Part shown: positions 1 through 64,000 of the stretch, piece by piece | Layout of the letters: the number at the start of each line of letters is the position of its first letter | Position numbering within the stretch: the first letter of the stretch is position 1 | NCBI RefSeq assembly: GCF_026004055.1 | Contig: NZ_BPIJ01000001.1 | Span: 1,116,001 to 1,180,000 of the forward strand | Direction of reading: 5' to 3' | Source: Meiothermus sp. | GTDB lineage: Bacteria > Deinococcota > Deinococci > Deinococcales > Thermaceae | DNA length: 64,000 nt | Made by a program: the position numbers and the translations under genes | Notes under the pieces: generated by a model | What the model was told of the DNA's origin: nothing | What the model saw: only the letters and a program-made list of their open reading frames with translations | Database searches by the model: none

Positions 1-151
1 CATCTAAACCCATGCAGCCCTCCGGGTAGCGGCAGAGAAGCAGTGCGCAAGCAGGGGTTGCATACAGGCCCATCCACTGCCCCCATGCCTGACGGCATAC
101 GGCGCAGTGCCTCTAGGCCTCCCGCTCTGCACGATGACCCCATTCTGGCCC
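1..151. other. intergenic or edge sequence, no gene seen
   Basis: This stretch follows the stop codon of floA and runs to the window edge. I see no reading frame with a convincing start and no clear terminator in it. Confidence 0.4.
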
Positions 152-1147
152 TCAGCGGGAACCACCGGGCCCGCCCTCAGGGGCGTTGCCGCCGCTGGCC
201 TTGCTGATGGACTCGCGCATATCGGTGTCGGCCTCGATGTTTTTGAGCTGGTAGTAGTCCATAACCCCCATCCGACCGCTGCGCAACGCCTCGGCCAGGG
301 CCATGGGTACGGCAGCCTGGGCCTCTACCAGCTTGGCCCGCATGGCCTCGACCAGGGCTGCGTTTTCTTGCTCCACCGCCACCGCCATAGCCCGGCGCTC
401 TTCGGCCTTGGCCTGGGCGATTTTCTTGTCGGCTTCGGCCTGGTCGGTGCGAAGCTGGGCCCCGATGTTTTTGCCCACGTCCACCTCGGCAATGTCCACC
501 GAGAGAATTTCAAACGCGGTACCGGCGTCCAGACCCTTGGCCAGCACGGTTTTGGAGATACGGTCGGGCTGCTCGAGCACCTGCTTGTGGTCTTCCGACT
601 GACCGATGGAGGCCACAATCCCCTCGCCCACCCGGGCCACAATGGTCTCTTCCCCCGCCCCCCCTACCAGGCGGTCGATGTTGGCCCGCACGGTGATTCG
701 GGCGGTAGCCAGCAACTGGATACCGTCCTTGGCCATGCCCGCTACCATGGGGCTGGTAATAACCTTGGGGTTGACCGAAAGCCGCACGGCTTCCAGCACG
801 TCGCGTCCTGCTAGGTCGATGGCTGCTGCACGGTCGAAGTTGAGCTTGATGCCGGCCTTATCGGCGGCGATGAGGGCGTCCACCACACGATCTACATTGC
901 CCCCGGCCAGGTACTGGGCCTCGAGCTTGGCCGACTCTACCGGAATACCGGCCTTGAAGGCCTTGATCATGGGGTTAACGATCTTGGTGGGAGGAATGCG
1001 GCGAAAACGCATGCCCACCAGGGCTGTAAGGGGCACATTGACCCCGGAGAACAGCGCCGTAATCCACAGCGGAACAGGCACCAGGTAAAAAAACAGAAAA
1101 ACCGCCAGTAAAGCGATGCCCGCAACGATCAAAGCTCCAAACTCCAT
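152..1147 (-). CDS. floA: FloA, flotillin-like membrane scaffold protein (UPF0365)
   Basis: The 331-residue protein has one hydrophobic N-terminal segment (about residues 5-35), then an SPFH-like region and an alanine/glutamate-rich coiled coil (about 230-295), ending in a glycine-rich tail. Length and layout match the bacterial FloA family, which forms oligomeric membrane patches linked to envelope organisation and secretion. The start is ATG at 1147 with an AAGGAGGA ribosome site seven bases upstream. It lies just downstream of an NfeD-type gene on the same strand. NfeD and flotillin genes are a known conserved pair, so co-transcription from the 2536 gene is likely although about 115 bases separate them. 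Confidence 0.93.
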
Positions 1148-1261
1148 CTAGTCCTCCTTCAGACCTTTCCGATGAACACTTCTACGCTTAGCCTAGCCTA
1201 CCTCAAAACCCGGTAGTCAATGGGGTTCCACACGGGTTTTTATGGCCCAGCCGCCATCTTT

Positions 1262-2536
1262 TTAGCTCTCCACCTTGCGCACCACCACCCTGGGCCCTTC
1301 TACCTGAATGACCCGGATGGTCTGGCCACGGTCGATGAACTCGCCCAGGGTGACCACATCTACGCGCCGGTCACCAAACTGGGCCGTGCCCGCCGGGCGA
1401 AGATCGGTAAGGGCGCTTCCAATAGCGCCCAGCAACGACTCGAGCTCGTTTTTGGGAGGGGCCACCTCCTCCACTGCGCTGCTCAGTACGAAGGGCCGGG
1501 CCACCCGTCCTTTGGGCAGGTAGCGGAAGATTAGGAACAACCCCACCGCCAGCCCAATGATGGCAAAAGAGCCCACCTGCAGGGCCTCGTCGCCAAAGGT
1601 GAAATAGATGGATGCGCCAATCAGCCCCAGTCCTAAAAGGCCCGGAATGCCAAAACCGGGGGTGACGAAAAGCTCAAAAGCCACCAACAACAAACCCCCA
1701 AACAGCAGAATGATGGTGAGCGCGCTGGACAAACCGGCCAGATAACCCCCCAGGAAGAACAGGCCCAGCGAGGTCAGGCCGATGATGGCGGGAATAAAAG
1801 TGCCGGGGGTGAAGAACTCCAGAATGAGTCCCAGCACCCCCACTGCCAGCAGAATGGCCGCAATGGTGGGGTCGGTGAGGAAGCGGGCCACCCGCACCTG
1901 CGGGCCGGGCTGCACTTCCTCTGTATCGGTGTTGAAACCGGCTTTCTCGAGGGCCGCCCGCAGACTCGCAACCTCGGCGTCGGCTACCTTCAGCTCCACT
2001 GCCTTACGGGCCGAAAGGGTGAGGGGTTCGCCCTTGGTGGTAATGCCGCGCACCTCTACCTCGGGGTCTACCATGGCCTCGGCGATGTTGGCGGGACGGT
2101 TGCGGGCCTCGGCCACGGCCCGGAACTTGCCCTTCAGGGCCGAGATGACCTTGCGGTCGGCAGCGGTGGCGTTGCCCACCACCGGCGTAACCGTGATGGG
2201 CAGGGCTGCGCCGATATTGGATCCGGGCAGCATCATGATCTGCTGGGCTGCCAGCGAAATTAGGGCTCCGGCGGAAAAAGCATTCTCGATCACCGCCAGG
2301 GTAGGCACAGTGGAGGCCAGGATGCGGTCGGTGATGCGGATGGCGGCGTCCACTCGCCCGCCGGGGGTGTTGACCCGAAACACCACCCCGCTGGCCCCTT
2401 CGCGCTCGGCCCGCTCGAGCGCTTGTTCTATAAAAGTAGCCAGCGGCCCATCTATGGTGCCCTCGATGGGGATGACGTAGGTCTTGGCCTGAGCCAAAGA
2501 GACAACCAACAGGAAGGCGAAAAGTAGGTTTCTCAC
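1262..2536 (-). CDS. NfeD-family membrane protein with ClpP-like serine protease domain
   Basis: About 424 residues. A signal peptide (VRNLLFAFLLVVSLAQA) leads into a ClpP/SppA-like domain with RVNTPGG near residue 60, SAGALIS near residue 91 (likely serine nucleophile) and IGAALP. Four or five hydrophobic segments follow (about residues 215-340), then a C-terminal OB-fold NfeD domain. This is the long NfeD form, a membrane-anchored protease paired with flotillins. The reading frame is open to TTG/ATG-like codons further upstream (2620), but the signal peptide begins exactly at GTG 2536, and this avoids overlap with the divergent aroE promoter. FloA lies directly downstream. Confidence 0.9.
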   Translation of the reverse strand: MRNLLFAFLLVVSLAQAKTYVIPIEGTIDGPLATFIEQALERAEREGASGVVFRVNTPGGRVDAAIRITDRILASTVPTLAVIENAFSAGALISLAAQQIMMLPGSNIGAALPITVTPVVGNATAADRKVISALKGKFRAVAEARNRPANIAEAMVDPEVEVRGITTKGEPLTLSARKAVELKVADAEVASLRAALEKAGFNTDTEEVQPGPQVRVARFLTDPTIAAILLAVGVLGLILEFFTPGTFIPAIIGLTSLGLFFLGGYLAGLSSALTIILLFGGLLLVAFELFVTPGFGIPGLLGLGLIGASIYFTFGDEALQVGSFAIIGLAVGLFLIFRYLPKGRVARPFVLSSAVEEVAPPKNELESLLGAIGSALTDLRPAGTAQFGDRRVDVVTLGEFIDRGQTIRVIQVEGPRVVVRKVES

Positions 2537-2603
2537 CAAGGTTATCTTAGCAAGCCGGGCCTTGGGGAGTGTAATGTGGAGGGGGGGCAGGTCGGGGCTC
2601 GCT

Positions 2604-2632
2604 TTGGCAAAAAGCCCCATGGAGCGTACAAT
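2604..2632 (+). promoter_or_regulatory. aroE promoter, apparently leaderless
   Basis: TTGGCA (2604-2609), a 17-base spacer and TACAAT (2627-2632) form a near-consensus promoter. The GTG start of aroE comes six bases after the -10 box, so the transcript should begin at or within a base or two of the start codon. No ribosome site is present. Confidence 0.75.
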
Positions 2633-2638
2633 TCGGTC

Positions 2639-3454
2639 GTGAAACTCGGGCTAATTGGATTTCCAGTAGAGCATTCGCTTTCCCCTGTAATGCAGGAGGC
2701 TGCTTTGAAGGCAGCGGGGCTCGAGGGTACGTACCTGGCCCTCAACACCCCCCCCGCGTTTTTGCGGGCACGGCTACAAGAAGTTAGGCGAGACTATGCG
2801 GGGGTCAATGTAACCATTCCGCACAAAGAAAGTGTACTGGCCTATCTGGACGAGCTGAGCCCGGAAGCCCGCGCCATCGGTGCGGCTAACACCATTGTGT
2901 GCGACCAGCACCGGCTGATCGGCTACAACACCGATGCGATGGGGTTTATTTCCGGTCTGGACGAAGCGGGCATCTCCTACCGCAACAAAAAAGCCCTGGT
3001 GTTGGGGGCCGGAGGGGCCGCCCGGGCCATCGCCTATGCCCTACAGGAAGAAGGGGCCCATGTGGCGGTCTACAACCGCACCCTGGAGCGGGCCCAAGCC
3101 CTGTGCGATGCCCTGGGCCTGCATCTGGTTCGGGAATCTCTGTTGGAGGCTGCAGTGCGAAGCTGCGATCTGCTCGTCAACACCACCAGCGTAGGCTTGC
3201 AAGACCCCCACAGCTCACCGCTGCCCGCGGGCATGCTGCCGCGGGCCGGGGCGGTGGTGGACATCGTTTACAATCCACCCGTTACCCGTCTGATGCAGGA
3301 GGCCCAAAACGCCGGATTACCCACTTTGGGCGGGCTGCCCATGCTGGTCTGGCAGGGGGCGCTGGCGTTTGAGCTCTGGACCGGGGTCAAGGCCGATGTC
3401 CGGGTCATGTACGAGGCCGCCCAGGCCCGGCTCAACGAAACCGTTCGGTTATGA
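2639..3454 (+). CDS. aroE: shikimate dehydrogenase (NADP+)
   Basis: AroE reduces 3-dehydroshikimate to shikimate in aromatic amino-acid synthesis. The 271-residue protein shows the shikimate-binding SLSP motif near residue 13, NVTIPHK near 60 (catalytic Lys), NTD near 98, the dinucleotide-binding GAGGAAR near 124, NTTSVG near 180, and a C-terminal GGLPMLVWQGALAFELW. The frame extends upstream to 2576, but family alignment starts at VKLGLIGFPVEHSLSP, which puts the start at GTG 2639, six bases after a strong -10 box. The stop overlaps the start of yigZ by four bases (ATGA), indicating one operon. Confidence 0.96.
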   Translation: MKLGLIGFPVEHSLSPVMQEAALKAAGLEGTYLALNTPPAFLRARLQEVRRDYAGVNVTIPHKESVLAYLDELSPEARAIGAANTIVCDQHRLIGYNTDAMGFISGLDEAGISYRNKKALVLGAGGAARAIAYALQEEGAHVAVYNRTLERAQALCDALGLHLVRESLLEAAVRSCDLLVNTTSVGLQDPHSSPLPAGMLPRAGAVVDIVYNPPVTRLMQEAQNAGLPTLGGLPMLVWQGALAFELWTGVKADVRVMYEAAQARLNETVRL

Positions 3455-4059
3455 GCAGGCAGGCCCGAACTACGTTGCAGGGGTTCTATAGCTATACCCT
3501 CGAGGTCAAGCATTCTCGCTTCGTGGCCCAGGCCGCACCGATAACAAGCCCGGCAGAGGCTCTAGCTTTTTTGCAGTCGGTGCGGGATGCCGAAGCTACC
3601 CATCACTGCTGGGCCTACAAGGTGAGTTCGCAGTATCGCTTTTCCGACGACGGCGAACCCTCCGGAACCGCAGGCCGCCCCATCCTGAGCGCCATCGAGG
3701 GGCAGGGTCTGGACGGGGTGATGGTGGTGGTGAGACGCTACTTTGGGGGCATCAAGCTGGGCGCAGGTGGGCTGGTACGCGCCTATGGGGGTGCGGCTTC
3801 CGAGTGCCTGCGCCAAGCCCCCAAGCAGGTACTGGTACCTAAGGTGCGCTGCGCCCTGCAAGCCCCCTTCGAGTTCAGCAACACCCTGTTTCGCCTGTTA
3901 GAGAGGCTCCACCGTGAAACCGAAAGCTATAACGAAGCAGGCCTATACGTGGTCTTCACGCTGGAGGAAGAACAGCTGCCTTTATTGCAAAAGCAGATTC
4001 AAGACCAGACCCGAGGCCGAGCGATTTTTGAGTTGCTGGAGCGACTCGAGGGAACATGA
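3451..4059 (+). CDS. yigZ: YigZ/IMPACT family protein
   Basis: The 202-residue protein carries the family signature of IMPACT/YigZ: an N-terminal domain with SRF, ATHHCWAY near residue 48, FSDDGEPSGTAGRPIL near 66, and VVVRRYFGGIKLGAGGLVRAYG near 92. A degenerate C-terminal domain resembles the EF-G domain V fold. Eukaryotic IMPACT binds GCN1, whereas the bacterial role is undefined, with translation-related binding suspected. ATG overlaps the aroE stop, so translation is probably coupled. Confidence 0.9.
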   Translation: MSRQARTTLQGFYSYTLEVKHSRFVAQAAPITSPAEALAFLQSVRDAEATHHCWAYKVSSQYRFSDDGEPSGTAGRPILSAIEGQGLDGVMVVVRRYFGGIKLGAGGLVRAYGGAASECLRQAPKQVLVPKVRCALQAPFEFSNTLFRLLERLHRETESYNEAGLYVVFTLEEEQLPLLQKQIQDQTRGRAIFELLERLEGT

Positions 4060-4224
4060 GCCGCATCTGCATACCACCCAAACGATTCCCCCTGGCTATC
4101 TTCAGGCCGGCGAAGCAATGGACTCTATGTCCCGATTTCGCTACAGGGGGCAATGACGGCTTGCAGCAACGGGGACTGTGGGCGGCACAGCTCTGAAAAA
4201 CGCCGGGTTTGGCATTTTTGTGGT

Positions 4225-4230
4225 TAGAAT
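4225..4230 (+). promoter_or_regulatory. -10 box of asnS, leaderless type
   Basis: TAGAAT is followed by exactly six bases and then the GTG start of asnS. I see no clear -35 box at the standard distance; a TTGGCA lies only ten bases upstream. There is no ribosome site. Confidence 0.5.
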
Positions 4231-4236
4231 CATGGC

Positions 4237-5562
4237 GTGCAAAGGGTTTTTATCGAAGAAATCGCCAAGTACGACGGCCAAGTAGTCTGTATCCGCGGAT
4301 GGCTCACCGGACGCCGCTCCAAGGGCAAGATTCATTTCTTACAACTGCGCGACGGCACCGGCTTCATGCAAGCCACCGCATTCAAAGGCGAACTACCCGA
4401 GGAGCAGTTTGAGCAGGCCGACCACCTGCCTCAGGAGACCGCCCTGGAAGTGGTGGGCCTGGTGCGGGCCGACAGCCGGGCGCCGGGAGGGTACGAGCTT
4501 TCGGTACGGCAACTGAAGGTGATTTCCCGCCCCAGCCGGGAGTACCCCATCACCCCGAAGGAACACGGGGTGGACTTTCTAATGGATCACCGCCACCTTT
4601 ACCTGCGTCACCGGCGGTCCTGGGCGGTGCTCCGGGTGCGCGACGAGCTCGAGCGGGCCATCCACGATTTTTTCCACCAGCGGGGGTTTATTCGCCTAGA
4701 CGCCCCCATCCTCACCCCCAACGCCGTCGAGGGCACCACGGATCTGTTCGAAGTAGATTTGTTTGACGGCGAGAAGGCCTACCTCTCGCAGTCGGGCCAG
4801 CTTTATGCCGAGGCCGGGGCCATGGCCTTTGGCAAAGTGTATACCTTTGGCCCTACGTTCCGGGCCGAGCGCTCCAAAACCAGGCGGCACCTGCTCGAGT
4901 TCTGGATGATTGAGCCAGAAGTGGCCTTCATGACCCACGAGGAGAACCTGCAACTCCAAGAAGACCTGGTGACCTACCTGGTAGGGCGGGTGTTGGAAGA
5001 AAAAAAGCTCGAGCTCGAGCTGTTGGAACGCGACCTCAGCGTGCTACAAACCACTACCCAGGGCCATTTTCCCCGCCTTGCCTACACCCAGGCGGTGGAA
5101 ATGGTCAACCGGATTGCCCAGGAAAAACCCGAACTAGAACTAACGCCCTTAGAATGGGGCCACGACTTTGGGGCCCCCCATGAAGCGGCCCTTACGGCCC
5201 AGTTTGACCGGCCCATTTTTGTAGAAAAGTATCCGGCTGCAATCAAAGCCTTTTATATGCAACCCGACCCCGACGACCCACGTCTGGTACTCAATGCCGA
5301 CCTGCTGGCCCCCGAAGGGGTAGGCGAGATTATCGGAGGTTCACAACGCATTCACGATCCGGAGCTGTTGCTCCAGAAGATTCGAGAGCATGGCCTGCCC
5401 GAAAACGTGTTCGATTGGTACATGGATCTGCGCCTGTTTGGAACGGTGCCTCATTCGGGTTTTGGCATCGGCTTAGAGCGCACCGTGCGCTGGATCTGCG
5501 GCATCGAACATATCCGCGAAGCCATCCCCTTCCCACGCATGTATACCCGGATGCGGCCCTAG
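4237..5562 (+). CDS. asnS: asparaginyl-tRNA synthetase
   Basis: A class IIb tRNA synthetase of 441 residues. An N-terminal OB-fold anticodon-binding domain (about residues 14-105, [22 protein letters not shown]) precedes the catalytic core, with motif 1 near 160 (FIRLDAPIL), motif 2 near 220 ([21 protein letters not shown]) and motif 3 at the C-terminus ([13 protein letters not shown]). The [11 protein letters not shown] segment is typical of AsnRS. Length is normal. It starts at GTG 4237, immediately behind a -10 box. A tRNA gene follows 144 bases downstream. Confidence 0.95.
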
Positions 5563-5614
5563 AGCGGTTCCGCCTTAGAACCGAGAGGCATCGGGGTCAC
5601 CCTTTCTCGAAAGT

Positions 5615-5643
5615 TTGACACCGGAAGACCGGGCCCCTAAAAT
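5615..5643 (+). promoter_or_regulatory. tRNA-Gln promoter
   Basis: Perfect TTGACA (5615-5620), 17-base spacer and TAAAAT (5638-5643). Transcription should begin near 5650, giving a leader of about 55 bases before the tRNA. This is the strongest consensus promoter seen in the window. Confidence 0.85.
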
Positions 5644-5705
5644 ACCGATTGCTGCCAAGGGCTTAGGCACCTGTAGGGGTGAACATAAGTCTGGCCGCAC
5701 TGCGC

Positions 5706-5779
5706 TGGGGCATCGTCTAATGGCAGGACAACGGTCTTTGGAACCGTCGGTCGTGGTTCGAGTCCACGTGCCCCAGCCA
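5706..5779 (+). tRNA. tRNA-Gln (anticodon UUG)
   Basis: The 74-base cloverleaf has acceptor stem TGGGGCA paired with TGCCCCA, discriminator G and an encoded CCA. The anticodon stem ACGGT/ACCGT encloses loop CTTTGGA with anticodon TTG, which reads CAA. The T arm contains GGTTCGAGTCC. The 3' 44 bases (5736-5779) are repeated at 12389-12432, marking this gene as the integration site of the element that follows. The gene remains complete because the element supplies a matching 3' end. Confidence 0.97.
5736..5779 (+). repeat. attachment site, left copy, inside tRNA-Gln
   Basis: A 44-base exact direct repeat, from the anticodon loop to the CCA end, shared with 12389-12432. The flanking bases differ on both sides. 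It defines the tRNA-proximal boundary of the integrated element. Confidence 0.93.
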
Positions 5780-5790
5780 TGAGCAGGACG

Positions 5791-5830
5791 CAAACTACCG
5801 GGCTAGCTATATGGCCCGGTAGTTTGTTTT
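5791..5830 (+). terminator. rho-independent terminator behind tRNA-Gln, carried by the element
   Basis: CAAACTACCGGGC (5791-5803) pairs perfectly with GCCCGGTAGTTTG (5814-5826) around a ten-base loop, followed by TTTT. It lies just inside the element and should end the tRNA transcript before the integrase region. Confidence 0.85.
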
Positions 5831-5853
5831 ACGGTAGTTTTACGGTTTATGGG
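5828..5853 (+). repeat. arm-type integrase repeats, left end
   Basis: TTTACGGT occurs at 5828 and again at 5839, where it extends to TTTACGGTTTATGGG. The 11-base spacing puts the two on one face of the helix. The same pair, same spacing and same orientation occurs at the right end (12261-12286). Paired repeats near both ends are the usual form of integrase arm-binding sites. Confidence 0.6.
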
Positions 5854-5854
5854 C

Positions 5855-7008
5855 TCACGCTTTGGCCCGTGGTTGGGTTAGTAGGGTCTCGAGGTCCACC
5901 ACCCACCCCCTCCGCTCGTGCTCGAGTACGTGACGGTAGATAGATAAGGTGATGGTTGCGTTAGCGTGACCCAGCCGCTCAGCCACAAGCTCCAGCGGCG
6001 CACCGTTGGCTAGCATGTGGCTACCGTAAGAGTGCCGCAAGTCGTGGACTCTGAGGGTGGGTATACCCAGCCGCTCCACGATCCGGCGCAATGCGCGGCC
6101 CGGAGCGTTGTATTCCAGGGGTCTTGCCGGGTCGTTGCCAGGAAACACCCACATGCCGGGGGGTGGTGGCTCTTTCAGCTGTTCCTGCCACCAGTCCCGG
6201 TACTGCTTCAGCCGCTCGAGGGTGCTATAGGGAATGGGCAGGGTGCGAACGCTCGAGGGGGTCTTAGGGTCGCTCTCCCTACCGTGGCTATAGGTGCGGC
6301 GCACGGTCAGCGTACCTTCCTCAAGGTTGATGTCCTGCCACTTCAGCCCTAAACACTCTCCTACCCGTAGCCCCATGTTCAGCATCAGCCGCAAGGCTAG
6401 CGCAGTACGGCGGTCCTTGTGGCTGTCGAGGGCGGCAAGCAGGGCGGCGGCTTCGTGTACTTCCAGGGAGCGGGCCGCTTTGTTTTGCTCTGCCCCTGGC
6501 CACGAGCCGCTTTTAGCTTCACCGGAGTAACCGGGTTGCGGTGGATGATCTCGAGGCTCAGCGCTTCCTCAAACAGGACATGCAGCTTTTGCCGGACCCA
6601 ACGAACCGTGCGGTAGCTGTACCGTTTGGCCAGGTCGTCTAGCAACGCCCGTACATGGCTAGGGGTCACTTTTTGCAAGGGTAGATGGCCCAGCGCGGGC
6701 AGCGCATACCCCAACTCCCGGCGGTATGCGTCCAGGGTGTTGGCTCGAATCTCCCGAGACTTGCGCTCTAGCCACTGCTCCGCCCATTCCCCCACGGTCA
6801 GCTTGCTAGGATCGGCAAGTAACCCCTTGTGGTAGAGCGCGGCTTGTTCGGCTAGCCACGCTTCGGCTTCCCGGCGGGTCTTGTGGTAGGCCCTTACCCG
6901 TAGCGGCTTGCCGTGATGGTCGAATCCCACGCTGAGTTCAGCGCACCAACGGCCTGAGCCCTTATGGAAGTAGGTAGTCCCCGCACCCTTACCGCGTCTT
7001 CTGCCCAT
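5855..7008 (-). pseudogene. tyrosine recombinase (phage integrase family), frame broken once
   Basis: The N-terminal part (ATG 7008 to about 6479) holds an AP2-like arm-binding domain and a SAM-like core-binding domain (LTVGEWAEQWLE..., about residues 75-165). The C-terminal part (about 6478-5855) is in the -1 frame and holds the complete catalytic set: Arg in GLRVGE, Lys in DPKTPSS, HDLRH, LGH and Tyr in SIYRHV. Together they make about 384 residues, a normal length. The break lies at an AAAACAAAG stretch (6478-6486), so either a mutation or -1 slippage at A-AAG is possible. A good ribosome site (GGAGGTGGAGG) precedes ATG 7008. It reads toward the tRNA, as expected. Confidence 0.88.
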
Positions 7009-7213
7009 CCTCCACCTCCAAGAGTCCCAGCGCTCGAAGTCCAGCCGCTACCACTTCACCCCGGCGGCGGGTGTCGAGGGACAGAAAAGCCTTAGCCACA
7101 GCGGGGGCGCTCCTGAAGCGTCCCTGACTCGTGACTTCTCCCGGCTCCAGGGGAGTCAGGTCACCTAATGCTTTCAAGCGAACCTCGAGCGGGGGGATTC
7201 TACCTCTTGGCAT
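6989..7213 (-). CDS. small basic protein of unknown function upstream of the integrase
   Basis: Seventy-four residues starting MPRGRIPPLE and ending in GLLEVEDGQKTR. The sequence is arginine-rich with a helical C-terminal half (APAVAKAFLSLDTRRRGEVVAAGLRALG). I do not recognise the family. A DNA-binding or directionality role would fit its place but is only a guess. ATG 7213 lies six bases after a perfect TATAAT, so it appears leaderless; an in-frame ATG at 7237 is less likely. Its 3' end overlaps the integrase start by 20 bases, which suggests coupled expression. Confidence 0.6.
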   Translation of the reverse strand: MPRGRIPPLEVRLKALGDLTPLEPGEVTSQGRFRSAPAVAKAFLSLDTRRRGEVVAAGLRALGLLEVEDGQKTR

Positions 7214-7219
7214 AGGGGT

Positions 7220-7240
7220 ATTATAGCATGTGGACACATG
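7220..7240 (-). promoter_or_regulatory. leaderless promoter with palindromic operator-like site
   Basis: On the minus strand TATAAT (7225-7220) is followed by six bases and the ATG of the 74-residue gene. Immediately upstream, CATGTG-GA-CACATG (7227-7240) is a perfect 14-bp inverted repeat covering the spacer, where a repressor could block polymerase. No good -35 box is visible. Confidence 0.6.
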
Positions 7241-7334
7241 TAAAAGCGTACTTAGTTTATAAGCGCGTATTTGTTTCAGGGTTTTCTAGCGGTATAGGCC
7301 TCGAGGGGGATACTTCAAGCGCCTATCTTCCCGA

Positions 7335-7495
7335 AACAGCGTGCACGTTCTGTGTAAAAACAAGGGTTTTTGTCGTTCTGTACGCTAAAAACCATCGTGC
7401 ACGCTATGTGCACGCTCGTGCACGCATAGGGGAGAAACACCGTTCTGGACGTACAAAAACAGCGTGCACGTTTTTACGAAAGTTGTGCACGCTCG
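7335..7495. repeat. GTGCACG repeat cluster A
   Basis: GTGCACG occurs six times, at 7341, 7397, 7408, 7418, 7464 and 7485, mostly inside CGTGCACG. Two blocks of more than 20 bases (near 7325-7350 and 7393-7415) recur inverted in cluster B at 8801-8910. The reading frames across here (either strand) have poor protein character, so I treat the 7214-7530 interval as non-coding. An origin with iterons, or a multi-site operator, are the likeliest explanations. Confidence 0.65.
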
Positions 7496-7530
7496 GATAC
7501 CCAATCGAGAGCGACCGCGTAAAACGAACG

Positions 7531-7914
7531 CTAAGGCCCCTCGGAGAGAGGGGCCAGGGGTAGACACCGGGCTTTTTTCAGGGGTCGCACGGGTCGGTTC
7601 TTTTTTAGCCCGACAAATTGCGACATTATCGCCAGGGGCCACACGGTGGATACCTCCACCTCTCCCCGGTAGATACGCACCTCGCGGGGTTGTGGGTATT
7701 GTGCCGCCCATTCCCTCAGCACCAGGGGTAGCCAGGAAGCGGGGACGGTGCGGCTGATCCGGCTCACCCCCAGGTCGAAGGCCAGGGTGTAGTAGGACTC
7801 CCCTACCTCGAGCACCCCGGGCAGGGCCTCGAGCAGAGCCCCCCAGGTGGGGAAGCTCCAAAACGAGCCGGTATGCGGCGATTCCGTCTCCGCTATGTTC
7901 CGATATGCCCTCAC
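7531..7914 (-). CDS. protein of unknown function in the mobile element
   Basis: About 127 residues from a GTG at 7914. The middle has ordinary globular composition: AYRNIAETESPHTGSFWSFPTW, then SYYTLAFDLGV and WAAQYPQPREVRIYRGEVEVSTVW. The longer frame upstream (to 8019) has a poor, arginine/serine-rich N-terminus, so I chose the internal GTG. The C-terminal tail (KKNRPVRPLKKARCLPLAPLSEGP) may be run-on sequence. I do not recognise a family. It is the last gene of the leftward element operon and abuts repeat cluster A. Confidence 0.5.
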   Translation of the reverse strand: MRAYRNIAETESPHTGSFWSFPTWGALLEALPGVLEVGESYYTLAFDLGVSRISRTVPASWLPLVLREWAAQYPQPREVRIYRGEVEVSTVWPLAIMSQFVGLKKNRPVRPLKKARCLPLAPLSEGP

Positions 7915-7925
7915 CCCCCAACCCG

Positions 7926-8163
7926 TTAACTGCCCGTCCCAGCCGCAATACCCGGCGCTCCCCGGTGTGGTGGAAGTCCACCTGGATGCCGTGCTCCCTC
8001 GGCGTGGTGCTTGAGCCACAAGCTCAAGGCCACCGGGTTAGCGGGCCAGGGCTCCTACCCGGTGGGGCTCGAGGGCGGCGTAGAGCTCGGTGGGGGTTCC
8101 CTGCCAGGGGCCAGCCTCGAGCAGCCGGAGCAGGGCGGGGGGTAGGTTTGGGTAGCGGGTCAT
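7926..8163 (-). pseudogene. remnant gene with two frameshifts, resembling a phage primase/helicase C-terminal segment
   Basis: From ATG 8163 the frame reads MTRYPNLPPALLRLL to GALAR and hits TAA. One base further the sequence continues as NPVALSLWLKHHAE, and after another single-base shift as EHGIQVDFHHTGERR. Read together these give a coherent segment of about 80 residues similar in style to the helical C-terminal tails I associate with phage primase/helicase proteins; that link is from memory and tentative. Both breaks are of the +1 type. ATG overlaps the stop of the preceding gene (ATGA). Confidence 0.5.
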
Positions 8164-8660
8164 ATCACCACCTCCTCTTCGCTTGCCAACCAAGCCAGCC
8201 AGCTTGCGGCCTCCTCGAGGGAAGCCAGCACCCGCACCCTGCCCTGCTGGTCGGTCACAGACACCGTGCCATCGAAGGGAGGTAGGAACTTCAGCAAGTA
8301 CCACACCCCCTTGACCTTGAAGCGGTACAGGTTGCCGAACCCCGAACCGTCCACCATAGCCACCCTCGAGCCTCGAGGGGGTAGCTCCGGTACTCGTTGC
8401 CAGTGGAGGGGACACCCCGAGGGGTCGGGGTCGCGGGTGAGGGTAGCGCCCTGGGCCACCTTATCCCTCAACCCCTGTGGCCCCATAACGCCCCCTGCCG
8501 CCTCTACCAGCCGCAGCAGGTCTTCCTTCCACAGCCGGACGCTCTCTTCCAGTCCGGCGCTAACCCCTTTGGGGCGCAGGATGAGCGACCCCTGAACACA
8601 GGCCAGGGTGGCCCCTCGAGCGCTGAGGGTTCGCAGCAGGTCGGGCAGGTCAGAAGACAT
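8160..8660 (-). CDS. protein with TubC-like N-terminal docking domain
   Basis: About 166 residues. The first 55 (LPDLLRTLSARGATLACVQGSLILRP... WKEDLLRLVEA) match the pattern of the TubC N-terminal docking fold, a short helix-strand-strand-helix unit also found in phage and plasmid replication proteins. The rest (GFGNLYRFKVKGVWYLLKFLPPFDGTV, then a helix-rich tail) is unassigned. ATG 8660 has GGGAGG at good spacing; ATG 8666 is too close to it. It overlaps the end of the ATPase gene and the start of the next fragment, so all lie in one operon. Confidence 0.6.
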   Translation of the reverse strand: MSSDLPDLLRTLSARGATLACVQGSLILRPKGVSAGLEESVRLWKEDLLRLVEAAGGVMGPQGLRDKVAQGATLTRDPDPSGCPLHWQRVPELPPRGSRVAMVDGSGFGNLYRFKVKGVWYLLKFLPPFDGTVSVTDQQGRVRVLASLEEAASWLAWLASEEEVVI

Positions 8661-10391
8661 CGGCATCCTCCCACTCTTGCGCTAAGGGGTCGTCCTCCCC
8701 CCAAGCCGGACGTGCGCGAACCTCTGGGTTTTGCGATGAGGAAGAGCTTTCTGGATGTGCACGGGGTTTTTTCCGCTTCAGGAGCGGGTTTTTGGGGGGT
8801 GTGTGCACGTTCGTGCACATAGCGTGCACGATGGCTTTCATCGTCCTGGACGTTATTTATTGGGGTTTTTGAGGGAAACGTGCACGCTGTTTCGGGAAGA
8901 TAGAGCGTGCAAATTTCTCCGGTGATGGGATGGATGTAGCTACCCCCTTCCCGTAACTCCTGAGCCAGCTTTTCAGGCTCAGGGAGAAGGCGGAAGGATT
9001 CTTCTTCCAGGCGGGCCCCTTCCAGGGGTCGGATGGCCAGCCGGTTACCGTCCTTGTTTATGTCTATTAGCTCAGCCGCCTCGGCCTGGTCCAGCCACTT
9101 GTGTACCGTCCGTTTCGCCCAGCGTAGGTGTTTAGCCAGTTCTTTGGCGTAAACTACCACCGACTCCTGGGAAACGCCTTTCTCTTGCGCTTTTTCCACC
9201 TTCAGGGCGTGCACTTCGGCTACAGCCCGTGCCAACGCCAGAGCTTGAGGACTGATGGTGTGCACACTCCGGGCCATCGGGCGAGCAGCCAGGTGGTAGG
9301 CCAGGGCGTAGTCCTCGAGGGTAGCCACCAGGCAACCCCCCTGGGTCTCCCTCCGGGCGTGGTGTAGCCGGGTTATCACTTTTACCAGCGTCAGGTAGCG
9401 TACAAAATCCCTACGAAGCCGGGTCAAGTCCTCGGGCAGGTCTTTAGACTCAAGCAGCCGGGTGATGTGGGGGGCAAAGGGCACTATCACCTCGGCTTGG
9501 GGCAGGGCCTCGTAGAGGGCGTGCCAGGGGCGCACGTCTACCTCGGAGCGGGTACCCAGGGCTTCCCGCTCGGCCAGGGCGGCCACCACCCGATAAGGTG
9601 TGCTCTTTGCTGTCGTCCATGTAGAGGGAGAAGGTGCGGGTCTCGTTGTCCTCTTTCGTCAGCCCTTTGGTCATCGTTGTGATGAGTCCTGTAGGGCCTG
9701 GTCGGTCTATTTCTCGGGCTACGAGTTTCCCGCTACCGTTTTTCTCCACGGTGAGATAGCGGATTCGCCCTTCCGACAGCAGGCTCCGGATCAGGTAAAG
9801 CACTTCTTCGGACTGCAAGCCGTCTTCTTCGTACAACACCAGGTGGCGGTGGGAAAAGTCGAGGTCGGTGTACACCAGGGCCTTGCTGCTCATGGACGAG
9901 AGCTCGTAGTAACCCCTGGGGGGGATTAGCTTCAGCGCGTTTGAGACGAGAAAAGACTTGCCCGACGAGCTCCGGCCTTTGACCAGCACCGAGATGGGAG
10001 TCTGAGACTTAGCGGATAGCAGGGCCAGATAAAGCAGGCCCCGGTTTTCCTGCTCTCCCACTACCCCTAACCCCCCTATGGTCTCAATCGCTTTGTGGAG
10101 TAGCGCGGGGTCTTTCGAGAGCTCCTGTGCGGCCTCAAAGGCCTCGGGGGTGAGGCTAGGGGCGGTCTCTTGCCGGGCCTTCTCCTCCCACGTGGTGCGG
10201 TAGCGGGCCCAGTCTTTACGCAACGCACCGACACTAACCCCGGTCTTCTTCTTGACGGCCTGGAATAGGGCTTCCGTCTCGGTGTCCAGCAGCGCGGCCT
10301 CGTACATGCCCTTGAACAGTTCGGGCAGCAGCGCGGGCAGGGTCTCCGCTCGGGCCCCTTCCACCTTCTTGAGCAGGTCGGGGAAGGTCAT
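8650..10391 (-). pseudogene. ATPase/helicase-like replication protein, frame broken at two places
   Basis: ATG 10391 (MTFPDLLKKVEG) has GGAGGTG six bases upstream. The protein shows a Walker A GRSSSGKS, a Walker B-like HLVLYEEDGL and a sensor-like TGLITTMTKGL, a layout typical of phage and plasmid primase-helicase ATPases. Near 9590 the frame changes by +1 (KEHTL to VVAALAERE) and the second half continues with helical DNA-binding character (WAKRTVHKWLDQAEAAELI). A second +1 change probably lies at an A6 run (8767-8772), giving an acidic end (GEDDPLAQEWEDADVF). GTGCACG cluster B sits inside its 3' part. The start overlaps the primase-polymerase stop (ATGA). Confidence 0.75.
8757..8912. repeat. 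GTGCACG repeat cluster B, inverted relative to cluster A
   Basis: GTGCAC occurs at 8757, 8803, 8813, 8824 and 8880, with a GTGCAA at 8906. The reverse complement reproduces two long blocks of cluster A in the same order, 1.3 kb away. The cluster overlaps the 3' end of the broken ATPase gene, so the repeat signal is at DNA level. Confidence 0.65.
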
Positions 10392-11281
10392 ACCCACCTC
10401 CTCAGCCGTTTGTAGACACGGGCCCGGTAGGTAGAGGGTTGGTAAGCGTGAGCGTCCTCCAGGTAAAGGGGATGGGAGCGGCCCACCTCGAGCCCCCACC
10501 GCACAGCCGCTCGGGCCTCGGCCTCGGGTAGTCCGGCCTCGAGGGCAGCGGCTACTAGGGCCTCCTCCGCTTCCTGGGGGGCTAATCCGTGCGGCACCAA
10601 TCCGCCAGCGGCGCGAGCGTAGCCAATCAGGGTGTTGTGCCGGGTACCCGGTTGAGCCGTTCTCACACCCTCTGCGTACGCGCCTAGCAGCGCGGTGAGC
10701 CTCCTGGGAGAGCCCCCTACCCTGACCTCCCTGGGTGGTGGGGGTGGGGGTGGCAGCAGCCGGAGTAGCAACCCTTGCGGTACGGGGGGCAGTTCAGCCG
10801 GGGGCAGCAGGGGTACTTCCCAGCTATAGGCCCCCTTCGGTAGCTGGTAGGGCTAGCCGCCAGATACGCTTTACCCATACCGCGCAAGTCCAGCCCCGGC
10901 AGCTTCCGGGCGCTGGTGGTGAGGCTCCCTACCAGACTCTCAGGCAGGCGCAGGAAGACATGCACCCCGCCCCGAGGGGTTCTCTGCCTCGGAGCCTCGG
11001 CTAGCTCGGGGTATTCAGCCCGCAGCCCGTCCCAGGTCGCGGGGTCGTCGAAGTCCAGCACCAGCACCTCGGCCGGGGGCAGGATGCCCACCCCAGCCCC
11101 AGGCGCGGCCTGCCACCAGCGGTGCAGAACCTCGGGGTTCGGTGCTAGCGTCCTTCAGCCCGTTAGGGGCTAAACGCCCGTGCGGGCGCTTCTCGCCCGG
11201 TTGCAGGGGCAGGACGGCGTAGCCCAGCCGGGCGTATTCGAGGGCGTACTCGAGTGTGCTATACTTTACGTAGCGCAGCAC
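10388..11281 (-). pseudogene. bifunctional primase-polymerase (prim-pol, PF09250 type), two frameshifts
   Basis: Three overlapping frames assemble to about 297 residues. Frame 1 (GTG 11281) gives ALEYARLGYAVLPLQPGEKRP. After a +1 shift near 11150 comes NPEVLHRWWQAAPGAG and GILPPAEVLVLDFDDP, then TPRGGVHVFLRLP, LDLRGMGKAYLAASP. A -1 shift at a C run near 10855 leads to YQLPKGAYSWEVPLLPP and a PriCT-like helical tail (GTRHNTLIGYARAAGGL). The order LP..P..KRP, DFDDP, GGVH is the archaeo-eukaryotic-type prim-pol signature of plasmids and phages, which primes or copies element DNA. Both breaks are one base. Confidence 0.85.
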
Positions 11282-11290
11282 AGCACACCC

Positions 11291-11548
11291 CTACTCAGCC
11301 CCGCCGCCCCCGGCGGGGGTTTCCAACTCGTCTAGACGGCCCTCGAGCAGGGCCAGTACCACCCGGCGGGGGATGAGCAGCCGCTTACCCAGCCGCACCC
11401 CGTGTTTGCGGGCTAGCTGGTACAGGGCATCACGCCCGATCCGCTCTCTACCGATCAGCCTGTGTAGCTCCGGAATGGTCTGCGAGCAGCGGGATGTTTT
11501 CCATACATCCCGCATGGTGTGGGATTGCTCAGGCCGTGGGTAGAACAT
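11291..11548 (-). CDS. small helix-turn-helix protein, excisionase or repressor candidate
   Basis: Up to 85 residues (ATG 11548) or 74 (ATG 11515). The centre, IPELHRLIGRERIGRDALYQLARKHGVRLGKRLLIPRRVVLALLEG, has the form of an excisionase/AlpA-type winged HTH. Two perfect inverted repeats overlap its start: 11543-11569 and 11489-11513. It sits just upstream of the primase-polymerase and is probably first in the leftward replication operon, so autoregulation is plausible. The exact start is undecided; the second ATG would leave the first palindrome in the leader. Confidence 0.7.
   Translation of the reverse strand: MFYPRPEQSHTMRDVWKTSRCSQTIPELHRLIGRERIGRDALYQLARKHGVRLGKRLLIPRRVVLALLEGRLDELETPAGGGGAE
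11489..11513. promoter_or_regulatory. inverted repeat at the 5' end of the HTH gene
   Basis: GCGGGATGT and ACATCCCGC are perfect 9-base arms around a 7-base centre. It may be an operator or an RNA hairpin that masks the ATG at 11515. Confidence 0.5.
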
Positions 11549-11569
11549 TTGCTCTCGGGCTAAATGTTC
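11543..11569. promoter_or_regulatory. inverted repeat upstream of the HTH gene
   Basis: GAACATTT and AAATGTTC are perfect 8-base arms separated by 11 bases, spanning the stop of the upstream gene and the first ATG of the HTH gene. The spacing suits a dimeric regulator on adjacent major grooves. Confidence 0.5.
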
Positions 11570-12099
11570 ACCTTCAGTTGTTCGGCTAATCGTGTGACCG
11601 CGACGCGCACAGCCGTGTCTTCAACCGGCACGGCGGCGTGGTCGGCTATCTGTGCCCAGGACAACCCCTCGAGCCGCAGCGCCAACCATTTGAAGTGTTC
11701 GGGGTTGTACTTGACCCTCGCCCTTTGCCACCCCGCTTGCCTGTAAGCGTCTTCCACGCTCTGCATGTAGCTCTCAAGCCAGGCGATAGCCCTTTCTTTC
11801 CACCTATGAGCGGGCATGTGGGTGGGGTCGTATTCAGGAAAAGCCTCCCAGTGCCAGGACAACCGCACCGTGAACGGTGCCTCGTCTTGCCAGTCCCACC
11901 CCAGGGGCTCATACCCTGAAGGGTCAGCGTGGTATTCCTCCGCCCAATCGCGCAACTCTTCAGGCAGCCCGTAGCGCTCGAGCCAGGCGCTCACACCGTG
12001 CTCTTTCAGGTAGGCCGTGCAGGTGGGGGCAAGCTCGAGCAGGGATGTCCACAGTTCCCACAGAGTAGCGGCGTTTGAGAAACGCCCCGTGCTGTTCAT
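11560..12099 (-). CDS. element protein of unknown function with C-terminal HTH-like helices
   Basis: 179 residues, intact. The N-terminal two thirds are rich in Trp and acidic residues (LWELWTSLLELAP, LRDWAEEYHADPSGYEPLGWDW). The C-terminal 50 (HFKWLALRLEGLSWAQIADHAAVPVEDTAVRVAVTRLAEQL) resemble a sigma region 4-like helix-turn-helix. I do not recognise the family. It is the rightmost gene of the element and reads in the same direction as the replication genes, ending 12 bases before the HTH gene. Confidence 0.65.
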   Translation of the reverse strand: MNSTGRFSNAATLWELWTSLLELAPTCTAYLKEHGVSAWLERYGLPEELRDWAEEYHADPSGYEPLGWDWQDEAPFTVRLSWHWEAFPEYDPTHMPAHRWKERAIAWLESYMQSVEDAYRQAGWQRARVKYNPEHFKWLALRLEGLSWAQIADHAAVPVEDTAVRVAVTRLAEQLKVNI

Positions 12100-12169
12100 G
12101 GGTGAATAGTTCGGCCACAGTGCCTCCTCACCCGTGGCCGGTTGTAGAATAGGGAAGCCCCGCTAAGGC

Positions 12170-12197
12170 CCCCTGGTTCCGGCCAGGGGTTTTGTTT
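12170..12197 (+). terminator. hairpin with T-rich tail, plus strand
   Basis: CCCCTGG and CCAGGGG enclose a six-base loop, followed by TTTTGTTT. No plus-strand gene ends here, so it may end a short RNA beginning near a TAGAAT box at about 12145, or shield the element from inward transcription. Confidence 0.5.
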
Positions 12198-12260
12198 ATC
12201 CTACCACTTCGCACGTACCCGCAAGAACCCCCTTGTGATCGCACAAAAACCACCCCAAGT

Positions 12261-12286
12261 TTTACGGTTTATTTACGGTTTATGGG
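12261..12286 (+). repeat. arm-type integrase repeats, right end
   Basis: TTTACGGTTTA at 12261 and TTTACGGTTTATGGG at 12272, spaced 11 bases, matching the left-end pair in sequence, spacing and direction. Confidence 0.6.
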
Positions 12287-12388
12287 TTCGAAAAGTGCCG
12301 AAAGTAGCCGTAATCACACTCGCGGTTTTGCCGATAAATACGGGCATCCCCGCAGGTGTCCGAACCCATCCGGGGGGCCTGTGGTCTC

Positions 12389-12432
12389 CTTTGGAACCGT
12401 CGGTCGTGGTTCGAGTCCACGTGCCCCAGCCA
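12389..12432 (+). repeat. attachment site, right copy (displaced tRNA-Gln 3' fragment)
   Basis: An exact copy of bases 5736-5779, from the anticodon loop to CCA. There is no acceptor 5' strand or D arm in front, so it is not a tRNA gene. It is the original chromosomal 3' end of tRNA-Gln pushed away by the insertion. Confidence 0.93.
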
Positions 12433-12437
12433 CCCAT

Positions 12438-12470
12438 CCCCCTCGAGTCGGACTCGAGGGGGTCTTTTTT
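12438..12470 (+). terminator. original tRNA-Gln terminator, now at the far end of the element
   Basis: CCCCCTCGAGTC and GACTCGAGGGGG form a perfect 12-bp stem followed by TCTTTTTT, five bases after the displaced tRNA end. Before integration it would have followed the tRNA directly. Confidence 0.9.
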
Positions 12471-12530
12471 GGGTGAAGTGTGATATGTGGGCGCTCGTTT
12501 GGCTTCGGCTCTGCTACTATCTAGAACGAT

Positions 12531-12926
12531 ATGGCCGATGCTGTGCAGAGTAATAAGGTGCTTGTAATTACCTCGAGCCTGACCCTGCGGGCTCTGCTCG
12601 AGATGGTCATCGAAGAGCAAGGCATTGAAGCCCAATTTTATGAGAAAGCCCAGGAGGGTCTGGAGTTCCTCAAAGCCCATACGCCCCGGGCCATCGTCTT
12701 GGACGACGGCATCGAGATTGATCCCTTTTCCATCGCCTCCCGCCTAAAAATGAGCCGCCGCCTGCGGGAAGTGCCGGTGGTGCTTTTCATTGCCGATAGC
12801 GACGATCGCACCAAGCTTACCGCCGAGTTTGCCCGCGTAGAACACGTGCTTTCCAAGCCGGTGGATCGCAAGGCTTTTACCAGCATCCTGCGCAGCCTCA
12901 CCGAACAGCAACCCAGCGCCCAGTAA
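12531..12926 (+). CDS. single-domain response regulator-like protein
   Basis: 131 residues with the receiver fold: KVLVITSS at the start of strand 1, VLDDG near residue 60 (likely phospho-acceptor Asp in strand 3), VVLFIAD near 85 and the conserved Lys in VLSKPVD near 112. The acidic pair after strand 1 seen in most receivers is replaced by SS, so phosphorylation may be weak or absent. There is no output domain and no kinase gene nearby. It is the first chromosomal gene after the integrated element; a TACTAT box lies ten bases upstream of ATG. Confidence 0.75.
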   Translation: MADAVQSNKVLVITSSLTLRALLEMVIEEQGIEAQFYEKAQEGLEFLKAHTPRAIVLDDGIEIDPFSIASRLKMSRRLREVPVVLFIADSDDRTKLTAEFARVEHVLSKPVDRKAFTSILRSLTEQQPSAQ

Positions 12927-13021
12927 TCGTATCGTTGGCCTTTACGCAAACAGCGGGCTTTCCGCCGTTCCTGAAAGCCGCCACCGGTGGCTTGGTTCAC
13001 CCAGCGCCACATACCACCGAA

Positions 13022-13027
13022 TAAGCT
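13022..13027 (+). promoter_or_regulatory. -10 box of the WD40 gene, leaderless type
   Basis: TAAGCT lies exactly six bases before GTG 13034, with no ribosome site between. No convincing -35 box. Confidence 0.4.
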
Positions 13028-13033
13028 GTAAGG

Positions 13034-14797
13034 GTGTGGAAGTGGCTTGGTTGGATGGTGGTGGGCCTGACCTGTGCGCTGGCCCAGCAGCCGGTGCAGC
13101 TTCTGGCCGGGCACCGGGCCGCGGTGGGCGCGGTGGCCATGGGCCCTGAGGGGGTTCTGGCGCTAGGAGCCGATGCGTATATTCAGCTTTACCGGCCCGA
13201 TGGGCGTTTGGTGCGAACTCTAAGCGGGCACACCGATACGGTGCGCACCCTAGACATAGCGCCGGATGGAACCCTGCTGAGCGGCGCCGCCGATACCACC
13301 CTGAGGCTCTGGAACCCCAGCACCGGAGCCACCCGGGGTGTGCTGTCAGGACACCGCGATCAGGTCTGGTCGGCTCGCTTTAGTCCGGACGGCCAGCGCA
13401 TTTTGAGCGGCAGCGCCGACGGGGAACTGCGGCTATGGACACAGCAAGGACAGGTACAGCAACTGAGTCTGGGGCGTAACTGGATCTATGGGGTAGGGTT
13501 TTCACCGGATGGCACGCTGCTGGCGGGGGGAGGGCTGGACGGGGCGCTCTTGTGGAACCCCCGCGATGGCAGCCGCCTCCCTCTGTTGGGGCGGATCTCG
13601 GTGCAGGCCCTGGCCTGGGGGCCTGATGGCCGCCTGGCCACCGGAGACCGCGATGGACGCATTCAGCTCTGGGATGCCAGGGGCAGCTTTGTCCAGCAGT
13701 TTAGCGCCCATCGCCTGGCGGTGAGTGCGCTGGTCTGGAGTGGCACCGGGCAGCTCATCAGCGGCGGCCAGGACGGACAGATTATCTTTTGGGCGGGCGA
13801 CAAACTCCTGCGAAGCCTTCAGAGTGCCTCGGTATTGAGCCTGGCGGTATCCGAGAACCGGCTTTTGAGCGGTCACGACGACGGGCGGGCCCGGCTGTGG
13901 AACCTGCAAGGGGCGCTGCTCCAGACCCAGGAGCCCCCCGCCGCCTCGGTGGCCGTACTAGCCTACAGCCCCAATGGGAGCCTGCTGGCCAGCGGGGGCT
14001 GGGAGGGCGAGGTCTGGCTCTGGAACCGCCGTGGCCAGCCCCTGCGCAGGCTCAGTGGCGCCGAGCTGGAGATTACGGCGCTGGCCTTCACGCCGGACGG
14101 GCGATTTCTGGCGGCAGGCAGCCGCGACGGCCAGACCCGCATCTACGAGGTGGAAAACGGACGGCTCTTGCAGACCCTGGAAGCTCATGGGAACGGGGTA
14201 GGAGCGCTGGCCTTTGCCCCCAACGGGCGGGCTTTGGCCAGTGGGGGCCGTGACCGACTGCTGCGCGTTTGGGACTGGCAGGCAGGAAAAAAGGTGCTCG
14301 AGTTTCGCGCCCACGAGTCGCACCTGACCGGCCTGGCCTGGAGCCCCGATGGGCGCACCCTTTATAGCAGCAGCAGCGACGAAAGCCTGGCCTGGTGGAC
14401 GCTTCGTCCCGAGGGGGTACGGCTCGAGCGTCGCCTGATGGCCCATGCCAGGGGCATCTACGGCCTGGCCCAAAGCCCCGATGGGCGCACCCTAGCCACG
14501 GCCAGCCACGACCAGACCATCAAGCTCTGGGACGCCCGGAGTGGGGCCCTCCTGCGAACCCTGCCAGGCCACACCGAGGCCGCCCAGGCCCTGGCCTTCT
14601 CGCCCGATGGTAGGCGGCTGGCCAGCGTAGGCTGGGACAAGACCCTGCGCCTGTGGAGCCTGCAGGGGCAGCTTTTGCAAACCATTCGTGGCTTCGTGCG
14701 CCCCCTCTACGCCGTGGCCTGGGGGCGGGACGGCAGCCTGGCGGTGGGCAGCGGAACGCTTAGGCAAGCCGGCACGGTGGCTTTGTTCAGGCCGTAA
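13034..14797 (+). CDS. secreted WD40 repeat protein
   Basis: 587 residues. A signal peptide (WKWLGWMVVGLTCALAQQ) precedes about fourteen WD40 units of roughly 40 residues, each with an SPDG-type turn, a GS.D element and a closing LW or WD, for example LSGHTDTVRTLDIAPDGTLLSGAADTTLRLW. This predicts one or two beta-propellers outside the cytoplasm, a protein-binding platform. No enzymatic or kinase domain is attached. Neighbours give no partner. The stop codon TAA overlaps the first base of a mobile repeat (14797-14992). Confidence 0.88.
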   Translation: MWKWLGWMVVGLTCALAQQPVQLLAGHRAAVGAVAMGPEGVLALGADAYIQLYRPDGRLVRTLSGHTDTVRTLDIAPDGTLLSGAADTTLRLWNPSTGATRGVLSGHRDQVWSARFSPDGQRILSGSADGELRLWTQQGQVQQLSLGRNWIYGVGFSPDGTLLAGGGLDGALLWNPRDGSRLPLLGRISVQALAWGPDGRLATGDRDGRIQLWDARGSFVQQFSAHRLAVSALVWSGTGQLISGGQDGQIIFWAGDKLLRSLQSASVLSLAVSENRLLSGHDDGRARLWNLQGALLQTQEPPAASVAVLAYSPNGSLLASGGWEGEVWLWNRRGQPLRRLSGAELEITALAFTPDGRFLAAGSRDGQTRIYEVENGRLLQTLEAHGNGVGALAFAPNGRALASGGRDRLLRVWDWQAGKKVLEFRAHESHLTGLAWSPDGRTLYSSSSDESLAWWTLRPEGVRLERRLMAHARGIYGLAQSPDGRTLATASHDQTIKLWDARSGALLRTLPGHTEAAQALAFSPDGRRLASVGWDKTLRLWSLQGQLLQTIRGFVRPLYAVAWGRDGSLAVGSGTLRQAGTVALFRP

Positions 14798-14992
14798 TAC
14801 CGGATTCAAAAAGATACTCTTCAAAACCAAAAGCTCAGAGGCTATCTTTTTGAATCCTAGAGCACACCCCTCCCTGACGGTCGGCGAAAAAAACGTCTCC
14901 CTTCCAAGGGGCGGTATCGCCCTCCGCTACGCGGATAACTTCGGTCGGGTTAGTTCGTCACCGAATGGTGACGAGCTAACCGAATCTGGTAT
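14797..14992 (+). mobile_element. MITE-like repeat, family 1, copy 1 (full length)
   Basis: 196 bases with ends ATACCGGATTC and GAATCTGGTAT (imperfect 11-base inverted repeats). Inside are three hairpins: GGATTCAAAAAGATA paired with TATCTTTTTGAATCC, GGGCGGTATCGCCC, and CGTCACC/GGTGACG within a longer stem. TA at both junctions hints at Tc1/IS630-type target duplication. Other copies: 31128-31253 and 40464-40660. Confidence 0.8.
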
Positions 14993-14995
14993 AAC

Positions 14996-15295
14996 TTATG
15001 GCGCCTCCAGCCAGACCCGCCCATAAGGCCGCACCTCGCCCTGGGGGAAGGCTTGCTCCAAAAGCCCTTGCAAAAACCGGCCTGCCGAGGGGAGCAGCCC
15101 GGTACAACCCTGGTTCACGTAGACAAACACATAGCGGGGTGGGCGCGGTGACTGACTGAACACCAGCAGACCCGCATACTCGGGAAAGGCCTCGTAGAAG
15201 ATGTTCAGAAGGCCCTCGAGCAAAGCCCGGGCCTCCGGCAGGGGTTCCTCGCCCTGGGGCCGCACCCAGAAGGTGACCACCTTGAGGGGGGTCAT
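14996..15295 (-). CDS. 99-residue protein of unknown function next to the BtuF-like gene
   Basis: MTPLKVVTFWVRPQGEEPLPEARALLEG to QGEVRPYGRVWLEAP. The composition is that of a small globular alpha/beta protein with a central YVFVYVNQGCTG. I do not recognise it. ATG 15295 overlaps the TGA of the binding-protein gene, so it is probably translated with it and may belong to cobalamin handling; this is inferred from position only. A family 1 repeat begins three bases beyond its stop. Confidence 0.7.
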   Translation of the reverse strand: MTPLKVVTFWVRPQGEEPLPEARALLEGLLNIFYEAFPEYAGLLVFSQSPRPPRYVFVYVNQGCTGLLPSAGRFLQGLLEQAFPQGEVRPYGRVWLEAP

Positions 15296-16077
15296 GGGCT
15301 GGCTCCATACTGCCAGACCGGCACATTTCGCAAGAGTTCGGCCAGCTTTTTCACGCCCTCGGCCAGACGCGGCCCCGGACGGCCTAAGTAGGCTTCCTCG
15401 AGGGCAAATACCTGCCCATGCCGCAGGGCGGGAACGTTGAGCGCACGGCGCAAAACCACCTCCGGGCGCAGCTTTTTGGCCCCACACCAGGAGACCGTTA
15501 TCAGGTCGGGTTGGGCTTCCTCCACCTCGGCTTGGGTGAGGGGCTTGGAGCGCACCGGCAGGTGGGCAAAGGCGTTCTGGGCCCCCAGTGCCTCCAGCAT
15601 CTGGGTCACCCAGCTATCCCGTCCGGCGGCAATCATGGGCCGAGGCCACCACTCCACCATCACCCGGGGGGGCCGCACCCAGCGCGGCAGGCTACCCCTG
15701 GCCTGGGCGATCTGCTGCTGCATGGCCTGCACCACATACCGGCCCTGCTGTTCTACGCCCAGCCACCGGGCTACCCGCTCGATATCGGCGTAGACGTCCT
15801 GCAAGGTCTGGGGGTCGAGCACCCGGTGGGGCATCCGGCGCTTTTTTAGCCCCTCCACCACCCGCTCCATCCCCGGCACGCTCAGGCTGGCCAGCACCAG
15901 GTCGGGCCGCAGGGCTTCTACCTTGTCCAGGTCAATCTGCAGGTCGGGCCCCACCCGGGGAATCTGGGCGACCTCAGGCGGAAAATCTGAGTTGCTGTCT
16001 ACCCCTACCAGCCAGTCCAGAGCCCCCAGGGCCCAGACGATCTCGGTGTTGGAGCAGGTGAGGCTAACCAGGCGCAT
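15292..16077 (-). CDS. BtuF-like periplasmic-binding-fold protein
   Basis: 261 residues of the helical-backbone metal/cobalamin receptor family: MRLVSLTCSNTEIVWALGALDWLVGVD, RVGPDLQIDLDKVEALRPDLVLAS, and QPDLITVSWCG. The first residues are already fold, and no signal peptide or lipobox is visible from ATG 16077. The frame extends to 16161 without adding one. It may therefore act without export or use another route. An adenosyltransferase gene lies 31 bases upstream on the same strand, supporting a cobalamin context. No permease gene is present here. Confidence 0.8.
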   Translation of the reverse strand: MRLVSLTCSNTEIVWALGALDWLVGVDSNSDFPPEVAQIPRVGPDLQIDLDKVEALRPDLVLASLSVPGMERVVEGLKKRRMPHRVLDPQTLQDVYADIERVARWLGVEQQGRYVVQAMQQQIAQARGSLPRWVRPPRVMVEWWPRPMIAAGRDSWVTQMLEALGAQNAFAHLPVRSKPLTQAEVEEAQPDLITVSWCGAKKLRPEVVLRRALNVPALRHGQVFALEEAYLGRPGPRLAEGVKKLAELLRNVPVWQYGASP

Positions 16078-16108
16078 ATTCGGTTGGGAATTGCCTGCGG
16101 CCCAATCA

Positions 16109-16672
16109 TTATCGGCGTTTCTTGACCAGCCACTTCTCTTCGGCAAACCCTTCGCGCGCATTGACCACTCGAGCCAGCGTGAAGAGCAGGTCGGAGAGCC
16201 GATTGAGGTAACGCAGGGCTTCCGGATTGGCCTCCTCGCTGCGCATCAACTCGACCACGCGGCGCTCGGCCCGGCGGGCGATGGTGCGGGCTAGGTGCAA
16301 GGCAGCAGCGGCGGGGTGGCCGCCGGGGTGGATGAAGCCGGTAAAGCGGGGGGCTTCCTCCTGGTAGCGGTCGATGAGTTGTTCGAGCTTTTCCACATCC
16401 GAGGCGTCGAGGCGGGCCAGGTTCTTTTCGTATGGGCCGCCCTTGCGGGTGGCGAGGTCGGCGCCTAGGTCGAAGAGGGCGTTCTGGAGGTACTCGAGGT
16501 CGGCTTGAATGTCGGCATGGGCCGTGGGCAGGGCCGCACGGGCCAGGCCAATGGCGCTGTTGGCTTCGTCCACGGTGCCGTAGGCCTCCACCCGGGGGTG
16601 ATCCTTGCCCACCCGGTCGGCGCCGTAGAGGCCGGTCTCGCCTGTATCGCCGGTTTTGGTATAGATTTTCAT
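16109..16672 (-). CDS. cob(I)alamin adenosyltransferase, PduO type
   Basis: 187 residues. The N-terminal KIYTKTGDTGETGLYG (ATP-binding loop), VEAYGTVDEANSAIGLA near residue 28, and the C-terminal ARTIARRAERRVVEL and LNRLSDLLFTLAR near 157 are hallmarks of the PduO/MMAB trimeric enzyme, which transfers adenosyl from ATP to cob(I)alamin. It is followed at 31 bases by the BtuF-like gene. The cluster would take up or salvage and activate vitamin B12. Confidence 0.93.
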   Translation of the reverse strand: MKIYTKTGDTGETGLYGADRVGKDHPRVEAYGTVDEANSAIGLARAALPTAHADIQADLEYLQNALFDLGADLATRKGGPYEKNLARLDASDVEKLEQLIDRYQEEAPRFTGFIHPGGHPAAAALHLARTIARRAERRVVELMRSEEANPEALRYLNRLSDLLFTLARVVNAREGFAEEKWLVKKRR

Positions 16673-16736
16673 GCGCTTATTTAACCCTATTCGATGGGGC
16701 TCGAGTGGGTCGGGACTGACATACCCGAGCAGGCTG

Positions 16737-16742
16737 TACTAT
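16737..16742 (+). promoter_or_regulatory. -10 box of the mntA-like gene, leaderless type
   Basis: TACTAT is followed by six bases and ATG 16749. CTGACA lies 15 bases upstream as a possible -35 box. No ribosome site is present. Confidence 0.5.
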
Positions 16743-16748
16743 GGTCTC

Positions 16749-17039
16749 ATGCGCAGGGGAAGTGTGCTGGCCATCCTGGAAGAACCGCTGCCGGGCCTGG
16801 CCAAACGTTACCGGATCAAAAGCTTGTATTTGTTTGGCTCTACTGCCCGCGACGAGGCGGGCCCCGAGAGCGATGTGGATTTACTGGTGCGACTGGAAGA
16901 GCCCACCTTCGAGCTCTATATCGGCCTCAAGCACGAGCTGGAAGATATGCTGGGCAGCAAGGTAGACCTGGTCAGCGCCAAAAAAGTGCCCCCCGGCCTG
17001 CGCTCCCATATCGAGGCCGATGCCCTGCAGTTGGTTTGA
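16749..17039 (+). CDS. mntA: MntA-like minimal nucleotidyltransferase (antitoxin type)
   Basis: 96 residues. GSTARDEAGPESDVD fits the GSX10DXD active-site pattern of minimal nucleotidyltransferases. In MntA/HepT modules this enzyme AMPylates and silences the HepT ribonuclease. The longer frame from 16671 is rejected because it enters the divergent gene and the -10 box sits just before ATG 16749. The HepT-like gene begins nine bases after the stop. Confidence 0.8.
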   Translation: MRRGSVLAILEEPLPGLAKRYRIKSLYLFGSTARDEAGPESDVDLLVRLEEPTFELYIGLKHELEDMLGSKVDLVSAKKVPPGLRSHIEADALQLV

Positions 17040-17048
17040 AAGGGGCCT

Positions 17049-17420
17049 ATGCGCCACCCAGACACTCCCAACCCCCACCTGCTGAAGCGGGTGCACCTCG
17101 AGCAGATGCAACAGGCCGCCCAGCGCATCCTGGACTATACCGCCGGCATGGACTTTACCGAGTTTGCCGCCGATGGGCGCACCCAGGATGCCGTGCGCTA
17201 CAACCTGCACCAGTTCGGGCTAATTGCCGCCACCCTGCACAAAAGTGCGCGCGAGGAGCTAACCGAACTCGACTGGCGCAGCATCCTGGATCTGCCCGAC
17301 CTGGTAAGCCGCCTGCACTTTGGCATCCAGGACGAAATTCTTTGGGATCTGATCCAGCGCACCCTGCCCTACTGGCTGGTGGTGCTGGAGGAAACCCTAG
17401 GGCCGCCCCCTGCGCCATAG
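17049..17420 (+). CDS. hepT: HepT-like (DUF86) protein with altered active-site motif
   Basis: 123 residues, all-helical. RILDYTAGMDFTEFAADGRTQDAVRYNLHQFG and the tail DEILWDLIQRTLPYW match the HepT/DUF86 layout. The catalytic RX4-6HXY motif normally found just before DxxxLW is not intact; the corresponding place reads LVSRLHFGIQDEILW, lacking the Tyr and the Arg-His spacing. It may be an inactive toxin, or a divergent one. The pairing with mntA and the nine-base spacing support a two-gene module. Confidence 0.75.
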   Translation: MRHPDTPNPHLLKRVHLEQMQQAAQRILDYTAGMDFTEFAADGRTQDAVRYNLHQFGLIAATLHKSAREELTELDWRSILDLPDLVSRLHFGIQDEILWDLIQRTLPYWLVVLEETLGPPPAP

Positions 17421-17438
17421 ACCTCTGGAGAAAGCCCC

Positions 17439-18833
17439 ATGCTGCGCCGCCTCGGAACCCTTTTGGGCCTGTTCACCCTGACGGGGTGGGCACTGGCCCA
17501 GACCCTCTGCGTACCCCCGGCCCCCACAGGTACGCCCAACCGCCCCATCACCGGCTACAGCGCCGCCAGCCTCGAGGCCTACGACCGGGTGATACAAAGG
17601 CTCCTGGAGCGCTACCAGATTCCCGGTGCGGCCCTGGCGGTAGCCAAGGACGGCCGGCTGGTGCTTTCGCGGGGCTACGGCTTCGCCGATGTGCGAACCA
17701 AAGAACCGGTGCAGCCCGATGCGCTGTTCCGGCTGGCCAGCCTTAGCAAGCCCATCACGGCAGTGGCCGTACTGCACCTGGGCGAGAGCCTGGTCTTCCA
17801 GGGGGTCTACCCCGACCTAAACAGCTTTCTGAACGAAAAAGCCTTCCGCTTTATCAATATCCCGCCCTATGGGGGTCAGATGGCCGACCCCCGCCTTAAG
17901 CAGATCACCCTGCGCGACCTGTTGCAGCACTCGGGGGGCTGGCACCGGGGCTGGGCGGGTGACCCCATGTTTCGCCCCACCCTGAGCGACATTGCCAGGG
18001 CCATGCGGCGGCCCGAGCGCCTGAGCAGCCGGGAGTTGATCGCCTTCATGATGAGCCGCAAGCTCCAGTTTGCCCCCGGTAGCCGCTCGGCCTATTCCAA
18101 CCTGGGCTATGCCGTGCTGGGGCTGGTGATTGAAAAGCTGAGCGGCCAGCCATACGAATCCTACGTGCAAACCATGCTGCGACCGCTGGGCATTTACAGC
18201 GTGCGAGCCGGCAAAACCCGCCTGCAAGAGCGTCTCAAAGGCGAGGTGCGCTACTACGACTTTCCAGGGGGGCCCCTGGTTCGTTCGGTGGTGGACGGCA
18301 CCCTGGTCAACCGGCCCTATGGCGAGTTCTACCTCGAGGCCCACACTGCAAACGGCGGCCTGGTGGCCTCGGCCCCCGACCTGGCGCGCTTGGTGGTGGC
18401 GCTGGAGGGCTTGCGCGGGCCGCCTCTCCTCTCCCGCGAAGCCTTGCACGAGATGCTGCGCCGCCCCCGGCTTGCGCAGTACGAAAAAACTACCCGCTAC
18501 TACGCCCTGGGCTGGGGGGTGCGGGTACCCCAGCCCCAGCCTGCGACCCCTCCCCTGGCAGTCGCTGCCGGTCAGGGTAGCAGCGAACCCCGCAACCCGC
18601 CGGAGAAACCCCCCCTGGTGTTCTCTTTGTCGCCCGAGCAGCTCGAGTGGAGCCACGACGGGGCTTTTGCCGGAAGCCGCACCCTGCTGTTGCGCCTGCC
18701 GGGCGGGGTGGTGCTGGCGGCCCTTTTCAACAGCCGCCCCTGGAACGACTGGAGCTTTATAGCAGAGCTGCGGCGGGGGCTCGAGAACGCCACCCAGATG
18801 GTACAAACCTGGCCCGACTACGACTGTTTTTGA
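17439..18833 (+). CDS. secreted serine hydrolase, beta-lactamase/DD-peptidase family
   Basis: 464 residues with a signal peptide ending near ALAQ (residue 21). The SXXK motif is SLSK near residue 106 (FRLASLSKPITA) and the YXN motif is YSN near residue 212 (GSRSAYSNLGYAVLG). The WSHDGAF segment near 406 stands where the third motif is expected. The family includes esterases, D-aminopeptidases and class C beta-lactamase relatives; the substrate is not evident. It follows the hepT-like gene by 18 bases, probably by chance, and precedes a cell-wall peptidase gene. Confidence 0.85.
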   Translation: MLRRLGTLLGLFTLTGWALAQTLCVPPAPTGTPNRPITGYSAASLEAYDRVIQRLLERYQIPGAALAVAKDGRLVLSRGYGFADVRTKEPVQPDALFRLASLSKPITAVAVLHLGESLVFQGVYPDLNSFLNEKAFRFINIPPYGGQMADPRLKQITLRDLLQHSGGWHRGWAGDPMFRPTLSDIARAMRRPERLSSRELIAFMMSRKLQFAPGSRSAYSNLGYAVLGLVIEKLSGQPYESYVQTMLRPLGIYSVRAGKTRLQERLKGEVRYYDFPGGPLVRSVVDGTLVNRPYGEFYLEAHTANGGLVASAPDLARLVVALEGLRGPPLLSREALHEMLRRPRLAQYEKTTRYYALGWGVRVPQPQPATPPLAVAAGQGSSEPRNPPEKPPLVFSLSPEQLEWSHDGAFAGSRTLLLRLPGGVVLAALFNSRPWNDWSFIAELRRGLENATQMVQTWPDYDCF

Positions 18834-18895
18834 GGGGGTCGGGTGGCCGCCAAGCGCATCTCCCGGACTATCTCCCCACCCATTAGACTGGCTTT

Positions 18896-19891
18896 ATGCT
18901 TCGCTGGCTTTTTGCCCTCCTCACCCTTTCTTCTCTCACATTGGCGCAGACCACCCACACCGTCCAACCCGGCGAAACCCTCTACCGCATCGCCAAGCAG
19001 TACAACACCACCGTGGAAGCCCTGCAGGTGCTCAACAACCTAAGCGACCCCACGCAGCTCCGGGTGGGGCAGGTGTTGCGCCTGAGTGGGCAGCCCAGCC
19101 TGAGCGTCTACCGGCTGACCCAGGCCCCCTCCCCCATCGAGGCCCTCGAGTGGCCCCGCCAGACCGTGCAGGGCCATCTGGCGGTGGTGCGGATTACCGC
19201 CCCAGCGCCGGTGGAGGGCGAGGTGCGCTTCCTGAACAGCACCTATCCCATTCAGCAAAACCGCGTTCTGCTGCCGGTTCCGGCCCTGCAAGCCCCCGGC
19301 CTCTACCCGGCCCTCCTGCGCGTGGGCGGCGAGGCGGTGCGGCTCGAGGTGCGGGTGGTGGCCGGTACCTTTGGGCGCTTCACCCTGCAACTGCCTCCCG
19401 AACGTCGGGCACTTTTGGTACCCGAAAAGCTCCGGGCCGAGCGGCTGCGGGTAGTCGGTTCGTGCGACTTTGACCGCCCCCAGCAGTGGCGCGGCCCCTT
19501 CCAGAAGCCCATTCAGACCAATCGCATTACCGACCCCTTCGGCACCCGCCGCAGCTACGACCAGGGCCGCAGCTACTCCTACCACGAGGGCCTCGACTAC
19601 GGCGTCCCCGAGGGCACCCCGGTCTACGCCCCGGCCCCCGGCGTGGTGGGCTTGGCCGAGACCCTGTTTGTGCGCGGGGGTGCGGTGACCCTCGACCACG
19701 GCCTAGGGGTGTGCAGCGGCTTCTGGCATCTTTCCCGCATCGCCGTCCGGCCCGGTCAGCACGTAAAGGCCGGCGATCTGATCGGCTATTCCGGCAACAC
19801 CGGCCTTTCCAACGGCCCCCACCTGCATTTTGAAATCCGCGTGCGCGGCATTCCCACCAACCCCGCCCCCTGGTACCTGGCGGTTCCTTGA
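18896..19891 (+). CDS. secreted LysM/M23 metallopeptidase
   Basis: 331 residues. A signal peptide (MLRWLFALLTLSSLTLA) is followed by one LysM peptidoglycan-binding domain (about 20-63, HTVQPGETLYRIAKQYNTTVEALQVLN), a beta-rich linker and a LytM/M23 domain (about 210-325). Zinc ligands are visible in HEGLDYG and HLHFE, with a catalytic His in FWHLSR. It should cleave peptide cross-links in the cell wall or act as an activator. A TTAT-rich gap separates it from the preceding hydrolase. Confidence 0.92.
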   Translation: MLRWLFALLTLSSLTLAQTTHTVQPGETLYRIAKQYNTTVEALQVLNNLSDPTQLRVGQVLRLSGQPSLSVYRLTQAPSPIEALEWPRQTVQGHLAVVRITAPAPVEGEVRFLNSTYPIQQNRVLLPVPALQAPGLYPALLRVGGEAVRLEVRVVAGTFGRFTLQLPPERRALLVPEKLRAERLRVVGSCDFDRPQQWRGPFQKPIQTNRITDPFGTRRSYDQGRSYSYHEGLDYGVPEGTPVYAPAPGVVGLAETLFVRGGAVTLDHGLGVCSGFWHLSRIAVRPGQHVKAGDLIGYSGNTGLSNGPHLHFEIRVRGIPTNPAPWYLAVP

Positions 19892-20065
19892 TTGCGGTGC
19901 CTGAGGCCAAACTTTTGGCGTGTGGCCCATTTTCGGTGACGCACAGGATAGGGGGGGTGGTAGGAGTTGGACGATGGTTTTCAACATCTACCCCCACTCC
20001 CTACCTCCCACCTCCTAAAGATGATTTAGCCTGCGACCTGCGACATTTTGCAACCCTGCCCTGCA

Positions 20066-20611
20066 TCAAAGCGCCTGCAACACGGGCCGTACCCCCTGCT
20101 CGGTCGCCAGGAACCGCACCGGCACATCCCAGGGGTCGTGGGGCAGTTCGGGCAACAGCAGGGCCTCGGCCACCAGGCCAATGGTGAGGGTGCTGGGTGG
20201 TAACCCGGCCAGAAAACGGTCGTAGAAACCCTGCCCGTACCCCAACCGACGGCCCCACGGGTCGAAGGCCAACCCCGGCACCAGTACGGCATCCAGCACA
20301 GATGGCGCCACCTTGGGGGTCTCGGGGGCAGGCTCCCAGAAGCCGTAGGGGTGTTTGACCAGCTTGCAGGGCAGGGGATGTACCTCGAGCGCGTAGGTGC
20401 GGGCTCTGGGCAGGTAGTAGGTGGCGGGATAGCAGTGTTGCAGTTCGGCAGGGTCGAGCTCGGAACCAAATGCGCTGTAGAGCAGGATATGCCGGGCCTG
20501 ATGCGAGGCCAAAAAGCGGGCCAGGTGTTGCACCACCTGCGCGGATAACTGCGCTACTGGCAGCCCTTTGCGAATACCTTTTGCCCAGCTTCTGAGTTTG
20601 GCCTTGTTCAT
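20066..20611 (-). CDS. 5-formyltetrahydrofolate cyclo-ligase
   Basis: 181 residues from MNKAKLRSWAKGIR. The family signature is present: the N-terminal basic helix KAKLRSWAKGIRKGL, LPRARTYALEVHPL, and the C-terminal VLVPGLAFDPWGRRLGYGQGFYDRFL, which binds ATP and substrate. It converts 5-formyl-THF to 5,10-methenyl-THF. The frame is open to 20734, but the family start aligns with ATG 20611. It is transcribed divergently from the FmdB-like gene. Confidence 0.92.
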   Translation of the reverse strand: MNKAKLRSWAKGIRKGLPVAQLSAQVVQHLARFLASHQARHILLYSAFGSELDPAELQHCYPATYYLPRARTYALEVHPLPCKLVKHPYGFWEPAPETPKVAPSVLDAVLVPGLAFDPWGRRLGYGQGFYDRFLAGLPPSTLTIGLVAEALLLPELPHDPWDVPVRFLATEQGVRPVLQAL

Positions 20612-20677
20612 GCCAATCAGTATTTCATGTAGGGCTTGGCCCGCGAAAAAGTTATGAGGCTTATGAATAAACGCAGA

Positions 20678-20707
20678 TTGACAGTCGCAGGGGTTGTTTG
20701 TCAAAAT
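20678..20707 (+). promoter_or_regulatory. promoter of the FmdB-like gene
   Basis: TTGACA (20678-20683), 18-base spacer and CAAAAT (20702-20707). The predicted leader of about 48 bases includes an AGGAG ribosome site before ATG 20762, unlike the leaderless genes nearby. Confidence 0.6.
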
Positions 20708-20761
20708 ACCGAGAAGAGGGAGGTGACCCCTCAAGACAAGTTTGTCCCACAGGAGTCAGCG

Positions 20762-21013
20762 ATGCCCAAATACGTCTACCAGAACCTCGAGACCGGCGAA
20801 CAATACGAGTTCGAACAAGGTTTTCACGACCCAGCCTACACCCACCACCCCGAGACCGGCGCCCCCATCAAGCGCCTAATCTTTGCCCCGGCGGTGGTCT
20901 TCAAGGGCTCGGGTTGGTACATCAAAGATTCCAAGGCCTCCTCCACTGCTTCATCCTCGTCGAAGGAAAGCTCGAGCTGCTCTACGGGTACTTGCGGCGC
21001 CGCTGCCGACTAA
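20762..21013 (+). CDS. FmdB-family small regulatory-type protein
   Basis: 83 residues starting MPKYVYQNLETGEQYEFEQGF and containing IKRLIFAPAVVFKGSGWYIKDSK, the typical second half of FmdB-like zinc ribbon proteins. The CxxC pair usual in the first half is missing; two cysteines occur only in the serine-rich tail (SCSTGTC). Zinc binding is therefore doubtful. An AGGAG site eight bases upstream fixes the start at ATG 20762 rather than 20636. Confidence 0.82.
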   Translation: MPKYVYQNLETGEQYEFEQGFHDPAYTHHPETGAPIKRLIFAPAVVFKGSGWYIKDSKASSTASSSSKESSSCSTGTCGAAAD

Positions 21014-21030
21014 ACCAACCCCAATTGCCG

Positions 21031-21064
21031 AGCCGCAAGCAGTCGCCTGCGGCTTAGGCTTTTA
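21031..21064 (+). terminator. possible terminator after the FmdB-like gene
   Basis: AGCCGCA (21031-21037) and TGCGGCT (21048-21054) form a stem with a ten-base loop; TTTT follows seven bases later. Weak. Confidence 0.35.
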
Positions 21065-21211
21065 TGGTTTTCCCCTTTTCTTCTCCCCCTGTGGGCGAGG
21101 GTGGCGACACGCCGGTTCGCTATGCAAACGATAGGGGCCTGTTCTACAGCTTTTGCAGGGGGCACCCCATGCACCATACTGGTAGCGTAAGGTGAAAGGG
21201 GTGAGGTGATT

Positions 21212-22174
21212 ATGTTTCTACTCTTGGGCATCGTCGTGGCAATCTTAGGCATCTTCTTGCTGGCCCAACCCGGAGCCAGGCGGGCTTTGGGGGTGCCGCT
21301 CTTGCTGGCCGGCTTGGCCATAGCGGCCATCTCGCAGAGCTTTGTGGTGGTTCCCGCAGGGTATGTGGGGGTGGTGTTCAATGTGTTCGGTGGGGTTCAG
21401 CCCTCGCCGCTGGGAGAGGGTTTTCGTATCGTTATTCCGGGCATTCAAAGCGTGGTTTTATACGATGCCAGATTGAAAGAGGTCACCCTGGCCAAAGGGC
21501 CCGCCCCGGCAGGCACCAGCACCCCCGGCGAGGATGCCATCACCGCCCGCAGTAAGGAAGGGCTGGATATTGGGGTCGATGTAACGGTACAGTACCGCAT
21601 CAAGCGCGAAGAGGCTCCGCAGCTCCACCGCAACCTGGGGCCGAACTACCTCGAGACCCTGATTGTGCCCCAGATTCGCAGCAAGGTGCGAGACGCGGTG
21701 GGTCTGTTTAACGCCGCCGAACTGATCAGTACGCAGCGAACCCAGCTCGAGGCCGCCGTTACTAAGGAACTGCGTGAAGACCTAGGCGCCCAGCACATCG
21801 AACTAATCTCGGTGCTCTTGCGCCGGATTGACATCCCCCCTTCGGTGGCAAAGGTGATCGAGGAAAAACAAACCGCCGAGCAACAAGTACAGGTCGAGAT
21901 CAACCGCCGCCAGCAAGCCGAAATTGCGGCTCAGCGGGCTGTAGTGCAGGCCAAAGGCGAGCGCGATGCCGCCATTTTGCGGGCCGAAGGGGAGGCCCAG
22001 GCCATCCGGCTGCGCGGCGAGGCCCTGCGGCAAAGCCCCCAGGTGATTCAGCTCACCGTAGCCGAAAAGCTGGCCCCCAACATCAACACCATCATGGTGC
22101 CCACCACCGGCAACTTCCTGCTCGACTTGCGGAGCCTGCAAAACCTCGGCCAGCCCGCCCAGCCTGCGCGATAA
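21212..22174 (+). CDS. SPFH/prohibitin-family membrane protein
   Basis: About 320 residues. Two N-terminal hydrophobic segments (about 3-20 and 28-45) precede an SPFH domain (VPAGYVGVVFNVFGG to about residue 215) and a charged coiled coil (VIEEKQTAEQQVQVEINRRQQAEIAAQRA, about 215-275). It probably forms oligomers on the membrane and may chaperone membrane proteins or proteases. GAGGTG five bases upstream favours ATG 21212 over GTG 21206. It is distinct from FloA at the window start, so the organism has at least two SPFH proteins. Confidence 0.88.
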   Translation: MFLLLGIVVAILGIFLLAQPGARRALGVPLLLAGLAIAAISQSFVVVPAGYVGVVFNVFGGVQPSPLGEGFRIVIPGIQSVVLYDARLKEVTLAKGPAPAGTSTPGEDAITARSKEGLDIGVDVTVQYRIKREEAPQLHRNLGPNYLETLIVPQIRSKVRDAVGLFNAAELISTQRTQLEAAVTKELREDLGAQHIELISVLLRRIDIPPSVAKVIEEKQTAEQQVQVEINRRQQAEIAAQRAVVQAKGERDAAILRAEGEAQAIRLRGEALRQSPQVIQLTVAEKLAPNINTIMVPTTGNFLLDLRSLQNLGQPAQPAR

Positions 22175-22207
22175 CAACCGGCCGGGCCATCTGGTAGCCT
22201 GGGCGGT

Positions 22208-22792
22208 ATGGAATGGGTATACGCAGCGTTGGCCGGCTACTTTTTGGGTTCGCTGCCCTTTGCCTACTGGTTTGGCATACTGCAAAACAAAAACCTGCTT
22301 GCCGAGGGCTCGGGTAACGTGGGGGGCACCAATGCCTGGCGGGTGCTGGGCCCGGTACCAGGGCTGATGGTAATGACCCTGGACGTGGCCAAGGGCCTGA
22401 TGGCCGTTGCGCTAGGCGAATTTTTGGCCCGCGACCCCGGTGGGGGGCTGCTGGGAGGCGCCCTGGCCGTGCTAGGACATTGCTATTCGGTGTGGCTGCT
22501 GGGACGCGGCGGCAAGGGCCTGGCCCCCGCCCTGGGCGCTCTGTTTGCTATTAATCCCTGGCTTCTGGCAGCAGCGGGCGGATCTTTTGGGCTTGCCTAC
22601 TTGCTTACGCGCAACCCCTACCGGAGTGTGGTGCTGGCGGCCATGGCCTTTCCGCTGGCCTCGAGCGCCGTCGGGGGTAGCCTCAGCTATCTGTGGTTTG
22701 GCTTTGGCGTGGCGGTACCCATCCTGCTCAAGCACCTGGGCGAGTGGAACCGTCCCCCGGGTCAACTACCCAGAAAAGTGAAAAGCGGCTAG
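22208..22792 (+). CDS. plsY: acyl-phosphate:glycerol-3-phosphate acyltransferase PlsY
   Basis: 194 residues with five hydrophobic segments. The three cytoplasmic motifs are visible: GSGNVGGTNAWR near residue 35, GHCYSVWLLGRGGKGLA near 96, and a C-terminal KHLGEWNR near 178. PlsY starts phospholipid synthesis by acylating glycerol 3-phosphate from acyl phosphate. TAGCCT seven bases before ATG 22208 suggests a leaderless start, but co-transcription with the SPFH gene 33 bases upstream is also possible. Confidence 0.93.
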   Translation: MEWVYAALAGYFLGSLPFAYWFGILQNKNLLAEGSGNVGGTNAWRVLGPVPGLMVMTLDVAKGLMAVALGEFLARDPGGGLLGGALAVLGHCYSVWLLGRGGKGLAPALGALFAINPWLLAAAGGSFGLAYLLTRNPYRSVVLAAMAFPLASSAVGGSLSYLWFGFGVAVPILLKHLGEWNRPPGQLPRKVKSG

Positions 22793-22840
22793 CTTCGACG
22801 TGTGGGCCCACACGGGCTCCCAATTATCGTGCTTTCTTAG

Positions 22841-23178
22841 TGGTCTGGTAAAAAAATACGCAGTATGGGGTTTAGCCTTCAGAACGCGCCGTGTCTCGTA
22901 AACCTGGGCCTTCGGTGCCTTGCCTGTACGGTCATGCAAAAAGCACCCCACCCCGCTTCGCCCCTTCCCTCCCCTACTGCGTAGGGGAGGCCAGGTGGGG
23001 TGGCTGACCTGGCCCTTCACCCAGCGGATTGGGGGCCTTGCCTGATACCCTCCCCCACCCTCCCTACGCGGTAGGGGGGGCGTTTTTAGGCCATCTCGAG
23101 GGCCGAAGTGGGATGGAATCTCTACAACGATGTATTCGGGGTGCGGTACATAACTTCGGAAATTTAGTTACCAGACCA
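22841..23178. mobile_element. MITE-like repeat, family 3, with target duplication
   Basis: 338 bases ending in perfect inverted repeats TGGTCTGGTAA (22841-22851) and TTACCAGACCA (23168-23178). CTTAG flanks it on both sides as a direct repeat (22836-22840 and 23179-23183). It has no coding capacity, and internal inverted repeats of the CCTCCCCTAC/GTAGGGGAGG kind are present. A second, shorter member lies at 49574-49771. The element fills most of the 22793-23215 gap. Confidence 0.82.
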
Positions 23179-23215
23179 CTTAGTTCCGGATGGCTCGATA
23201 TCTGCGAAACTCGCC

Positions 23216-25600
23216 CTAAGCGCCATAAGGCACCCAGATGTTCTTTACCTGGGTGGCTTGTCGCAGAATCTCGTCAAAGTCGGGCAGGGCCCCGCTCTCG
23301 GGCAGCGTCCAGGTGCGCTTCATGTTCCCCGCGCTGGCTCGCTCGACCAGGGCGCGTCCGGCCTGAGGCCCCGCATACCAAACCGCGTCCACGTCGTCGT
23401 GCTCGGCCAGGGTCTTGGCCAGTTCGTCGCGCTCGCCGGTCACAATGTTGAAGGTGCCGGCAGGAACATCGGAGGTCTCGAGCACCTGATAAAAGTCGGT
23501 AGCCGTCAGGGGGGCTACCGGCGAGGGCACCACCACCAGGGTGTTGCCCATGGCCAGCGCGGTTCCGGCCAGCTTGGCCAAGGCCAGCAAGGGCTGGTCG
23601 TCGGGACAGAGAATCCCCATCACGCCGATGGGCTCCGGGATGGCCAGGGTTACATTGCGGATGGGCGTGGGGTGCACCACCCCTTCGTATTTGTCGGCCC
23701 AGGCTGCCGCAGTGAACAAGGCCTCGAGGGCAGCTTCGACCTCGGCGCGTCCGTCCTGTCCGGTCTGCTCGGTGAGACGGCGGGCAAACTCCTCGGCCCG
23801 TTCGGACAGGTTTTCGGCCAGAAAGTAGAGGATTTGCGCCTTGTTGTGCGCAGGGGTCTTGCGCCAGCCCTCGAAAGCGGCGCGGGCGGCCTCCACCGCA
23901 TTGCGGATGTCTTTGCGGTTGCCGAGCCCCACCTCGCCCAGAAGACGCCCGTCCGGGCCGTACACCGCCTTGCTGTAACCGCTATCGGGCCGGGCCTGCT
24001 TGCCCCCGATAAAGAGCTTGGCGGTGCGGTCGATGGCAGGCCGAAGGCTCATAGCCGAAGCCTGAATGGGCGTTTCTTTAGTCCCTGTCTTAGACGGTGC
24101 CTTGGTTGTAGGGCCTTGGGCTTTGGGCTTTGGGCTTTGGGCCTTTTTGACATACTCCCAAAGCCCTTCCTTGCCCCCCTCGCGCCCAAAGCCCGACTCG
24201 CGGTAGCCGCCAAAGCCGCTGGCGGCGTCGAAGAGGTTGGTGCTGTTGATCCAGATGGTGCCGGCCTTGATCTGGGTGGCGATGTCCAGGGCCAGGTTGA
24301 TATCCTCGCTCCAAATGGAAGCAGCCAGGCCGTAGCGGGTGTTGTTGGCCAGCCGGACGGCCTCCTCTGGGGTGCGGAAGGTTAGGGCGGCCAAAACGGG
24401 CCCGAAAATTTCCTCCTGGGCGATGGTGGAGGCCGGGGCTACCTGGGTAAACAGGGTGGGGGGATAAAAACACCCCTCGCTCGGCACCGCCCAGCTCGGC
24501 TGCCAGAGTTCGGCGCCTTCGTCCACCCCCTTTTGTACCAACTGCTGGATTTTTTGTAGCTGCACCGGGGCCACAATGGCCCCAATATCCACGGCCTTGT
24601 CCAGCGGGTCACCGCAGCGCAGTTTTTCCATGCGGGCCCGCAACTTGGCATACATCTTTTCGGCGATGCCTTCCTGAACTAGGAGCCTCGAGCCCGCACA
24701 GCAGACCTGCCCCTGGTTGAACCAGATGGCGTCTACCACGCCCTCCACCGCGCTGTCGAGGTCGGCGTCCTCGAAGACCAAAAAGGGCGACTTGCCGCCG
24801 AGCTCGAGCGAGAGCTTCTTGCCGCTGCCCGCTGTGGCTTTGCGGATGAGCCGCCCCACCTCGGTAGAGCCGGTAAAGGCGATTTTGTCCACCCCCGGGT
24901 GCTCCACCAGCGCCGCCCCGGTGCTGCCATCGCCGGTAAGGATGTTCACCACCCCCGGCGGCAGGCCAATGTGCTGACAGATTTCCGCAAACAAAAGCGC
25001 GGTGAGCGGGGTGAACTCGGCGGGCTTGAGCACCACCGTGTTGCCCATGGCCAGGGCCGGGGCAATCTTCCAGGCTAGCATTAGAAGCGGGAAATTCCAG
25101 GGAATAATCTGCCCCACCACGCCCACCGGCTCGTAGCCTGGTAGTTCGCTTTCCATCAGTTGGGCCCAGCCCGCATGGTAGTAGAAGTGGCGGGCCACCA
25201 GCGGAATGTCAATGTCGCGGGTCTCGCGGATGGGCTTGCCGTTGTCCAAGGTTTCCAGCACCGCAAACAGGCGGGCGTGCTTCTGCACCTGCCGGGCCAG
25301 GGCATACAGGTAGCGGGCCCGCACATGGCCGGGGGTCTCCTTCCAAGGAGCCAACGCCTTGCGGGCGGCCTTGACAGCTTCGTCTACATCGGCGGGGCCG
25401 GCCTGGGCAACCTCGGCCAGCTTCTGGCCGTTGGCCGGGTTCTGGGTAACGAACCATTCCTTGAGGGCCGGGTCTCGCCATTTGCCCCCAATGAAAAGGC
25501 GGAACTTTCCTTTGTGGGCCTTCAGCCAGTCCAGCGCAGGTTGGGCGGCCTCGGGGGCGGGGCCGTAGGGTAGGGTTTCCATAAGTTCGGTAAGGGTCAT
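23216..25600 (-). CDS. tandem aldehyde dehydrogenase protein
   Basis: 794 residues. The first ALDH domain (about 1-490) is complete, with PWNFPLLML near 167, LELGGKSP near 267 (general-base Glu) and NQGQVCCAGSR near 302 (catalytic Cys). A lysine/proline/glutamine linker (about 490-520) is encoded by GGGCTTT heptamer repeats. A second, shorter ALDH-like domain (about 525-794) lacks the Glu and Cys motifs and must be structural or regulatory. The neighbouring deoC gene makes acetaldehyde from deoxyribose 5-phosphate, so oxidation of acetaldehyde to acetate (or acetyl-CoA) is the likely job. Confidence 0.88.
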   Translation of the reverse strand: MTLTELMETLPYGPAPEAAQPALDWLKAHKGKFRLFIGGKWRDPALKEWFVTQNPANGQKLAEVAQAGPADVDEAVKAARKALAPWKETPGHVRARYLYALARQVQKHARLFAVLETLDNGKPIRETRDIDIPLVARHFYYHAGWAQLMESELPGYEPVGVVGQIIPWNFPLLMLAWKIAPALAMGNTVVLKPAEFTPLTALLFAEICQHIGLPPGVVNILTGDGSTGAALVEHPGVDKIAFTGSTEVGRLIRKATAGSGKKLSLELGGKSPFLVFEDADLDSAVEGVVDAIWFNQGQVCCAGSRLLVQEGIAEKMYAKLRARMEKLRCGDPLDKAVDIGAIVAPVQLQKIQQLVQKGVDEGAELWQPSWAVPSEGCFYPPTLFTQVAPASTIAQEEIFGPVLAALTFRTPEEAVRLANNTRYGLAASIWSEDINLALDIATQIKAGTIWINSTNLFDAASGFGGYRESGFGREGGKEGLWEYVKKAQSPKPKAQGPTTKAPSKTGTKETPIQASAMSLRPAIDRTAKLFIGGKQARPDSGYSKAVYGPDGRLLGEVGLGNRKDIRNAVEAARAAFEGWRKTPAHNKAQILYFLAENLSERAEEFARRLTEQTGQDGRAEVEAALEALFTAAAWADKYEGVVHPTPIRNVTLAIPEPIGVMGILCPDDQPLLALAKLAGTALAMGNTLVVVPSPVAPLTATDFYQVLETSDVPAGTFNIVTGERDELAKTLAEHDDVDAVWYAGPQAGRALVERASAGNMKRTWTLPESGALPDFDEILRQATQVKNIWVPYGA
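24111..24143. repeat. GGGCTTT heptamer repeat inside the ALDH gene
   Basis: Four consecutive seven-base units (GGGCCTT then GGGCTTT three times) plus a partial fifth, read on the plus strand. They encode the linker between the two ALDH domains. Because seven is not a multiple of three, loss or gain of one unit would shift the frame and cut off the second domain. Confidence 0.85.
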
Positions 25601-25743
25601 GGTTGGCTCCAGGTCAGGGCTGTTTCAAATCTCGGAAAATGATTCGAAGGTTCAAAAAAAGCCTGAGGTTAAGTCGTAATCTAAGCTACAGGCCATGAAA
25701 ACTTATCGCTATTGGCTATAGACCATCGACCATCGGCCTGCCA

Positions 25744-26727
25744 CTACCCCAGCGGCTGGTACTGCATCGAGGCATAGCGCCCATAGGCGAAGTGCTCGAG
25801 CTGTCGCTCGATATCGTTGAGCAAGGCGCTGGCCCCAATCCGGAAGAGGTGGGGTTGCATCCATTCATGGCCTAGCTCCTCCTTCATCAGAATCAGCCAG
25901 TCCAGGGCCTGCTTGGCGCTGCGAATGCCCCCAGCGGGCTTGAAGCCCACCTTGTGGCCGGTTTGCTCGTAGTAGGCCCGGATGGCCCGCACCATCACCA
26001 GGCTGTTTTGCAGGGTGGCATTGACGGCTTCTTTGCCGGTGGAGGTTTTGATGAAGTCGGAGCCGGCCTGCATACAGACTATGCTGGCTTTGTAGACGTT
26101 TTTGAGGGTGCCGAGCTCGCCTACCGCCAGGATGCTCTTCATGTGGGCCGGGCCGCAGGCCTCGCGGAAGTCGCGCACCTCCTGGTAAAGCGCCTTCCAG
26201 TTGCCCGTAAGCACATGGCGGCGCGAGATCACGATGTCAATCTCGCTGGCGCCTGCGGCGACCGAAGCCTCAATTTCCTGGAGCTTGAGGCGGTGCGGGT
26301 TAAGGCCCGCCGGAAAACCCGTCGAGACTGCGGCCACCGGAATACCTGAGCCTTCCAGGGCGGCTACTGCCGTGGGTACCATCTCGTGGTAGACACACAC
26401 AGCACCGGTGGTGAGATGCAAACCGGGTACCCCCAGGTCTTGCAACAGCTCGGGGCGCACCGGCTGACGGGCCTTGGCACACAAACGCCGCACCGTACCG
26501 GGGGTGTCGTCGCCCGAGAGGGTGGTAAGGTCTATGGTTCGGATAGCGTGCAGGAGCCAGGCCGCCTGCCAGGCCTTTTTGACCGTGCGGCGAGTGGGCA
26601 GGGTAGCCGCCCGCCGCTCAACCGCGCTTCGGTTGACCAATGCCCCCTCGAGGGCGCCGGGGTCGAAAGGCGTGCCGGGATTGCGCTCCGGTAGCGGATG
26701 GAATTGCGGTATGGTTGCAGTTGCCAT
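25744..26727 (-). CDS. deoC: deoxyribose-phosphate aldolase
   Basis: 327 residues, the long DeoC form. Visible are TIDLTTLSGDDT near residue 68 (substrate loop), EIDIVISRRHVLTG near 168, FIKTSTGK near 227 with the Schiff-base lysine, and GFKPAGGI near 265. It splits 2-deoxyribose 5-phosphate into glyceraldehyde 3-phosphate and acetaldehyde. The ALDH gene lies about 140 bases downstream on the same strand. A TATAAT box lies about 23 bases upstream of ATG, giving a short leader. Confidence 0.95.
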   Translation of the reverse strand: MATATIPQFHPLPERNPGTPFDPGALEGALVNRSAVERRAATLPTRRTVKKAWQAAWLLHAIRTIDLTTLSGDDTPGTVRRLCAKARQPVRPELLQDLGVPGLHLTTGAVCVYHEMVPTAVAALEGSGIPVAAVSTGFPAGLNPHRLKLQEIEASVAAGASEIDIVISRRHVLTGNWKALYQEVRDFREACGPAHMKSILAVGELGTLKNVYKASIVCMQAGSDFIKTSTGKEAVNATLQNSLVMVRAIRAYYEQTGHKVGFKPAGGIRSAKQALDWLILMKEELGHEWMQPHLFRIGASALLNDIERQLEHFAYGRYASMQYQPLG

Positions 26728-26749
26728 GGGATGGCCTCGAGTACAGCCG

Positions 26750-26778
26750 ATTATAGCCCAGAACCTGCCAACCCCAAC
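26750..26778 (-). promoter_or_regulatory. deoC promoter
   Basis: On the minus strand TTGGGG, a spacer of about 16 bases and TATAAT (26755-26750). The start point should fall near 26743, leaving a leader of about 16 bases with a GAGG ribosome site. Confidence 0.55.
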
Positions 26779-26944
26779 AGTTTAGAGCGGTTAGAATCTC
26801 GCAGTCCCCTGCTAATCTCTTGTGTCAAGGGAGGCCAGACTCGGCGTGGCCCTGGGTGCGTAACTGGCTTCTTTAGGACATTCCCACCACAACCCGTCGT
26901 GCTAAGGTTAACTGGGGTTTAACTAAAGGCTTGGGAGGTGAAGC

Positions 26945-27127
26945 ATGGAAACCTTGGAAGTGGCGAAGTGTCCTGCTTGTGAAGGGCTGGTGGAGGTGGT
27001 AAACCCCCAGGTGGGCTTAGAGGTGGAGTGCCCAGATTGTGGCGAGGTGTTGCGGGTGGTCTCGGTGCAGCCGCTCAAACTCTACTACGCCCTCGAGCCC
27101 GACGAGGAACCTTTGCCCGATGAGTAA
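26945..27127 (+). CDS. LysW-like zinc ribbon carrier protein
   Basis: 60 residues. CPACEGLVEVVNPQVGLEVECPDCG has two CXXC knuckles in LysW spacing, and the rest is acidic. LysW carries amino-group-protected intermediates of lysine or arginine synthesis on the gamma-carboxyl of its C-terminal Glu within the motif EDWGE. This protein ends in EEPLPDE, so the terminal Glu is kept but the motif is not. No lysine genes are adjacent. A strong GGAGGTGA site precedes ATG. It could be a LysW paralogue or a different acidic zinc ribbon. Confidence 0.75.
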   Translation: METLEVAKCPACEGLVEVVNPQVGLEVECPDCGEVLRVVSVQPLKLYYALEPDEEPLPDE

Positions 27128-27196
27128 TACAGACTCGATTGGTTTGGCATCATTCGATGACGAAACAACCGAACCAAAGAGCCTATCTGTTTTTGC

Positions 27197-27475
27197 GTGC
27201 TCCTCACAGACGTGGCCGCCCACGAAAACGAGAATGCATCTGAGCCCCTCGCGTTTCCCACACACACTGCCCTCACGGCGGCCGGTGTTTTACCCCCACC
27301 CGCACACACCGCTGTTGGGGGTATTCGTGGAAACCGCTCCAGACGCAGGTTATGCACCCAAGCGTGGGCCGGGCCCGGCCCACGGGGGCTTGGGTTTCGA
27401 GTTTCCAGGCGGCCTCTGTTCTGTCCGGGACAAAGCTTTCTTGAAGTCGGATGGTTCAAAATACGTGAAGAGCAC
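27197..27475. mobile_element. MITE-like repeat, family 4, copy 1
   Basis: 279 bases with ends GTGCTCCTCACA and CGTGAAGAGCAC, imperfect relatives of the ends of the copy at 39768-40041. Shared blocks include CAGACGTGGCCGCCCACG after the left end and a perfect 20-bp palindrome GTGGGCCGGGCCCGGCCCAC near 27365. Frames across it are not protein-like. The flank to 27548 resembles half of a family 2 repeat (ATCGCGGTT on the minus strand). Together they fill the gap after the LysW-like gene. Confidence 0.75.
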
Positions 27476-27548
27476 TCTAACCCAGCGCTGTGCCTCACTC
27501 GTGAGGCGTATGGGTAAAAACCGCGATGGGTAGCATCGCTGAGGGCCC

Positions 27549-28805
27549 CTAGGGCGGCCCCAGCACAATAATCACGTCATAGCCCCTGGGCTCGAGGCGG
27601 ATGCGGGTCTGGAGGGGCAGGTGGAGCAAATCGGCATAGTCTTTGGCAAGGAGAAAAGCGGGTGAATCACGCCCTACAATCGAGACCCCACTCCGTACCA
27701 ACACCATGCTGGTACCTCCCACCTCCCCCGCCTGCACTTCGGGTGGGGGAATGCCCAGTTCAATAAACCCCTGCCGATACTGTTCGCCCAGCCCGGCCCC
27801 ACTTTGGTCGAAAAGCAGAGTTTTGAGGCCTAGGGCCTCGGCCTGTACCAGTCGGGCCATCACCTCGGCATCGGGGGTGTAGCCCAAGAGCCCGGCGGTG
27901 AAGGAGGGCATGGCCGCCTGGTCAATTACCAGAAAGTTGCCTTCCTCGAGGGTGGGTAGGGTGGCGCTCTTGAGGGCCAGGCTCCGCAGGTTGGGCAGCC
28001 GTTGCAGGGCTTCGGTGAGGGGAAGGGTGGTCTCGAGGGCGTTCCACACGGCCCCTGCAACCCCCGGCAGACGCGACCAGTAGCGAGGGCTTTGGGCCTT
28101 GCGCAAGGCCAGCCCCATCACCTCCTTGATGCGATCCAGCCGGCCTAGGTCGGAGCCTTCCCAGCGGCGAAAGCGCATGTATTTGACGGCATCTTTCCCG
28201 TCCAGATGCACTGGCCCTGCCGGAAAGTCTATATATAGACCCGCAGCTCGGTCAGTGTATTTCATCGGATAGGGCAGCACCACATCCACCCCATCCACTG
28301 CATTCACCAGCTTCATCACAGCCTCGAAGGTCAGAATCATGTAGTGCTGTACCGGTACACCCAGCAGGTTTTCTACCGCCAAGCGTAAGCCCTCGGCCCC
28401 GCCGCCGCGCTCGTACACCGCGTTGATCTTGCCATCGTAAAAACCGGTAGGGGTTTCGCCGTTGTAGCGCAGGTCGCGGGGAATGGCCACCACGGTGGCT
28501 TCCGAGCCGCGCAGGCGGATGTAAAAGATGGTGTCGGTGCGGAGCCCCGGCCCACAGGCCGTATGGTAGCCGCAGTATTCGGTGTCGCGGGCCGCTACGA
28601 CCAGGCTGAGTTCTTCGCTAGGGCCGCCACCTTGATACGCACCGAACAGCCCGACCTGCACTTCCCGAAGCTGCGGCCCATACGCCAGGGCCCCCGCCAG
28701 GGTCAGCAGGGCCAAACCCAGCAAAATTAGCGATAGCCGCGGCCCAGAGCGTGTACGCAGCGATGCTCTCGGTCTAGCCCGAGAAGGTGTCCGTGGTCTG
28801 GCCAT
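27549..28805 (-). CDS. LytR-CpsA-Psr family cell-wall glycopolymer ligase
   Basis: 418 residues: basic N-terminus, one membrane segment (about 23-42), an LCP domain (about 65-245) and a LytR C-terminal domain (about 320-415). Family residues are visible in RTDTIFYIRL, VAIPRDLRY and the R-rich KYMRFRRWEGSDLGRLDRIKEV. LCP enzymes attach polymers from undecaprenyl carriers to peptidoglycan. A conserved Asp/Arg pair is kept, so activity is likely. TAATCT seven bases before ATG may be its -10 box. Confidence 0.88.
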   Translation of the reverse strand: MARPRTPSRARPRASLRTRSGPRLSLILLGLALLTLAGALAYGPQLREVQVGLFGAYQGGGPSEELSLVVAARDTEYCGYHTACGPGLRTDTIFYIRLRGSEATVVAIPRDLRYNGETPTGFYDGKINAVYERGGGAEGLRLAVENLLGVPVQHYMILTFEAVMKLVNAVDGVDVVLPYPMKYTDRAAGLYIDFPAGPVHLDGKDAVKYMRFRRWEGSDLGRLDRIKEVMGLALRKAQSPRYWSRLPGVAGAVWNALETTLPLTEALQRLPNLRSLALKSATLPTLEEGNFLVIDQAAMPSFTAGLLGYTPDAEVMARLVQAEALGLKTLLFDQSGAGLGEQYRQGFIELGIPPPEVQAGEVGGTSMVLVRSGVSIVGRDSPAFLLAKDYADLLHLPLQTRIRLEPRGYDVIIVLGPP

Positions 28806-28935
28806 GCCCCTAAGATTACAAAATCATACTGACGCTTCGGTGAAGGTTCTGGGTATTTGAACCAGCTCGAGGGGGCCGATTGCGCTTCCATCAAAGCAGC
28901 GGCTTGTAGGGCTGTCCCTTTCGGGAGAGGTTGGT

Positions 28936-29499
28936 CTAAAAGCCCTCCCAGTCTTCCTTGGTAATTTCCATGGGCACAAACTCTGCTTTAGGGGCCAGCC
29001 CAAAGTTGAAACGAGAGGTCTGGGCAGCAGGCGCTGCCACATGACGAAAACCCGCTTTCTCGAAGGCTCGCTGGGCCCGAAGGTTGTGCTTGTAGGTACG
29101 CAGCTTTACCTTTTGTAGCCCCAAAGTGCCAAAGGCATACGCCAGCACCGCCTTGACCGCATCGGTGCCGTAACCCTGCCCCCAACGGTTTTTAGCCCCG
29201 ATGAGGATACCCAGGGTGGCCTCACCGCGATTCATCTCATAAAGCTCGACGGTTCCCAGCCACTCCCCGTTTTCGTCCAGGATGCCAAAACCTACCCGGT
29301 CACCCCGGCTGACCTCGCCCATCACCACCCGTTTGAAGAGCCATAGCGGCATTTTGAGCGGGCGGCTCCCGTTCCATTCGGCAATTTCGGGGTCGCGAAA
29401 ACAATCGTAAAACCGTCGCCACTCAGTCTCGGTAAGGCTCTCGGTGAAGGGCTTGAGGGTGACTTTTCCGTGGCGAGGCCAGGTATTGCTGAGCGTCAC
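28936..29499 (-). CDS. GNAT-family N-acetyltransferase (RimJ/RimL type)
   Basis: About 187 residues from GTG 29499. KPFTESLTETEWRRFYDCFRDPEIAEWNG at the start and the acetyl-CoA-binding NRWGQGYGTDAVKAVLAYAFGTLGLQKVKLRTYKHNLRAQRAFEKAGF near 115-160 are typical of RimJ-like enzymes. Substrate unknown. TATGCT (29511-29506) lies six bases before GTG, so this appears leaderless; the longer frame to 29553 has no support. It is divergent from the serine hydrolase at 29573. Confidence 0.82.
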   Translation of the reverse strand: MTLSNTWPRHGKVTLKPFTESLTETEWRRFYDCFRDPEIAEWNGSRPLKMPLWLFKRVVMGEVSRGDRVGFGILDENGEWLGTVELYEMNRGEATLGILIGAKNRWGQGYGTDAVKAVLAYAFGTLGLQKVKLRTYKHNLRAQRAFEKAGFRHVAAPAAQTSRFNFGLAPKAEFVPMEITKEDWEGF

Positions 29500-29505
29500 C
29501 CTTTT

Positions 29506-29511
29506 AGCATA
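29506..29511 (-). promoter_or_regulatory. -10 box of the acetyltransferase gene, leaderless type
   Basis: TATGCT on the minus strand, six bases before GTG 29499. No clear -35 box. Confidence 0.45.
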
Positions 29512-29572
29512 CGCCAAAGGCCCGGGGCTTTGGGTTAGGCCCCCTGCGCGCACCGTCGTAAACTGGGATGCA

Positions 29573-30577
29573 ATGCTCGAGCAAGCCGCACAGATCGTTC
29601 AAGCTGCCGTAGCTTCTGGGCGCATCCCGGGGGCGGCTTTGGGTTTGGTGCACCCGGACGGATCCAGCGAAATGTTTTGCTGTGGGGTCAAGCACCTGCA
29701 AAAGCCTGGGAACATAGAGCCTGATACGCTTTTTGACCTGGCCAGCCTGACCAAGGTGCTTTTTACCGTGCCGCAAATCCTTCACTTGGTGGAAGAGGGG
29801 CTGGCCGATCTCGATGATCCACTCTCACGCTATCTGCCCGAGATGGCCTGGATGCAAGGCAGTGCTTTGCCAAGCCGCACCCTGCGCCAGCTCCTAAACC
29901 ACGTCTCGGGCCTGCCGGCCTGGGAAGCCATCTATACCTGGGGTGGCGAGGCCCATACCCTCAAGCAACGGGTTTTGCAGCACCGCTGGGAGATGGGGCC
30001 GGTGGGTCACCACGTCTACTCCGACATCGGCTATATTTTGCTGGGGCTGTTGCTCGAACGCATTCGAGGCCAGGCCCTCACGAGCTTTGCCCTGCCAGAA
30101 GGGCTTTGCTTTCTTCCCACCCAACCAGAAAACTGCGCCGCAACCGAACACGACCCCTGGCGCGGACGGGTCTTGCAAGGCGAAGTACACGACGAAAACT
30201 GCTTTGCCCTGGGGGGTGCCACCGGACACGCTGGGCTCTTTGGCAGCCTGCGGGGGGTACTGGCCTATGTAAGCCACCTGATGAGCGGCCAGGTGCTGTC
30301 GGCGGCAGCCATGGCAGAGATGCGCCGTCCTCAGCAGGCCGAGCGGGCTTTGGGCTGGCAGATTCCTCATCCGGGCTTCAGCGGGGGCAGCCTGTGCAGC
30401 CGGCAAACCCTGGGCCATACCGGATTCACCGGAACCGGGGTCTGGATGGACTTCGAGCGGGGCTATGCCTGGGTCTTGCTCACCAACCGCGTGCACCCCA
30501 GCCGACACCGCGAGAGCGGCATCCTCGAGCTGCGACGGGCTGTGGGCAACGCCCTTGCAGCCGCCTGGAAAGCCTGA
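29573..30577 (+). CDS. serine hydrolase, beta-lactamase family, apparently cytoplasmic
   Basis: 334 residues from ATG 29573. SXXK is SLTK near residue 56 (FDLASLTKVLFT), the tyrosine motif is YSD near residue 148 (HHVYSDIGYILLG) and GHTGFTGTG near 282 matches the HXG-type third motif. No signal peptide from this start; the longer frame (29444) begins in the divergent gene. It resembles D-aminopeptidase or penicillin-binding esterases, and is unlike the secreted paralogue at 17439 in length. TAAACT eight bases upstream may be its -10 box. Confidence 0.8.
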   Translation: MLEQAAQIVQAAVASGRIPGAALGLVHPDGSSEMFCCGVKHLQKPGNIEPDTLFDLASLTKVLFTVPQILHLVEEGLADLDDPLSRYLPEMAWMQGSALPSRTLRQLLNHVSGLPAWEAIYTWGGEAHTLKQRVLQHRWEMGPVGHHVYSDIGYILLGLLLERIRGQALTSFALPEGLCFLPTQPENCAATEHDPWRGRVLQGEVHDENCFALGGATGHAGLFGSLRGVLAYVSHLMSGQVLSAAAMAEMRRPQQAERALGWQIPHPGFSGGSLCSRQTLGHTGFTGTGVWMDFERGYAWVLLTNRVHPSRHRESGILELRRAVGNALAAAWKA

Positions 30578-30688
30578 TTACTCGAGTACCTCATCTGACG
30601 GGCAATTCTCCCGGATACCTCGCCATAGGAGCACAATGAGCGGCAGGGCGACCACCCAGAGTACCAACAGGGAGAGCAAGCCTTCCAC
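30578..30688 (-). CDS. 36-residue single-pass membrane protein
   Basis: GTG 30688 to TAA 30578 reads MEGLLSLLVLWVVALPLIV, then LLWRGIRENCPSDEVLE. It has a clean hydrophobic helix followed by a basic then acidic tail, a plausible inserted microprotein. TAGCCT (30700-30695) lies exactly six bases before GTG, the leaderless pattern seen elsewhere here. It ends one base after the stop of the convergent hydrolase gene. Function unknown. Confidence 0.5.
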   Translation of the reverse strand: MEGLLSLLVLWVVALPLIVLLWRGIRENCPSDEVLE

Positions 30689-30721
30689 CCCCTAAGGCTA
30701 GGCCCGCCGGGTCAGACTAGA

Positions 30722-30808
30722 GCGGTTCCCACGAATAGTCCCTACAGCGTTTTTTGCTGTGGGGACTACAATACGAGCCACCGCGTGGATCGTATTGGTG
30801 GGAACCGC
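30722..30808. mobile_element. MITE-like repeat, family 2, copy 1
   Basis: 87 bases with ends GCGGTTCCCAC and GTGGGAACCGC. Inside are GTCCCTACAGC/GCTGTGGGGAC and CAATACGA/TCGTATTG stems, so the whole unit can fold into a long hairpin. Other members: 40665-40724 and, interrupted, 49509-49795. Confidence 0.75.
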
Positions 30809-30815
30809 GATAGGG

Positions 30816-31058
30816 TCAACCTGAGGCTTCCTCTTGGCTGGAGTTTTTGCGGAGGGTGCGCTGGTTGGCCCGGATGCCCGCCTCAAAATCGATCTCCATA
30901 GGGGGCTTGTCGTCCATATCCACAAACACCGAAGGATGGCTGGGTTTTTTACCGGGCATGGGAAGTGCGCTCGAGGCGCTAAGGCGACCAAGCCGGAAGC
31001 AAACCCACCCCACCAGCACCCATGACACCAACACCCCCAGGGCCCATTCCAGGGACAT
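30816..31058 (-). CDS. 80-residue single-pass membrane protein of unknown function
   Basis: MSLEWALGVLVSWVLVGWVCFRLGRL forms one membrane helix; the remainder is short and polar (KKPSHPSVFVDMDDKPPMEIDFEAGIRANQRTLRKN). A GGAG site lies four bases upstream of ATG 31058. Not recognised. It lies between two mobile repeats. Confidence 0.6.
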   Translation of the reverse strand: MSLEWALGVLVSWVLVGWVCFRLGRLSASSALPMPGKKPSHPSVFVDMDDKPPMEIDFEAGIRANQRTLRKNSSQEEASG

Positions 31059-31127
31059 GGCTCCATGCTACCGCAAGTGCCATCGCAAAACCAATCTCAT
31101 GGGAAGCGCCCGAGTTCACCCGAGATC

Positions 31128-31253
31128 ATACCGGATTCAAAAAGATACTCTTCAAAACCAAAAACCCAGAGGCTATCTTTTTGAATCCTAGAGCACTCCC
31201 TTCGGTCGGGGTAGTTCGTCACCATTCGGTGACGAACTACCCGAATCTGGTAT
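31128..31253 (+). mobile_element. MITE-like repeat, family 1, copy 2 (internal deletion)
   Basis: 126 bases with ends ATACCGGATTC and GAATCTGGTAT. It keeps the first AAAAAGATA hairpin and the terminal CGTCACC/GGTGACG hairpin but lacks about 70 middle bases found in the other two copies. Its right end overlaps the TGA of the tamB-like gene. Confidence 0.8.
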
Positions 31254-34200
31254 CAGAAGCGGAAGGTAAAACCCAAGCCGAACCTGACCCCGTCGTTGCG
31301 AGCGCCATCGCCCACGCCGGTAGCGATGTCAAAGGTCAGGTCGGCCCCGATGGGACGAATGGTGTAGCCAAAGGAAAACTCGGGCCGGGGTTGGGGGAAG
31401 ATTTCGCTGCTGAAGCGGAAACGGTAATCGCCTTGCTGGTATTCGGCAAAGACGGTCTGGTAGCCCCGTAAATCGACCGTGTAGGCAAAAAACAGCTCAG
31501 GCAACAGGTAGCGTCCAATGGTAAAGCGGGTTTCCTCGAGGGTACCGCCGTTGAGCGCAGGAATCTCGACCTTGACCTGATCGAGACCCAACGCCTTGGC
31601 CAGCTCGCGCTCGAGCTGCCCCACGATAAAGTTCTGTACCGCCGCCTGTAGACCGGTCTGTGCGATGTCGGCCGGCAGGGCCGAAAGGTCGGAGCGGCCC
31701 AGCAGCAACAGGGCATAGATTTCGGCATCGGTGTAAGGCTGGCCGTCGTTCTTGCGGGCGATGTCGTTGTTGAACCGGGCCACAAAGGTGGGGGTGAGGT
31801 TGACCTTGATGCGCCCGTTCTGCCGTACAAACTCACCTTTGAGGGTCAGGTTGATCTGGATGCGCCGGTTGTCCTGGCCCCGGTCTTGCACCTGGGTATC
31901 GGCCACGATCTGCAAATCCGGCAGGATGCCGGCCGCCGGGCTAAAGCGGGCATAGCTGCGCTCGTCCGGCAGGCGGTCGCGGATGGTAAAGTCTCGATCC
32001 CAGAGCTTAAAGCTACCCCTGAGCGGCACCACTTCGCCCGAGAGGAAGGGGTTGGTCAGGTCGCCGTTCAAAAAAATCTCGCCGGCCAGCTCGCCCTGGG
32101 CCAGCGATTCCTGGATCAGGATGCCGCGATCGGCTTTGAGTCGGATGTTGGCAAACTCTACCGGCACCACACCCGCCGAACGAGCTGCCCCCGGCTCGGC
32201 TGGCGCAGCGAGGGTGACTTCACGCTGTCCTTCCGGCAGGCCCAGCCGGGCCCGGATTACATCGGCGGAACCTTGCAAAATATACGCTCCGCGCTGGTAG
32301 CGCAGAATCAGGTTGGTATCAAGCAGGCCCTCGAGCAAGAAGTACTGCGGATAGCTGACCGGCACCTGCCCCTGCAAGGTCAGGATTAGCTGAGGGAAGA
32401 GTGTTCCGTACAGGCGGGCTTCTTGCGTTTGCAGCTTTGCATCCACGGTGTAAGCCGGGTAGTTGAAGCTCAGATCAAACGGTTCATCGGGGCTGAGTAG
32501 GGGCAGGTTGGCCTTACCTTTGGCCCGCACGGTAAAGTTGCTGAGGTCTCCCTCACCCGACAATTCGGCCTCGGCGGGGTAGGGAGCCGTCAGTTTGAGA
32601 CGCCCCTCGGCACTGGCGGTTTCGCCTACGCGCAAGACTGCACGGGGGGTCTCGGCCCGCACCGGCCCCAGTTTGAAACCAAAGTTTTCCAGCGTTAGGT
32701 CGAATACCTGCCCATTAGAGGCCAGGCGCAAGGTACCGCTGCCCTCGGGGGCCAGGGGCTTTAGGTTGGGAACCACCTGCAAAACCGGGGTAAAGGAGGT
32801 GTTTTCCAAGTTTAGGCGCAGGTTGCTACCGCGCCGCCCATAGTAACCCGACCCCGTCCAGGTGCCCTTGCCCGAGAGGGCCAGTTGGTCGATGTAGAGC
32901 CGCTCCTGCTCAAAGCGCAGGGCGGCAGTACCCACCAGGGTGTCGCCACCTCCCTGAAAGCGCAGGTACTCCCCCACCCAGATGCCCCGGGAGGCCCAGG
33001 GGTTGCGGGTATTGATACTAAAGGTGGTCTGGCCCGTCCAGTAGGCCTGCCCGGCCAGGTCGCCTGCCCAGGTGGAAAACAGCCAGTGCAGGGGGAAAGA
33101 GGCCGCAGTGGCATCTCCACTCAGAATGCCGTTTTCCAGCTTGACTTTGGCGGTGGTGCGGTTGGAGCCCAGCACCCCGTTCTCACCTAGCCTAGCCGGG
33201 CCGGCACTGCGCTCGAAGCGAAGCTCGGCTTGAAGTAGACCGTTGCGGAAGGAACCCTGGGCACGGGTGGCCAGGGCCAGGTCGTCGCCCTTGACCCGCA
33301 GGCCGGGGCTCATCAGGTTGAACTCGAGTTGACCTTGGTTGTATGCCAGCGAACCGGTGGCCCGCCCGGTCAGGAAGGGGAGGCGGCTGGCCACCTGAGG
33401 CACCTCTTCTAGGGCTAGGTCTTTGAAGCCGGCCTGGGCCCGCAGCCCGTCCCGCGCCAGCTCGCCCTGCACCTCGAGGGTGCCCACGTCCCCGCTAAGG
33501 GTGCCCGAGGCTACCAGGGTTTCCTTTCCTTCCACCAAGAGTCGAAGGCGGCTGGAAAGCGGCTCGAGTGGCAAGTCTGTCTGCAGGCGCCCTTGCCAGT
33601 AGCCCGATCCCGTGTATTGCATCTGGCCCTGAAGCCAGGGCCCTTTGGCCCGCAGCTCGGCCTCGAGCAGGTGTCCTTCGGCCTCGATTTGCTGTTTCTG
33701 TTCGTCGTCACCATAGCTCAGTTGCCAGCGCCCATCCAGGCCCATTTGTCCAATCAGCTTGCCGGTTTTCCAGGGAAGCCAGGAAGTCTCGGGATGGGTC
33801 ACCCGCACACTGGCTTTGGAACCCGCGCCCTCCAGGGCTACCCCCAGGCCATAGGCGGAGAGGTTGAGATCCCCGCTGAGCCGACCCTGCTTGAACTGAA
33901 GTTCCCCTGATCCCAGCTCGGGGGCGGCAAGGCGCACCGCATAGGTCTGCAAATCCAGACCCGCCACCAAGCGCCCTCCCGCAAAGGGATAGACCGCCTC
34001 GAGTTCGGGCCCCTGGCCCCGCACCTCCACGTTTCGCACCTCGAGCTCGCCTGAAGCGCTGCGCTCGGAAAGGTTGATGAGCAGGCTGCCGGCCCGGCGA
34101 GTGCTGGCCGGGCTTGGGCTGTTCAGGCTCTCGCGGTTGGGGGCCACCTGGAGCATGGGATAGCGCAGGCGCAAGGCCAGGCCCAGCACCTCGCCCTCCA

Positions 34201-37200
34201 CCACCGGAATCCCCGCCCCGGAAAACTCTAGGTTGCCCTCGCGGAAGCGCAACCGCCCCGACCAAGTCTGGGCATAGCCCAGCGTACCCTCGAGGTCACC
34301 CTGCAGGCTGGCCCGCAACTGGTTTTGCTGCCAGGTCGCCTGGATGGCGCCCCGACGGCCTAGCGCATCCCAGTCGAGGTTACCTTCTAGCGCATTCCAG
34401 GGCCCTGCGAGGCGCCCGCTCAGCCCAAGGCCGCTCAGGTTGTAGTTTTGCAAGCGGGCCTCGAGCCCTTCAGGGGTCAGGGTGGCCTCCAGCCCTGGGG
34501 CCCGCAGGCGCAACTGGGTATCCTGGCCTTCAAGCGCTGCACTCTGGCCGGCAATCTGGTACTGGCCCGCAATCCACTGGCCTGGATAGGTGCCCCGGGC
34601 CTCGAGGTTCCCCAGCCCACGCGGCAAAGCCCCCACATACGACCAGTTGACCTGTAAAGGGTTCAGGCGCAGGCGTCCGGTAAGGGGGGCCAGTTCGGCC
34701 AGGCCACGCAGATCCATTTCACTGCCCTGGGCGCTGAGCTGCACCGCACCCCACTCCGGCACCCGTACCTCTGCGCTGCCCCGCAGGGCCAGGGGGGCGA
34801 CATCAAGGTCGAAGCGCCCCTGTAGGCCGGCCCGAATGGTCTGGCCGGGGATGGGGCCTTGCAGGTCGGCCTGAAGCTGCCAGCGGGCCGGCTGGGCCCA
34901 GCCCTCGCGCAACTGCCCCCGCAAGGAGCCTTGCCAGCCCTCCCGGCCCTCGAGTTCCACCCGGCCCTCCTCCAGGCGGGCCCTTCCCACCAGACGCCCT
35001 CCGGGTAGGGGAACATCGAGTTGCAGCAAACCACTCGGCGCATGGCCCACCCAGCGCACCATGCCGCTGGCATAGGGGCCATCCAGCCGCATTTGCAGTT
35101 CGCCGTCGTAGCGCAGGTCAAAACGCTGTTGCTCATAACGGCCCGCTAGCTGGGCCTGCAACCGGGCCGGGAAGGCCGTACCAGTGGCCTCGAGGTTGGG
35201 GCCGCTAACCCGCAGCGGCAGATTCAGGGTTTCCCAGGGTCCTTCGCCTTGGGTCTCTAGGTGAATGGGAAGGCCCACAAAGGGCTCGAGGTCGCTGTCT
35301 ATCTGGAGCTTCACCAAACCCCCAGCCAGGCTGGCCGACAGCCCCGCCCCCTGGGCTTCGGCCCAGAGCTGCTCCTGGTAGCCAAACTTGAGGGTCACCT
35401 GGGCCCCGCGCCCGGCCAGGGTGCCCTCGCCCAACAACTCCGGCTTGAACAGGGTTCCGCCCAGGGTGCCCCGCGCTCTCAGGGTGTTGGCGGCCAGGGT
35501 GCGGGTATAGCCCACCTGGCCGCTCAGGTCGCCCCGGCGGTTGGTGCGGGCCTCGACATACGCTTCGAAGGCGGTTCCCCGCGCCACCAGGCTAGGGCCC
35601 TCTCCCTGTAGCTCCAGCGTGATCTGCTCCCCCCGGGCCTGCATCTGTCCGGAAAAGGTTTGGTCGCTGAGGGCCAGGTTGCCCGACAGGGCCAAGCGGC
35701 GCCCGGCCACCTCGAGGCTCCCCTGCCCCAAAAGCCGAACCTCTTCCAGGCTGGCCGCCTGACCCTGGGCCTCCACCCGCATGGGCGCGGCCCAGGCGAG
35801 CGTCCAGCGGGCTCCGTCGCCGTTCAGGCGCAGGGGCCCGTTTTGCCGCAGGTATTGCAAACTGGCCAACCGCCCGCTGGCCTGGTACTTGCTACCCGTG
35901 CTGGACAATTCCAGGCTGGCCTGGGCGTAGGGGCTCTCGAGCGCTACCTGGGCCTGCCCCCGGTTCTGTTGAAGGGCATAGCTCCCCTGCGCCTCCACGG
36001 TAGCTACCGGCGTCTGGGCCAAAAGCGAAAACTCGGGCCGCAAGCGCGGGCCACGAACCTGGGCTTCTACACTTACATCCTGTACGCGGTACGACAGCCG
36101 GCCCTGAAGCTGCTCGCCCACACTGAGCAAGCCCTCGAGGTCGCCCACCCCAATGAGCCGGGGGTCGCTGCCGGGCTCGAGCTCCACCACCACCCCGGCC
36201 TGGTACTGGGGCAAAAAAGCCGAGAGGGAGCGGTCTTTGTAATCCACCACCACCCGCTGCCCATAGATCCGTAGCTCCCCCGCCGCCTCGCCCTCCGGCA
36301 CCGGTGGGGCGGTACCGCCCGATTGAACCAGTCCCGCCAGGTTCAGGCTTCCGCTCAGACGCCCCTGCACATCGGCATTGAAAATTCGGGCCAGGGGGGC
36401 GGTCTCGAGGTCAAACCCTATCTGCTGACGGGCCAGTTGCACCCGGCCTTCGGGCAGGTTCAGGGTCGCGCGCAGCCGGTTCAGATCGGCACCTTCGGCC
36501 TGGATGGTAGCGCTAAGGGGCAGGCCCGCATAGGTAGTGCGAAGGCTTCCCTCAACGGCCAGTGATTGTCCTTCCAGGCTACCCTGCAAAACCCCGCTGC
36601 GCTCCAGGAGCCGGTAGGGCCAGTTCACCCGGCCCGCGTAGGAGAGCCCTTTGCCTTGCAGTTCCAAGGGCCCCTCCAGCCTCCAGGTTTGTTCCAGCAC
36701 GTCCGCACTGAGCCGCCAGGGCTGGGGTTCCAGATAGGGCAGGTTGTAGCGCCCCTGGCCCCTGGCTTCGAGGTTGTTCCACGGCCCTGCCACCTCTACC
36801 GTACCGCTCAGATAGGGCAGCCGCAGGCTTCCCTGCAGCGCAGCGGCCTCGAGGCTGACCACGCCGCGCAAGGTGCCGTAGGGGCTTTGGGCTTGCAGGT
36901 TGGCCGGCCCCAGCAGACTTCCGCCGTTCAACTGGGCTTGCCCATAGGGGGTCTCCAGACTCAGACGCCCACCCCGCTCCGACCAGTTACCCGTCAGGGT
37001 GCCCGGCAGCCCCCAGCGGCGCAGGTCGTAGCCGGTGGCGATGGCCCGCAGGCGCAGCCCTTCCAGGGGCTGGCCCGTCACCAGGCGATAATCCCCGGCC
37101 AGCGTCAGGCGGCCATTCTGAAAGAGCCCGGAGTAGCTAAGATTGGTGTTGCGGCCCCGAAACTCGAGCGCCCCCTCCAACTGCGGCAGGCGCAAGCGCC

Positions 37201-39595
37201 CCTGGTAGGCCAGCCCGAACAGATCGGCCTGCCCCTGCAGCTCGCCCGTATACCCGGCGTAACTCAGGCGCCCCCGCACCGCCAGATTGCGCCAGGCACC
37301 CTGCCCGTTCACCACCCCATAGGGAGTTCGCAGTTCCAGGGTGCCTTGCTCGAGGTTCCCTTTGGCCTGCAAGCTGCCGGGTTCGCGGTTTACCCGCAAC
37401 GGTAAGATGCCCTCAAAAGGGAGCCCGGCCTTGAGCGATACCTGCCCGCCCGGCCAGCGCACTTCGGTGCGGCTCACCTGCAGCGGCACCTGCGGTACCT
37501 CCAGCGCCCCCGAAAGCGGCAGGGTCAGGCGGCCCCTGAGCGCGGTGGTGGGCCAGACCGGGCCCGCAAGCTCGGCGTAGCCCTCCGCAGCGGCCCACAG
37601 CGTGGCCCCGCGCCCCTCCACACTGCCGCGCAACCAGGGCGTTTCAAAACCCACCTGACCCCGGTAAAGCGAGCCCTGCAAGCCCAGGTTGGCCTCCAGG
37701 CGAATCTGCGGCCCCAGCAAAAGCGGCCCCCGCAGCCGCAGCCCGTCGGTTCCGTTGGCGGTGATCTCGAGGGTCTCGAGCCGGGCCTTGAGTCCGGTGC
37801 TGTCGGCGGTTCCGGTAATGGGCAGTACCCGCAAGGGGGTGCGTACCTCGCCCCGGTAGCGGGTGGCCAGGTCGTAGAGCTCCCCGTCCATCGCTACCCG
37901 CTCGCTTTGCAGGTTCCAGCCGCCCGAGAGCCTGCCCTCGGCGTAGCGCACCTCGCCCGAGAGCTTGAAGGCTTCCAGGATTTGCAGCGGCAGGTCGCGC
38001 ACCCCCAACGAAAACACCCCGTTGCGATAAAGACCCTCGGCATAGCGGTTGGAAAGCCGCCAGGTATTCCCCTCCTGGCGTACCGCAATGGGAAAGCGGG
38101 TGTAGGGTGAGTCGTAGTTGAGGTCGCCGCTAAAACGCCCGGCTTTCAAGCTGGCTTGCCCCGTAAGCTGGCCCACCAGCAGCTCCAACCCCGACAGCTG
38201 CATCTGCAGATTATCCCAGGTGCCATTCAGGTTCACCGCGCCCAAGCGGCCCTGCACCTTTGCCCCTTCTCCTTGCAGGGTGCCCGACAGGCTGAAGGGC
38301 TTGGCCGTGGGCAGACCTACTTTTTCCGACTCCACCGCCAGGCTCCAGCGCGGCCCGGTACTCTCAAAACGCACCCCGGCCTCCCCCAGCAGGGGCCGGG
38401 GCCAGACCAGGGTGCCCTCGGCCTGGGTGTTCGAACCCTTGCCCCTAAGGCGCAGGTTGCTGCGGAAGGAGTCGCGCAGGGCCACGGTGTACTCGTCGGT
38501 GTTGCGCAAGGCCACCGTGGCCTGATAGGTTCGGTCGAAAAAAGCCCCGTCCACCACGGTATCGAGGCGGAACTTCTTGTCGAAGGCCAGGGTGCCTTCG
38601 TAGGTTAGGGGTTCGTTCAGGAGGCGGCCCTCGCCGCGGTAACGCCCGCTCAGCACCAGGTTCTGCCAGCCCCGGCCCTCGAGCACCAGCGGCCCACCCC
38701 CGCTCACCGGGAGCCGCAGGCCAAAGGTTTGTGCCAGGGCCGGCAGGGTGGGGTTGCCGTCCACGCGAAAGCGATACTCCTGGTTGGGCAAGTCCACCGT
38801 GGCCGAGCCCTTGAGGGGCCCCTCCAGCCCCCGCCCCACCAGGTTGGCCGTGACCATCTGCCCGTCGAAATCCACGCTGCCAAAAATATCGCTCAGGGTG
38901 AAGCCCACGATTTTCACCCGCGCGTTCTTGATCTGGTTCTGGCCCAGGATGCCGTTCTTGACCCTGGGGCCAATGATCCAGGTGCCCTCGAGCTCCCCCG
39001 CCTCAAAGCCCTCGAACCAGTAGCGGGCCGCCCGCAAATCGCCTTTGGCCTGAATCTGCCAGGCCTCAAACTCGCGTCCGGTGCGCTGCACGGTGCCCTT
39101 CAGTTGGCCGTCCGGCAGCGCAACCGAGACCTGATAGGGGCCGCTGCCCCGCACCGTAGCCCGCAGGGTGGGCAAAAAAAACTTCTGGCTCTGCTCGATC
39201 TGTACGCCGACGCGGTTCAGCACCAGCTCATCCACCCGCAGACGGATAGGCGAAGGAGCGCCGGGCTGGCGCTGTTCGGGGATGATGGCGTCCCAGCGCA
39301 AAAAAACATCGCCCTCTTCGGCGAAAATCCGCAAGGGCAGTTCGCGCCGCTGCAAACTCAGCAGGTTGTAGCCAATCCGCAGGCGCTGGGCCTCGAGCGC
39401 TAGCCCGTGGCCCTCGAGCCGGGCGCCGCGCAGCTCTATGCCCCCCAGCAAATAGCCCCCCACCGCCTGCCACTGCCCGGTGAAACCTGCCGCTTTGAGA
39501 CCCTCGCCCAGCACATAGGTAATCAGCGGTGGAAAGGCCGGCAACCCCACCAGCAGGAGGAGCAAAATTGCCGGAAGCCAGCGCCAAAACCGCAC
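31253..39595 (-). CDS. tamB: giant TamB/DUF490-type translocation and assembly module protein
   Basis: About 2780 residues from GTG 39595. One N-terminal membrane helix (FWRWLPAILLLLLVGLPAF) is followed by an AsmA/DUF748-like entry (GQWQAVGGYLLGGIELRGARLEG) and very many repeating beta elements of the type LxGxLxLPYLxGxxxxxG, then the DUF490/TamB C-terminal domain (about the last 350 residues: LRADRGILIQ, DRDFTIRD, LYALLLLGRSDLSALP) ending in a beta-strand FGLGFTFRF. TamB-like proteins bridge the inner and outer membranes as hydrophobic grooves for lipid or protein transfer. The size is about twice that of the E. coli protein. No TamA/Omp85 gene is adjacent. TAGACT seven bases upstream fits a leaderless start; TTG 39655 is the alternative. 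Confidence 0.88.
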   Translation of the reverse strand: MRFWRWLPAILLLLLVGLPAFPPLITYVLGEGLKAAGFTGQWQAVGGYLLGGIELRGARLEGHGLALEAQRLRIGYNLLSLQRRELPLRIFAEEGDVFLRWDAIIPEQRQPGAPSPIRLRVDELVLNRVGVQIEQSQKFFLPTLRATVRGSGPYQVSVALPDGQLKGTVQRTGREFEAWQIQAKGDLRAARYWFEGFEAGELEGTWIIGPRVKNGILGQNQIKNARVKIVGFTLSDIFGSVDFDGQMVTANLVGRGLEGPLKGSATVDLPNQEYRFRVDGNPTLPALAQTFGLRLPVSGGGPLVLEGRGWQNLVLSGRYRGEGRLLNEPLTYEGTLAFDKKFRLDTVVDGAFFDRTYQATVALRNTDEYTVALRDSFRSNLRLRGKGSNTQAEGTLVWPRPLLGEAGVRFESTGPRWSLAVESEKVGLPTAKPFSLSGTLQGEGAKVQGRLGAVNLNGTWDNLQMQLSGLELLVGQLTGQASLKAGRFSGDLNYDSPYTRFPIAVRQEGNTWRLSNRYAEGLYRNGVFSLGVRDLPLQILEAFKLSGEVRYAEGRLSGGWNLQSERVAMDGELYDLATRYRGEVRTPLRVLPITGTADSTGLKARLETLEITANGTDGLRLRGPLLLGPQIRLEANLGLQGSLYRGQVGFETPWLRGSVEGRGATLWAAAEGYAELAGPVWPTTALRGRLTLPLSGALEVPQVPLQVSRTEVRWPGGQVSLKAGLPFEGILPLRVNREPGSLQAKGNLEQGTLELRTPYGVVNGQGAWRNLAVRGRLSYAGYTGELQGQADLFGLAYQGRLRLPQLEGALEFRGRNTNLSYSGLFQNGRLTLAGDYRLVTGQPLEGLRLRAIATGYDLRRWGLPGTLTGNWSERGGRLSLETPYGQAQLNGGSLLGPANLQAQSPYGTLRGVVSLEAAALQGSLRLPYLSGTVEVAGPWNNLEARGQGRYNLPYLEPQPWRLSADVLEQTWRLEGPLELQGKGLSYAGRVNWPYRLLERSGVLQGSLEGQSLAVEGSLRTTYAGLPLSATIQAEGADLNRLRATLNLPEGRVQLARQQIGFDLETAPLARIFNADVQGRLSGSLNLAGLVQSGGTAPPVPEGEAAGELRIYGQRVVVDYKDRSLSAFLPQYQAGVVVELEPGSDPRLIGVGDLEGLLSVGEQLQGRLSYRVQDVSVEAQVRGPRLRPEFSLLAQTPVATVEAQGSYALQQNRGQAQVALESPYAQASLELSSTGSKYQASGRLASLQYLRQNGPLRLNGDGARWTLAWAAPMRVEAQGQAASLEEVRLLGQGSLEVAGRRLALSGNLALSDQTFSGQMQARGEQITLELQGEGPSLVARGTAFEAYVEARTNRRGDLSGQVGYTRTLAANTLRARGTLGGTLFKPELLGEGTLAGRGAQVTLKFGYQEQLWAEAQGAGLSASLAGGLVKLQIDSDLEPFVGLPIHLETQGEGPWETLNLPLRVSGPNLEATGTAFPARLQAQLAGRYEQQRFDLRYDGELQMRLDGPYASGMVRWVGHAPSGLLQLDVPLPGGRLVGRARLEEGRVELEGREGWQGSLRGQLREGWAQPARWQLQADLQGPIPGQTIRAGLQGRFDLDVAPLALRGSAEVRVPEWGAVQLSAQGSEMDLRGLAELAPLTGRLRLNPLQVNWSYVGALPRGLGNLEARGTYPGQWIAGQYQIAGQSAALEGQDTQLRLRAPGLEATLTPEGLEARLQNYNLSGLGLSGRLAGPWNALEGNLDWDALGRRGAIQATWQQNQLRASLQGDLEGTLGYAQTWSGRLRFREGNLEFSGAGIPVVEGEVLGLALRLRYPMLQVAPNRESLNSPSPASTRRAGSLLINLSERSASGELEVRNVEVRGQGPELEAVYPFAGGRLVAGLDLQTYAVRLAAPELGSGELQFKQGRLSGDLNLSAYGLGVALEGAGSKASVRVTHPETSWLPWKTGKLIGQMGLDGRWQLSYGDDEQKQQIEAEGHLLEAELRAKGPWLQGQMQYTGSGYWQGRLQTDLPLEPLSSRLRLLVEGKETLVASGTLSGDVGTLEVQGELARDGLRAQAGFKDLALEEVPQVASRLPFLTGRATGSLAYNQGQLEFNLMSPGLRVKGDDLALATRAQGSFRNGLLQAELRFERSAGPARLGENGVLGSNRTTAKVKLENGILSGDATAASFPLHWLFSTWAGDLAGQAYWTGQTTFSINTRNPWASRGIWVGEYLRFQGGGDTLVGTAALRFEQERLYIDQLALSGKGTWTGSGYYGRRGSNLRLNLENTSFTPVLQVVPNLKPLAPEGSGTLRLASNGQVFDLTLENFGFKLGPVRAETPRAVLRVGETASAEGRLKLTAPYPAEAELSGEGDLSNFTVRAKGKANLPLLSPDEPFDLSFNYPAYTVDAKLQTQEARLYGTLFPQLILTLQGQVPVSYPQYFLLEGLLDTNLILRYQRGAYILQGSADVIRARLGLPEGQREVTLAAPAEPGAARSAGVVPVEFANIRLKADRGILIQESLAQGELAGEIFLNGDLTNPFLSGEVVPLRGSFKLWDRDFTIRDRLPDERSYARFSPAAGILPDLQIVADTQVQDRGQDNRRIQINLTLKGEFVRQNGRIKVNLTPTFVARFNNDIARKNDGQPYTDAEIYALLLLGRSDLSALPADIAQTGLQAAVQNFIVGQLERELAKALGLDQVKVEIPALNGGTLEETRFTIGRYLLPELFFAYTVDLRGYQTVFAEYQQGDYRFRFSSEIFPQPRPEFSFGYTIRPIGADLTFDIATGVGDGARNDGVRFGLGFTFRF

Positions 39596-39767
39596 GACAC
39601 TCAGTCTAGCCCAAGAGTCTGAGTGCAATCTAGGAAAATGCCCATTGGAAGCCAATCCAATCCGTTACGAACCAACCAATTTTGTGCCAAGTCTAAAACG
39701 ACCCCCTATAACGACCGGCTAAAGACCCTGACCAAGTGCATCTCATAGCGGTTTTCCCTCACCTATC

Positions 39768-40041
39768 GCGCTCTTCACAGACGTGGCCGCCCACGAAAAC
39801 GAGAAGGGACAAGCAGACGTGCCTCACCGAGGTGAGGCACGCTTGTCTGCGTTGCGTCTGGGCCAGGTTAGCCACGTTGTGGCTATGGCATAAGCCATTC
39901 CCTGGCAGACGCATGTTACGCACCCAAGCGTGGGCCGGGCCCGGCCCACGGGTGCTTGGGTTTCGAGTTTCCAGGCGGCCACTGTTCTGTCCAGGGCAAA
40001 AGATTCTTAGTCCCCGAAGGCTCAATGTTTGTGAAGAGCGC
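39768..40041. mobile_element. MITE-like repeat, family 4, copy 2
   Basis: 274 bases with perfect 12-base inverted ends GCGCTCTTCACA and TGTGAAGAGCGC. It shares its left 30 bases and a central block of about 80 bases, including the palindrome GTGGGCCGGGCCCGGCCCAC, with 27197-27475. It fills the middle of the 39596-40197 gap; the rest of that gap shows no gene. Confidence 0.8.
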
Positions 40042-40163
40042 TCTAGGACGACGGGCCAAACGCTTTACGCCCTGCTCCAAACTCTAGAAGCCCTATGTTC
40101 ACTCACCGACCTGCGGCTTGCGACCTGAAACCGTACCTATAGGTGTGCCCTGGCCTCATCGGC

Positions 40164-40191
40164 TTGTTTGAGCGATGCACTGTTGTAGATT
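40164..40191 (+). promoter_or_regulatory. acylphosphatase promoter, leaderless
   Basis: TTGTTT (40164-40169), 16-base spacer, TAGATT (40186-40191), then six bases to GTG 40198. No ribosome site. Confidence 0.6.
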
Positions 40192-40197
40192 GAAAGC

Positions 40198-40464
40198 GTG
40201 TTTCGAATCACCGTACTGGTCAGTGGACAGGTGCAAGGGGTGGGCTACCGCTATTTCACCCGCAAGAAAGCCTTTGAGTTGGGCCTCTCTGGCTACGCCG
40301 AGAACTTGGCCGATGGGCGCGTAGAGGTGGTGGCCGAAGGCGAAAAAGCCGACCTCGAGCACCTAATTCACCACCTACGCCAGGGGCCCCGGGGGGCCCG
40401 GGTGGAGCACCTGGACGTGCAGTGGAGCGAGGCCACCGGCCTCAAGGGATTTCAAACGTACTGA
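40198..40464 (+). CDS. acyP: acylphosphatase
   Basis: 88 residues. [41 protein letters not shown] contains the phosphate-binding loop with its Arg (YRYF) and the catalytic Asn (EN in YAENL). Length and order are normal. It hydrolyses acyl phosphates such as 1,3-bisphosphoglycerate or carbamoyl phosphate. The TGA stop overlaps the first base of a family 1 repeat. Confidence 0.93.
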
Positions 40465-40660
40465 TACCAGATTCGGTTAGTTTGTCACCGAACGGTGACA
40501 AACTAACCCGACCGAAGTTATCCGCGTAGCGGAGGGCGATACCGCCCCTTGGAAGGGAGACGTTTTTTTCGCCGACCGTCAGGGAGGGGTGTGCTCTAGG
40601 ATTCAAAAAGATAACCACCCTGGTTGTTTGTTCTGAAGACTATCTTTTTGAATCCGGTAT
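40464..40660 (-). mobile_element. MITE-like repeat, family 1, copy 3 (inverted)
   Basis: 197 bases with ends ATACCAGATTC and GAATCCGGTAT, reverse orientation to copy 1 and nearly the same length. Internal hairpins are conserved except that the AAAAAGATA arm encloses a different loop. It begins inside the acylphosphatase stop codon, and a family 2 repeat begins five bases beyond it. Confidence 0.8.
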
Positions 40661-40664
40661 AAGA

Positions 40665-40724
40665 GCGGTTCCCACGAATGGACTCCAATACGAGCCACCG
40701 CGTGGTCGTATGGGTGGGAACCGC
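40665..40724. mobile_element. MITE-like repeat, family 2, copy 2 (short)
   Basis: 60 bases with ends GCGGTTCCCACGAAT and GTGGGAACCGC and the CGAGCCACCGCGTGG core. The GTCCCTACAGC stem of copy 1 is missing. Confidence 0.65.
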
Positions 40725-40799
40725 AATGAGGGTGGTTTCCACAGGTACCGGTACGGTGGGTTTTGCCGTGCCGGATATATGGTGCCGCACGCGATGAGG

Positions 40800-42485
40800 C
40801 TAGTCCGCAAATGCTGGACGGCTTGGCGCTGGCTCAGAAGACAGATGGGCCCAGGCTGCCGGGCGCACCCCCTGAACCACAAGGGCCTCGGCCAGCGTCT
40901 GCTTGAGTTCGTGCAAGCCCAACCCGCTAACCGCCGAGACCGGCAGGCCCCCCAGGCGCTCCTTGAGAAACTCGAGGTCGTAGCCACCCGCTCGGTCGGC
41001 CTTGGAGAGCACCAGGATGGGCCGGGTCTCCACGCCGAGGTCGGCCAGCAAATCCTCGACCACCTGATAGCGCTCGAGCGCCCCCTCCTGCGAAGCATCC
41101 AGCACGTGCAGCAGCACATCGGCGTCACGCAGCTCTTCTAAGGTGGAGCGGAAGGCCTCCAGCAGGTCACCCGGCATGTGGCGAATGAATCCGACGGTAT
41201 CGGTGTATAGCACCTCTCCGATACCGGGCAAAAAGCCCCGGCGGGTGAGCGGGCGCAGGGTGGCAAAGAGCTTGTTCTCGCCCTCCTCGCCTTTTTTGGC
41301 CAGAGCCTGCATCAGGGTAGTTTTGCCCGCGTTGGTATAGCCCACCACCCCCACGATGGGCAGGCCCGATTTGTCGCGCCGGCGCCGGGTCTCCTGCCGA
41401 CGACCGGCGATTTCACGCAGCTTGCGGGTCAGCTCGGCAATGCGGTCTTGCAAACGGCGCCGATCCACCTCGAGCTTGGTCTCCCCCGGCCCCCGGGTGC
41501 CGATACCGCCCCCCAGGCGGGACAGCTCCTTCCCCTTACCCACCAGCCGGGGCAGCAGGTATCTGAGCTGGGCCAGCTCCACCTGTACCTTGGCCTCGGG
41601 AGTGCGGGCATGTTGGGCGAAGATGTCCAGGATGAGTTGCGTGCGATCTAGTACCTTAAGGCCGGTGATGGCCTCCAGCTCCCGGGCCTGGGCCGCACTC
41701 AACTCGATGCCAAAAATCAGGGTGTCGGCATTTTGATGATAGGCGTGCGACACCAGCTCCTCCACCTTGCCGCGACCAATGGCATAACGCGGGTCGAGGC
41801 TGGGGCGGAAGACCAGTTCTTTGTGGGCTACGATGGCCCCGGCAGTCCGGGCCAGCTCGGCCAGCTCGGCCAGGTCTACCTCGGCCTGCACCCCCTCGCC
41901 CTGATCGAGCCCTATCAGCACCGCTCGCTCGCCAGAGCCATCCCGCAAATCGAGGCCGCGGGCCTGGCGCGAAAGCTCCTCTTCCAGCGCGTTCACCGCA
42001 GCCGTCACGTCCCACTCGAGGTATTCGTGGTAGGGCCTGGAGGGCAGCATCTGCCAGTCCTCTTCGTCGGCCTTGGGTGGTGAGAGCAGGGCCAGGTGCA
42101 GCTTGCCGGGGTGGCCTTGTTCTACCTCGAGGGCCGCCATCGCATCCAGCCGGTGCAAGAACAGCATCGAGAGGTCGGGCCTGGAAAGCCCGCCGTTGCC
42201 CAGATGGGTGTGCAGCACGCGATACCCGGACAGACGGGTTTCCACCAGAGCCGACTCGGGCACGGGCAGTTCCTTGGCATCCCCCACCGCCACCCGGATC
42301 ACCCGCCCGCCCCGGTCAAACAGCAGGCTGATGGGCTTTCCCAGCTCCCCCGACAACGCCGCCAGGGTGCGGGATAGCTCGGCAGAGAGCAAGCGGTTGG
42401 CCCCCACCCGACGGTTGTACAGATTGGCAAGGCGCTTCTTTTCGCTCGGCTTAAGACCGTTGGTGCGTCCGAAGATTTTCTCCAC
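40800..42485 (-). CDS. hflX: GTPase HflX
   Basis: 561 residues from GTG 42485 (VEKIFGRTNGLKPSEKKRLANLYNRR). The N-terminal HflX domain with extended insertions is followed by a glycine-rich linker (LSRLGGGIGTRGPGETKLE, about residue 345) and the G domain: GYTNAGKTTL (G1), DTVGF (G3) and LSKAD (G4). HflX splits or rescues stalled ribosomes, notably under heat stress. The frame reaches GTG 42533, but the family start aligns at 42485 with a GGTGATGG site upstream. A TATACT box lies near 42580 on this strand. Confidence 0.92.
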   Translation of the reverse strand: MEKIFGRTNGLKPSEKKRLANLYNRRVGANRLLSAELSRTLAALSGELGKPISLLFDRGGRVIRVAVGDAKELPVPESALVETRLSGYRVLHTHLGNGGLSRPDLSMLFLHRLDAMAALEVEQGHPGKLHLALLSPPKADEEDWQMLPSRPYHEYLEWDVTAAVNALEEELSRQARGLDLRDGSGERAVLIGLDQGEGVQAEVDLAELAELARTAGAIVAHKELVFRPSLDPRYAIGRGKVEELVSHAYHQNADTLIFGIELSAAQARELEAITGLKVLDRTQLILDIFAQHARTPEAKVQVELAQLRYLLPRLVGKGKELSRLGGGIGTRGPGETKLEVDRRRLQDRIAELTRKLREIAGRRQETRRRRDKSGLPIVGVVGYTNAGKTTLMQALAKKGEEGENKLFATLRPLTRRGFLPGIGEVLYTDTVGFIRHMPGDLLEAFRSTLEELRDADVLLHVLDASQEGALERYQVVEDLLADLGVETRPILVLSKADRAGGYDLEFLKERLGGLPVSAVSGLGLHELKQTLAEALVVQGVRPAAWAHLSSEPAPSRPAFAD

Positions 42486-42665
42486 TAATCCATCACCCAA
42501 GTTGAGCCAAAAAGGCAAACCCGCTCCCTCCACCGTTTTGGGCTTCTGGGAGCGCGGCTCGCGGTCTCAACTTGCGGTTAGTATAGCACCCATTTTGTCA
42601 GGGAAAGATGATAAAAGTCACAAGAACCCACACCTATCCCGGCGTTTCCCGCTAGGCTATGGGGT

Positions 42666-43247
42666 GTGGACGCCTTGAAGGCCGTTTTCTTTGACCTGGA
42701 CGACACAGTACTGAGGCCCAGGGCTTTCAATCCCTGGGCAGAGTTCAAAAAGAGTTATGGCCTCGAGCCCGACCTGCTCATTCTGGAGGGCATTGCTAGG
42801 CGCCCACCGGACGAACAAGCTATCTTGCATCACCGATTATTGCAGTACGAGCAGGCTTTGTCGGCCAGTTCAGAAGTGCGCGAAGGCATACCAGAGCTGT
42901 TGGGCGAACTAAAGGCCATAGGCCTCACAACCGCCCTCCTGACCAACAATCACCGGGACGCCACCGAGCTTGCGTTGCAAAAGCACGGTCTGGGCTTTGA
43001 CCTGGTGCTCACCCGCGAAGAGGCCCCACCCAAACCTAGCCCGGCCCTGCTCCAACAAGCCCTAGCCCACTTTGACCTGAAACCCCACGAGGCCCTCTAC
43101 ATCGGCGACTCGGAGGGAGATCGGCAAGCGGGACAAGCCATAAACTTGCCGGTGTGGTTTCTGGCCACGCCGCACAACTCGACTTTGCACCCCCGTTTCG
43201 AGTACCCTATGGAGTTGTTGCAGGCGCTTCTGCAGCGTTGGGGGTAG
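42666..43247 (+). CDS. HAD-superfamily hydrolase
   Basis: 193 residues starting at GTG 42666. Motif I is FFDLDDTVL, motif II is the Thr in ALLTNNH near residue 98, motif III is the Lys in APPKPSP near 121 and motif IV is IGDSEGDRQAG near 142. This is a phosphoglycolate-phosphatase-like HAD enzyme with an alpha-helical cap; substrate unknown. TAGGCT lies seven bases upstream. A DUF218 gene follows four bases after the stop, probably in the same operon. Confidence 0.88.
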   Translation: MDALKAVFFDLDDTVLRPRAFNPWAEFKKSYGLEPDLLILEGIARRPPDEQAILHHRLLQYEQALSASSEVREGIPELLGELKAIGLTTALLTNNHRDATELALQKHGLGFDLVLTREEAPPKPSPALLQQALAHFDLKPHEALYIGDSEGDRQAGQAINLPVWFLATPHNSTLHPRFEYPMELLQALLQRWG

Positions 43248-43251
43248 ATCT

Positions 43252-43782
43252 ATGCGGTGGGTGTGGGTGTTGGTATTGCTGAGTTTGGGGCTGCTTTATT
43301 TCAGCCCCAAAGCCGTGTCCAGCCCACTACAAAAAGCCGACTGGATTGTGGTGCTGGGAGCGGCTCAGTACAACGGCGAACCCTCGGTGATATTTCGCAA
43401 CCGCCTCGAGGCCGCCTTACGCCTGTACCGCCAGGGCTATGCCCCCCGCATCGCCGTCACCGGGGGTCGTCGGCCCGGTGACCGCTATAGCGAAGGCGAG
43501 GTCGGCTGCCGCTATCTACAGACCAAAGGGGTGCCGCGCTCGGCCCTCTACTGCGAGCAGCAAAGCCGCCGCACGGTGGAGAACCTGAGCAACGTTGCCC
43601 CGATTATCGGCCAATCCAGTGTCATCCTCGTCACCGACGAGCCCCATCTGCCCAGGGCGCTCATTCTAGCAGAACAACTCGGCATCAAAGCCAGCGGTTT
43701 TGCAGTGCGCGGACATTTCAAGGAGTCCTACTGGCAGCGTGAGAGCTTGCTGGCCGTCCTGGCCCGCCTGGGAGTGCGTTAG
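43252..43782 (+). CDS. DUF218 (YdcF/ElyC/SanA-type) envelope protein
   Basis: 176 residues. An N-terminal membrane anchor (WVWVLVLLSLGLLYF) is followed by the DUF218 domain: DWIVVLGAAQYNGEPSVIFRNRLEAALRLY, IAVTGGRRPGD, SEGEVGCRYL and SRRTVENL. ElyC and SanA act in envelope integrity and peptidoglycan precursor metabolism in enterobacteria; the reaction is not settled. Spacing suggests translation with the HAD gene. Confidence 0.85.
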   Translation: MRWVWVLVLLSLGLLYFSPKAVSSPLQKADWIVVLGAAQYNGEPSVIFRNRLEAALRLYRQGYAPRIAVTGGRRPGDRYSEGEVGCRYLQTKGVPRSALYCEQQSRRTVENLSNVAPIIGQSSVILVTDEPHLPRALILAEQLGIKASGFAVRGHFKESYWQRESLLAVLARLGVR

Positions 43783-43977
43783 GGGCATCTAGGGTGGCTC
43801 AAAGACAAAGCAAAGCAGATAAAGAGCAAGCGCCCTTCGATTGATTTGCCTTCATAATAGGCTCGCTGCAAGAAGCGTTTTTTTCATGGGGAGTAGAGCC
43901 AGTCCCACACTTTCCTTAGGGTACTCAAAAGTGGAACATTCTCAGATTAAACCCAGTATTGCATCATAAAGTAAAGT

Positions 43978-44487
43978 ATGGAACAGCTCAGGGTGGGTTG
44001 GTTGCTGAGACCCCTCGGATGGGGTTTGGTGGTATTAGGGTTGCTGGGCACCGGGTTTGTGCTGGGCCGTCTTTCGGCACCGCCTGCCCAAGGGACGGTA
44101 GAAGCGAAGCGGGGGGTTAGGCTACAGCCTGCCCAGTTCGACCCGCAGCAGCAGCTCCTGCCCGCACCCGATCCCCGCGAGTTAATTCCGCTTCAGCCAG
44201 GGCCGGGCCAGGGCCCAGGGCAAGGGCCAGGCCAGCCACAACCGGGACAGGGCCAGGGCGAAGAGTGCCCCATCCTGATTTATCAGGATGGCCAGTTGTT
44301 CCGCTTTGACCTGCCCGGACAACAAATGCCAGGGCCGGGAGGGCCACAGCCGGGGCCGGGGAGGCCTGGAGATTCGCCCGAGCTGATCCCCCTTGACCCC
44401 AATACGCCTTCTTTGCCGGCGCCCCCCCGCCCTTCACCTGCACCCACTCCCACCCCTCCCGATAGCAATCCCGACCAGTCCATTTGA
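43978..44487 (+). CDS. membrane-anchored proline/glycine/glutamine-rich protein
   Basis: 169 residues. One membrane helix (LGWGLVVLGLLGTGFVLGRL, about 13-32), then low-complexity PGPGQGPGQGPGQ repeats around a short structured core (CPILIYQDGQLFRFDLP) and a PAPTPTPP tail. It resembles an extracytoplasmic spacer or wall-spanning anchor. It is 15 bases upstream of moxR and may be the first gene of that operon. No family recognised. Confidence 0.65.
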   Translation: MEQLRVGWLLRPLGWGLVVLGLLGTGFVLGRLSAPPAQGTVEAKRGVRLQPAQFDPQQQLLPAPDPRELIPLQPGPGQGPGQGPGQPQPGQGQGEECPILIYQDGQLFRFDLPGQQMPGPGGPQPGPGRPGDSPELIPLDPNTPSLPAPPRPSPAPTPTPPDSNPDQSI

Positions 44488-44502
44488 GCGAAAGAGGTTT
44501 AT

Positions 44503-45558
<1,056 letters not shown>

Positions 45559-45570
45559 TGGGGAGGGCCT

Positions 45571-46575
45571 ATGCTGTTTCGACGAGCCAGCAAAAACAAA
45601 ATTGAACTCACCCTGACGCCGGAGCCCAAAGAGACCATGCCCCGCCAGCGCGAACTGCCGGCGGAGCTATTGCGGAAGCTCGAGTTCAGGGTTTTGAAAC
45701 GGCTGGACGGTTTTTTGTTCGGCGACTACACCGGCTTTTTCTATGGCCCCAGCCTCGACCTGGCCGAGGTACGCGAGTACCAGCCCGGCGACGAGGTGCG
45801 GCGCATCGACTGGAACGTGACCGCCCGTACCGGCAAAATCCACATAAGGCAGTACCGCGAAGAGAAGGAGGTCACGGTCTGGCTGGTGGTGGATCTGTCG
45901 GCCTCGATGCGGTTTGGCACCCGGCGGGTGCTAAAGCTGGAAGAGGCGCTGGAATTTGTCGGCACGGCAGCGGCCATCGTAGCCCGCCACGGTGACAAGG
46001 TGGGGGTTATTGGCTTTTCGGAAGCGGGGATGCGGGTGGTGCCTCCAGGCACGGGCCGCCGGCAGGCCCTGCGCATATTGCACGAGCTGTATGGCTTGCT
46101 GGCGCTTGGCCAGGAAGCGACAGCTTCGCAAACCAAACCATCTCGTGCGATGCACGCTTCTCTGGAACAAGCCCTCGAGCACATAGCCAAAACCCTCAAG
46201 CGCCGCACCCTCTTGTTCGTGGTGTCCGACTTTTTGAACCCCCGCCCGGAACAGGAGCCCCCTTGGGCCCGGGGACTGCGCCGGCTGGCCTACCGCCACG
46301 ATGTGGTGGCGGTGCGCATCTTCGACCCTGCCGAAAAAGAGCTGCCCAGAGCGGGTGAGCTGCGGTTGCGCGACCCGGAGAGCGGCGAGGAGGTCTGGAT
46401 TGATACCAGCGACCCACGGGTGCGCCGCGCCCACGCTGCCCTGGTGCAAGCCCGTGAGGCGATGCTCGAGCGCACCCTGCGAGCCGCGCAGGTAGATGTA
46501 CTCTCGCTTTCTACCGCTCAGGAAATCGTGGAACCCCTGCTGAAATTTACCTTGCGTAGAAGGGGGCGAAGATGA
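45571..46575 (+). CDS. DUF58 domain protein
   Basis: 334 residues. The DUF58 hallmark YQPGDEVRRIDWNVTARTGKIHIRQYREEKE lies near residue 70, followed by a VWA-like fold with VVDLSASMRFG near 110 (DXSXS). Usually the cytoplasmic partner of MoxR. It begins 12 bases after moxR and overlaps the next start by four bases. Confidence 0.9.
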   Translation: MLFRRASKNKIELTLTPEPKETMPRQRELPAELLRKLEFRVLKRLDGFLFGDYTGFFYGPSLDLAEVREYQPGDEVRRIDWNVTARTGKIHIRQYREEKEVTVWLVVDLSASMRFGTRRVLKLEEALEFVGTAAAIVARHGDKVGVIGFSEAGMRVVPPGTGRRQALRILHELYGLLALGQEATASQTKPSRAMHASLEQALEHIAKTLKRRTLLFVVSDFLNPRPEQEPPWARGLRRLAYRHDVVAVRIFDPAEKELPRAGELRLRDPESGEEVWIDTSDPRVRRAHAALVQAREAMLERTLRAAQVDVLSLSTAQEIVEPLLKFTLRRRGRR

Positions 46576-47636
46576 GCTTCACCTGGCCTGCCTTTTTGTG
46601 GTTGCTGTTGCTAATTCCGCTGTTTGTCGGCCTGCTGATATGGGCCGACCGCCGACGCGAACGCACCGCCGAGGCCTTTGCCGACGCCCGCTTGCTTCCC
46701 TCGGTGGTGCGCCAACCCCCTAAAGCCCATGTGCGCTGGCCCCTGGCCCTGCAACTCTTGGCTTTGTTCCTGTTGCTTTTTGCGGCGGCCCGTCCGGTGG
46801 CCAGCCCGCCTTTGCCCACCAACAAGGCCGCCATCGTGCTGGCCGTGGACACTTCGCGTTCCATGCTGGCCGCCGACCTCAACCCCAGCCGCCTGGAAGC
46901 GGCCAAGGCCACCGCCCGTAAGTTCATCGAGCTAGCACCCCCCACCACCCAGATTGGGTTGGTCAGCTTTTCCGACTCGGCCTCGGCCCTGGTTATGCCC
47001 ACCACCGATCGCCAAAAGCTTCTCGAGGCCATCGAACGCCTCAAACCCGCCCAGAACACCTCCATCGAGAACGCCATTGTGACCGGGGTGCGGATGCTGC
47101 CCGGGCGCAAGAACCTTAAGCCCCCCGCCGAGCTACAACCCCCCGGCCTGGGGCAGCCCGACCCCTTGCAAGGCGTGCCCGACCTACCAACGCTCCCGCA
47201 AACCCCGTCTCCCCAAGACCTGCCGCCGGGGAGTGTGGTGATCCTGTCGGACGGGGCTTCCAACGTGAGTACCAACCCTGGGCTGCCCACCCGCAATAGC
47301 CTGGAGATTGCGGCCCGATTTGCCAAAAACGCCAACGTCAAGCTCTTCACCTTTCCCATGGGCCAGCCCGGAGGCACCGTAGCGCAAATTGAGGGCCGCA
47401 ACTACTACATTCCCTTTGAACCAAGGAACCTCGAGCAACTGGCCCAGGCCACGGGTGGGAAGAACACCTATCCGCCGACCGAAGATGCCCTGCGAGCGAT
47501 TGCCAAAGAGCTGGGCACGGTGATTCGCTGGGAGGGCACCAAGACCGAAATTGCCTCGCTGCTCTCGGCGGTGGCAGCCCTGCTGATGATCCTGGCAGCG
47601 GGTCTGAGCCTGCGCTGGCAGCGCCGGGTGCCATAG
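46572..47636 (+). CDS. VWA-domain membrane protein (BatA type)
   Basis: 354 residues. N-terminal BatA hydrophobic pair (about 5-20 and 57-75), a von Willebrand A domain (about 90-305) with an intact MIDAS motif DTSRS near residue 96, and a C-terminal membrane helix (IASLLSAVAALLMILAAGL). A proline-rich insertion (LKPPAELQPPGLGQPDPLQG) interrupts the A domain. It probably displays the A domain outside the membrane for MoxR-dependent assembly. Confidence 0.9.
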   Translation: MSFTWPAFLWLLLLIPLFVGLLIWADRRRERTAEAFADARLLPSVVRQPPKAHVRWPLALQLLALFLLLFAAARPVASPPLPTNKAAIVLAVDTSRSMLAADLNPSRLEAAKATARKFIELAPPTTQIGLVSFSDSASALVMPTTDRQKLLEAIERLKPAQNTSIENAIVTGVRMLPGRKNLKPPAELQPPGLGQPDPLQGVPDLPTLPQTPSPQDLPPGSVVILSDGASNVSTNPGLPTRNSLEIAARFAKNANVKLFTFPMGQPGGTVAQIEGRNYYIPFEPRNLEQLAQATGGKNTYPPTEDALRAIAKELGTVIRWEGTKTEIASLLSAVAALLMILAAGLSLRWQRRVP

Positions 47637-47644
47637 GAGGGCCG

Positions 47645-48541
47645 ATGGGTTTTCTGGCGCCCTGGAACCTGCTGACCCTGTTGGGGTTGGTGGTGCTGGG
47701 AGTGGTGTATCTGCGGCTGCTGCGCGGCCCCTCCAGCAGCCATGTGTGGTACCCGGAGGCTGGGCAGTTGGGCCTTGTGGCCCCCAGAACCCTGGGGCAT
47801 TATCTGCCCGCCCTGGCCTTTTTTCTGGCCCTGGCAATGGCCCTGGTTGCCACGGCCCGCCCCACCCTGCGTTTGATGATGCCCGAGAACCTGGCGGGGG
47901 TAATCCTGGCCATCGAGAACGGCTGGTCTATGCGCCAGACCGATATTGCCCCCAATCGCATGGTGGCCACGCAAGCAGCAGCTAAAGCGCTGGTGGAGAA
48001 ACTTCCACCCCAGGTCAAGGTGGGGGTGGCGACCTTCTCCGGCTACGGCACCCTGCTGCTGCCCCCCACCACCGACCGCAACGCGTTTCGCCAGGCCATA
48101 GACCACCTCGACCTAGGGGGGGGCTACTCGTTTACCTTTGGCTTGCTGGCGGCCCTCGAGGCCCTCCCCGAAAACCCACCCGAGGGGGTGAGCCCGGGGG
48201 TGATTGTGCTTTTTTCCCACGGGCACGATGTATCCGGCAACGACCCCCTCAAAATTGCCGATGAAGCCCTGCGGCGCGGCATCAAGGTACACGCCATTGG
48301 GGTAGGCACGCACGGCCACAACTTCGACGAGGAGATGCTCAAAAAAGTAGCCGACCGTACCGGAGGCCGCTACTATCCCATTTTCTCCGCCAACGATTTG
48401 AGCCATGCCCATGCCGACTTAGGCCGGGTGCTGGGCTGGCGGCCCCAGACCCTCGAGGCAAGCGGTATCCTGAGCTTGTTGGCGGCGCTGTTGCTGAGTT
48501 TGAGCATCGGCGGGTCGGCTTTGAGACGGCAGGTGGTTTGA
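47645..48541 (+). CDS. VWA-domain membrane protein with degenerate MIDAS
   Basis: 298 residues, same layout as its neighbours (two N-terminal helices, A domain, C-terminal helix SLLAALLLSLSIGG). The metal site reads AIENGWSMRQTD where AVDTSRSM stands in the paralogue: Asp is replaced by Glu and the first Ser by Gly. Metal binding may be changed or lost, which suggests a structural subunit among three VWA paralogues. It starts eight bases after the previous gene and abuts the next. Confidence 0.88.
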   Translation: MGFLAPWNLLTLLGLVVLGVVYLRLLRGPSSSHVWYPEAGQLGLVAPRTLGHYLPALAFFLALAMALVATARPTLRLMMPENLAGVILAIENGWSMRQTDIAPNRMVATQAAAKALVEKLPPQVKVGVATFSGYGTLLLPPTTDRNAFRQAIDHLDLGGGYSFTFGLLAALEALPENPPEGVSPGVIVLFSHGHDVSGNDPLKIADEALRRGIKVHAIGVGTHGHNFDEEMLKKVADRTGGRYYPIFSANDLSHAHADLGRVLGWRPQTLEASGILSLLAALLLSLSIGGSALRRQVV

Positions 48542-49501
48542 ATGGTGTTTATCTGGCCCTGGGCCCTGGGTTTGTTGCTCTGGATACCCCTGCTCGTCTG
48601 GCTGTACCGCCGGAGCCTGCGCCCGCCTGCCGAAGCGGTGGTGCTGCACCCGGATGTGGCGATGCTGGCGCAAGCCTCGAGGCGAGCCCAACACTGGCGG
48701 CAGCACCTCCCGGCAGGGCTCTATTTGCTGGCGCTGGTAGTGGCGGTTTTGGCCCTGGCCCGCCCCACCCTTCCGGTCTTGCAGGCCGACCCCCGCGCGG
48801 CGGTGGTGCTGGCGGTGGACATCAGCCGCTCGATGCAGGCCACCGATGTGCGCCCCAACCGCTTTGAGGCGGCCAGGGCCGCACTGCGAACCTTCATACG
48901 CGAGTTGCCAGCGGGAATGCGCGTAGCCCTGGTCACCTTTTCCCGCGATGCCCAACTGGTAGTACCCCTCACCACCGACCGGGGGCGCTTGTTGGAAGCG
49001 GTAGACTTCCTGGACTTGAACCTGGGCACCGCCATTGGCGATGCCATTCTGGAGAGCATTACGGCCTTGCCTCCCCTGTCCGAAAGAGCCGAGGCCCCCG
49101 ACCCCAAGAGTCTGGCCACCATCATTCTGCTCACCGATGGCCGCAGCCTGGCCGGGGTAGACCCGGTAGAAGCCGCCCAGGAAGCCGCCCGTTTGCAGAT
49201 TCGGGTGCATGCCATCGGCATTGGCCGCACTTCCGACGGCCCGGTGCCGGGGCTGCCCGAATCCTATGCGCTGGCCGCACAGTTCGACGAAGAGGCGCTC
49301 AAAGAGATTGCCCGGGTGGGGGACGGCCAGTATTTCTTCGTGGACTCGGCGAGCAAACTCAAAGAAGCCTACCGCAACCTGACCCGACAGATGACGTGGC
49401 GTATCCGTCGGGATGAAGCCACTGCCTACCTGACCCTGCTGGCCGGGACGTTGCTGATGTTGAGCCTAGGGATTGCCCAGTTGCGGCGCCGGGTAGTGTA
49501 G
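48542..49501 (+). CDS. VWA-domain membrane protein
   Basis: 319 residues with BatA-like N-terminal helices, an A domain with intact DISRS near residue 97, a conserved TDGRS loop near residue 198 and a C-terminal helix. It starts on the base after the stop of the previous gene. The three VWA genes look like tandem duplicates that diverged. A cluster of nested repeats follows directly. Confidence 0.9.
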   Translation: MVFIWPWALGLLLWIPLLVWLYRRSLRPPAEAVVLHPDVAMLAQASRRAQHWRQHLPAGLYLLALVVAVLALARPTLPVLQADPRAAVVLAVDISRSMQATDVRPNRFEAARAALRTFIRELPAGMRVALVTFSRDAQLVVPLTTDRGRLLEAVDFLDLNLGTAIGDAILESITALPPLSERAEAPDPKSLATIILLTDGRSLAGVDPVEAAQEAARLQIRVHAIGIGRTSDGPVPGLPESYALAAQFDEEALKEIARVGDGQYFFVDSASKLKEAYRNLTRQMTWRIRRDEATAYLTLLAGTLLMLSLGIAQLRRRVV

Positions 49502-49573
49502 CCTCATCGCGGTTCCACCCATACGACCACGCGGTGGCTCGTAATGTAGTCCCTACAGCAAAAACCGCTGTAG

Positions 49574-49771
49574 TGGCCTGGTAACAAAGTATGGGACGCC
49601 GACCTTCTCCCGTCATTGCGAGCATCCGCAGGATGCGAAGCAATCCAGAATCTCTGCCCCGGCCAGCCTACAGGCTATCTGGATTGCTTCGTCGGCGGGG
49701 GCCTCCTCGCAATGACAAGGGGCTCACGTTTGGATTTGTAAGGGCAAAGTGACGTAAATCTTACCAGACCA
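49574..49771. mobile_element. MITE-like repeat, family 3, copy 2, inserted into a family 2 repeat
   Basis: 198 bases with ends TGGCCTGGTAA and TTACCAGACCA, flanked by GTAG on both sides (49570-49573 and 49772-49775) as target duplication. It contains a third repeat at 49612-49716. Confidence 0.78.
49612..49716. repeat. GTCATTGCGAG inverted-repeat unit nested in family 3
   Basis: 105 bases with perfect ends GTCATTGCGAG and CTCGCAATGAC and inner GAAGCAATCCAG/CTGGATTGCTTC arms. Units with these ends are a widespread bacterial repeat type, known to me from many genomes. Confidence 0.75.
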
Positions 49772-49797
49772 GTAGCGACTATTCCCGGGAACCGCTC

Positions 49798-50406
49798 TCA
49801 GGCCTCGGCAGAGCTGCCCGATAGAGAACCCTGACGCATCAGGGTTTGGGCAAGCTCGAGCCGCGCTACCAGCGAAGGAGCCTCCAGCAGGGCTTGCCGA
49901 TCCAGGGCCGGAACCCGCAGGTTCACACACAAAAACGAAGCCTGGTATAAAGGGTCGTCGGGCAGGTTAGCAAGGGCCTCTTCCAGGGCCTGCGGATCGG
50001 CCACCCCGGCCACATAGCCCCTAAAAGCCTCCATCGCATCCCAGGCGGCCACGATCTCCTCGCTGCGGGCGGAGCGCTCGAGCGGAAAGGGAATATCCAA
50101 AGTGGTCTGGTATAGGTTCTGCTCGAAAACCCCCACCCCTTCCACACGGCAGCGCTCCCCCCCTCGGCACACGATGTTGAAGGTTCCATCGGGGTTTTCC
50201 GAAGCGGCCAGCAAATCCACATACCCCCCTACCTCCCGGATACCCGCTTCGGTGGCCAGGGTAATCACAAAACGGCGCTGGTCTTCGCTTTGGGCCAGCA
50301 AATCCCGCACCATCTGCTTGTAGCGCTCCTCAAAAATGTAGAGCGGAATGAGCAATCCGGGAAACACCACGGTCTCGGGCAGGGGGAACAGGGGAAGGCG
50401 CTTCAT
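49798..50406 (-). CDS. LON substrate-binding domain protein
   Basis: 202 residues from ATG 50406: MKRLPLFPLPETVVFPGLLIPLYIFEERYKQMV is the typical beginning of the Lon N-terminal (PUA-like) domain, which continues to about residue 120, followed by a helical tail. No AAA+ or protease part exists, so it is a stand-alone LON domain protein, perhaps an adaptor. The much longer open frame upstream (to 50904) is antisense to ggt and not used. It is divergent from ggt. Confidence 0.88.
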   Translation of the reverse strand: MKRLPLFPLPETVVFPGLLIPLYIFEERYKQMVRDLLAQSEDQRRFVITLATEAGIREVGGYVDLLAASENPDGTFNIVCRGGERCRVEGVGVFEQNLYQTTLDIPFPLERSARSEEIVAAWDAMEAFRGYVAGVADPQALEEALANLPDDPLYQASFLCVNLRVPALDRQALLEAPSLVARLELAQTLMRQGSLSGSSAEA

Positions 50407-50441
50407 AGTCCATGCCACAGTTTTATGCTGGGCTTTCTCAA

Positions 50442-50447
50442 TATAAC
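50442..50447 (+). promoter_or_regulatory. -10 box of ggt
   Basis: TATAAC lies seven bases before ATG 50455 with no ribosome site, a near-leaderless arrangement. The -35 region is weak. Confidence 0.4.
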
Positions 50448-50454
50448 AAGCGCC

Positions 50455-52184
50455 ATGAAAAAATATGCAGCAGCGGCAATGGCTTTGCTGGCAGGGGCCC
50501 TGGCCCAGCCCACTGCTACCGGCACCGGCGGAGCGGCGGCTACCGTGGATGCACTGGCGACCCGTGCCGCCATGGAGATCCTGGCCCAGGGCGGCAATGC
50601 AGTTGACGCGGCGGTGGCCGCCGCAGCCGTGCTGGGCGTAACCGAGCCTTACTCCTGTGGGATTGGGGGCGGGGGCTTTATGGTGATCTACCTGGCCAAG
50701 GAGCGGCGGGTCGTGACCGTGGATCACCGGGAGGTGGCTCCCGCCTACTTTAGCCCCACCGTCTTCAACGGCCCCAACGGTCAACCCCTTCCCTTCGCCG
50801 AACGGGTCAACAGCGGCCTTTCCGTGGGAGTACCGGGAACGGTAAAAGGCTGGGAAGAGGCCCTGGCTCGCTACGGCACCCTGAGCCTGGGCCGGGTTCT
50901 GCAACCGGCCATCCGGGTGGCGCAGCAGGGCTTTACGGTAGACGCCACCTTTGTTGCCCAGACCCAGGCCAACCTCGAGCGCTTCCGCTACTTCACCTCT
51001 ACCAGCGCCCTCTTCCTGCCCGGAGGCGCGGTACCTGCGGTGGGCTCCACCTTTCGCAACCCCGATCTGGCCCGCACCACCTGCTGCTGGCCTCAGGGGG
51101 CAGCCGGGCCTTCTACAGCGGGCCTATCGCCCAGGCCATCGTCAACACCGTCAATAACCCCCCGGTGGCCCCCGGTGTTAGCGCCAATATTCGTCCGGGT
51201 CGGATGACCCTGGCCGATCTGGCCAACTACGAGGCCCGCATCCGTCAGCCGGTCGTGAGTACCTACCGGGGCTATACCATTTACGGAATGGGCCTGCCCA
51301 GCAGCGGCGGGCCGACCATTGCGCTGGCCTTGAATCTGCTGGAGGGCTACGACCTGAAAGCCCTCCCCCGTGAGCGGGCCCTGCACCTCTACCTCGAGGC
51401 TTCCCGCCTGGCCTTTGCCGACCGCAACGCCTATATGGGCGACCCCGAGTTTGTGGACGCACCCCTAACCGGCCTTTTATCCAAAAAATACGCCGAAGAG
51501 CGGCGCAAGGCCATGGGCGAGCGGGCCGCCGAGGGAGCAGTGCGGGCGGGGGATCCCTACCCCTTCCAGCAAGACCCCTCCACCCCCCTTCGCCCCCAGG
51601 CGCAAAGAGAACGCTGGGAAGGAGAGTCCACCACCCACCTCACGGTTTCCGATAAAGACGGCAATATCGTCTCCTATACCTTCACCATCGAGTCCACCGG
51701 CGGCAACGCCATGGTGGTGCCGGGCTATGGTTTTCTGCTCAACAACGAATTAACCGACTTCGACGCTACCGCACCGCACCCCAACAGCCCCGAGGCCTTC
51801 AAGCGCCCCCGCAGCAGCATGAGCCCTACCCTGGTGTTCCGCGATGGCAGGCCGGTGCTGGCCCTGGGCTCACCCGGTGGGGCAACCATCATCACCACCG
51901 TGCTGCAAACCCTGGTGAATGTGCTGGACTTCGGTCTACCCATCGACCAGGCCCTGGCTGCTCCCCGGCTGAGCCAGCGCAATACCCAGACCACCAACGT
52001 GGACGGAGGCTTTGAGCGTACCCCGGAGGCCCAGGCCCTGGCCGCACTGGGCCACCGTTGGGCCCCCACCGGCGAGATAGGCGCCCTGACCGCCATCGCC
52101 TTCAACCCCGACGGTTCGGTGACGGCCGCCGCCGAACCCGCGCGGCGGGGCGGGGGCAGCGCGGCCGTGGAGCGCCCCCGCTAA
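50455..52184 (+). pseudogene. ggt: gamma-glutamyltransferase, single-base frameshift
   Basis: A signal peptide (MKKYAAAAMALLAGALA) starts a normal GGT large subunit (GGNAVDAAVAAAAVLGVTEPYSCGIGGGGFMVIY). Near 51080 the frame breaks: DLARTT is followed by CCWPQG, while the -1 frame gives LLLASGGSRAFYSGPIAQAIVN and continues to the end. One missing base (for example a T restoring RTYLLLASGG) would mend it. The second part includes the autoprocessing Thr region (STTHLTVSDKDGNIVSYTFT) and GSPGGATIITTV, all intact. Thus either a recent pseudogene or a sequence error. It converges with the thioesterase gene, three bases apart. Confidence 0.85.
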
Positions 52185-52187
52185 GGC

Positions 52188-52634
52188 TCAACCCTCGGCA
52201 GGCCGGCTGCGGCTGGCCTGCCAGCGTTCTTGCAAGCGCTCAAACATTCGCAAAAGCTTGGCCCTGGGCAAGATGACCTGCTCGGTGTAGCCCTCGCCAA
52301 TTTGGTCGCCCAGCTCGTTCCAGGCGGTGCACTTGGCGTGTACGCGGTTGCCCTCGGTGCGCAGGTGTTCGGCCACAATGCGTACTCTCATGCCGGGCAG
52401 GGCCGAGGCCTGGTGATCCACGTTCACCTTGGAGCCGATGCCCTCCTCGCCCGCCTCCAGGAAAGGCAGGATGATCTTGCGGCCCGCCAATTCCATGTGT
52501 TTGGCCATCCAGTAGGTGGCATAGACCGGGTGCAGCTTGCCGAGTTGGGGGTCGCCCTGCTCGAAGTCCACGGTCATCTCGTCGGTAACGACCGTCTCGA
52601 AGGTGGCCTGGTAGCCGGGGGGGATGGGTTTCAT
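52188..52634 (-). CDS. hot-dog-fold thioesterase, FlK-like
   Basis: 148 residues from MKPIPPGYQATFETVVTDEMTVDF. The pattern VYATYWMAKHMELAGRKIILPFLEAGEEGIGSKVNVDHQASALPGMRV matches fluoroacetyl-CoA-thioesterase-like hot-dog proteins, with possible catalytic Thr/Glu/His replaced by other residues; the natural substrate is probably an acyl-CoA. It is the last gene of the aromatic-acid operon, 29 bases after paaK. Confidence 0.8.
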   Translation of the reverse strand: MKPIPPGYQATFETVVTDEMTVDFEQGDPQLGKLHPVYATYWMAKHMELAGRKIILPFLEAGEEGIGSKVNVDHQASALPGMRVRIVAEHLRTEGNRVHAKCTAWNELGDQIGEGYTEQVILPRAKLLRMFERLQERWQASRSRPAEG

Positions 52635-52663
52635 AGGGTGGCTGAAGGGGATTTTTTGAACCC

Positions 52664-54013
<1,350 letters not shown>

Positions 54014-54022
54014 AGGCACCTC

Positions 54023-54505
54023 TTATAGCTTGAGCTTCATGCCTTCGTGGCTGGAGATGAAGCCCAGGCGTTGATAAAAACGGTGGGCGTCTTTGCGGGT
54101 TTTGTCGGTGGTGAGCTGCATCAGGGTACAACCCCGGGCTTTGGCGTATTCCATAGCCCACTCCATCACCACCTGGCCCAGACCCTGCTTGCGCAGGGAG
54201 TACTCGATCCGCATGGCCTCGAGCTGTGCCCGCCAGGCCCCCTGGCGCGACAGGCCGGGAATAAAGCTGAGCTGAAAGGTGCCCACCACCCGCCCCCCTT
54301 GCTCCACCACCGCCAAAAACTGGTTGGGGTCAGCCTCGATGGCCTCGAAGGCCCGGTAGTAGCTCTCGGGCAGGGGGTCGGTAAAGGCTTCCCTGGTCTG
54401 CCCCAGGGGATCGTCGGCCAGGAGCCGGACAATCTCGGGCACGTCGGCGCGGTTAGCCCGGCGAATGAGCCCGTGCCCCTCGGGCAACAAGAAGGTCTCG
54501 CTCAT
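54023..54505 (-). CDS. GNAT-family acetyltransferase
   Basis: 160 residues. RRANRADVPEIVRLLADDPLG at the start and the acetyl-CoA loop LRKQGLGQVVMEWAMEYAKARGCTLMQLTTDKTRKDAHRFYQRLGF near 107-150 are typical. It overlaps the SDR gene by four bases, so it is co-translated within the operon, yet its role in aromatic catabolism is not obvious. Confidence 0.88.
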   Translation of the reverse strand: MSETFLLPEGHGLIRRANRADVPEIVRLLADDPLGQTREAFTDPLPESYYRAFEAIEADPNQFLAVVEQGGRVVGTFQLSFIPGLSRQGAWRAQLEAMRIEYSLRKQGLGQVVMEWAMEYAKARGCTLMQLTTDKTRKDAHRFYQRLGFISSHEGMKLKL

Positions 54506-55251
54506 AAGGCAGTCATGCCCCCATCCACCGCCAGCACCTGCCCGGTTACATAGTCCGAGGCCGGGCTACAGAGGTATAAGGCGGCAGCAGCCAGCTCGCC
54601 TGGGCGGCCAATCCGGCCCAGCGGGGTACGCTCATTTACAAGCTGTTCGGTGCGGGCCAGCAGTTTCTCGGTCATGCGGGTGGGGAAAAAACCCGGCGCT
54701 AGGGCATTGACCCGGATACCAAAAGGCCCCCACTTGACCGCCAGGTCGCGGGTGAGGGCAATGAGCGCCCCTTTGGAAGCCGAGTAAGCAGCGGCATCCA
54801 TGACTTCGCTGGGGCTACCGGCCAGCCCGGCCACCGAGGCGATGTGGAGAATTTTGCCATAGCCCCGGGTCTTCATCTGGCGCGCGGCGATCCTCGAGGC
54901 CAGCAAAGCCCCCGTCACGTTGATATCCAGCACCTCGCGGATTTTCTCCACCGGCACTTCCAGCACATCCTGGCCCCAGGTAACGCCGGCGGCATTGACC
55001 AGGATGTCCACCGGGCCGGTGCGGGCAAAGGCACTTTCCAGACTGTGCTCGTCCTGCACATTGCCCACAATGGGCAGGGCGTCGGGGATGAGCCTCAGGG
55101 CCTCCTCAAAAAAGCCCTCGCGCCTTGCCAGCAAGGCCACCCGGGCCCCGGCCTCACGCAACCCTTGGGCAATCTCCAGGCCCAGGCCCCTCGAACCCCC
55201 GGTCACGAGGGCCGTCTTGCCGTTCAGGTTGAACTGCTCGAGGACGCGCAT
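54502..55251 (-). CDS. short-chain dehydrogenase/reductase
   Basis: 249 residues from ATG 55251. TGGSRGLG (cofactor loop), NAAG, and the catalytic Ser/Tyr/Lys in HIASVAGLAGSPSEVMDAAAYSASKGAL, plus VNALAPGFFPTRMT. It resembles gluconate 5-dehydrogenase and 3-oxoacyl reductases; in this setting an acyl-CoA or hydroxyacyl substrate is plausible. It overlaps the downstream GNAT gene. Confidence 0.88.
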   Translation of the reverse strand: MRVLEQFNLNGKTALVTGGSRGLGLEIAQGLREAGARVALLARREGFFEEALRLIPDALPIVGNVQDEHSLESAFARTGPVDILVNAAGVTWGQDVLEVPVEKIREVLDINVTGALLASRIAARQMKTRGYGKILHIASVAGLAGSPSEVMDAAAYSASKGALIALTRDLAVKWGPFGIRVNALAPGFFPTRMTEKLLARTEQLVNERTPLGRIGRPGELAAAALYLCSPASDYVTGQVLAVDGGMTAL

Positions 55252-55292
55252 GCTTTCACCCACCCATTATCTATAGCTTATCGCTTGATCGG

Positions 55293-56501
55293 CTACAGGC
55301 TTTCCACCACCATGGCGATGCCCTGCCCCACCCCGATACACATGGTGGCCAGGCCAAACTGCACCCCCCGGCGCTGCATCTCGTGCACCAGGTGGGTCAG
55401 GATGCGGGCCCCCGAGGCCCCCAGGGGGTGTCCGATGGCAATCGCGCCCCCATTCACGTTGAGCCGTTCGTCTTCGGCCTCGAGGCCCCATTCGTGCAGC
55501 ACGGCCAGGCTTTGTGCGGCGAAAGCCTCGTTCAGCTCAATTAGGCCGATGTCCTGGAGGGTGAGCCCGGCCCGCTTCAGGGCTTTGGCGCTAGCTGGCA
55601 CCGGCCCGATGCCCATAATGCGGGGTTCCACTCCCGCTACCGCCATGGCCCGAACCCGGGCCATGGGTTTCAGCCCGTGGGCCTGGGCGTATTCGCGGGA
55701 AGCCAACAACACCGCCGCAGCGCCGTCGTTGAGCGAGGAAGAGTTACCTGCGGTTACACTGCCCCCCTGCCTGAATACCGGCTTGAGCCTGGCCAGGGCC
55801 TCGAGGCTGGTGTCGGCCCTGGGGCCTTCGTCAGTCTGGACGAGGGTTTTCTGGCCCTTGCGGTCTGTAATCTCCACCGGCACCATCTGGCTTTGCAGCA
55901 GCCCGCTCTGCTGGGCCCGGATGGCCTTCTGGTGCGAGTGCAGGGCAAACTTGTCCTGGGCCTCGCGGGAGATTTTATACTGCTCGGCCAGGTTTTCGGC
56001 GGTCTCGCCCATGGCCTCGGTGCCGTAGAGTTCCTTCATTCTGGGGTTCACCAGCCGCCAGCCCAGGGTGGTGTCGAACATGGTGACGTTGCCGGTGGGA
56101 AAAGCCTTCTCGGCCTTGGGCATCACCCATGGGGCCCGGCTCATGCTCTCGACACCCGCGCCGATGTACACCTGGCCCTCGCCCAGCATCAGGGCCCGGG
56201 CTGCGTTCGCCACAGCGTCGAGCCCGCTGCCACACAGGCGGTTGATGGTGGTGCCGCCCACAGCAATGGGCAAACCTGCCAGCAGCAAGGCCATGCGGGC
56301 CACATTGCGGTTGTCCTCGCCGGCCTGGTTGGCACAGCCCATGTACACGTCTTCCACGTCGCTTCCGGGGATGCCGGTGCGCTCTAATAGGGCTTTGAGG
56401 GGAATGGCCCCCAGGTCGTCGGGCCTAACTGAGGCCAGGGCCCCGCCGTGCTTGCCGACCGGGGTGCGAACGGCGTCCAGGATATAGGCTTCCATGTTCA
56501 T
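55293..56501 (-). CDS. thiolase, 3-oxoadipyl-CoA/acetyl-CoA type
   Basis: 402 residues. The acyl-enzyme cysteine is in NRLCGSGLDAV near residue 90, NEAFAAQSLAV near 346, GGAIAIGHPLGASGAR near 376 and the second cysteine in TMCIGVGQG near 390. The GEDNRNVARMALLLAGLP segment fits the PaaJ/PcaF branch, which cleaves 3-oxoadipyl-CoA to succinyl-CoA and acetyl-CoA, the last step of the phenylacetate pathway. An 83-base gap separates it from paaI. Confidence 0.92.
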   Translation of the reverse strand: MNMEAYILDAVRTPVGKHGGALASVRPDDLGAIPLKALLERTGIPGSDVEDVYMGCANQAGEDNRNVARMALLLAGLPIAVGGTTINRLCGSGLDAVANAARALMLGEGQVYIGAGVESMSRAPWVMPKAEKAFPTGNVTMFDTTLGWRLVNPRMKELYGTEAMGETAENLAEQYKISREAQDKFALHSHQKAIRAQQSGLLQSQMVPVEITDRKGQKTLVQTDEGPRADTSLEALARLKPVFRQGGSVTAGNSSSLNDGAAAVLLASREYAQAHGLKPMARVRAMAVAGVEPRIMGIGPVPASAKALKRAGLTLQDIGLIELNEAFAAQSLAVLHEWGLEAEDERLNVNGGAIAIGHPLGASGARILTHLVHEMQRRGVQFGLATMCIGVGQGIAMVVESL

Positions 56502-56584
56502 GTGTTTTACCCTCTAGTAGTGTTTGGAGCAAGGGCCTTTTGCGAACAGGCCGGGTTTTCCTTTTCCCTAGCCCAGGCGAAGAC

Positions 56585-56959
56585 TCAGGTCTTTTCCTCG
56601 AGGCGAAAAACCGTGCCGGTAAAAAGCGCCACCACCCGCCCCTCGCTGCGGATTTCGATGCGGTAGGTCGCGGTGCGGCGGCCCAGGTTCTCTTCGCTGG
56701 CGTGGGCCTCGAGCCGGTCTCCCGCCTTGACCGCCTTGAAATACTGCATCTGGGTAGAGAGGGCCACGGCGGGCGTACCATGGGAGTTGGAGGCCAGCGC
56801 AAAGGCCGCATCGGCCAGGCTGTACAGAAAACCACCATGGCAAGAGCCGTGGATATTGAGGTGCTCGGGCCGCACACGGGCGGCCACCACAGCTTTTCCG
56901 GCTTCAACCCGCAGGGTTTCCAGGCCCAGTAACTGCATGTAGGGATCGGTGGTGGTCAT
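56585..56959 (-). CDS. paaI: PaaI-type hydroxyphenylacetyl-CoA thioesterase
   Basis: 124 residues of hot-dog fold. HGSCHGGFLYSLADAAFALASNSHG near residue 37 is the PaaI signature, with the catalytic Asp in LADAAF. It hydrolyses stray aryl-CoA or ring-opened CoA thioesters and so protects the CoA pool. It starts two bases after the livF stop. Confidence 0.92.
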   Translation of the reverse strand: MTTTDPYMQLLGLETLRVEAGKAVVAARVRPEHLNIHGSCHGGFLYSLADAAFALASNSHGTPAVALSTQMQYFKAVKAGDRLEAHASEENLGRRTATYRIEIRSEGRVVALFTGTVFRLEEKT

Positions 56960-56961
56960 GG

Positions 56962-57693
56962 TCAGGCTTCGGTTTTGCTGCGAATGCCCAGGTAGCTCTC
57001 AATCACCCGGGGGTCGTGCAGCAAGTCCTGGCCCCGGCCTTCCATCACCAGCTCGCCGGCCTCGAGCACATACCCCCGGTCGGCCAGCTTGAGGGCCATG
57101 CGGGCGTTCTGCTCGACTACCAGAATGGGCACGCCCTGGGCTTTGAGTTCGGCCAGGATGTGAAAAATCTCCTGCACAATCAGCGGGGCCAGCCCCAGGC
57201 TGGGCTCGTCCAGCAGCAACAGCTTGGGCCGGGCCATCAGGGCCCGCCCGATGGCCAGCATCTGCTGTTCCCCCCCGGACATGGTGCCGGCAAGCTGCTT
57301 GCGGCGCTCGAGGAGGCGCGGAAAGAGGGTATAGACGCGCTCGAGATCCTCGCGGATCCCCTTTTCGCCTCGCTGATAGCGGGTGAAAGCCCCCAATAGC
57401 AGGTTGTCCTCCACTTCCATCGAGGCGAACAGCTCGCGCTTTTCCGGCACCATCACCAGGCCCCTTGTAGCCAGCTCCTCGGGGCTACGACGGCTCAGGG
57501 CCTGCCCCTGGTAGCGCACCGTGCCGCTGGTACTCACCAGCCCCACGATTCCCTTCAGGGTGCTGCTCTTGCCCGCCCCGTTGGGGCCAATCAGGGTGAT
57601 GGCCTCGCCCGCGCCCACCGAGAGGGACAGGTTGCGCACCGCCTCCACCGCCCCGTAGCGCACGGTAAGGTTCTGCACTTCCAGTACGCTCAT
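56962..57693 (-). CDS. livF: branched-chain-amino-acid-type ABC ATPase (LivF)
   Basis: 243 residues from ATG 57693. Walker A GPNGAGKSS, LSGGEQQ-like signature MSGGEQQMLAIGRAL, Walker B LLLLDEPSLGLAP and an H-loop-region VEQNARMALKLADRGYVLE typical of LivF. The upstream extension of the frame (to 57804) is antisense run-on. Together with livM-livG, livH and the binding protein it makes a complete HAAT-type importer. Confidence 0.93.
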   Translation of the reverse strand: MSVLEVQNLTVRYGAVEAVRNLSLSVGAGEAITLIGPNGAGKSSTLKGIVGLVSTSGTVRYQGQALSRRSPEELATRGLVMVPEKRELFASMEVEDNLLLGAFTRYQRGEKGIREDLERVYTLFPRLLERRKQLAGTMSGGEQQMLAIGRALMARPKLLLLDEPSLGLAPLIVQEIFHILAELKAQGVPILVVEQNARMALKLADRGYVLEAGELVMEGRGQDLLHDPRVIESYLGIRSKTEA

Positions 57694-57718
57694 CCTTGCT
57701 CCTTTGCCCTGCGCCCCA

Positions 57719-59491
57719 TCACGCCGCCTCCCCCAGGTAGGCCTCGATGACCTTGGGATTGCGTTGCACCTCGGCGGGGGTACCTTCGGCCAGCTTTTCT
57801 CCATAGTGCATCACGACTACACGGTCTACCAGCCCCATCACCAGATCCATGTCGTGATCCACCAGCAGCACCGTGACTCCTTCGTTCACCAGCTTGCGGA
57901 TTAGGGCCGCAAACTGGCGTTTTTCCCCGGCCCGGAGCCCGGCGGCGGGTTCGTCCAGCAGCAACACCTCGGGCCCCGAGGCCAGGGCGCGGGCAATTTC
58001 CAGTAGGCGCAACTGCCCGATGGCCAGGCCATCGGCTTTCTGGTGGGCAATCTGGGCCAGCCCGACCCGCTCCAAAGCCCGGTAGGCCTCTGCCAGGGCG
58101 GCTTGTTCCTCGGCCTGGCGGAGCCCAAACATCGAAGCCACCACGCTCCGCTGGGTGCGGGCGTAGGTGCCCAGAGCAGCGTTTTCCAGCACAGTCATCT
58201 CGGGGAAGAGGTGGGGGTGCTGGAAAGTGCGGGCGATGCCAAGCCGGTGCACCTCGTAGGGCATCCGTCCGGAGATGACCTGCCCTTTGAAGCGCACCTC
58301 GCCTTTGGTTGGGGGAAAGACCGAGGTAATCATGTTGAAGCAGGTAGACTTGCCCGCCCCGTTGGGGCCAATTAGGGCCAGAATCTCGCCCCGGCGAAGC
58401 TGGAAGCTCATGCCGTTTACCGCCAGCAAGCCACCAAAGCGTTTGGTTAGGCCGTCCACCTCGAGCACCACCTCCCCTGCTTGCCCTGAAGACAATCGGG
58501 TCGGGAGGCCATTGCCGGTGGGGTTTTGGGGTTTGGCCTTGGGCAGGTAGCGTTCGATGAAAGGCCACAGGCCCTTGGGGGCAAACATCAAAATCAGCAC
58601 CAGGATCAGGCCGTAGGCGATAATCTCGTAGTTGCCGGTACGCCCGAAAATCTGCGGCAAGAGGCCCTTGAGGGCTTCCTCGAGGCCCGTAACCAGCCCC
58701 GAGCCCAGAATCACCCCCGGTATGCTGCCCACCCCCCCAGCCACCGCAGCGATCAGGTACTTAATGGAGGCCTCGAGGCTAAAAGGGGTGGGATTGATGA
58801 ACTTCTGGTAGTGCACATACAGCCAGCCCGCCAGTCCGGCATAAAGGGCCGAAAGCACAAACACCTGGAGCTTCAAAACCGCCGGATTGACCCCAAAGCT
58901 GGCCGCTGCAATGGCATCTCCCTTGGAAGCTCGCATAGCCCGCCCCACGCGGCTGTTGGTCAGGTTCCAGGCCATCCAGGCCCCCAGTAGCACAAAAAAC
59001 CAGGCCAGGTAGAAATAACTCCTCGAGTCGCCCAACGTCCAGCCAAATATAGAAATAGCAGGCACCCCCCGCAGGCCGGTGTGCCCCCCGGTGAGGGCAA
59101 TCCAGCTTCCCATCACGATGTAGAGGGCCATGCACCAGGCAATGGTGGAAAGGGGTAGGTAGTGGCCTTTAAGACGGGCGGTGATGCCCCCAAGCACCAC
59201 CGCACCGGCCACCGCGGCCAGAAGCCCCAGCGGAAGGGTGAGCCAGGGGCTCCAGCCCTGGCCGATGGTGAGAAGGGCACTGGTATAGGCGGCCAGTCCC
59301 ATAAAAGCCGCCTGCCCAAAGCTGGTCATGCCCGAGAGGCCCGTCAGCAGGTATAACCCCAGCGTTACCAAAGCCCCAAAGGCGATGTAATTGCCCATGG
59401 TCAGGTAAAACGAAGTAGGGGGCAGCAGCAGCGGCAGCAGCACCAAGCAGGCCACGGCCCCTAAGGTAAGGAGAGAGAAGCGCTGTTTCAT
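57719..59491 (-). CDS. livM: fused LivM permease and LivG ATPase
   Basis: 590 residues. The first 320 form a LivM permease with eight or more membrane segments, including GLSGMTSFGQAAFMGLAAYTSALL and the EAA-like loop GDAIAAASFGVNPAVLKLQVF. A linker (KPQNPTGNGLPTRLSSGQAGEVV) leads to a complete LivG ATPase: GPNGAGKSTCFN, the Q loop in GIARTFQHPHLF, an altered signature LAIGQLRLLEIARAL, Walker B VLLLDEPAAGL and H-loop VLLVDHDMDLVMGL. The ends overlap livH by four bases. LivM-LivG fusions are known in some importers. Confidence 0.93.
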   Translation of the reverse strand: MKQRFSLLTLGAVACLVLLPLLLPPTSFYLTMGNYIAFGALVTLGLYLLTGLSGMTSFGQAAFMGLAAYTSALLTIGQGWSPWLTLPLGLLAAVAGAVVLGGITARLKGHYLPLSTIAWCMALYIVMGSWIALTGGHTGLRGVPAISIFGWTLGDSRSYFYLAWFFVLLGAWMAWNLTNSRVGRAMRASKGDAIAAASFGVNPAVLKLQVFVLSALYAGLAGWLYVHYQKFINPTPFSLEASIKYLIAAVAGGVGSIPGVILGSGLVTGLEEALKGLLPQIFGRTGNYEIIAYGLILVLILMFAPKGLWPFIERYLPKAKPQNPTGNGLPTRLSSGQAGEVVLEVDGLTKRFGGLLAVNGMSFQLRRGEILALIGPNGAGKSTCFNMITSVFPPTKGEVRFKGQVISGRMPYEVHRLGIARTFQHPHLFPEMTVLENAALGTYARTQRSVVASMFGLRQAEEQAALAEAYRALERVGLAQIAHQKADGLAIGQLRLLEIARALASGPEVLLLDEPAAGLRAGEKRQFAALIRKLVNEGVTVLLVDHDMDLVMGLVDRVVVMHYGEKLAEGTPAEVQRNPKVIEAYLGEAA

Positions 59492-60519
59492 TCTTCCTCC
59501 CCGATTTCGCGGCTTTGCAGACTGCGCCAGAGGAGGATGGGCAGCAGCAGCGCAAACACGATGGCGTCCTTGTAGGCGCTGGCCTGGAAGGAGGCCCAAG
59601 ACTCCATCGCCCCCACCAGCAAGGCCCCCACCACCGCCAGCGGGTAGCTAATCAAGCCGCCCAGAATACCGGCCACAAAGCCCTTAAGCCCCAGCAAGAA
59701 GCCCTGGAAGTAGGCAGGGGAGATTAGCGGGGCCAGTAGCATCCCGCTCACACAGGCAATCAAGGTGGCGATGCCAAAGGAGACATACCCGGCCTGGCTG
59801 GGACTGATGCCCAGAAGCCTTGCGCCATAGCGATTGACCGCGCAAGCCCGCAAAGCCTTGCCGTAGATGCTCCGGGTAAAAAAAAGATAGAGCCCCAGCA
59901 TGGCCAGGAGCGCAAAACCGTATACCAGAAAAGCCTGATTGTTGACCGGCACCGGCCCGATGGGGGTCTGTCCGGCCCAAATAGCCGGCAAGCGGAACTG
60001 CTCGGGCCCAAAAAACACCAGCCCCAAGCCCATAAAGGCAAAGTGCAGGCCCACCGCAATAATCAGGTAGGTGAGCACGCTGGCATTCTTGGCCGGTTCA
60101 AAAAAAAGCCGGTAGGAAGCTGGCCCAATGGGCAGCACCACCAGGATGGCCAAAATCCAACCCAGCCACATTGGCACCCCCTGGGCGCCCCACCAGGCCA
60201 GGCCCAGAACCCCCAGGGCCACCAGCAGCAGCAAACCTGCGCGTCTAAGGTTTGATCGGTCTAAAATGGCCCACCACAAGAGCATGGCAGACGCCAGCCA
60301 GGCCGTGCCCGGAATCTGACCCTGTAAGTTCAGGCCGCTTACCTCGGCAGGCAGAAACCAGACATAGGTGAGAGGAGCAAACACCAAAAACTCGCCCAGT
60401 GGCACCAGAATCACCCGTGTGACCGCAAACACCAACACTAGCGAAAGCGCCAGCAGGGCATAGATGGTGCCGTTTTGCAAGGCGTCGGCAGTGAGAAAAG
60501 AAAAGATAGTCCAATCCAT
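59488..60519 (-). CDS. livH: ABC transporter permease (LivH type)
   Basis: 343 residues from ATG 60519, with about nine membrane segments. FLTADALQNGTIYALLALSLVLVFAVTRVILVPLGEF at the start is the LivH signature, and the EAA-like loop is ACAVNRYGARLLGISPSQAGYVSF near residue 235. It is longer than the common 290-300 residues because of an insertion near residues 85-140. A stem-loop separates it from the binding-protein gene. Confidence 0.92.
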   Translation of the reverse strand: MDWTIFSFLTADALQNGTIYALLALSLVLVFAVTRVILVPLGEFLVFAPLTYVWFLPAEVSGLNLQGQIPGTAWLASAMLLWWAILDRSNLRRAGLLLLVALGVLGLAWWGAQGVPMWLGWILAILVVLPIGPASYRLFFEPAKNASVLTYLIIAVGLHFAFMGLGLVFFGPEQFRLPAIWAGQTPIGPVPVNNQAFLVYGFALLAMLGLYLFFTRSIYGKALRACAVNRYGARLLGISPSQAGYVSFGIATLIACVSGMLLAPLISPAYFQGFLLGLKGFVAGILGGLISYPLAVVGALLVGAMESWASFQASAYKDAIVFALLLPILLWRSLQSREIGEEE

Positions 60520-60529
60520 AATTGCAGAT

Positions 60530-60593
60530 GGCTTGTAGCCAATAGCTGATAGCAAAGACTCCTCTATCAACTATTGGCTACTCGCTACAAGCC
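60530..60593 (-). promoter_or_regulatory. intercistronic stem-loop between binding-protein gene and livH
   Basis: GGCTTGTAG and CCAATAG on one side pair with CTATTGG and CTACAAGCC on the other around a 25-base loop. There is no T tract, so it is more likely an mRNA-stabilising or processing hairpin than a full terminator; this could let the binding protein be made in excess. Confidence 0.6.
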
Positions 60594-60595
60594 TC

Positions 60596-61789
60596 CTACC
60601 TAAACGTCCGCAAAAGCTTCCAATCCAGCTTCCCGGCTGGGGTCTTGACGATCTCCACCATCACCGCAGCCTCGTTGAAGCGCAGGCCCAGGTGGTCGGT
60701 GGGGGACATGTTGAAGATGCCGTGGGTGCCCACCACGTTGCGGGTGGCCTCGAGCTCATCCCTTAGCACCCGGCGGAAGGCGGCTAGGTTGGTGGGCTGT
60801 TCACGGCGCAGGGCGCGCTCGAGGGCTGGGCGCAGGATAGCCCAGGCGTCGTAGGCATGCCCGCCAAAGGTCGAGTAGCTGCCGATGCCAAAGCGCGATT
60901 CATACTGCTGCACGTAGCTGGTGGCTACCTGGCGGTTGGGAAAGTCGGGGGGGAGCTGGTCGAAGACCAGCACCGGGCCCGCCGGCAGCCGGGTGCCCAC
61001 CACCACATCGCCCCCTACCCGCAGGAAGTCGGGGTTGGCCACGCCGTGGGTCTGGTAGATGAGGCCCCGGTAGCCGCGCTCGCGCAGGGTGCGCTGGGGC
61101 AGCACCGGCGCCGTACCCGAGCCCCCGATCAAGACCGCATCGGGGTTGCGGGCCAGGATGCGCAGCACCTGACCGGCCACCGAGGTGTCGGTGCGGGCGA
61201 ACCGCTCCGAGGCCACCACCTGAATGCCGGCCTCGCGGGCGGCGGCCTCAAAGGCCCGGGCCCAGCCCTCGCCGTAGGCGTCGTTGAAGCCGATATAGGC
61301 AGCAGTTTTGACCCCGGAGGCGGCCATGTCCCGCACGATGGGCTGGCTCATCTGTTGCTCGGTCTGGGGGGTTTTGAAGACCCAGCGGCGCTTTTCATCT
61401 ACCGGGAAAACGATCTCCAGGTTGGCCGCGAGGGAGATTGTAGGCACCCCGGCCTCGGCCACCACATCGATCATGCCCAGGCTGGCCGGGGTGGTGGTGG
61501 TGCCGATGATGGCCAGCACCTGGTCTTCTTGCACCAGTCGTCGGGTAGCCCGCACGGCCTGGGTGGTGTCCGAGGCGTCGTCCAGGATGACAAACTGCAC
61601 CGGACGGCCCGCCACCCCACCGCGCCGGTTGACCTGCTCTTCCAGCAACACCAGGGTGTTGCGCTCGGGGATGCCCAAGCTGGCAGCAGGGCCGGTGGCC
61701 GAGACCACCACCCCAATCTTAAGCGGGGCCTGCTGGGCTAGGCCCAACCCCATTCCAAGTGCTAGAAGTCCTACCAAAGCTCGCTTCAT
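60596..61789 (-). CDS. ABC transporter substrate-binding protein (Leu/Ile/Val family)
   Basis: 397 residues from ATG 61789. A signal peptide (MKRALVGLLALGMGLGLAQQ) precedes a type I periplasmic-binding fold: PLKIGVVVSATGPAASLGIPERNTLVLLEEQVN, IIGTTTTPASLGMIDVVAEAGVPTIS and YSTFGGHAYDAW. No lipobox. Location in a phenylacetate operon suggests an aromatic acid ligand rather than branched amino acids. GGAG lies before ATG, and the start overlaps the stop of the dehydrogenase gene (ATGA). Confidence 0.93.
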   Translation of the reverse strand: MKRALVGLLALGMGLGLAQQAPLKIGVVVSATGPAASLGIPERNTLVLLEEQVNRRGGVAGRPVQFVILDDASDTTQAVRATRRLVQEDQVLAIIGTTTTPASLGMIDVVAEAGVPTISLAANLEIVFPVDEKRRWVFKTPQTEQQMSQPIVRDMAASGVKTAAYIGFNDAYGEGWARAFEAAAREAGIQVVASERFARTDTSVAGQVLRILARNPDAVLIGGSGTAPVLPQRTLRERGYRGLIYQTHGVANPDFLRVGGDVVVGTRLPAGPVLVFDQLPPDFPNRQVATSYVQQYESRFGIGSYSTFGGHAYDAWAILRPALERALRREQPTNLAAFRRVLRDELEATRNVVGTHGIFNMSPTDHLGLRFNEAAVMVEIVKTPAGKLDWKLLRTFR

Positions 61790-63363
61790 TCTGTCTCCTC
61801 CGTTGTGTGGGTTTGCCAATCTTCCCGGGTGGATACCCCAGGTAGATCTCCAAAAGTTTCAAGCCCGGCGGCTACCATCCGGCGCAGCAAAGGGTGGGGG
61901 CGGTAGCGATCCTCGCCCAGTTCAGCGTGCAGGCCGTCCAACGCCCGCAACACCGGCTTGAGCCAGATGCGCTCGGCCCACTCCAAAGGCCCCAAGGGGT
62001 AGCCGGTGCCCAGGCGCATGGCCCGGTTCAGGTCGGTGGGGCCGGCCACGCCCTCGGCCAGGGCCGAGACCGCCTCGTTGATGAGCAAAGCCAGGATGCG
62101 AAACCCCACCCCGCCGGGCTGGTCGGGCAACACCAAGGTGTTGTAACCATGCGCACCAAAATAGGTTTGGGCCAGCCTCAGGGCCTGGTTTGCCCCGCTC
62201 AAAGGCGCGTAGAGTTCGACCACGGCCTTTTCCCCAACCGGCGGAACCAGGCTGAATCCTGCTAGGGCCCGACCCCGGAACTCGGCCTGTATAGAGCTGG
62301 CGGAATGCCCCCAAACCAGCGAGACCACTGGCAGGTTCTCAAAAAAGTCGTGTTTGCGCTCCAGCATCACCCGGCAGTCCAGCACGAAGCGGGCCTCGGC
62401 TACGTTTTCGGTGTGTTGGAAGCGAGCCCGCAGTTCTTTGGCGAGCGGATTTGGCCCGATGATGAGGGGGAGGGGAATTGCCTGGGTTTGAGCTGGCGGT
62501 GGAGCGGGGAGTGGGGGCGGCCCAGGGGGGTAGCGATACCAACCCTGGCCGCTCTTGCGCCCCAATAACCCGGCGGCTACCCGTTGGAACTGGAGGGGAT
62601 GGGGCCGGTAGCGGGGTTCGCCATAGAAGCTCTGGTAGACCGAGCTCGAGGCAGCATAGTTGACGTCCAACCCAATCAGATCCATCAGCTCAAAAGGCCC
62701 CATAGGGAAGCCCAGCCCCCGCATGATCCAGTCGATGTGTTCCTTGGGAATGCCCTCGCCATAGAGCCGCAGGGCCTCGCCATAGAAGGGACGGGCCACA
62801 CGGTTCACCAGAAAACCAGGGGCATCCACCACCTGCACAGGCTCCTTGCCCCAAGCCTGCATCAGTGTATGCATGCGCTCCAAGAGCGTCGGGTCGGTTT
62901 GTAGACCCCCCACCACCTCCACCAGCTTCATACGCTGGGCGGGATTAAAAAAGTGCAACCCCAGTACCCGTCCGGGGTGCTCGACCCTGGCGGCGACCGC
63001 CGAGACCAGAAAGGTCGAGGTGTTGGTGGCCAGGATGTTGTAGGGGTTAAGCTCACCCAGCTTGCCGAGCAGTTCTTGCTTGAGCTCGAGCTGCTCCGGT
63101 ACCGCCTCGATCACCAGGTCGGCCCGCGCGCAATCCTCCAGCGACCCCGTGGGGTGCAGACGGGCCAGCACCGCTTCTACCGGCTCTGGCAAGCGCCCCT
63201 TCTCGGCCATTTTTTGCAGGTCGGCCCGAATCTCGGTTAGGGCTTTCTCGATGGCTGCAGGATAGGGGTCGTAAAGCCAGACCGGGTGCCGGGCCATGGC
63301 CGCTACCTGGGCAATTCCCCGGCCCATGGTGCCAGCCCCCAGAATCGCCACCGTTTCCTTCAC
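61786..63363 (-). CDS. 3-hydroxyacyl-CoA dehydrogenase, two-domain form (PaaH-like)
   Basis: 525 residues from GTG 63363, with AGGGAGG upstream. GAGTMGRGIAQVAA near residue 10 binds NAD; NTSTFLVSAVAA and GLHFFNPAQRMKLVEVV (catalytic His) near 140 complete the first unit, followed by a C-terminal dimerisation domain PGFLVNRVARPFYGEALRLYGEG and a second, divergent copy (FRILALLINEAVSALAEGVA) near 440. This is the usual PaaH layout, oxidising 3-hydroxyadipyl-CoA in the phenylacetate pathway. First gene of the operon. Confidence 0.92.
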   Translation of the reverse strand: MKETVAILGAGTMGRGIAQVAAMARHPVWLYDPYPAAIEKALTEIRADLQKMAEKGRLPEPVEAVLARLHPTGSLEDCARADLVIEAVPEQLELKQELLGKLGELNPYNILATNTSTFLVSAVAARVEHPGRVLGLHFFNPAQRMKLVEVVGGLQTDPTLLERMHTLMQAWGKEPVQVVDAPGFLVNRVARPFYGEALRLYGEGIPKEHIDWIMRGLGFPMGPFELMDLIGLDVNYAASSSVYQSFYGEPRYRPHPLQFQRVAAGLLGRKSGQGWYRYPPGPPPLPAPPPAQTQAIPLPLIIGPNPLAKELRARFQHTENVAEARFVLDCRVMLERKHDFFENLPVVSLVWGHSASSIQAEFRGRALAGFSLVPPVGEKAVVELYAPLSGANQALRLAQTYFGAHGYNTLVLPDQPGGVGFRILALLINEAVSALAEGVAGPTDLNRAMRLGTGYPLGPLEWAERIWLKPVLRALDGLHAELGEDRYRPHPLLRRMVAAGLETFGDLPGVSTREDWQTHTTEETE

Positions 63364-63377
63364 CAAGCCTCCCTTTA

Positions 63378-63401
63378 CCAAACAAACACTCGTTTGTTTA
63401 C
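63378..63401. promoter_or_regulatory. palindromic operator-like site before the phenylacetate operon
   Basis: AAACAAAC-ACTC-GTTTGTTT is a perfect 8-4-8 inverted repeat 17 bases upstream of the GTG of the first operon gene. Its form resembles TetR-family sites such as those of Thermus PaaR (inverted CNAACG-type halves), which release DNA on binding phenylacetyl-CoA. The regulator gene is not in this window. Confidence 0.6.
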
Positions 63402-63526
63402 CTTTACGTTGGGCGTCAGTCTAAACGCAGGTTTTCCCGCTGTCAAGGCAGCGCCGTTGCATTCTCGTCTGCAAGCTCAAGCCAGCCTGCTTGCTCACGG
63501 CATAGCATGCTTTATGTCTTTCAGCA

Positions 63527-63532
63527 TACAAT
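63527..63532 (+). promoter_or_regulatory. -10 box of the DUF503 gene, leaderless type
   Basis: TACAAT, six bases before ATG 63539. A GGAG lies too close to ATG to be a normal ribosome site. Confidence 0.5.
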
Positions 63533-63538
63533 CGGAGC

Positions 63539-63919
63539 ATGAAAGCCTACCTAGGCCTCTACACCGCGCGCCTCGAGATGCCCTGGGTAAAAAGCCTCAA
63601 GGAAAAGCGGGCGCTGGTCAAACCGGCCATCGAGCGTTTGCGGGCGCGCTTCCCGGTTTCGGCAGCGCGGTTGGCCGGACAGAACGATTACGGCTGGGAG
63701 GTGGTGGGTTTTAGCCTGATCGGCCACGATGGAGTCTGGGTCGAGACCGTTCTGCGCGAGGCCGCCGACTTTATCGCGGCCCAGGCCGAGTACGAGGTAG
63801 TGGAGGTGAGCTGGAGCGTGGAGGAAGTGAGCCTGGAAGAACTCATTACCCCAGTGCCGTCCTCTAAATGGCCCTTCAGAGAAAAACCTGCCCCTCCCCT
63901 ACCCCGCGGGTCGGATTAA
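63539..63919 (+). CDS. DUF503 (YlxP-like) protein
   Basis: 126 residues. KAYLGLYTARLEMPWVKSLKEKRALVKPAIERLRARFPVSAARLAGQNDYGWEVVGFSLIG is the DUF503 core; the proline-rich tail adds about 30 residues. In Bacillus the relative YlxP lies in the nusA-infB-rbfA cluster and is thought to touch ribosome maturation. No such neighbours are seen here. Confidence 0.88.
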   Translation: MKAYLGLYTARLEMPWVKSLKEKRALVKPAIERLRARFPVSAARLAGQNDYGWEVVGFSLIGHDGVWVETVLREAADFIAAQAEYEVVEVSWSVEEVSLEELITPVPSSKWPFREKPAPPLPRGSD

Positions 63920-64000
63920 GTAGGGTTTTCCCCTGCCAGCCGTGCTGGGCAGAAAAGGAAGAACTGTAGCCGATGGTCGTCGTTTTCGTTTTGCCGCTGG
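63920..64000. other. end of window, possible start of another gene
   Basis: ATG at 63973 opens a frame reading MVVVFVLPL to the window edge, which looks like an N-terminal hydrophobic strand or signal, but too little is present to judge. A hairpin-like CTGCCAGC/GCTGGGCAG lies near 63935. Confidence 0.25.

Follow-up and report, generated by a model that had tools for sequence, protein, structure and literature searches.

The nest of repeats at positions 49507–49797 of the window analysed here, a 64,000-nucleotide stretch (G000:C1:1116001–1180000) of the 3.18-Mb genome of Meiothermus sp., is real and far beyond chance, and is best explained by two successive insertions, first of an outer palindromic element and then of a 198-bp MITE that brought its palindromic core with it (probability about 0.88). 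The block is bordered by a gene that ends at 49501 (+ strand) and by a convergent one whose end is at 49798 (− strand). A preliminary description of this DNA had reported three inverted-repeat pairs lying one inside another, with GTAG on either side of the middle element, and both the pairs and the GTAG copies were found at the coordinates given there (Table 1). A second occurrence of the whole 287-bp block as a single unit was looked for in the genome and was not found, the block occurring once, and a 341-bp query over the site returned 49 matching pieces.

Table 1. Positions of the nested elements and of the uninterrupted outer element in the window.
Feature	Positions	Strand	Basis
TCA duplication, left of outer element	49504–49506		Sequence; 24 of the 39 copies of the family have matching 2–3-bp flanks
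Outer palindromic element (GAGCGGTTCC family), first part	49507–49573	−	Reads GAGCGGTTCC...GGAACCGCGA on − strand
GTAG, left target-duplication copy of middle element	49570–49573		Sequence
Middle element, 198-bp non-autonomous IS630-type MITE, ends TGGCCTGGTAA / TTACCAGACCA	49574–49771	+	At least about 40 copies as a unit; ends match IS630-type elements in the L177, L182 and G001 loci
Inner core, GTCATTGCGAG...CTCGCAATGAC palindrome, constant part of middle element	49612–49716	+	Identical boundaries in other shell (G006, G015); no empty shell; z −5.7
Stem of core	49636–49691	+	Perfect 14-nt arms, 49636–49649 and 49678–49691
GTAG, right target-duplication copy of middle element	49772–49775		Sequence
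Outer palindromic element, rest	49776–49797	−	Joined with 49507–49573, aligns end to end with 30720–30810
TCA duplication, right of outer element	49798–49800		Stop codon (TGA on − strand) of downstream gene
Uninterrupted outer element, 91 bp, TA duplication	30720–30810	+	Alignment with restored outer element

The Outer Palindromic Family

The outer element had been placed at 49509–49795; its location held, while its extent proved slightly greater, as TC at 49507–49508 and 49796–49797 belongs to it, and TCA flanks the element so extended on both sides. At least 40 copies of this family are present in the host, with further copies in the relatives G002, G003, G006 and G011, and they have the ends GAGCGGTTCC...GGAACCGCGA in common and are mostly 91 bp long. 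Among 39 copies, flanking duplications of 2 bp were seen in 14 and of 3 bp in 10, so that inverted ends are combined with target duplication in 24 of the 39 and the family qualifies as a MITE. Duplication of CA was demonstrated against the empty site AATCCAGAATC. An intact copy is predicted to fold as a three-way structure (z −10.6 against shuffles).

Uninterrupted counterparts had been proposed as a check on the nesting, and for the outer element one lies within the window itself, at 30720–30810. Removal of the middle element together with one GTAG (49574–49775) leaves an 89-bp element that agrees with this intact copy at 82 of 91 positions (about 90% identity), confirming that insertion of the middle element interrupted the outer one and duplicated GTAG.

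Two further members of the family were seen in the window, at 27249–27339 and 40663–40726. The latter is a 64-bp form lacking one hairpin, and the outer family is therefore itself modular. Members of the outer family frequently lie next to or across stop codons, as at 49798–49800 in the window and at six other loci (L216, L219, L226, L238, L240 and L372); a crude ORF test placed a stop codon −6 to 60 bp away on one or both sides in 17 of 29 copies, and a duplicated TA or TGA followed by the end of the element can supply such a codon. At another host locus (L037, G000:C1 at about 249.8 kb), a truncated middle element is joined to an outer element at a CACC common to both, apparently through illegitimate recombination.

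The Middle Element Is a 198-bp MITE

The middle element carries IS630-type ends (TGGTCTGGTAA), and its end TAGTGGTCTGGTAA gave 330 genome matches with at most one mismatch against 6 for the reversed control. At 198 bp it is too short for a transposase and encodes no protein, yet it is multicopy: the element and its core are found together, as a unit, at about 40 genomic loci or more. Duplications of 4 bp flank 17 of 50 isolated copies and duplications of 5 bp another 8, compared with about 4 and about 1 in shuffles. The other half of these copies lack an exact duplication, as expected for old copies. The interpretation of GTAG as a target duplication was thus borne out, the 4–5-bp duplications of the family lying well above shuffles. 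IS630-type elements usually duplicate TA, which places these 4–5-bp duplications among the least expected features of the family. The 4-bp duplications seen (CTAG, GTAG, CTAT, TTAG and CTAA) centre on TA, while those of 5 bp include CTTAG, CTAAA and CTGAG. The presence of GTAG, CTAT, TTAG and CTAA on both sides of copies, together with the shuffle test, points to duplications of 4–5 bp rather than of TA only with the outer bases being part of the element. The ends on contig 1 seemed to favour one strand, but this bias was dismissed because the match list omits known minus-strand ends.

The TGGTCTGG ends are also those of a sibling MITE of 338 bp with many copies in the genome, one of which occupies 22841–23178 of the window, with CTTAG on both flanks. 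In an exact-pattern scan of named genomes, matches were obtained in an uncultured Meiothermus contig (CALFDH010000039.1, whose sequence is that of G015:C39) and in one Fonsibacter contig, the latter with a single end only, which is roughly the chance level for 19 bases in that collection. A literature search found nothing on MITEs of Meiothermus.

A Probable Partner Transposase in Congeners

Identification of a transposase-bearing element with matching ends had likewise been proposed, and such elements were found in the relatives G008, G006 and G001. IS630-type elements in the L177, L182 and G001 loci have the ends TGGTCTGGTAAC / GTTACCAGAGCA in common with the middle element. The example in G008 (L177:1518–2722) has these ends and a length of about 1.2 kb; its IS630-type transposase (DDE_3, 81 bits, E 9e-23; HTH_32, 50 bits) is divided between separate frames, which may reflect programmed frameshifting or decay. 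A transposase protein 87% identical adjoins matching ends in G006, and G001 contains repeated contig-end copies of the IS630-type element with such ends. A search of the host genome by DDE_3 and by one protein found no intact transposase with the ends of the middle element. Since the ends of MITE and IS match, the middle element probably owes its movement to an IS630-type transposase acting in trans.

The only leftover of the IS630-type element in the host is a 213-bp deletion derivative (L184, G000:C1 at about 337.3 kb) that retains both ends and the last 60 transposase codons, a possible intermediate in MITE formation. Three host IS copies with a weak DDE_3 match (L091–L093) were considered as the partner and rejected for want of TGGTCTGG ends. 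They are 1107 bp long and 100% identical, and were therefore probably active recently in the host; their ends, GAGGTGACACC, as read in L091, are also unlike those of the outer family.

The Core: Constant in the Middle Element and Present in a Second Shell

In this nest the inner unit belongs to the middle element as a constant component. Nearly all host copies of the 198-bp element have it at the same position. A query made from the joined flanks, run against the host and 20 relatives, matched half-shells only and gave no spanning match, so that no shell lacking the core came to light. Apart from truncated copies, none of 30 sampled core matches in the host was free-standing. Given the lack of an empty shell and the recurrence of middle element and core as one unit, the core came to the site with the middle element, and the nest therefore records two events, not three. 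The relative order read from the nesting accordingly stands for outer and middle elements and falls for the inner unit, which does not represent a separate third arrival; nor does the nesting prove that the GTCATTGCGAG unit moved as a discrete piece, as middle and inner parts recur together.

That the inner unit is a discrete module was nevertheless borne out by other loci, where a second shell, differing in its ends, encloses the same core with the same boundaries. When G006 and G015 were searched with the 202-bp element, essentially only positions 41–145 matched, which correspond to the core, and the shell around it there has the ends TACACAGTCGTATAG...TACGACGCTGTA and duplications of CTTAG or CTAAA type. 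The left end of this second shell also precedes another IS630-type transposase in G006 (39% identical). The second shell, with core, is also present in the host (L398), and no empty version of it came to light. In turn, a related GTCATTCCGAG core lies between ends of the first kind in G006, G003, G004, G015 and at host locus L033. The occurrence of one core in two shells is among the least expected features of the system. One host locus (L395, G000:C3 at about 336410–336645) is a chimera in which the left half of the first shell and the right half of the second are joined via the common core, which suggests recombination between shells.

The sequence GTCATTGCGAG had 169 genome matches against 31 for a control, and the predicted fold of the inner unit far surpasses those of its shuffles. 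Core half-units bearing GTCATTGCGAG were found in at least 120 IMG/VR stretches. On many viral-labelled contigs (L245–L364) they take the form GTCATTGCGAG...GAAGCAATCC with short spacers, most often, for example, CGAAGC or CGCAGC. No plasmid match for the core was found, and a literature search gave no relevant mention of its sequence.

Further Nests in the Genome

Insertion of members of one family into those of another is a recurrent event. At L047/L048 (G000:C1, about 483.8–484.2 kb), the 338-bp MITE lies inside the core of a 198-bp MITE, at CTAG, and the unsplit counterparts, which read GGCTAGCTGCG, provide a clear empty site, making this a second two-step nest. Elements of the GAGCGGAC type, 66–92 bp long, split cores with duplication of CA (L056, L078 and L208), and the corresponding empty site was seen in many copies.

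Discussion

In the order of events that we favour, an outer element of about 91 bp (ends GAGCGG/CGCGA) first inserted between the convergent genes at the end of the downstream gene, duplicating TCA, which on the other strand is the TGA stop codon of that gene. Later, the 198-bp MITE entered this element at a GTAG site and duplicated it, probably moved in trans by the IS630-type transposase of an element with the same ends. The GTCATTGCGAG palindrome was carried in with it as the long-established core of the MITE family; by origin it is a module of its own, which became joined to no fewer than two IS630-type shells, perhaps through recombination inside the common core sequence. Points against this account are the 4–5-bp length of the duplications where TA is usual, the half of the isolated copies in which none is exact, and the negative outcome of the host search for an intact transposase by DDE_3 and one protein.

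Three independent arrivals, with the GTCATTGCGAG unit entering last, into a middle element that was there before it, would accord with the discreteness of the core elsewhere and with the later entry of other elements into such cores, namely the GAGCGGAC elements and the 338-bp MITE described above. Against this, the core is found identically placed in about 40 or more copies, the host and 20 relatives showed no empty shell and no duplication was seen flanking the core, making a third arrival highly improbable. Slighter still is the chance that the block constitutes a single structured RNA or terminator element, retained for its function and composed of immobile repeats. Although the strong predicted folds and the position between convergent genes would suit such a role, the whole block is unique in the genome, its layers occur apart from one another elsewhere, with target duplications and with empty sites, and no Rfam family matched over it.

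Rather than by recombination, the core could have entered its shells in an ancestor by its own transposition, single-strand or REP-like, through an enzyme not yet recognised. The constancy of its boundaries in two different shells, the half-units in the IMG/VR stretches and the related GTCATTCCGAG core filling shells of the first kind all argue for this route, but a Y1 (RAYT-type) transposase (PF01797) had no match in the host, the sampled host matches included none that was free-standing, and the L395 chimera joins half-shells through the core as recombination would. Transposition of the core by itself is therefore conceivable but rather doubtful. With similar reserve, we suggest that the GTCATTGCGAG and GTCATTCCGAG palindromes might be interchangeable mobile cores that are taken up into MITEs served by different transposases and spread on borrowed ends; if true, this would help explain the many palindrome locations without an obvious enzyme of their own.

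From this block two small mobile families can be cleanly dated relative to each other, one of them is tied to a likely transposase in sister species, and a single palindromic core is seen inside two differently ended MITE shells within one genus. It also opens the question of how widespread bacterial palindromes without a recognised transposase spread.

Nesting of small MITEs is already known from other bacteria, and the Meiothermus block is a new example, in which intact copies are available for comparison with the outer repeat as well as with the inserted unit. Mutually nested MITEs likewise make up the BOX/RUP/SPRITE clusters of Streptococcus pneumoniae, but the Meiothermus nest consists of other sequences in another phylum, its pre-insertion state is explicit and one of its layers is a core common to two MITE families. 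The middle element resembles the pneumococcal RUP, partner of IS630-Spn1, a short protein-less repeat with IS630-family-like ends and more than 100 copies, thought to be mobilised in trans (PMC2229807). RUP is 107 bp long, targets TA and has its IS in the same genome, whereas the Meiothermus elements measure 198 and 338 bp, have 4–5-bp duplications and find their partner IS in congeners only, and the MITE contains a separate palindromic core. ISTth6, an IS630-family element of the related genus Thermus, is listed with a length of 1000–1400 bp and 2-bp duplications (PMC6352166, table 2), in contrast to the 4–5 bp of the Meiothermus MITEs. The core itself resembles BIME/REP sequences as a paired palindromic intergenic unit able to form hairpins; it differs from them in that no Y1 (RAYT-type) transposase was found in its host, and in that its copies reside in IS630-type shells.
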